DNA from: Candidatus Acidiferrales bacterium
Lineage (GTDB): Bacteria > Acidobacteriota > Terriglobia > Acidiferrales > UBA7541
Length of the DNA: 15,239 nucleotides
NCBI GenBank assembly: GCA_955651735.1
Contig: CATPAM010000316.1
Coordinates: forward strand, 1 to 15,239
Direction of reading: 5' to 3'
The stretch's first letter is position 1, and each line of letters opens with the position of its first letter. The translations under genes were made by a program, and so were the position numbers. Of the stretch, positions 1 through 15,239 are shown piece after piece. The notes beneath the pieces were generated by a model, which saw only the letters and a list, made by a program, of their open reading frames with translations, was not told where the DNA came from and did not search any database.

Positions 1-653
1 ATCCACCACAGGGTGGGAATGCGTAGGATGGTCCACATCGAGCTGCGGGACAGCGCAGCGGGATGAATTTCGCTGGCGCCGCGCTCAGGTTCAGGCAGCA
101 GCAGTAATAGGGGAACCAGGAGCAGCGCGGGCGCGGCGGCCAGGACCATCGCGGCGCGCCAGCCATAAGCCTGGGCCAGAGGTCCGCTGAAGAAGAAACT
201 GAGCGCACCGCCGACCGGCACCCCCAACATGAAAAGTGCGAGGACGCGAGAACGCTTGTCCGGCGGGAAGAGGTCACCAAGCCAACTGGTTGCCGCGGGA
301 GCGCAGCCCGCTTCACCGACGCCGACGCCGACACGTGAGAACAGCAGCATGGTGAAGCTGCCGGCGAAGGCGGCGGACGCGGTCAGTGAAGACCAGATGA
401 CGACGGCTGCAGCGAGGAGCTTCTTGCGACTGGCGGAATCGGCAATGCGGCCGAGGGGCAGGCCGACCAGCGCGTAAATCCAGATGAAAACACTGCCGAG
501 GAGGCCGATCTGCGTGTCGGTGAGATGGAACTCTTTGCGGATGGGCTCGGTGAGAGCGCCGGGAACGTGGCGGTCGTAGAAATTCAGCGCGTTGATCGCG
601 AAGAGAACGAGGGCGGAGAAGAGCAAGCGAGTCGAGCTGGATTTTTGGGTCAC
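1..653 (-). CDS. MFS transporter, Spinster-like (3' end cut by window edge)
   Basis: This is the N-terminal 217 codons of a major facilitator superfamily permease; the remainder lies beyond base 1. Hydrophobic segments cover about residues 10-28, 48-68, 78-98, 100-122, 138-158 and 167-186, which is half of a 12-helix fold. Visible motifs are NFYDRHV at 24-30 (the N-x-x-D-R motif ending helix 1 in Spinster-like and related carriers), the MFS motif A GRIADSASRKK at 68-78 in the helix 2-3 loop, and a glycine-rich GVGVGEAG at 109-116. Start: the GTG at 653-651 is the first usable start after an in-frame TAG four codons upstream; no good Shine-Dalgarno is seen. The substrate cannot be predicted; family members carry organic anions, sugars or lipids. 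The VOC gene lies upstream on the same strand, with a strong hairpin between them. Confidence 0.85.
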   Translation of the reverse strand, partial: MTQKSSSTRLLFSALVLFAINALNFYDRHVPGALTEPIRKEFHLTDTQIGLLGSVFIWIYALVGLPLGRIADSASRKKLLAAAVVIWSSLTASAAFAGSFTMLLFSRVGVGVGEAGCAPAATSWLGDLFPPDKRSRVLALFMLGVPVGGALSFFFSGPLAQAYGWRAAMVLAAAPALLLVPLLLLLPEPERGASEIHPAALSRSSMWTILRIPTLWW

Positions 654-737
654 GTGCGCATGCTAGCAGAGGAGGAAGTTGCGAGTCGACAACGGATGGC
701 GGGACGCGGAACAGAGAAAGGTCTGTAGAGACAGCAC

Positions 738-765
738 TGCCCGCCCGATCGGTGCCGGGCGGGCA
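738..765 (-). terminator. GC-rich hairpin downstream of the VOC gene
   Basis: A perfect 10-bp inverted repeat (TGCCCGCCCG at 738-747 against CGGGCGGGCA at 756-765) with an 8-nt loop sits 20 nt past the VOC stop and about 85 nt before the MFS start. No clear U-run follows on the minus strand, so it is either a non-canonical terminator or a folded intergenic RNA separating the two genes. Confidence 0.5.
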
Positions 766-785
766 ATGCATCCGCAGTTTTCGGA

Positions 786-1277
786 TTAGCTGGGCTGGCC
801 GGCGGCCTTGGCCATCTGCTTGGACCACTCTTCGGAGCGGCGCTGCATCTCTTCCGGAGCAACGTCCTCGATGTGCGTGGCTACGCCCCACTGATGCCCG
901 AAGGGGTCGGTGAACTTGCCGTAGCGGTCTCCCCAAAACATGTTACTGGGCGGCATGTCCGCGCGGGCACCGGCTTTTACGGCGCGATTGAACGCTGTGT
1001 CCACGTCTTGGGTGTAGACGAATAGAGATGATGAGTGAAGCGCGGATGGATTGGGCGCGACGGACATTCCGGGGTATTCATCGCCGATCATGAAGCGCGA
1101 ATCGCCGATCTGTAGCTCGGCATGCATTACTTTGCCGCCGGGACCGGCCATGCGCATGATTTCCTTGGCGCCGAGAGCTTCCTTGTAGAAGTCGATGGCG
1201 CGGGCGGCATCACGGCAAGTGAGCTGCGGGGTGATGGAATGGTAGCCTTCGGGAATGGAACGAACGTTTGCTGACAT
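786..1277 (-). CDS. VOC-family (glyoxalase/PhnB-like) protein
   Basis: A 163-residue vicinal-oxygen-chelate protein of the PhnB/glyoxalase-bleomycin-resistance type. Two beta-alpha-beta modules are visible: YHSITPQLTCRDAARAIDFY (residues 12-31) leading to MHAELQIGDSRFMIGDE (51-67), and LFVYTQDVDTAFNRAVKAGA (85-104) leading to FWGDRYGKFTDPFGHQW (114-130). Candidate metal or substrate residues are H52, E54 and H128. The DPFGHQW segment and the PEEMQRR tail at 141-147 are typical of a widespread VOC subgroup of unknown substrate. Start: the ATG is preceded by a strong GGAGG at 1284-1288, 6 nt away. It is probably a small cytosolic enzyme or resistance factor; the reaction cannot be read from the sequence. 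Confidence 0.9.
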   Translation of the reverse strand: MSANVRSIPEGYHSITPQLTCRDAARAIDFYKEALGAKEIMRMAGPGGKVMHAELQIGDSRFMIGDEYPGMSVAPNPSALHSSSLFVYTQDVDTAFNRAVKAGARADMPPSNMFWGDRYGKFTDPFGHQWGVATHIEDVAPEEMQRRSEEWSKQMAKAAGQPS

Positions 1278-1283
1278 TAGAAA

Positions 1284-1288
1284 CCTCC
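1284..1288 (-). promoter_or_regulatory. Ribosome binding site of the VOC gene
   Basis: GGAGG on the minus strand, 6 nt before the ATG at 1277, fixes the start. Confidence 0.8.
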
Positions 1289-1413
1289 AGGGAGCTTGAA
1301 CGTGCGCGCACAGTTGGTTGGGAGAAGCTCGTGCGCGTAATGGGGTAGATAACCTCGGTGCGTGTGGGAAGTCAAGGGCTTTACTCTATGGCTTCGCGGA
1401 GGCGGGCCGCAGC

Positions 1414-1457
1414 ACATAACCCTTGTGGATGCAATTGCCTACAATAGAGGGTTATGT
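1414..1457 (+). promoter_or_regulatory. 44-nt nested palindrome with embedded -10-like box upstream of the dinB-like gene
   Basis: Outer arms ACATAACCC (1414-1422) and GGGTTATGT (1449-1457) are perfect complements. Inside them TTGT (1423-1426) pairs with ACAA (1441-1444), leaving a 4-nt bulge on the right, and the centre holds the 8-bp palindrome GCAATTGC (1431-1438). A TACAAT -10-like hexamer (1440-1445) lies within the right half. This could be an operator overlapping the promoter of the gene starting at 1521 or a leader RNA hairpin. No convincing -35 box is seen. Confidence 0.5.
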
Positions 1458-1520
1458 TGGTTGACGCGACGGATTGACGGACCGAACATATCTGGAAATT
1501 CTGCGGCGGGAGACTTCATT

Positions 1521-2132
1521 ATGCGCTACGAATTCCTGGTGGAGACCTACGAAACCGAACGCGTGAAAGTTGTCAGCGTTTGGAGCGAGTTTCGCGATGA
1601 GGATTTGCCGGTGCGTCCGCGAGCGGATGACGCGCGCGGACGTAGCGTGCGGGAGCAGATGGTGCACCAATGCGTGAGCGAGGATTCGTGGTTTCGCACC
1701 ATGCTGGGAATCGAAGTGGGCGCGCCGCCGCTGCCGGGGCAGGAGACGCGGCTGGAATTTATCAAGCGCTATGCGGAAGACAGCGCGAAGCGGCTGCAGG
1801 CGCTGCGGGGAAAGCCGGAAAATTGGTTTGAGGAAGAAACGAAATTTTTTGATGTGGCGCGCTCGCGGGCCTGGGTGCTAACCCGGCGGCTGACACATAC
1901 ATCGCATCATCGCGGCCAGCAGATGGCCATGCTGCGCATGCTGCGACGCGATTTGCACAGCAATTATGGACCGACGGCGGACACCGGCGGCTTGATGCAG
2001 AATCACGCGCCGACGATTTATGCATACGACGGATTGGATGCGCTGCTGAAGGGCGAGGCAAGCGGCGGCGCGAAGAGGCCGTTGCCCGGGGCGAAGGGCG
2101 CAGCCGTGACGGAGCGGCCAGGACCCGGTTAG
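1521..2132 (+). CDS. DinB/YfiT-family putative metal-dependent protein
   Basis: A 203-residue four-helix-bundle protein of the DinB superfamily. The metal-binding histidine triad is recognisable: H49 (in EQMVHQC) and H126 plus H130 in THTSHHRGQQ, the H-x3-H pattern of the family. Family members are often thiol-dependent transferases or hydrolases and are DNA-damage- or stress-inducible in Bacillus; the substrate here is unknown. Start: I chose the ATG at 1521 because GGGAGA (1508-1513) precedes it by 7 nt and the homologous fold begins there. An in-frame upstream ATG at 1362 would add 53 residues of arginine- and glycine-rich sequence running through the palindrome at 1414-1457 and is unlikely. 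The last 25 residues are a low-complexity Gly/Pro/Lys tail. The gene is divergent from the VOC gene and convergent with msrA. Confidence 0.85.
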   Translation: MRYEFLVETYETERVKVVSVWSEFRDEDLPVRPRADDARGRSVREQMVHQCVSEDSWFRTMLGIEVGAPPLPGQETRLEFIKRYAEDSAKRLQALRGKPENWFEEETKFFDVARSRAWVLTRRLTHTSHHRGQQMAMLRMLRRDLHSNYGPTADTGGLMQNHAPTIYAYDGLDALLKGEASGGAKRPLPGAKGAAVTERPGPG

Positions 2133-2209
2133 TTGGCCAGCGCTCGCATAGACCGCAAAAGCGGCGCCCAACCGCTGCACTCCGAAAAATGCGTGCTCCG
2201 GAAATTTGA

Positions 2210-2902
2210 TCAGTTTCGGTACAGACCCGGGAATTGCTTTTTCAGGTGCTCTAGTTTGGGGAGATCGTTGTAGACGATGTAGGGTTGGTCGGTGTGGGTC
2301 TGCAAGTAGTCCTGATGATAGTCCTCGGCACGAAAAAAGGCCTTGAAGGGCACAACCTCGGTGACAATTTTGCGGGGATAGACCTTGGCGGAATCGAGCT
2401 GCTCGATGTAAGCGGCGGCGATGCGCTGCTGTTCGTCGTTGGAATAGAAAATGGCGGAGCGATATTGCGTGCCGTCGTCTGGGCCTTGGCGATTGAACTG
2501 CGTGGGATCGTGCGCAACAGAGAAAAAGATCATCAGGATCTGACCGTAGGAAATTTGCGAGGGATCAAAGGTGATGCTGACGGACTCCGCATGGCCGGAG
2601 AGGCCGCTGCTGACCATCTCGTAGCTGGGTGAATTGATGTGGCCGCCGGAGTAGCCCGCGGTCACGGAGCGGACGCCTTTGAGGTGCTCGAACACGGCTT
2701 GCACGCCCCAGAAACAGCCGCCGGCGAGAACCGCAGTCTGCTGTGACTTCCTGGTGGCGAGCGCAGCATCGACGACCGGCTTTGGGAATGGGTAATGTGG
2801 CTCGGTGGCGGGTCGGGCGCCGATCAAGCGCACAGCATTCCACGCGAAAAAGGCGGTGATGACGGCGATGGCTAAGGTGCGTCCGATGGTAGGACTGCGC
2901 AC
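2210..2902 (-). CDS. msrA: Peptide-methionine (S)-S-oxide reductase, membrane-anchored/exported
   Basis: A 230-residue MsrA, reducing methionine S-sulfoxide in oxidised proteins. The catalytic motif GGCFWG is at 61-66 (nucleophile C63), followed by TAGYSGGH, GHAESV, the GPDDGTQYRS segment and AEDYHQDY, all family signatures. An N-terminal hydrophobic stretch (about 10-29, before ARPATEPHYPFP) looks like a signal anchor or signal peptide, which places the enzyme at the membrane or in the periplasm. C63 is the only cysteine, so the usual C-terminal resolving cysteine is absent; recycling would need a direct reductant. Start: GTG at 2902-2900, supported by GGAG at 2910-2913, 7 nt away. It lies 119 nt downstream of the SodC-like gene on the same strand, so the two may be co-transcribed as an envelope oxidative-stress pair. 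Confidence 0.92.
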   Translation of the reverse strand: MRSPTIGRTLAIAVITAFFAWNAVRLIGARPATEPHYPFPKPVVDAALATRKSQQTAVLAGGCFWGVQAVFEHLKGVRSVTAGYSGGHINSPSYEMVSSGLSGHAESVSITFDPSQISYGQILMIFFSVAHDPTQFNRQGPDDGTQYRSAIFYSNDEQQRIAAAYIEQLDSAKVYPRKIVTEVVPFKAFFRAEDYHQDYLQTHTDQPYIVYNDLPKLEHLKKQFPGLYRN

Positions 2903-3021
2903 GGTTTCGCTCCAGTTGGATCAGAAGCGAAGCGGGGCACGCCTGCCTGCGCAGGCCGAGGCGCACCCCCACAACGCTGCTATTGAAGTATACGCTGGTG
3001 CCGCTGCGTTGGATGATGGCG

Positions 3022-3543
3022 CTATTGGGGCTTGCTGATTACACCGCAAGCGATGCGCGGAGGGGCGGCGCTCGAAGTTCCGCCAGCGACGGCGTGAATG
3101 ACGATAGCGGTCCCGCCGTTGCTGAAGACAGAATGCTCGTCAGTGCCGAGAGTGACATGGGGAGCGACTACCGTCGCATGGCCAGTTCCGTCGGCAGCCA
3201 CGATCAGGGAAAAGTCCGGAATGTCTCCGGCGGGCATACCCATGTGATCGGCGTGGCCGGAGGCGCCGTTGAAGTGCGGGCCCGCGGACTTGAAGTCAGG
3301 TGCCTCGCACTTGGGGTTCTGATGGATGTGCAGAGAATGCTCGCCCGGCGGCAAGCCTTTGACGTCCAGCTTGATTCTCACGCCATGCGCGGCTTGGCTG
3401 AGCACGGCGGTGGCGATGTTTTGACCCTGGGCGTCTTTGATTTCCACGGTGACAGGTTTGGAAGGGGCCGCGCTGCGGGCTTGCACGGCGGCAATGCCGC
3501 CGGCGAGAACCACTACGCACAAAACACTGGCAATCGTTTTCAT
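3022..3543 (-). CDS. Exported Cu/Zn superoxide dismutase-like protein
   Basis: A 173-residue SodC-family protein with an N-terminal signal sequence (about residues 1-22, hydrophobic VLCVVVLAGGIAAV). Copper ligands are in place: H72 and H74 (LHIH), H90 (GPHFN) and H150 (VIHA). The structural disulfide cysteines C79 and C166 and the active-site arginine R163 (PPRIACGV) are also present. The zinc site is odd: D107 is present in AGDIPDF, but the histidine normally three residues before it is P104, and the electrostatic loop between H150 and R163 is short and lacks the usual Asp pair. Start: ATG at 3543 with GAGGAA at 3546-3551; an in-frame upstream ATG at 3600 is rejected because it lacks this and would bury the signal peptide. 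It is probably periplasmic or secreted; dismutase activity should be regarded as likely, not certain. Confidence 0.88.
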   Translation of the reverse strand: MKTIASVLCVVVLAGGIAAVQARSAAPSKPVTVEIKDAQGQNIATAVLSQAAHGVRIKLDVKGLPPGEHSLHIHQNPKCEAPDFKSAGPHFNGASGHADHMGMPAGDIPDFSLIVAADGTGHATVVAPHVTLGTDEHSVFSNGGTAIVIHAVAGGTSSAAPPRIACGVISKPQ

Positions 3544-3645
3544 CGTTCCTCGCTTTAGTTGTGGGTCGAATGATCCCGCAGTCGCAGGACGGACAATCAC
3601 TATTCCACCCTAGCGAAGTAAGACGAATTCTGAAACACGCTGTAG

Positions 3646-3660
3646 CCAGTCGGATACTGG
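3646..3660. promoter_or_regulatory. Small dyad in the sodC-like / sorbosone dehydrogenase divergent region
   Basis: CCAGT-cggat-ACTGG is a perfect 5-bp inverted repeat with a 5-nt spacer, lying in the 186-bp region between the two divergent starts. It could be an operator half-site pair; such short dyads also arise by chance. Confidence 0.2.
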
Positions 3661-3729
3661 GGCGAAGAGTAGAAAAGGGCGGGGAGATAAGGCATGCTAG
3701 GGAGCCCAACCAACCTGAGGGAGACGATC

Positions 3730-4929
3730 ATGCCTTCGCGAATTCAAGTTTGCATTTGCCTGGCGCTGCTTTTCTGCGCACCCACCATCATCGCCGCACA
3801 GGTGACGCATGGAAAAAAGCCGCAGTTGCCTCCGCCCTACGCGACGAAATCGTCGGCGAACTCGCCCAGCGAGGTGAAGCCTGCGGCAGGATTCCTGCCT
3901 ATCGTTCCGGCGGGATTCAAAATAAATGTCTTTGCGACCGGATTCAAAAGGCCCCGCTGGCTAATTGTCGCGCCGAATGGGGATATTTTCCTGGCGGACA
4001 TGGGCTCAGGTGAGATCGTCATATTGCGCGACCCGCAAAACACCGGCGGGGTACAGGCGCGGGAGAATTTCGTGGTCGGTTTGACCCGGCCATTCGGGAT
4101 CGCGTTCCACGATGACTACGTTTACGTCGGGGAAATGAGGGAACTGGTGCGCTTCAAGTACGATCCCAAGACGTCCAAGCGACTCGGCGAAGCCGAACAT
4201 CTGATGTATTTGCCGGGCGGCGGGCACGACACGCGATCGGTGGTTTTCTCGAAGGACGGCAAGCACGTGTTTGTCGGCGTGGGATCGGAGTCGAATGTGA
4301 GTCCGGGAGAGGCGCCGATTCGCGCGGCGGTAACCATTTGCGATCCTGACGGCAAGAATGCGAGACAGTTCGCGACCGGACTGCGTAATCCGGTGGGTTT
4401 GGCGCTGGAGCCGGTGACGGGTAAGGTGTGGGCGTCGGTGAATGAACGGGATGAACTGGGAGACGACTTGCCGCCGGATTATTTCACGTCGTTGAAGGAC
4501 GGCGGCTTCTACGGTTGGCCGTACAGCTACATTGGCGACAGCGTCGACGCTCGCGTGAAGCCGCAGCGCCCGGACCTGGTGGCGAAGGCCATCGTGCCGG
4601 ATGTGTTGCTGGGATCGCACGTGGCGCCGCTGCAGTTTGCGTTCTACACCGGAACGCAATTTCCAGAAAGCTACCGAGGCGGTGCATTCGTGGCGGAACA
4701 CGGATCCTGGAACCGCTCCACGCGGGCGGGATACCAAATCGCATTCGTGGCCTTCAACAACGGGCAGCCTTCGGCCGATCCAGTGCCGTTTATGACTGGA
4801 CTTGTGCCTGATCCGTCGTCGGGCACGGCGTACGGACGCCCGGTCGGCGTGACCGTCGCGCCGGATGGCTCGCTGTTGGTGTCTGATGATGGCGCCAACG
4901 TGATTTACCGCATTGCGGTCGCGCACTAG
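3730..4929 (+). CDS. Secreted sorbosone dehydrogenase-family (PQQ-GDH-like) beta-propeller
   Basis: A 399-residue protein of the glucose/sorbosone dehydrogenase family, six-bladed propellers that often bind PQQ and oxidise sugars or aldoses in the periplasm. Residues 1-24 are a signal peptide (cut likely after IIAA). Family landmarks are GFKINVFATGFKRPRWLIV (62-80), GGGHDTRSVVF (163-173; H167 matches the catalytic-base histidine position of soluble PQQ glucose dehydrogenase), ATGLRNPVGLALEP (216-229), GGFYGWPYSYIG (258-269), AEHGSWNR (322-329) and PVGVTVAPDGSLLVSDD (371-387). Start: the ATG at 3730 follows GAGGGAGA (3717-3724); an ATG at 3694 in the same frame lacks a site and would put 12 residues before the signal peptide. 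Substrate and cofactor use are inferred from family only. Confidence 0.88.
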   Translation: MPSRIQVCICLALLFCAPTIIAAQVTHGKKPQLPPPYATKSSANSPSEVKPAAGFLPIVPAGFKINVFATGFKRPRWLIVAPNGDIFLADMGSGEIVILRDPQNTGGVQARENFVVGLTRPFGIAFHDDYVYVGEMRELVRFKYDPKTSKRLGEAEHLMYLPGGGHDTRSVVFSKDGKHVFVGVGSESNVSPGEAPIRAAVTICDPDGKNARQFATGLRNPVGLALEPVTGKVWASVNERDELGDDLPPDYFTSLKDGGFYGWPYSYIGDSVDARVKPQRPDLVAKAIVPDVLLGSHVAPLQFAFYTGTQFPESYRGGAFVAEHGSWNRSTRAGYQIAFVAFNNGQPSADPVPFMTGLVPDPSSGTAYGRPVGVTVAPDGSLLVSDDGANVIYRIAVAH

Positions 4930-5102
4930 GGTCCAGCAATTTGGGCGCGCTCCGAAGGGCGCTTGCAGGGCCATAACTTTGCCTTGCCCGGACGAAAAAG
5001 ACGGCGTGAATCGGTTCCGAGAGGGACCTCTAGCCAAGATACGGCGAGATTTCTTGTAGTCAAGCCATTTAGTTAACTTAAGAGGTAAAATAGTGCGGCG
5101 AA

Positions 5103-5121
5103 AATTCCCGATTTGGGAATT
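5103..5121 (-). terminator. Hairpin between convergent genes, probable terminator
   Basis: AATTCCC (5103-5109) and GGGAATT (5115-5121) form a perfect 7-bp stem with a 5-nt loop. Read on the minus strand, the 3' arm runs into TTTT, fitting a rho-independent terminator for the nickel permease gene ending at 5162; it may also stop plus-strand transcription from the propeller gene. A second weaker hairpin (stem GCGCTC / GGGCGC, loop CGAA, near 4946-4961) lies closer to the propeller gene. The rest of 4930-5161 includes an AT-rich pocket around 5066-5092 and no gene I can support. Confidence 0.5.
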
Positions 5122-5161
5122 CTTGCGTGGTGCTGTGTGCGATTAACGGGCGAGCGGGCGT

Positions 5162-5971
5162 TCAGCTCGGCTTCCAGTTGGGGTGCGCTGTGAACAGGCC
5201 GTCGACGAAGCCGATCTGGTAGCAGACGAAGAGGCCGAAGGCCAGACTCAAGATTCCGGAGCCGGTGACCAGGCTGCGATTCAGCCAGGCGAAGCGATAC
5301 CCTGCGAAGGAGAAGGGAAGCGCGATGATGCTGGTGATCAGCATCATGCCCGCGATGGTGCCAACGCCAAAAACCAACAGGTAGAGCACGGCCCACTTCG
5401 GATCGCGAATGGCGCTCAAGACCAGCAGCGCCACCGCCGCGGAACCGGCGAGGCCATGCACGACGCCGACGAAGAGAGGGCGCAGGGCTTGGTACCGGCC
5501 AAGGCCCGCGAACGATCGCTCCAGCGATTGCGGCGGCGCGAGGCTTCCGGCGTGGTGCTCGCTTGCCTGTCCGTGCGAATGCCAGTGGAAATGCAGGTTT
5601 GCGTCGTGCTGGTGAAGATGGGCGTGCTCTCCAGTGACAGGGGGATGGGCAGGAGAGAACTTCTCGCTCATCCATTTCATCGCGCCGGTAAGATTCACTA
5701 CGCCCAGCAGGATTAGCATTAAGCCGACGCAGAATTCCATGGTGAGTCCCACGCGAACGGGAATTGCCAGTCCAAATAAAATGATGGCCGCGCCGACGGC
5801 AAGGATCGTCAGCGTGTGGCCCAAGCCCCACAAAACCCCGATGAAAGCGGCTTTGGCGATGAAGCGTTCGCGGCTGACGATGGTGGAGACGGCGATGACG
5901 TGGTCCGGGTCGGTGGCATGCCGCATGCCCAGAAAGAAACCGATGGCGAGGATAGCTAATCCGCTAGGCAT
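5162..5971 (-). CDS. NiCoT/UreH-like nickel-cobalt permease
   Basis: A 269-residue integral membrane protein of the high-affinity nickel-transport family. The signature in helix I-II, GMRHATDPDH (residues 15-24, H-x5-H with two Asp), is the metal-selectivity motif of NiCoT carriers; a second conserved block is VVHGLAGSAAVALLVL (170-185). Hydrophobic segments lie at about 4-15, 41-70, 76-97, 166-187, 193-219 and 235-256. The central loop 116-140 carries ten histidines, a probable metal-binding loop. Start: the ATG at 5971 is where family similarity begins, but no good ribosome site precedes it; in-frame ATG 6007 and GTG 6031 are alternatives adding 12 or 20 residues. It lies 84 nt after the LysR gene on the same strand and may be co-transcribed. 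Ni versus Co specificity cannot be told. Confidence 0.85.
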   Translation of the reverse strand: MPSGLAILAIGFFLGMRHATDPDHVIAVSTIVSRERFIAKAAFIGVLWGLGHTLTILAVGAAIILFGLAIPVRVGLTMEFCVGLMLILLGVVNLTGAMKWMSEKFSPAHPPVTGEHAHLHQHDANLHFHWHSHGQASEHHAGSLAPPQSLERSFAGLGRYQALRPLFVGVVHGLAGSAAVALLVLSAIRDPKWAVLYLLVFGVGTIAGMMLITSIIALPFSFAGYRFAWLNRSLVTGSGILSLAFGLFVCYQIGFVDGLFTAHPNWKPS

Positions 5972-6055
5972 GATTTGCGCGCGAGATGGCTGCCGCCCTT
6001 GCAGCATACCGGAGATTGCGTGTGGGCGCACGCTTCGCGGGCGGACGAAAGCGAG

Positions 6056-6934
6056 CTATTCACCGTTGCGCAGGATTCTCATAAGTTCCGCCGCCGCATG
6101 TGGAAGGCGAGCGCCACGGCGAGAGACAAGGTAGACGTGGCGGGGCAAACTTAGTTGCCGCACCTTCACTTCCTTCATCCAGCCATGCTCGATCTCCCAT
6201 TGCGCGCACATACGCGGGACGATGGCTACGCCCATGCCCATCTGCACGAAGCGCTTGATGCTTTCGATGGTGGGCATTTCGATGGGCATGTTAAGCGCGA
6301 TGCGATGCCTGGCGAAAAGTTCGATGACGCGGCGGCGAAACGGAGATTCAACGATGTGCCCGATGAACGTTTCGTTGCCGAGATCCTCGACGTCCACCTC
6401 GCGGCGTTTGGCCAGCGGGTGTTTCAGCGGCACGACCAGCGTCAGCTCGTCCTTCCGGATTTCCGTGGCTTGCAACTGTGCGTCGCGCGGGACAAAGGAG
6501 ATGGCGCCAACATCGAGCCGATAATTCAATACTTCGTGGGGAATGTCGCGAGAGAACATGCGATGGACGCGCACCTGCACGCCGGGGTGCATCTCGCGGA
6601 ATTGCGAAAGTGCTGGGAGCAGCGCGTGGATGGAGCTTTCGTTCACGCCCAGGGAAAGCTCGCCGCGTTTGAGCCCTTCGAGCTCGCTGAGGCCCTTTTT
6701 CGCTTCCTCGCGCAGGTTCAGCAGGCGCTCGGCGTAGTCCTTTAGGAGCACACCGGCGTCCGTGAGGCGGACCGGCCGCGAGCCGCGCACGAACAGCGGT
6801 TGGCCCAGGGAGTCTTCCAGTTTGCGAATACCCAGGCTGATGGCCGGCTGCGTGCGATACAGGCGTTCGGCGGCACGCGAGAAGCTGCCCTCCTTGGCCA
6901 CCATCAGAAATACCTGCAATTCGCCGAGGTCCAC
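6056..6934 (-). CDS. LysR-family transcriptional regulator
   Basis: A 292-residue LysR-type regulator. The N-terminal winged helix-turn-helix spans about residues 1-62 (ELQVFLMVAKEGSFSRAAERL, then TQPAISLGIRKLEDSLGQPLF), a linker helix follows to about 90, and the remainder is the periplasmic-binding-like effector domain (starting ELSLGVNESSIHALLPAL). Start: GTG at 6934-6932 with GGGGAGG at 6939-6945, 4 nt away. Upstream in-frame codons would add a 22-residue hydrophobic leader, foreign to this family. Divergence from leuA, with a T-N11-A box between the genes, suggests that it controls leuAB and itself. The co-inducer is unknown; by position an isopropylmalate-type or leucine-pathway signal is plausible but is inference. 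The permease gene at 5162-5971 follows and may share its transcript. Confidence 0.92.
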   Translation of the reverse strand: MDLGELQVFLMVAKEGSFSRAAERLYRTQPAISLGIRKLEDSLGQPLFVRGSRPVRLTDAGVLLKDYAERLLNLREEAKKGLSELEGLKRGELSLGVNESSIHALLPALSQFREMHPGVQVRVHRMFSRDIPHEVLNYRLDVGAISFVPRDAQLQATEIRKDELTLVVPLKHPLAKRREVDVEDLGNETFIGHIVESPFRRRVIELFARHRIALNMPIEMPTIESIKRFVQMGMGVAIVPRMCAQWEIEHGWMKEVKVRQLSLPRHVYLVSRRGARLPHAAAELMRILRNGE

Positions 6935-6955
6935 GCTACCTCCCCGGGGATAAGT

Positions 6956-6970
6956 ATAAGGCAGTATTAT
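6956..6970. promoter_or_regulatory. LysR-type (T-N11-A) binding box
   Basis: ATAA-N7-TTAT, a perfect 4-bp dyad in the canonical 15-bp LysR box format with T6957 and A6969 eleven bases apart, lies in the 103-bp LysR/leuA divergent region. Further GATAA/TTATC copies at 6949-6953, 6967-6971, 6986-6990 and 7016-7020 could form the second, activation half-site. Confidence 0.55.
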
Positions 6971-6992
6971 CAAAAGTAGAATAAAGATAAAT

Positions 6993-7022
6993 TTGACCAA
7001 CGGTTCCGGCTCTGTTTATCTA
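6993..7022 (+). promoter_or_regulatory. Candidate leuA promoter
   Basis: TTGACC (6993-6998) matches the -35 consensus at five of six bases. Weak -10 candidates TTATCT (7016-7021) or TATCTA (7017-7022) follow at 17-18 bp. The predicted start near 7028 puts the LysR box centre close to -65, a usual LysR activation distance, but leaves only about 10 nt of leader, which would cut into the ribosome site AGGGAGA (7027-7033). Confidence 0.4.
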
Positions 7023-7037
7023 TCCTAGGGAGACTCT

Positions 7038-8234
7038 ATGGACTCCGTACGCATTTTTGACACTACACTGCGCGACGGCGAGCAGTCGCCGGGCTTTTCC
7101 ATGAATACGGCGGAAAAAATCCGTATGGCGCGACAGTTGGCCAAGCTCGGTGTGGACGTGATCGAAGCGGGTTTCCCAATCGCCTCGCGGGGAGACCTGG
7201 AGGCGGTGCGTCTGGTCGCCCAGGAAGTGCGTGGCGTACCGATTGCAGCCTTGGCGCGCGCCAAGAAAGAAGACGTCACCGCAGCGATCGAAGCGCTGGA
7301 GTCCGCCGCCGCCCCGCGGCTACATATTTTCTTGGCCACTTCGGATTTGCACCTGCGCGTGAAGCTGAATATGTCACGCGAGCAGGCACTCGAAGCCATT
7401 GCATCGATGATCCGTCTTGGCAGGCAGCACGTCGGTGAAGTGGAATTTTCCGCCGAAGACGCCGGCCGCACCGACATCCAGTTCTTGTGCCAGGTGTGCC
7501 GGGTAGCGGTCGACGCCGGCGCCACCGTCCTGAACCTGCCGGACACCGTCGGTTACGCCATCCCGGAAGAATACGGCGCGATGTTCCGCCAGGTGCGCGA
7601 ATACTTGGGCGATCCTCAAGGCGTCACGCTCAGCGCGCATTGCCACGATGACCTCGGCATGGCCGTGGCCAATTCGCTGGCCGCTGTGCGGGCCGGCGTT
7701 CGCCAGATTGAATGCACGATCAACGGCATCGGGGAACGCGCCGGCAACGCGGCACTGGAAGAAGTGGTGGTCGCTCTCGCCGTGCGCAAGGAGAGCTTCG
7801 GCGTCACCACAGGAATTCGCCTCGAGGAACTTTTCCCCAGCAGCCGCATGCTTTCGGAAATCACCGGAGCCGCCGTGGCGCCCAATAAGGCGGTGGTTGG
7901 CGCAAACGCGTTCGCGCACGAAGCGGGCATTCACCAGGATGGCATTATCAAGAACCCGCTGACCTACGAAATCATTTCGCCGCAAACGGTGGGGGTTCCG
8001 GCACGGTCGCTGGTGCTTGGAAAACATTCCGGCCGCAACGCGCTGCGCTTGAGCCTGCACGATCTGGGCTACGAACCGAACGACGCGGAACTCGCGGAGG
8101 TCTACCGCAGGGTCACTTCTCTCGCGGACCAGCAAAAAGATGTCCGTCAGCGCGACCTGGTAGCCATCGCGCATCAAGTGATTCGCCGCGGAGCGGTGCC
8201 CGTCGCGGCAGAAGCTGCATCGCCCGCGGGTTGA
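7038..8234 (+). CDS. leuA: 2-isopropylmalate synthase lacking the regulatory domain
   Basis: A 398-residue alpha-isopropylmalate synthase, condensing acetyl-CoA with 2-ketoisovalerate in the first committed step of leucine synthesis. The catalytic TIM barrel (residues 1 to about 275) shows DTTLRDGEQSPG at 8-19, the metal-binding HCHDD at 201-205 and GERAGNAALEEVV at 232-244. The linker subdomains contain HEAGIHQDGIIKNPLTYE (294-311) and LVLGKHSGRNAL (325-336), which are specific to LeuA against homocitrate or citramalate synthases. The usual C-terminal leucine-binding domain of about 110-130 residues is missing; the protein ends in an Ala/Pro tail after DLVAIAHQVIRRG, and nothing resembling that domain is left in the next 105 nt. 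Start: ATG at 7038 with AGGGAGA at 7027-7033. Feedback control by leucine is therefore doubtful. Confidence 0.92.
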   Translation: MDSVRIFDTTLRDGEQSPGFSMNTAEKIRMARQLAKLGVDVIEAGFPIASRGDLEAVRLVAQEVRGVPIAALARAKKEDVTAAIEALESAAAPRLHIFLATSDLHLRVKLNMSREQALEAIASMIRLGRQHVGEVEFSAEDAGRTDIQFLCQVCRVAVDAGATVLNLPDTVGYAIPEEYGAMFRQVREYLGDPQGVTLSAHCHDDLGMAVANSLAAVRAGVRQIECTINGIGERAGNAALEEVVVALAVRKESFGVTTGIRLEELFPSSRMLSEITGAAVAPNKAVVGANAFAHEAGIHQDGIIKNPLTYEIISPQTVGVPARSLVLGKHSGRNALRLSLHDLGYEPNDAELAEVYRRVTSLADQQKDVRQRDLVAIAHQVIRRGAVPVAAEAASPAG

Positions 8235-8339
8235 GCTTCCCGAAAGCCCGGGTCTTAACGCGGCCGTGTTGGCCAGTTCGCCGCAGTTTCTTCCGAGAGC
8301 GGCGCGGCGTACTACGATTTTCTCAAACGGGGTTGTGCC

Positions 8340-9446
8340 ATGAAGAAGGTCATTGTTTTTCTCGCCGGAGACGGTATCGGCCCGGAAGTGACTCGGGCCG
8401 CGGTTACCGTGCTTCGCGAAGCCGCGCACGAGTTCCATCACCAGTTCGAGTTTGCGGAATTTCCGATTGGTGGCGCCGCGATTGACGCCGCGGGCACGCC
8501 GCTTCCCAACGCCACGCTCGACGCCTGCCGCAAAGCCGACGCGGTTTTTCTCGGCGCTGTGGGGGGACCAAAGTGGGATTCGCTTCCGGTCGGCAAACGG
8601 CCCGAGAGCGGATTATTGGCGCTGCGCCAGGGTCTGGGTCTTTACGTAAATGTGCGCCCGGTGAAGCTGTTTGAGCCGCTGCGCGGAATTTCGCCGTTGA
8701 AGGCCGACCGGCTCGGCGATCTGGACCTGGAAATCGTGCGCGAGCTTGCCGGCGGCATGTATTTCGGAGAGCGCGGGAACGTCGTCGAAAATGGCGTGGA
8801 GCGCGCGTTTGATACGGAATCGTATTCGACGTCCGAGATTGAGCGCATTGCGACCTTCGCCTTCGCGCGCGCTGAGAGCCGCTCGCGACGCATTTGTTCG
8901 GTGGACAAAGCCAACGTACTGGCGAGTTCGCAGCTTTGGCGCCGCACGGTCACGGCCATGAGCGCGGCTTATCCGGGAATCCGGCTCGAGCACATGTACG
9001 TCGATAACGCCGCCATGCAGCTTACGCTGCGTCCGTCACAGTTTGACGTGCTGCTCACGACCAATATGTTTGGCGATATTTTGAGCGACGCGGCCGCGGC
9101 ATTGGCGGGATCGATCGGGGTGATTCCGTCGGCCAGCTTTGGCTCCAGCGCCCCGCTGTTCGAGCCCATTCACGGTTCGGCGCCTTCGCTCGCGGGCACG
9201 GACACGGCAAATCCCATTGGTTCAATTCTCAGCGTGACCATGATGCTGCGCGACGCCTTCGGGTTGTCGCTGGAAGCCGACTGGGTGGAGCAATCGCTGC
9301 TGCGCGTCCTGAGCGGCGGCTTCCGCACTCCCGACCTCGCCGAACCTGGCGCGCGCACGGTAACCGGCTCGGCGTTCACGGAAATGCTCCGCGAAGAGAT
9401 GCAGCGCACGCTCGAGCACGCCGAGCGCTACGGCTGGGGCGTTTAG
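8340..9446 (+). CDS. leuB: 3-isopropylmalate dehydrogenase
   Basis: A 368-residue NAD-dependent decarboxylating dehydrogenase, full length for LeuB, converting 3-isopropylmalate to 2-ketoisocaproate. Motifs are AGDGIGPEV (9-17), GGPKWD (75-80), GGMYFGERG (138-146, catalytic Y141), VDKANVLASSQLWR (188-201, catalytic K190), VDNAAMQL (221-228, metal ligand D222), TNMFGDILSD (241-250, D246 and D250), and EPIHGSAP plus GTDTANP (275-292) for NAD binding. It lies 105 nt after leuA in the same direction and is presumably the same operon. leuC and leuD are not adjacent. Only a weak ribosome site (GGGG about 8 nt before ATG) is seen. It is followed by a large folded element with a T-run. Confidence 0.95.
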   Translation: MKKVIVFLAGDGIGPEVTRAAVTVLREAAHEFHHQFEFAEFPIGGAAIDAAGTPLPNATLDACRKADAVFLGAVGGPKWDSLPVGKRPESGLLALRQGLGLYVNVRPVKLFEPLRGISPLKADRLGDLDLEIVRELAGGMYFGERGNVVENGVERAFDTESYSTSEIERIATFAFARAESRSRRICSVDKANVLASSQLWRRTVTAMSAAYPGIRLEHMYVDNAAMQLTLRPSQFDVLLTTNMFGDILSDAAAALAGSIGVIPSASFGSSAPLFEPIHGSAPSLAGTDTANPIGSILSVTMMLRDAFGLSLEADWVEQSLLRVLSGGFRTPDLAEPGARTVTGSAFTEMLREEMQRTLEHAERYGWGV

Positions 9447-9469
9447 CCATCCCGCGTGCCTCTTTCCCG

Positions 9470-9545
9470 GTAGCATCTGGGTACGGCCGGCGTCTTGCCG
9501 GACCTTCGCGCGCCTTGCGGGAACCCGCTGAGGGTGCTACTTTTT
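9470..9545 (+). terminator. Branched (cloverleaf-like) RNA structure ending in T5, downstream of leuB
   Basis: Outer arms GTAGCATC (9470-9477) and GGTGCTAC (9533-9540) pair over 8 bp with one G-U and are followed directly by TTTTT. Enclosed are hairpin 1 (CCGGC 9487-9491 / GCCGG 9497-9501, extended by GG/CC with a bulged A) and hairpin 2 (GCGGG 9517-9521 / CCCGC 9524-9528). It starts 23 nt after the leuB stop. The simplest reading is a complex terminator of the leu operon; a REP-like dispersed repeat or small RNA is possible. Confidence 0.5.
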
Positions 9546-9556
9546 CACTTCCCATA

Positions 9557-9574
9557 TAGGTGACCGCTCACCTA
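9557..9574. promoter_or_regulatory. 18-bp palindrome, candidate operator of the lipid gene cluster
   Basis: TAGGTGA-CCGC-TCACCTA is a perfect 7-bp dyad with a 4-nt centre, 158 nt before the acyl reductase start. No T-run follows, so a protein-binding operator is more likely than a terminator. A further TAGGTG half-site is at 9643-9648. Confidence 0.45.
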
Positions 9575-9598
9575 CGTCGGGGACGATTGGCCCAGGTG

Positions 9599-9630
9599 TG
9601 GAGGAGAAGCTGTAGGGGCGCTTTCCTCCA
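9599..9630 (+). promoter_or_regulatory. Leader hairpin upstream of the acyl reductase gene
   Basis: TGGAGGA (9599-9605) pairs with TCCTCCA (9624-9630), and AAGC (9607-9610) with GCTT (9620-9623), giving an 11-bp stem with one bulged G and a 9-nt loop. The 5' arm contains a Shine-Dalgarno-like GGAGGAG without a usable start nearby. Role unknown. Confidence 0.3.
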
Positions 9631-9731
9631 GGTCGTTTCATTTAGGTGCCCACATCATTCGTGAACATCGGGCGTCCGGAATATTCGGGATAGCCGGGCT
9701 GCGTGTGCTTGCCCGATAATATTTTGTTGGT

Positions 9732-12104
9732 ATGACGAAAACCATAGCTAAATTGAAAGAGGTTCCGGCACAGGGTGCGCCGCAGAGCGTAACCTACTGG
9801 CGCGTGGAAGGCTCGCTGCTCGAAGTGGGCGCCATGCGGCTGGTCGGTTTTTTCACCTGGAACGCGCAGAGCTTCTCGGAGCGCTGGGCGCGGCGTTTGG
9901 GCATGGCGGCAATGGCCCTCTCGCGGCCTTTCGCTTATGCGGCAAGCCGCACCTTTGCGACCCGGCTGCTGCACACGCTGTTGCGCGGCGTTAGCCAGGA
10001 CCGCCTCGACTTGTTGGGTGAAGAGTACTTTCACTACGTCCTCAAGCCGCAATTGCGTCGTGAGGCCGTCGAAAAACTTCTTGCGGTCCTGCGCAGCGGC
10101 GAAGAGGTCGTGCTGGTCGGTCAGCTCCTCGATAACGTGTTGCGCCCGCTTGCCAATCACTTCGCCATCTCTTCGTTTGTCTCCAATCGGCTGGAATTTC
10201 GAGACCGCTACGCTACGGGCCGGCTGCTTTCTCCGGTCGTGCGCCCGCGCGGGCCCCTGGCATGGATTGCCAGCGGCTCGACCGACGGACGCGTGCCGCG
10301 CGAGAAATTGCTGGCGCGGCTTGGCTGGAAGAATTCCGATCTGGATACAGCGACGCAGACTGCGGCGCGTCCCCCGGCGCCGGCGGGACGAGCGGTGGCC
10401 GCACTTGGCGACGTTCCCCGCATCGAGCGGCTCGCGGTTCGCGAAACGCTGGCGAATCGCCACATTTTGCTAGTGGGAGTCACCGGCTTCATCGGCAAAG
10501 TGTGGTTGGTCGATTTGCTCGAAAATATTTCAAGCATCGCTAAAATCACGCTGCTCATCCGCCGCAATCGCACCACTTCCGCGCAACGCCGCTTTGAAAA
10601 AATCATCGAGGAGTCGCCGGCGTTCGACACGCTGCAGGCGCGGCACGGCCGACAACTCGGCGCGTTCTTGAGGGGAAAAGTGGAAGTGGTGGAAGGCGAC
10701 GTCAGCCTGCCCGGGCTCGGTCTGGACGAAGCGACGCAAGCTCGGCTGGCAAAATCGCTGGACCTGATTGTCAACAGCGCGGGACTGACCGATTTCAATC
10801 CGGATCTGCGCGAAGCGTTGGCCTCCAACGTCGATTCCGCCGTGCATTTGCTCGCTTTTCTGCGTAAGTGCAATCATGCAGGCCTAATGCACCTTTCCAC
10901 GTGTTACGTGGTGGGTATGCGCGATGGCCGCGTCGGCGAGGAACTGCAGGACAATTACACTCCCGCGCAGGATTCCAACTTCGATGCCCAACGCGAGGTG
11001 GATTCGCTGCGCGAAATGATTGGGCGCATTGAAGCGCGTGCGGAAAGCCCGGAGCTGACCCGCGCGCTGCGCCGGCAGGCACTGGGGCGTGCGGGAGATC
11101 CATCCGCGGTCCCCGCGGAGGAGCTGGACGGAGTGCTGAAGCGCAATCGCGTGCGCTGGTCGCGCAATCGCCTGCTCCGCGTTGGCATGCGGCGCGCGCA
11201 GCATCTTGGCTGGCCGAACACCTACACGTATACGAAAAGTTTAGGTGAGTCGATTCTTTCGCGCCACGGACAGGATTTGCCGATCGCCATCGTGCGGCCG
11301 TCGATCGTGGAAAGCTCGATGCGCTCTCCCTTCGTGGGATGGAATGAAGGCATCAACACCTCGGGGCCGCTCTCATATTTGCTGGGAACTAATTTCCGGC
11401 AGCTGCCCACCAATGAACGCAAGTGCCTGGACGTGATCCCGGTGGACATGGTCTGCCGCGGCATGACGCTGATCGCTGCCGCCATCGTGGCGCGGCGTAA
11501 CGCGCGCGTGTATCAGCTGGCGACCTCCGCGATCAATCCCGTTAACATGGGGCGTAGCATCGAGCTTACCGGGCTGGCCCACCGCAAGCATTACCGAACG
11601 CAGCAGGGCATTGAGCACTGGTTCAAAGTGAAGTTCGAGACCATTCCCGTGTCCAAGCAGCGCTACGAGCGATTGTCGATTCCTATGCAGAAGGCTGTTG
11701 TCTCCCGCATCAACCACATTGCGGTGTTCCTGCGCATGAAGAAGGCGCCGCTGGCCAGGCAGGAGCGCGACTTGTTGCGCGCTGAAAAATTGATCGAGTT
11801 ATACGAGCCGTTCATCCTGCACAACGAACACGTTTTCGAGTCTGAAAATGCGCGCTTGCTTTCCGCTGCGCTTTCTCCGGAAGAGCGCGCGCTTTTTGCT
11901 TTCGATCCGGAATCCATCGACTGGTGGGACTACTGGATCAACATCCACATTCCAGCGCTGCGACGTTGGTGCTATCCGCTGATGGAAGGGCGTCCTTTGG
12001 AGGCGCGCACGCCTCGCGAGCTCGATTGGTCCGCGCAAGCAGCTTGCGCCACTGCCGGTCCCAACTCCACGTCGCCGTCCGATCCTTTATGGCGATCCTC
12101 GTAA
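9732..12104 (+). CDS. Alcohol-forming fatty acyl-CoA reductase with N-terminal degenerate HAD domain
   Basis: A 790-residue fusion. Residues about 20-182 resemble HAD-IB (phosphoserine phosphatase-like) hydrolases, seen in [18 protein letters not shown] and [16 protein letters not shown], but motif I reads WRVEGSLL (23-30) where active enzymes have DxDGT, so both catalytic aspartates are lost. A proline/alanine-rich linker (211-225) leads to a fatty acyl reductase domain: NADPH-binding GVTGFIG (249-255), LIRRNR (275-280), HLSTCYVVG (387-395), catalytic Y498-x3-K502 (YTYTK) and RPSIVESS (522-529). A FAR_C-type C-terminal domain ends in [20 protein letters not shown] (724-743). Expected reaction: acyl-CoA or acyl-ACP to fatty alcohol with NADPH. 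Start: the ATG at 9732 is the only one after an in-frame TAA at 9717-9719; no ribosome site is visible. First gene of the coupled operon. Confidence 0.85.
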
Positions 12105-13249
12105 CCGGTTCGACCGGATATCTCGGCAGCTACCTCGTCGCCGGGCTGCTGCGGGAGTATCGCGACTGTTTAAATCTGCTGGTGCGCGCAAGCTCCCAGC
12201 AGGAGGCCCACGAACGCCTCTGGCATTCCCTGCAGCTTCATTTCGATTTCCCGGAGTTCTTCGATCGCATCAATTCGCGGGTGCGTATCTTTCGGGGCGA
12301 CCTTACCTCCCAGCGCTTCGGCCTGTCCGAAGATGACTATCACGCCCTGGTCGACACCACAGATTCCATCATTCACTGCGCCGCTTCGCTGAACCGCAAG
12401 TCTGAAAGGCAGTGCCTCAATGTGAATCTGCGCGGCTCGCTCGAAGTAATTCAGCTCGCGCGCCGCGTGCAGGACCGCAAGGGGCTGCGGCGGTATTCGC
12501 ACGTGTCCACCGTCGCCGTTGCCGGTCATCGCCGGAACGAGGTGATTGCCGAGGATTCGTCCATCGATTGGGGCCGGTCGGACTATGATCCGTACGCGCG
12601 CACCAAGAAATTTTGCGAGCACATGGTTGCGCAACTTCTGCCCGATGTGCCGCGCACCATCTTTCGTCCGGCCATCGTCATGGGCGACAGCCGCCGCGCC
12701 GAAACCTCCCAGTTCGACATGGTGCAAGCGTTTGACTTGCTCGCGCGCTTGCCTGTTCTTCCGCTGCGTCCTCACGATAAGATCGACATTGTCCCGGCTA
12801 ACTACGTCGGCAAGGCCATCGTGACCATTCATCAGAAAGAACGGCCCGCGCACGGCATCTACCATCTTTCCTCGGGCGTGAGCTCCGAGACCTATCAAGA
12901 GCTGACCGATAGTCTCTCGGAAGCCGGCGGCTGGCGGCGCCCTGTCTACGCGCCTTCGTTCGGTCGGCCATTTTCCGCCACGGTGAACTGGCTGGCGAAT
13001 CGCGGAGGCGCGGTCGGCCATGGCGCGTCGCTGATGAAAGTTTTTTGGCCCTATCTCGACTGGAACACGGTCTTCGACAATTCGCGCGTGGCCGCGGAAC
13101 TCGGCGAATCGCCCGCGAAGTTTTCCAGCTACGCGTATCCTCTGCTGAAATTCAGCCGCGAAAACAAGTTCCGCTATCCGGCGAAGCCGTGGCCTTCTTC
13201 CGCCAGTGCCGCTGCATCGAAAACAGTTGCTGGGAGCGCTCGCGCATGA
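12089..13249 (+). CDS. Extended-SDR / thioester-reductase-like NAD(P)-dependent reductase
   Basis: A 386-residue protein of the NAD-binding_4 / epimerase type. Its N-terminus is the Rossmann motif GSTGYLG (7-13), followed by LLVRA (30-34), [13 protein letters not shown] (68-80), IIHCAASLN (94-102), HVSTVAVAG (138-146), catalytic Y169-x3-K173 (YARTK) and [11 protein letters not shown] (192-202). This pattern is shared by thioester reductase domains and acyl reductases, so it may reduce an acyl thioester to an aldehyde or act on a sugar or sterol-type substrate; the sequence does not decide. Start: the ATG at 12089 overlaps the reductase gene by 16 nt, indicating translational coupling; the in-frame ATG at 11924 would bury the Rossmann fold behind 55 unrelated residues. 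The C-terminus is an Ala/Ser-rich tail after residue 366. Confidence 0.83.
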
Positions 13250-14700
13250 CTGATTTTCTCCTCGTGGCGTGGGTCAGCGCACTGATTGAAATACGACGCG
13301 TCGGCTGGATGTTTGGATTCGGCCGCCGCTGGGAAGCCGGCGAGAAGCTGCGCCTGCTCTTCGCCGGATACAACGGCACGCGCAACACCGGCTCCGACGT
13401 TCGCGTCCAAGAAATGCTGCGCCAGGTGCGCCACGTCCTGGCGGCCGGCAATTGCGACTTCAGCGTTATGACCCAGGACTTCAATCGCAGCCGTGGCTAT
13501 TTCGCGGGCACGCGCCAGGTTCATCTGCCTGATGTCTTTCCGCCGTTTTTGTTCCGTGAAGTGCGGCAGAATCACGGCGTCATCGCTTGTGAAGGCTCGA
13601 TGTTCAAGAGCAAATTCGCAAATGCCTTGACCACCATGATGATCGGTTCGCTCGGTCTGGCCGCCGCCGAAAATAAATTGTCGCTCGCGTACGGCGGAGA
13701 AGCCGGCCACATGGATCCTCTCATCCAAGACATGTGCGCCCGTTACGTGCACGACTCCTTGGTCATTACGCGCAACGTGGAGTCGCAGAACCTGTTGCGC
13801 AAACTCGGCATCCCCACCGAGCTCGGCACTGACACCGCCTGGACATTCGAGCCGCATCCCCCGGAATACGCGCGCAAGACGCTGCGAGAAGCGGGCTGGG
13901 ACGAAAAAACTCCCATCCTCGTGCTCTGCCCGATCCATCCTTTCGTGTGGCCGGTAAAAGCATCCATTGCGAAATACATCGCGCGCGTCACCACCGGCGC
14001 GCACAAGGAAAGCCAGTACCGCACCGTTTACTTTCATCAGTCCGGGGCCGATGTGGACGCGAAATACCGCCGCTACGTCTCCGCCTTCGGCAAAGCCGCG
14101 GCGGCCTTCCGGGAACGCCATCGCGTCTTCCCGATTCTTGTCGCCATGGAGCGGCTCGATGCGCGCGCTTGCCGATCGATGCAGGAGTTTTTGCCCGGCG
14201 CGCCGGTATTCACTTCCGATGATTACGACATGTTCCAGCTCGTCTCCATCTTGCGCGTCGGCTCGTACATGGTTTCTTCGCGCTATCACGGCATCGTCAC
14301 CTCTATGCCCAGCCTCGTCGCTTCCGCTGGCGTCACCATGGACGAGCGTATCCGCAACCTCATGCGCGAACGCGGCCACGAGCATCTTTTCCTCACCGTC
14401 GACGATTCCGACCTGGAACCCAAGCTTTTGCAAATGATGGAGGCGCTCGTGCGCGAAGCGGATTCTTTCCGCGAAGGCATCGGCCGCACCGTCGTCCGCA
14501 ATCTGAAAGTTATGGCGCGCATGGGCACCCTTCTCGAAGACACCGTCCGGCGGACGTATCCGGAGTTTCCGCTGCGCTCCGGCGTGCTTTCCTGGGAAGA
14601 GTATCTGCCGCCGCTCAGCAAGACATTGCGCGACCTGGCGGAGCGTTACGACACCAGCACGATCGCGCAGCATTCCGTGGCCGGATCCGCGTCGCGATGA
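13246..14700 (+). CDS. Polysaccharide pyruvyl transferase-like protein
   Basis: A 484-residue protein resembling the polysaccharide pyruvyl transferase (CsaB/WcaK) family, which puts ketal-linked pyruvate from PEP onto sugars. Recognisable are [16 protein letters not shown] (39-54, matching the family's N-terminal G-Y-x-G-x-x-N-x-G-D motif), [10 protein letters not shown] (111-120), AWTF (198-201), a second GT-B-like half from [10 protein letters not shown] (224-233), and [13 protein letters not shown] (344-356), the family's conserved R-x-H. It is longer than the usual 350-400 residues, with a hydrophobic N-terminal segment (3-15) that could anchor it to the membrane and a C-terminal helical tail. 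Start: the ATG at 13246 overlaps the previous stop (ATGA); an in-frame ATG at 13045 lies inside the preceding gene. The family match is by motif, so function and acceptor are uncertain. Confidence 0.7.
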
Positions 14701-14752
14701 GCAAGCTGGCGGTCCCGCCGCACGCGGCGAACGATTCCAACCTCTGAGTCTC

Positions 14753-15239
14753 ATGCCCAACTTCCTCGAAACCATCTTTGCTCAACTGCAGCGCAGTTCC
14801 GGTCGTGTGGTTCTGCGCGAGATTCATGGCGAGCAATTCGGCAGCGTTACCGCCAGGGAATTGCTCGATCAGGTTCGCAACGTGCGTGCCTGCTTGCGTA
14901 CCGCGGGAGTTCGCCCTGGCGACCGCTGCGCTCTCCTGGCGCCCAACTCGATTCTCTGGGCCGCTTTTGACTTGGCGCTGATGGCCGAAGGACTCATCGT
15001 GGTCCCGCTATATTCCCGGCAGTCGCCGGCGGAGCTCGCCGCTATGATGAAAGACTCCGAGCCCAAGCTGCTTTTTGTGAGCGACGCCGCGCTCGGCGAT
15101 GCTGCAATGCACGGATGGACCCGCGATTCCTCCAGCGCACCACGCCGCGTGCTATTCGACGAAGTCTTGCAGCCGCCTGCGCCGGCTCAACCGCTTCCCG
15201 ACGCTCCTAGTCCGCGCCACGATTCCGACACTGTCACCA
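14753..15239 (+). CDS. AMP-binding acyl-CoA/acyl-ACP ligase, N-terminal part
   Basis: The first 162 codons of an ANL-superfamily adenylating enzyme, open at the window edge. The N-terminal ligase subdomain is recognisable: FGSVTARELLDQVRNVRACL (29-48), the GVRPGDRCALLAPNS segment (52-66), WAAFDLALMAEGLIVVPLYSRQSPAEL (69-95) and EPKLLFVSD (102-110). The sequence stops at HDSDTVT, just before the expected ATP-binding P-loop (TSGTTGxPKG), so catalytic residues cannot be checked. Likely role: activation of a fatty acid to acyl-AMP and then acyl-CoA or acyl-ACP, feeding the reductases upstream. It starts 52 nt after the pyruvyl transferase-like gene with only a weak GAG before the ATG, in the same direction and presumably the same operon. 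Confidence 0.85.
   Translation, partial: MPNFLETIFAQLQRSSGRVVLREIHGEQFGSVTARELLDQVRNVRACLRTAGVRPGDRCALLAPNSILWAAFDLALMAEGLIVVPLYSRQSPAELAAMMKDSEPKLLFVSDAALGDAAMHGWTRDSSSAPRRVLFDEVLQPPAPAQPLPDAPSPRHDSDTVT

Follow-up and report, generated by a model that had tools for sequence, protein, structure and literature searches.

Soil Acidobacteria carry a well conserved and uncharacterised lipid gene set of up to nine genes, and the first half of this operon, truncated by a contig end, is found in the stretch of DNA analysed here (the window, 15,239 nucleotides from a Candidatus Acidiferrales bacterium, GenBank assembly GCA_955651735.1, contig CATPAM010000316.1). Judging by homology, we propose with a probability of about 0.5 that the operon yields an ether-type glycerolipid, with an alkyl or alk-1-enyl glycerol core, through discrete enzymes, representing a taken-apart relative of the elb operon. 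No published description of the gene set was found in the literature searched. The window holds the following features:

9732..12104, + strand: gene 1 (FAR), 790 aa, a fatty acyl reductase whose N-terminus is a degenerate HAD-like domain (Pfam HAD at residues 48-181, NAD_binding_4 at 247-577, Sterile at 682-747)
9732..10376, + strand: N-terminal HAD-like domain of gene 1, degenerate, at approximately residues 1-215 (alignment with 7 elb-type HADs)
10470..11972, + strand: reductase portion of gene 1, from NAD_binding_4 through Sterile (Pfam; GVTGFIG and YTYTK motifs; homology to the ElbD FAR domain)
12089..13249, + strand: gene 2 (SDR), NAD_binding_4 reductase, 386 aa (Pfam; adjoins PPT in 80/80 named loci)
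13246..14700, + strand: gene 3 (PPT), polysaccharide-pyruvyl-transferase-like, predicted GT-B fold, 484 aa (PF04230, 27.2 bits; structure model; alignment, n=20)
14753..15239, + strand: gene 4 (LIG1), 5' part of an acyl-AMP ligase truncated by the contig end, ORF open, 14753-15238 (Pfam AMP-binding)

The initial annotation had described these four same-strand genes as a likely unit, and its coordinates, overlaps and gap are borne out by the open reading frames, the Pfam domains and the letters read at the junctions, with a 16-nt overlap between genes 1 and 2, a 4-nt overlap between genes 2 and 3, and a 52-nt gap between genes 3 and 4. Considering that the window is the entire contig (C316) of a genome in 577 contigs, 73% complete, and that LIG1 is cut at its end, the downstream operon genes are known from relatives only. 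A conservation scan found 323 relatives, and 80 named loci were retained for counts; the order FAR-SDR-PPT-LIG1-ECH-ACP-LIG2-DAGK(-PlsC) is preserved in all 80. Persistence of the four genes in relatives had been set beforehand as a test, and indeed SDR-PPT is present in 80/80, LIG1 in 79/80 and FAR in 76/80, every absent FAR or LIG1 coinciding with a contig end. Genes in relatives were called with an in-house codon-model caller that overlooked SDR at two loci (L031, L038) and PPT at one (L146); the SDR and PPT counts across the 80 loci refer to tblastn, which recovered both throughout. The 16-nt overlap recurs in 12 and the 4-nt overlap in 18 of the 19 loci with both genes called (of 21), and together with the preserved order this makes the arrangement more than chance.

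The four-gene unit is thus real, but it was incomplete as first delineated, the operon extending to as many as nine genes with FAR-SDR-PPT-LIG1 as the invariant core and PlsC as an optional member. Downstream of LIG1 (~560 aa at full length in relatives, with the ATP-binding motif in 20/20), the relatives carry a crotonase (ECH), an ACP, a second ligase (LIG2), a DAGK-type lipid kinase and PlsC. The kinase follows LIG2 in 56/56 loci where both were detected; PlsC is present in only 32 of the 80 loci, with room for it in many of the remaining ones. By Pfam, in the window and in relatives, the core genes are lipid enzymes only, congruent with the lipid pathway originally suggested, and the downstream genes, which were checked for an unrelated standard pathway, are of the same kind. 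Such a pathway for LIG1 was rejected, as PPT and LIG1 occur together in 79/80 loci. Also rejected were leuA and leuB as operon members, leuB being upstream in 13 of 21 loci (genus members included) and missing from the more distant ones. The operon core contains no second HAD gene besides the N-domain of gene 1. Separately, a neighbouring radical SAM protein of the B12 type was considered as a Tes candidate; a sequence search of solved structures gave five matches, all other radical SAM proteins, which says nothing against kinship.

Gene 1 was recognised from the outset as an acyl reductase, an assignment sustained by its NAD_binding_4 and Sterile domains and intact GVTGFIG and YTYTK motifs; the HAD-like N-domain had been overlooked. 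For the comparison with elb we used acidobacterial elb proteins, with four ElbDs of 1457-1475 aa (two Pfam-scanned), rather than the M. xanthus sequences. The reductase part is 38% identical over ~540 residues to the acidobacterial ElbD FAR domain, scoring up to 366 bits, versus 162 bits for the best solved FAR, 7eoz. The FARs nevertheless split into three separate clades, so that this FAR represents a sister lineage whose function may differ. LIG2 matches the ElbD ligase domain with 260-293 bits and LIG1 with 197-219 bits (profile, four acidobacterial ElbDs), and the early hint at ElbD thereby proved apt for FAR and the second ligase. By profile the operon ACPs matched none of the four ElbDs, and blastp gave a single match (E 7e-4). 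Gene 2, the SDR set against the ElbE-type NAD epimerase/dehydratase, is only 27% identical over ~361 residues to the elb-type SDR (53 bits).

As for the N-domain, the DxDGT and SDSxxD motifs, to which we assign their presumed meanings in HAD phosphatases, are kept in all seven aligned elb-type HADs. In window-type proteins the nucleophile Asp is lost in 13/13 rows reaching that position (two calls start after it), and SDSxxD is missing from 15/15. From this alignment, the N-terminus of gene 1 is related to ElbB-like phosphatases but dead, probably still binding the substrate or partner once bound by such an enzyme. HAD-only matches are located close to an elb-type FAR in 6/6 places in the phylum search of 396 genomes, and in 6/7 places in the search of 36 genus and 25 non-genus genomes.

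Gene 3 exceeds the cut-off of Pfam PS_pyruv_trans (PF04230) marginally, 27.2 versus 25.3 bits, and the family is listed for 120/120 PPT relatives among the matches listed. The structure model (pLDDT 84.7), with its GT-B structural matches, predicts a GT-B fold; by sequence, PPT had no match among solved structures. R176 and H348 are invariant in 20/20 aligned PPTs and may correspond to the PEP-binding Arg148 and His308, as judged from one CsaB-like relative (L157) aligned in place of P. alvei CsaB. Gene 3 shares with CsaB and Pvg1p, the latter presumably of GT-B-like fold, the Pfam family, the predicted fold type and, probably, the PEP-binding Arg and His positions. It differs in the acceptor-side Y14/F16 positions, which are N43/T45, in scoring 52.8 bits against CsaB TIGR03609, below the curated cut-off of 213.1, and in its location in a lipid operon: in the named loci PPT keeps its place between the reductases and LIG1, not near surface-polysaccharide genes. 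Pvg1p is absent among the best 50 structural matches listed for the PPT model, by which kinship is not judged. An equivalence of PPT to ElbC is unsupported, the elbC position in acidobacterial elb operons being occupied by a LarA-like gene.

Gene 1 is present in 36/36 genus genomes examined and is patchy across the phylum (12/396 genomes). This operon and an elb-type operon never occur in the same genome, with 1.5 co-occurrences expected in the 396 genomes (chance 0.20) and 2.5 in 25 non-genus genomes (chance 0.024), both uncorrected for kinship; such mutual exclusion is too weak as proof of equal function.

From these homologies we infer an ether lipid or fatty alcohol as the product, and an ether-forming step. 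LIG2 would adenylate a fatty acid and load it on the ACP, LIG1 would activate a second acyl group, and FAR would convert the acyl thioester to an aldehyde or alcohol. The chain and a C3 unit would next be joined, with the likely involvement of SDR and the pyruvyltransferase-like protein, whereupon the DAGK-type kinase may phosphorylate the neutral alkylglycerol. Finally PlsC, or a housekeeping acyltransferase where PlsC is absent, would acylate the product to an ether phosphatidate entering ordinary phospholipid synthesis. A more specific proposal is a long shot: PPT, a GT-B enzyme that would have been recruited away from ketal chemistry, would itself make the ether by joining the FAR aldehyde or alcohol to glycerol or another C3 acceptor via an acetal, hemiacetal or enol-ether intermediate, SDR would reduce the adduct to an alkyl glycerol, and the LarA-like gene would fill the same slot of elb operons.

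The ether-type reading is favoured by the gene order, the lipid-only core, the match of FAR and LIG2 to ElbD, the HAD alignment with elb-type HADs and the DAGK-type kinase in elb-type loci. It also agrees with published data: in the available text of PMC9131029, M. xanthus depends on elbD for the majority of its vinyl and alkyl ether lipids, i15:0 aldehyde is lost in elbD mutants, and the ACS and ACP activities of ElbD are demonstrated in vitro, while according to the available part of PMC13274423 an iso-diabolic acid glycerol ether occurs in most subdivision-4 acidobacterial cultures. On the other hand, the optional PlsC, the poor ACP match, the low SDR identity, the separate FAR clades and the unplaced PPT and ECH weaken it. 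So do the statements, in the accessible portions of the sources, that FAR and acyltransferase activity of ElbD could not be demonstrated (PMC9131029), that no ether lipids were detected in Pontiella despite its ElbD homologues (PMC11868695), and that Solibacter usitatus has ether lipids without ElbD (PMC10087280). In the same part of PMC11868695, elb or agps is found only in some subdivision-4 genomes, the role of the encoded proteins not being demonstrated.

It is possible, if on the unlikely side, that the operon instead supplies some other product (a wax-type ester, a polymer alkyl cap or an outer-membrane lipid) with its long-chain alcohol or aldehyde, kinase and PlsC being side links to phospholipid synthesis. 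Intact FAR motifs, two acyl ligases and the presence of LIG1 in the invariant core while PlsC is optional would fit such a role; however, no wax synthase is among the Pfam matches of the core genes, the kinase invariably follows LIG2, and FAR is nearer to ElbD than to 7eoz. Rather improbable is a modification of a lipid head group by gene 3, through PEP-dependent glycolipid pyruvylation or sugar transfer, the reductases providing a lipid tail of the alkyl or hydroxy kind. With its predicted GT-B fold, gene 3 could itself pyruvylate or glycosylate a lipid, but the conserved core lacks a separate glycosyltransferase (Pfam, window and relatives), and both the distance to the CsaB cut-off and the fixed position between reductases and LIG1 argue against it. 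Bacterial ceramide clusters encode an ACP, an acyl-ACP ligase, an SDR and a lipid kinase, yet a sphingolipid-like pathway is very improbable, sharing only this parts list, as the clustered loci show no recurring gene of the serine-palmitoyltransferase type and FAR and PPT would have no role.

The operon bears on how Acidobacteria, a suspected source phylum of branched tetraether climate-proxy lipids, form ether bonds, as a testable candidate for a missing step in building unusual membrane lipids. All genomes sampled from an uncultured soil genus have this discrete-enzyme system, mostly without the PlsA/GeR marker domain. Enzymes with one domain each lend themselves better to expression and assay than a 1475-residue ElbD, making the ether-forming step of elb-like systems directly testable. 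The operon could also serve as a marker linking metagenomes to lipid data. If PPT does form the ether, widespread soil Acidobacteria would have a route to ether lipids that needs neither AGPS nor GeR/PlsA nor the fused ElbD.

Among known ether-lipid routes, the mammalian-type plasmalogen pathway (ACS, FAR1, GNPAT, AGPS, reductase, AG kinase, AGPAT), as outlined in the available text of PMC9131029, is matched here by family for ACS, FAR, reductase, kinase and acyltransferase, whereas the operon is without AGPS. Nor was AGPS among the seven scanned FAD-oxidase_C proteins, all GlcD, GlcE or YdiJ-like, which come from four genus genomes and cover 7 of 11 such places in five (unscanned: G009's two and two G022 fragments; source genome 73% complete). 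DUF2229, which we take to be the marker domain of PlsA/GeR, is missing from the source genome, at that completeness, and from 31/36 genus genomes. The PlsA/GeR ester-to-ether reductases are proposed to form the same kind of bond (PMC13274423, available part); the operon carries no such gene.

Of the systems known, the elb operon (elbA-E, ElbD) of Myxococcus xanthus, with its acidobacterial relatives, comes nearest. FAR, ligase, ACP, acyltransferase, HAD and SDR functions are co-located in both, and a DAGK-type kinase is also found in 4/10 elb-type loci (L054, L056, L058, L059). Homology to acidobacterial elb parts is detectable for FAR, LIG2 and the HAD part, weak for PlsC and at family level only for the ACP. 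A strong LarA-like match is found in 0/12 genomes with this operon versus 38/49 elb-type genomes; M. xanthus ElbC would, from gene position alone, be LarA-like. The HAD, dead and fused to FAR here, contrasts with the active ElbB phosphatase, and PPT, the second ligase and the crotonase are extra, PPT and ECH being without a place in the known pathway. Lastly, the operon encodes the four ElbD functions (FAR, LIG2, ACP and, in its 32 loci, PlsC) as separate proteins, whereas FAR, ligase, ACP and acyltransferase are fused in the four acidobacterial ElbDs.

Open reading frame calls together with a reading of the gene junctions confirmed the positions of the four genes proposed in the initial annotation:

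9732-12104: gene 1 (FAR), fatty acyl reductase with an extra N-terminal HAD-like domain
12089-13249: gene 2 (SDR), SDR reductase
13246-14700: gene 3 (PPT), divergent polysaccharide-pyruvyl-transferase-like protein
14753 to the window's end: gene 4 (LIG1), start of an acyl-AMP ligase

The window spans an entire contig of a draft genome that is 73% complete. A gene 1 homologue with 90% identity is labelled Candidatus Acidoferrum, and the nearest named contig for gene 3 (92% identity) Candidatus Acidiferrum typicum (class Terriglobia, Acidobacteriota). Elsewhere in the window, LeuA (7038-8234, 398 aa) aligns with just positions 5-386 of its 516-position profile; the protein is thus without its C-terminal part, perhaps the regulatory domain.

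As the contig ends within LIG1, we fetched 20 loci of relatives, called their genes and clustered the proteins. A single order follows LIG1 (Pfam on one locus, L031): ECH, an enoyl-CoA-hydratase-like crotonase; an ACP of 80 residues; a second ligase, LIG2; DAGK, a DAGK/YegS-type lipid kinase; and PlsC, a PlsC-type acyltransferase. A CDP-alcohol phosphatidyltransferase comes next on the opposite strand in 13 of 21 loci. Motifs that we take to be functionally meaningful look intact at the sequence level, namely GGDGT of DAGK (19/19), HX4D of PlsC (18/18), the ATP-binding motif of LIG1 (20/20), GGxELA of the crotonase (20/20) and the ACP serine (24/24). In one locus (L037:9952-12366) a three-gene insert encoding a pair of trypsin/PDZ proteases plus a LuxR-type response regulator separates ECH from ACP, and inserts with similar gene sizes occur in further loci of the genus. 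In another (L129:17137-18978), the place of PlsC after DAGK is taken by an unknown protein of 141 aa, a member of the VKOR family and an esterase; many further non-genus loci hold a protein of ~130-145 aa at the same site.

To assess conservation, a 20-member PPT alignment was scanned against genome contigs, yielding 323 relatives, the best 80 of which were analysed by tblastn. The gene order was kept in 80 of these 80 loci. The earlier proposal that the four genes form one unit is supported, and these four make up the firm core, FAR-SDR-PPT-LIG1. Among these best 80, SDR was present in 80, LIG1 in 79, FAR in 76, ECH in 72, ACP in 64, LIG2 in 63, DAGK in 56 and PlsC in 32, with all nine genes together in 31. 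The absences of FAR (L070, L112, L114, L121) and LIG1 (L122) all fall at contig ends; L103 and L111 are without ECH and everything after it, though more than 7 kb of room remains, and PlsC is absent from many loci that do have room. By source label, 79 of the best 80 are acidobacterial MAGs and one (L096) is Betaproteobacteria; the contig of the latter matches one assigned to the window's genus (G006:C5), and its label probably reflects a mislabelled public bin. A further PPT relative, P0144, is labelled Candidatus Aquilonibacter (phylum Vulcanimicrobiota), representing either a transfer into another phylum or a misbinned contig.

Gene 1 was matched in 64 of 396 genomes spanning the phylum, which identity and coverage sorted into 12 with a HAD-fused FAR (window-type), 49 with a FAR resembling that of the myxobacterial ether-lipid operon elb (elb-type), and three weak matches that were left out (G295, G390, G441). 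The HAD-fused form includes the window's own genome and is 52-58% identical in the other 11, while the elb-type FARs mostly lie within reading frames of ~1440-1573 residues. Of 297 genomes, nine gave a strong PPT match, and each of these nine carries a HAD-fused FAR; PPT lies beside FAR in the remaining three genomes with this form; a tenth, weak PPT match (26%) belongs to G189, whose FAR is elb-type. Within the genus, gene 1 was present in 36 of 36 genomes examined (identity 71-100%). The operon is patchy across the phylum (396 genomes) and universal in the genus sample (36 genomes). One genome, G120, holds an operon copy and also a second PPT-like protein (L068:10485-11762; 36-38% identical) that is not in any such operon.

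A B12-type radical SAM protein of ~557 aa (75-77% identical) lies near the operon in three lineages:

L111:13261-14937: B12-type radical SAM protein, after LIG1
L131:7099-8769: B12-type radical SAM protein, after LIG1
L061:2139-3815: B12-type radical SAM protein, ~2 kb upstream of FAR

The wider family, defined by E up to 1e-60, is enriched where a FAR of either type is present: 26 of these 61 genomes have it, as against 12 of the remaining 335 (Fisher p 3e-15, kinship ignored). It occurs in 5 of the 12 window-type genomes (p 1e-4, kinship ignored). In four of these five the copy is distant (40-42%) and on a separate contig, and the 73% complete window genome yielded no family match at this threshold.

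Literature searches for the gene set found no description. Relatives of elb are already known in Acidobacteria (PMC10087280, PMC11868695, PMC9426513), and the portions of these papers available to us contain no mention of a split system or a pyruvyltransferase. Since Pontiella has homologues of ElbD, the fused multifunctional enzyme of elb, without detected ether lipids (PMC11868695), homologues alone are no proof of the lipid. The operon is real, strongly conserved and uncharacterised, with a predicted role in lipid synthesis and a putative ether product.

DUF2229, used here as a mark of PlsA/GeR-type proteins, was found neither in the window genome nor in 31 of the 36 genus genomes, some of them incomplete. 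No AGPS-like protein occurred among seven FAD-oxidase_C proteins of four genus genomes, all being GlcD, GlcE or YdiJ-like; the scan covered 7 of 11 such places. If carriers make ether lipids, the ether-forming enzyme would differ from known ones, and the operon is the leading candidate. By exclusion, PPT and SDR would be the candidates for the ether-forming step, a novel reading of low probability.

Four acidobacterial loci encode a full-length ElbD (1457-1475 aa), with domains FAR-ligase-ACP-acyltransferase (Pfam on two of four), in the order HAD, LarA-like protein, ElbD, SDR, with additional genes interspersed in L166 and L171. The order agrees with elbB (HAD), elbC (unknown), elbD and elbE (NAD epimerase) of M. 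xanthus (PMC9131029). In acidobacterial elb operons, the LarA-like gene (lactate racemase N-domain) at the elbC position was located at L055:15031-16737, L056:15075-16772 and L165:10456-12054.

In the 396-genome search, 6 of 6 places with a HAD-only match had an elb-type FAR no more than 5 kb away on the contig and strand of the match; in a second search, of the 36 genus genomes and 25 from outside the genus, 6 of 7 shared the contig of such a FAR (that in G052 on the opposite strand), and one (G060:C174) was on a different contig. Seven elb-type HADs, aligned with the HAD part of gene 1, retain DxDGT and SDSxxD in 7 of 7. SDSxxD is missing from 15 of 15 window-type rows, the nucleophile Asp is lost in all 13 of these 15 that reach the site, and the second Asp is retained by one, L042.

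In a tree, FAR sequences of the window type (16), the stand-alone elb type (9) and ElbD (4) fell into three clades (supports 99/100, 94/96 and 99/99), and the window-type FAR is therefore a sister lineage rather than a recent break-up of ElbD. It shares 38% identity with the ElbD FAR domain over ~540 residues. Against the ligase domain of ElbD, profiles of LIG2 reach 260-293 bits and those of LIG1 197-219; the PlsC profile reaches 26-36 bits on the four acidobacterial ElbDs, and the ACP profile gave no match on them. Aggregated, the comparison points to an operon related to the elb kind, as a form with separate enzymes.
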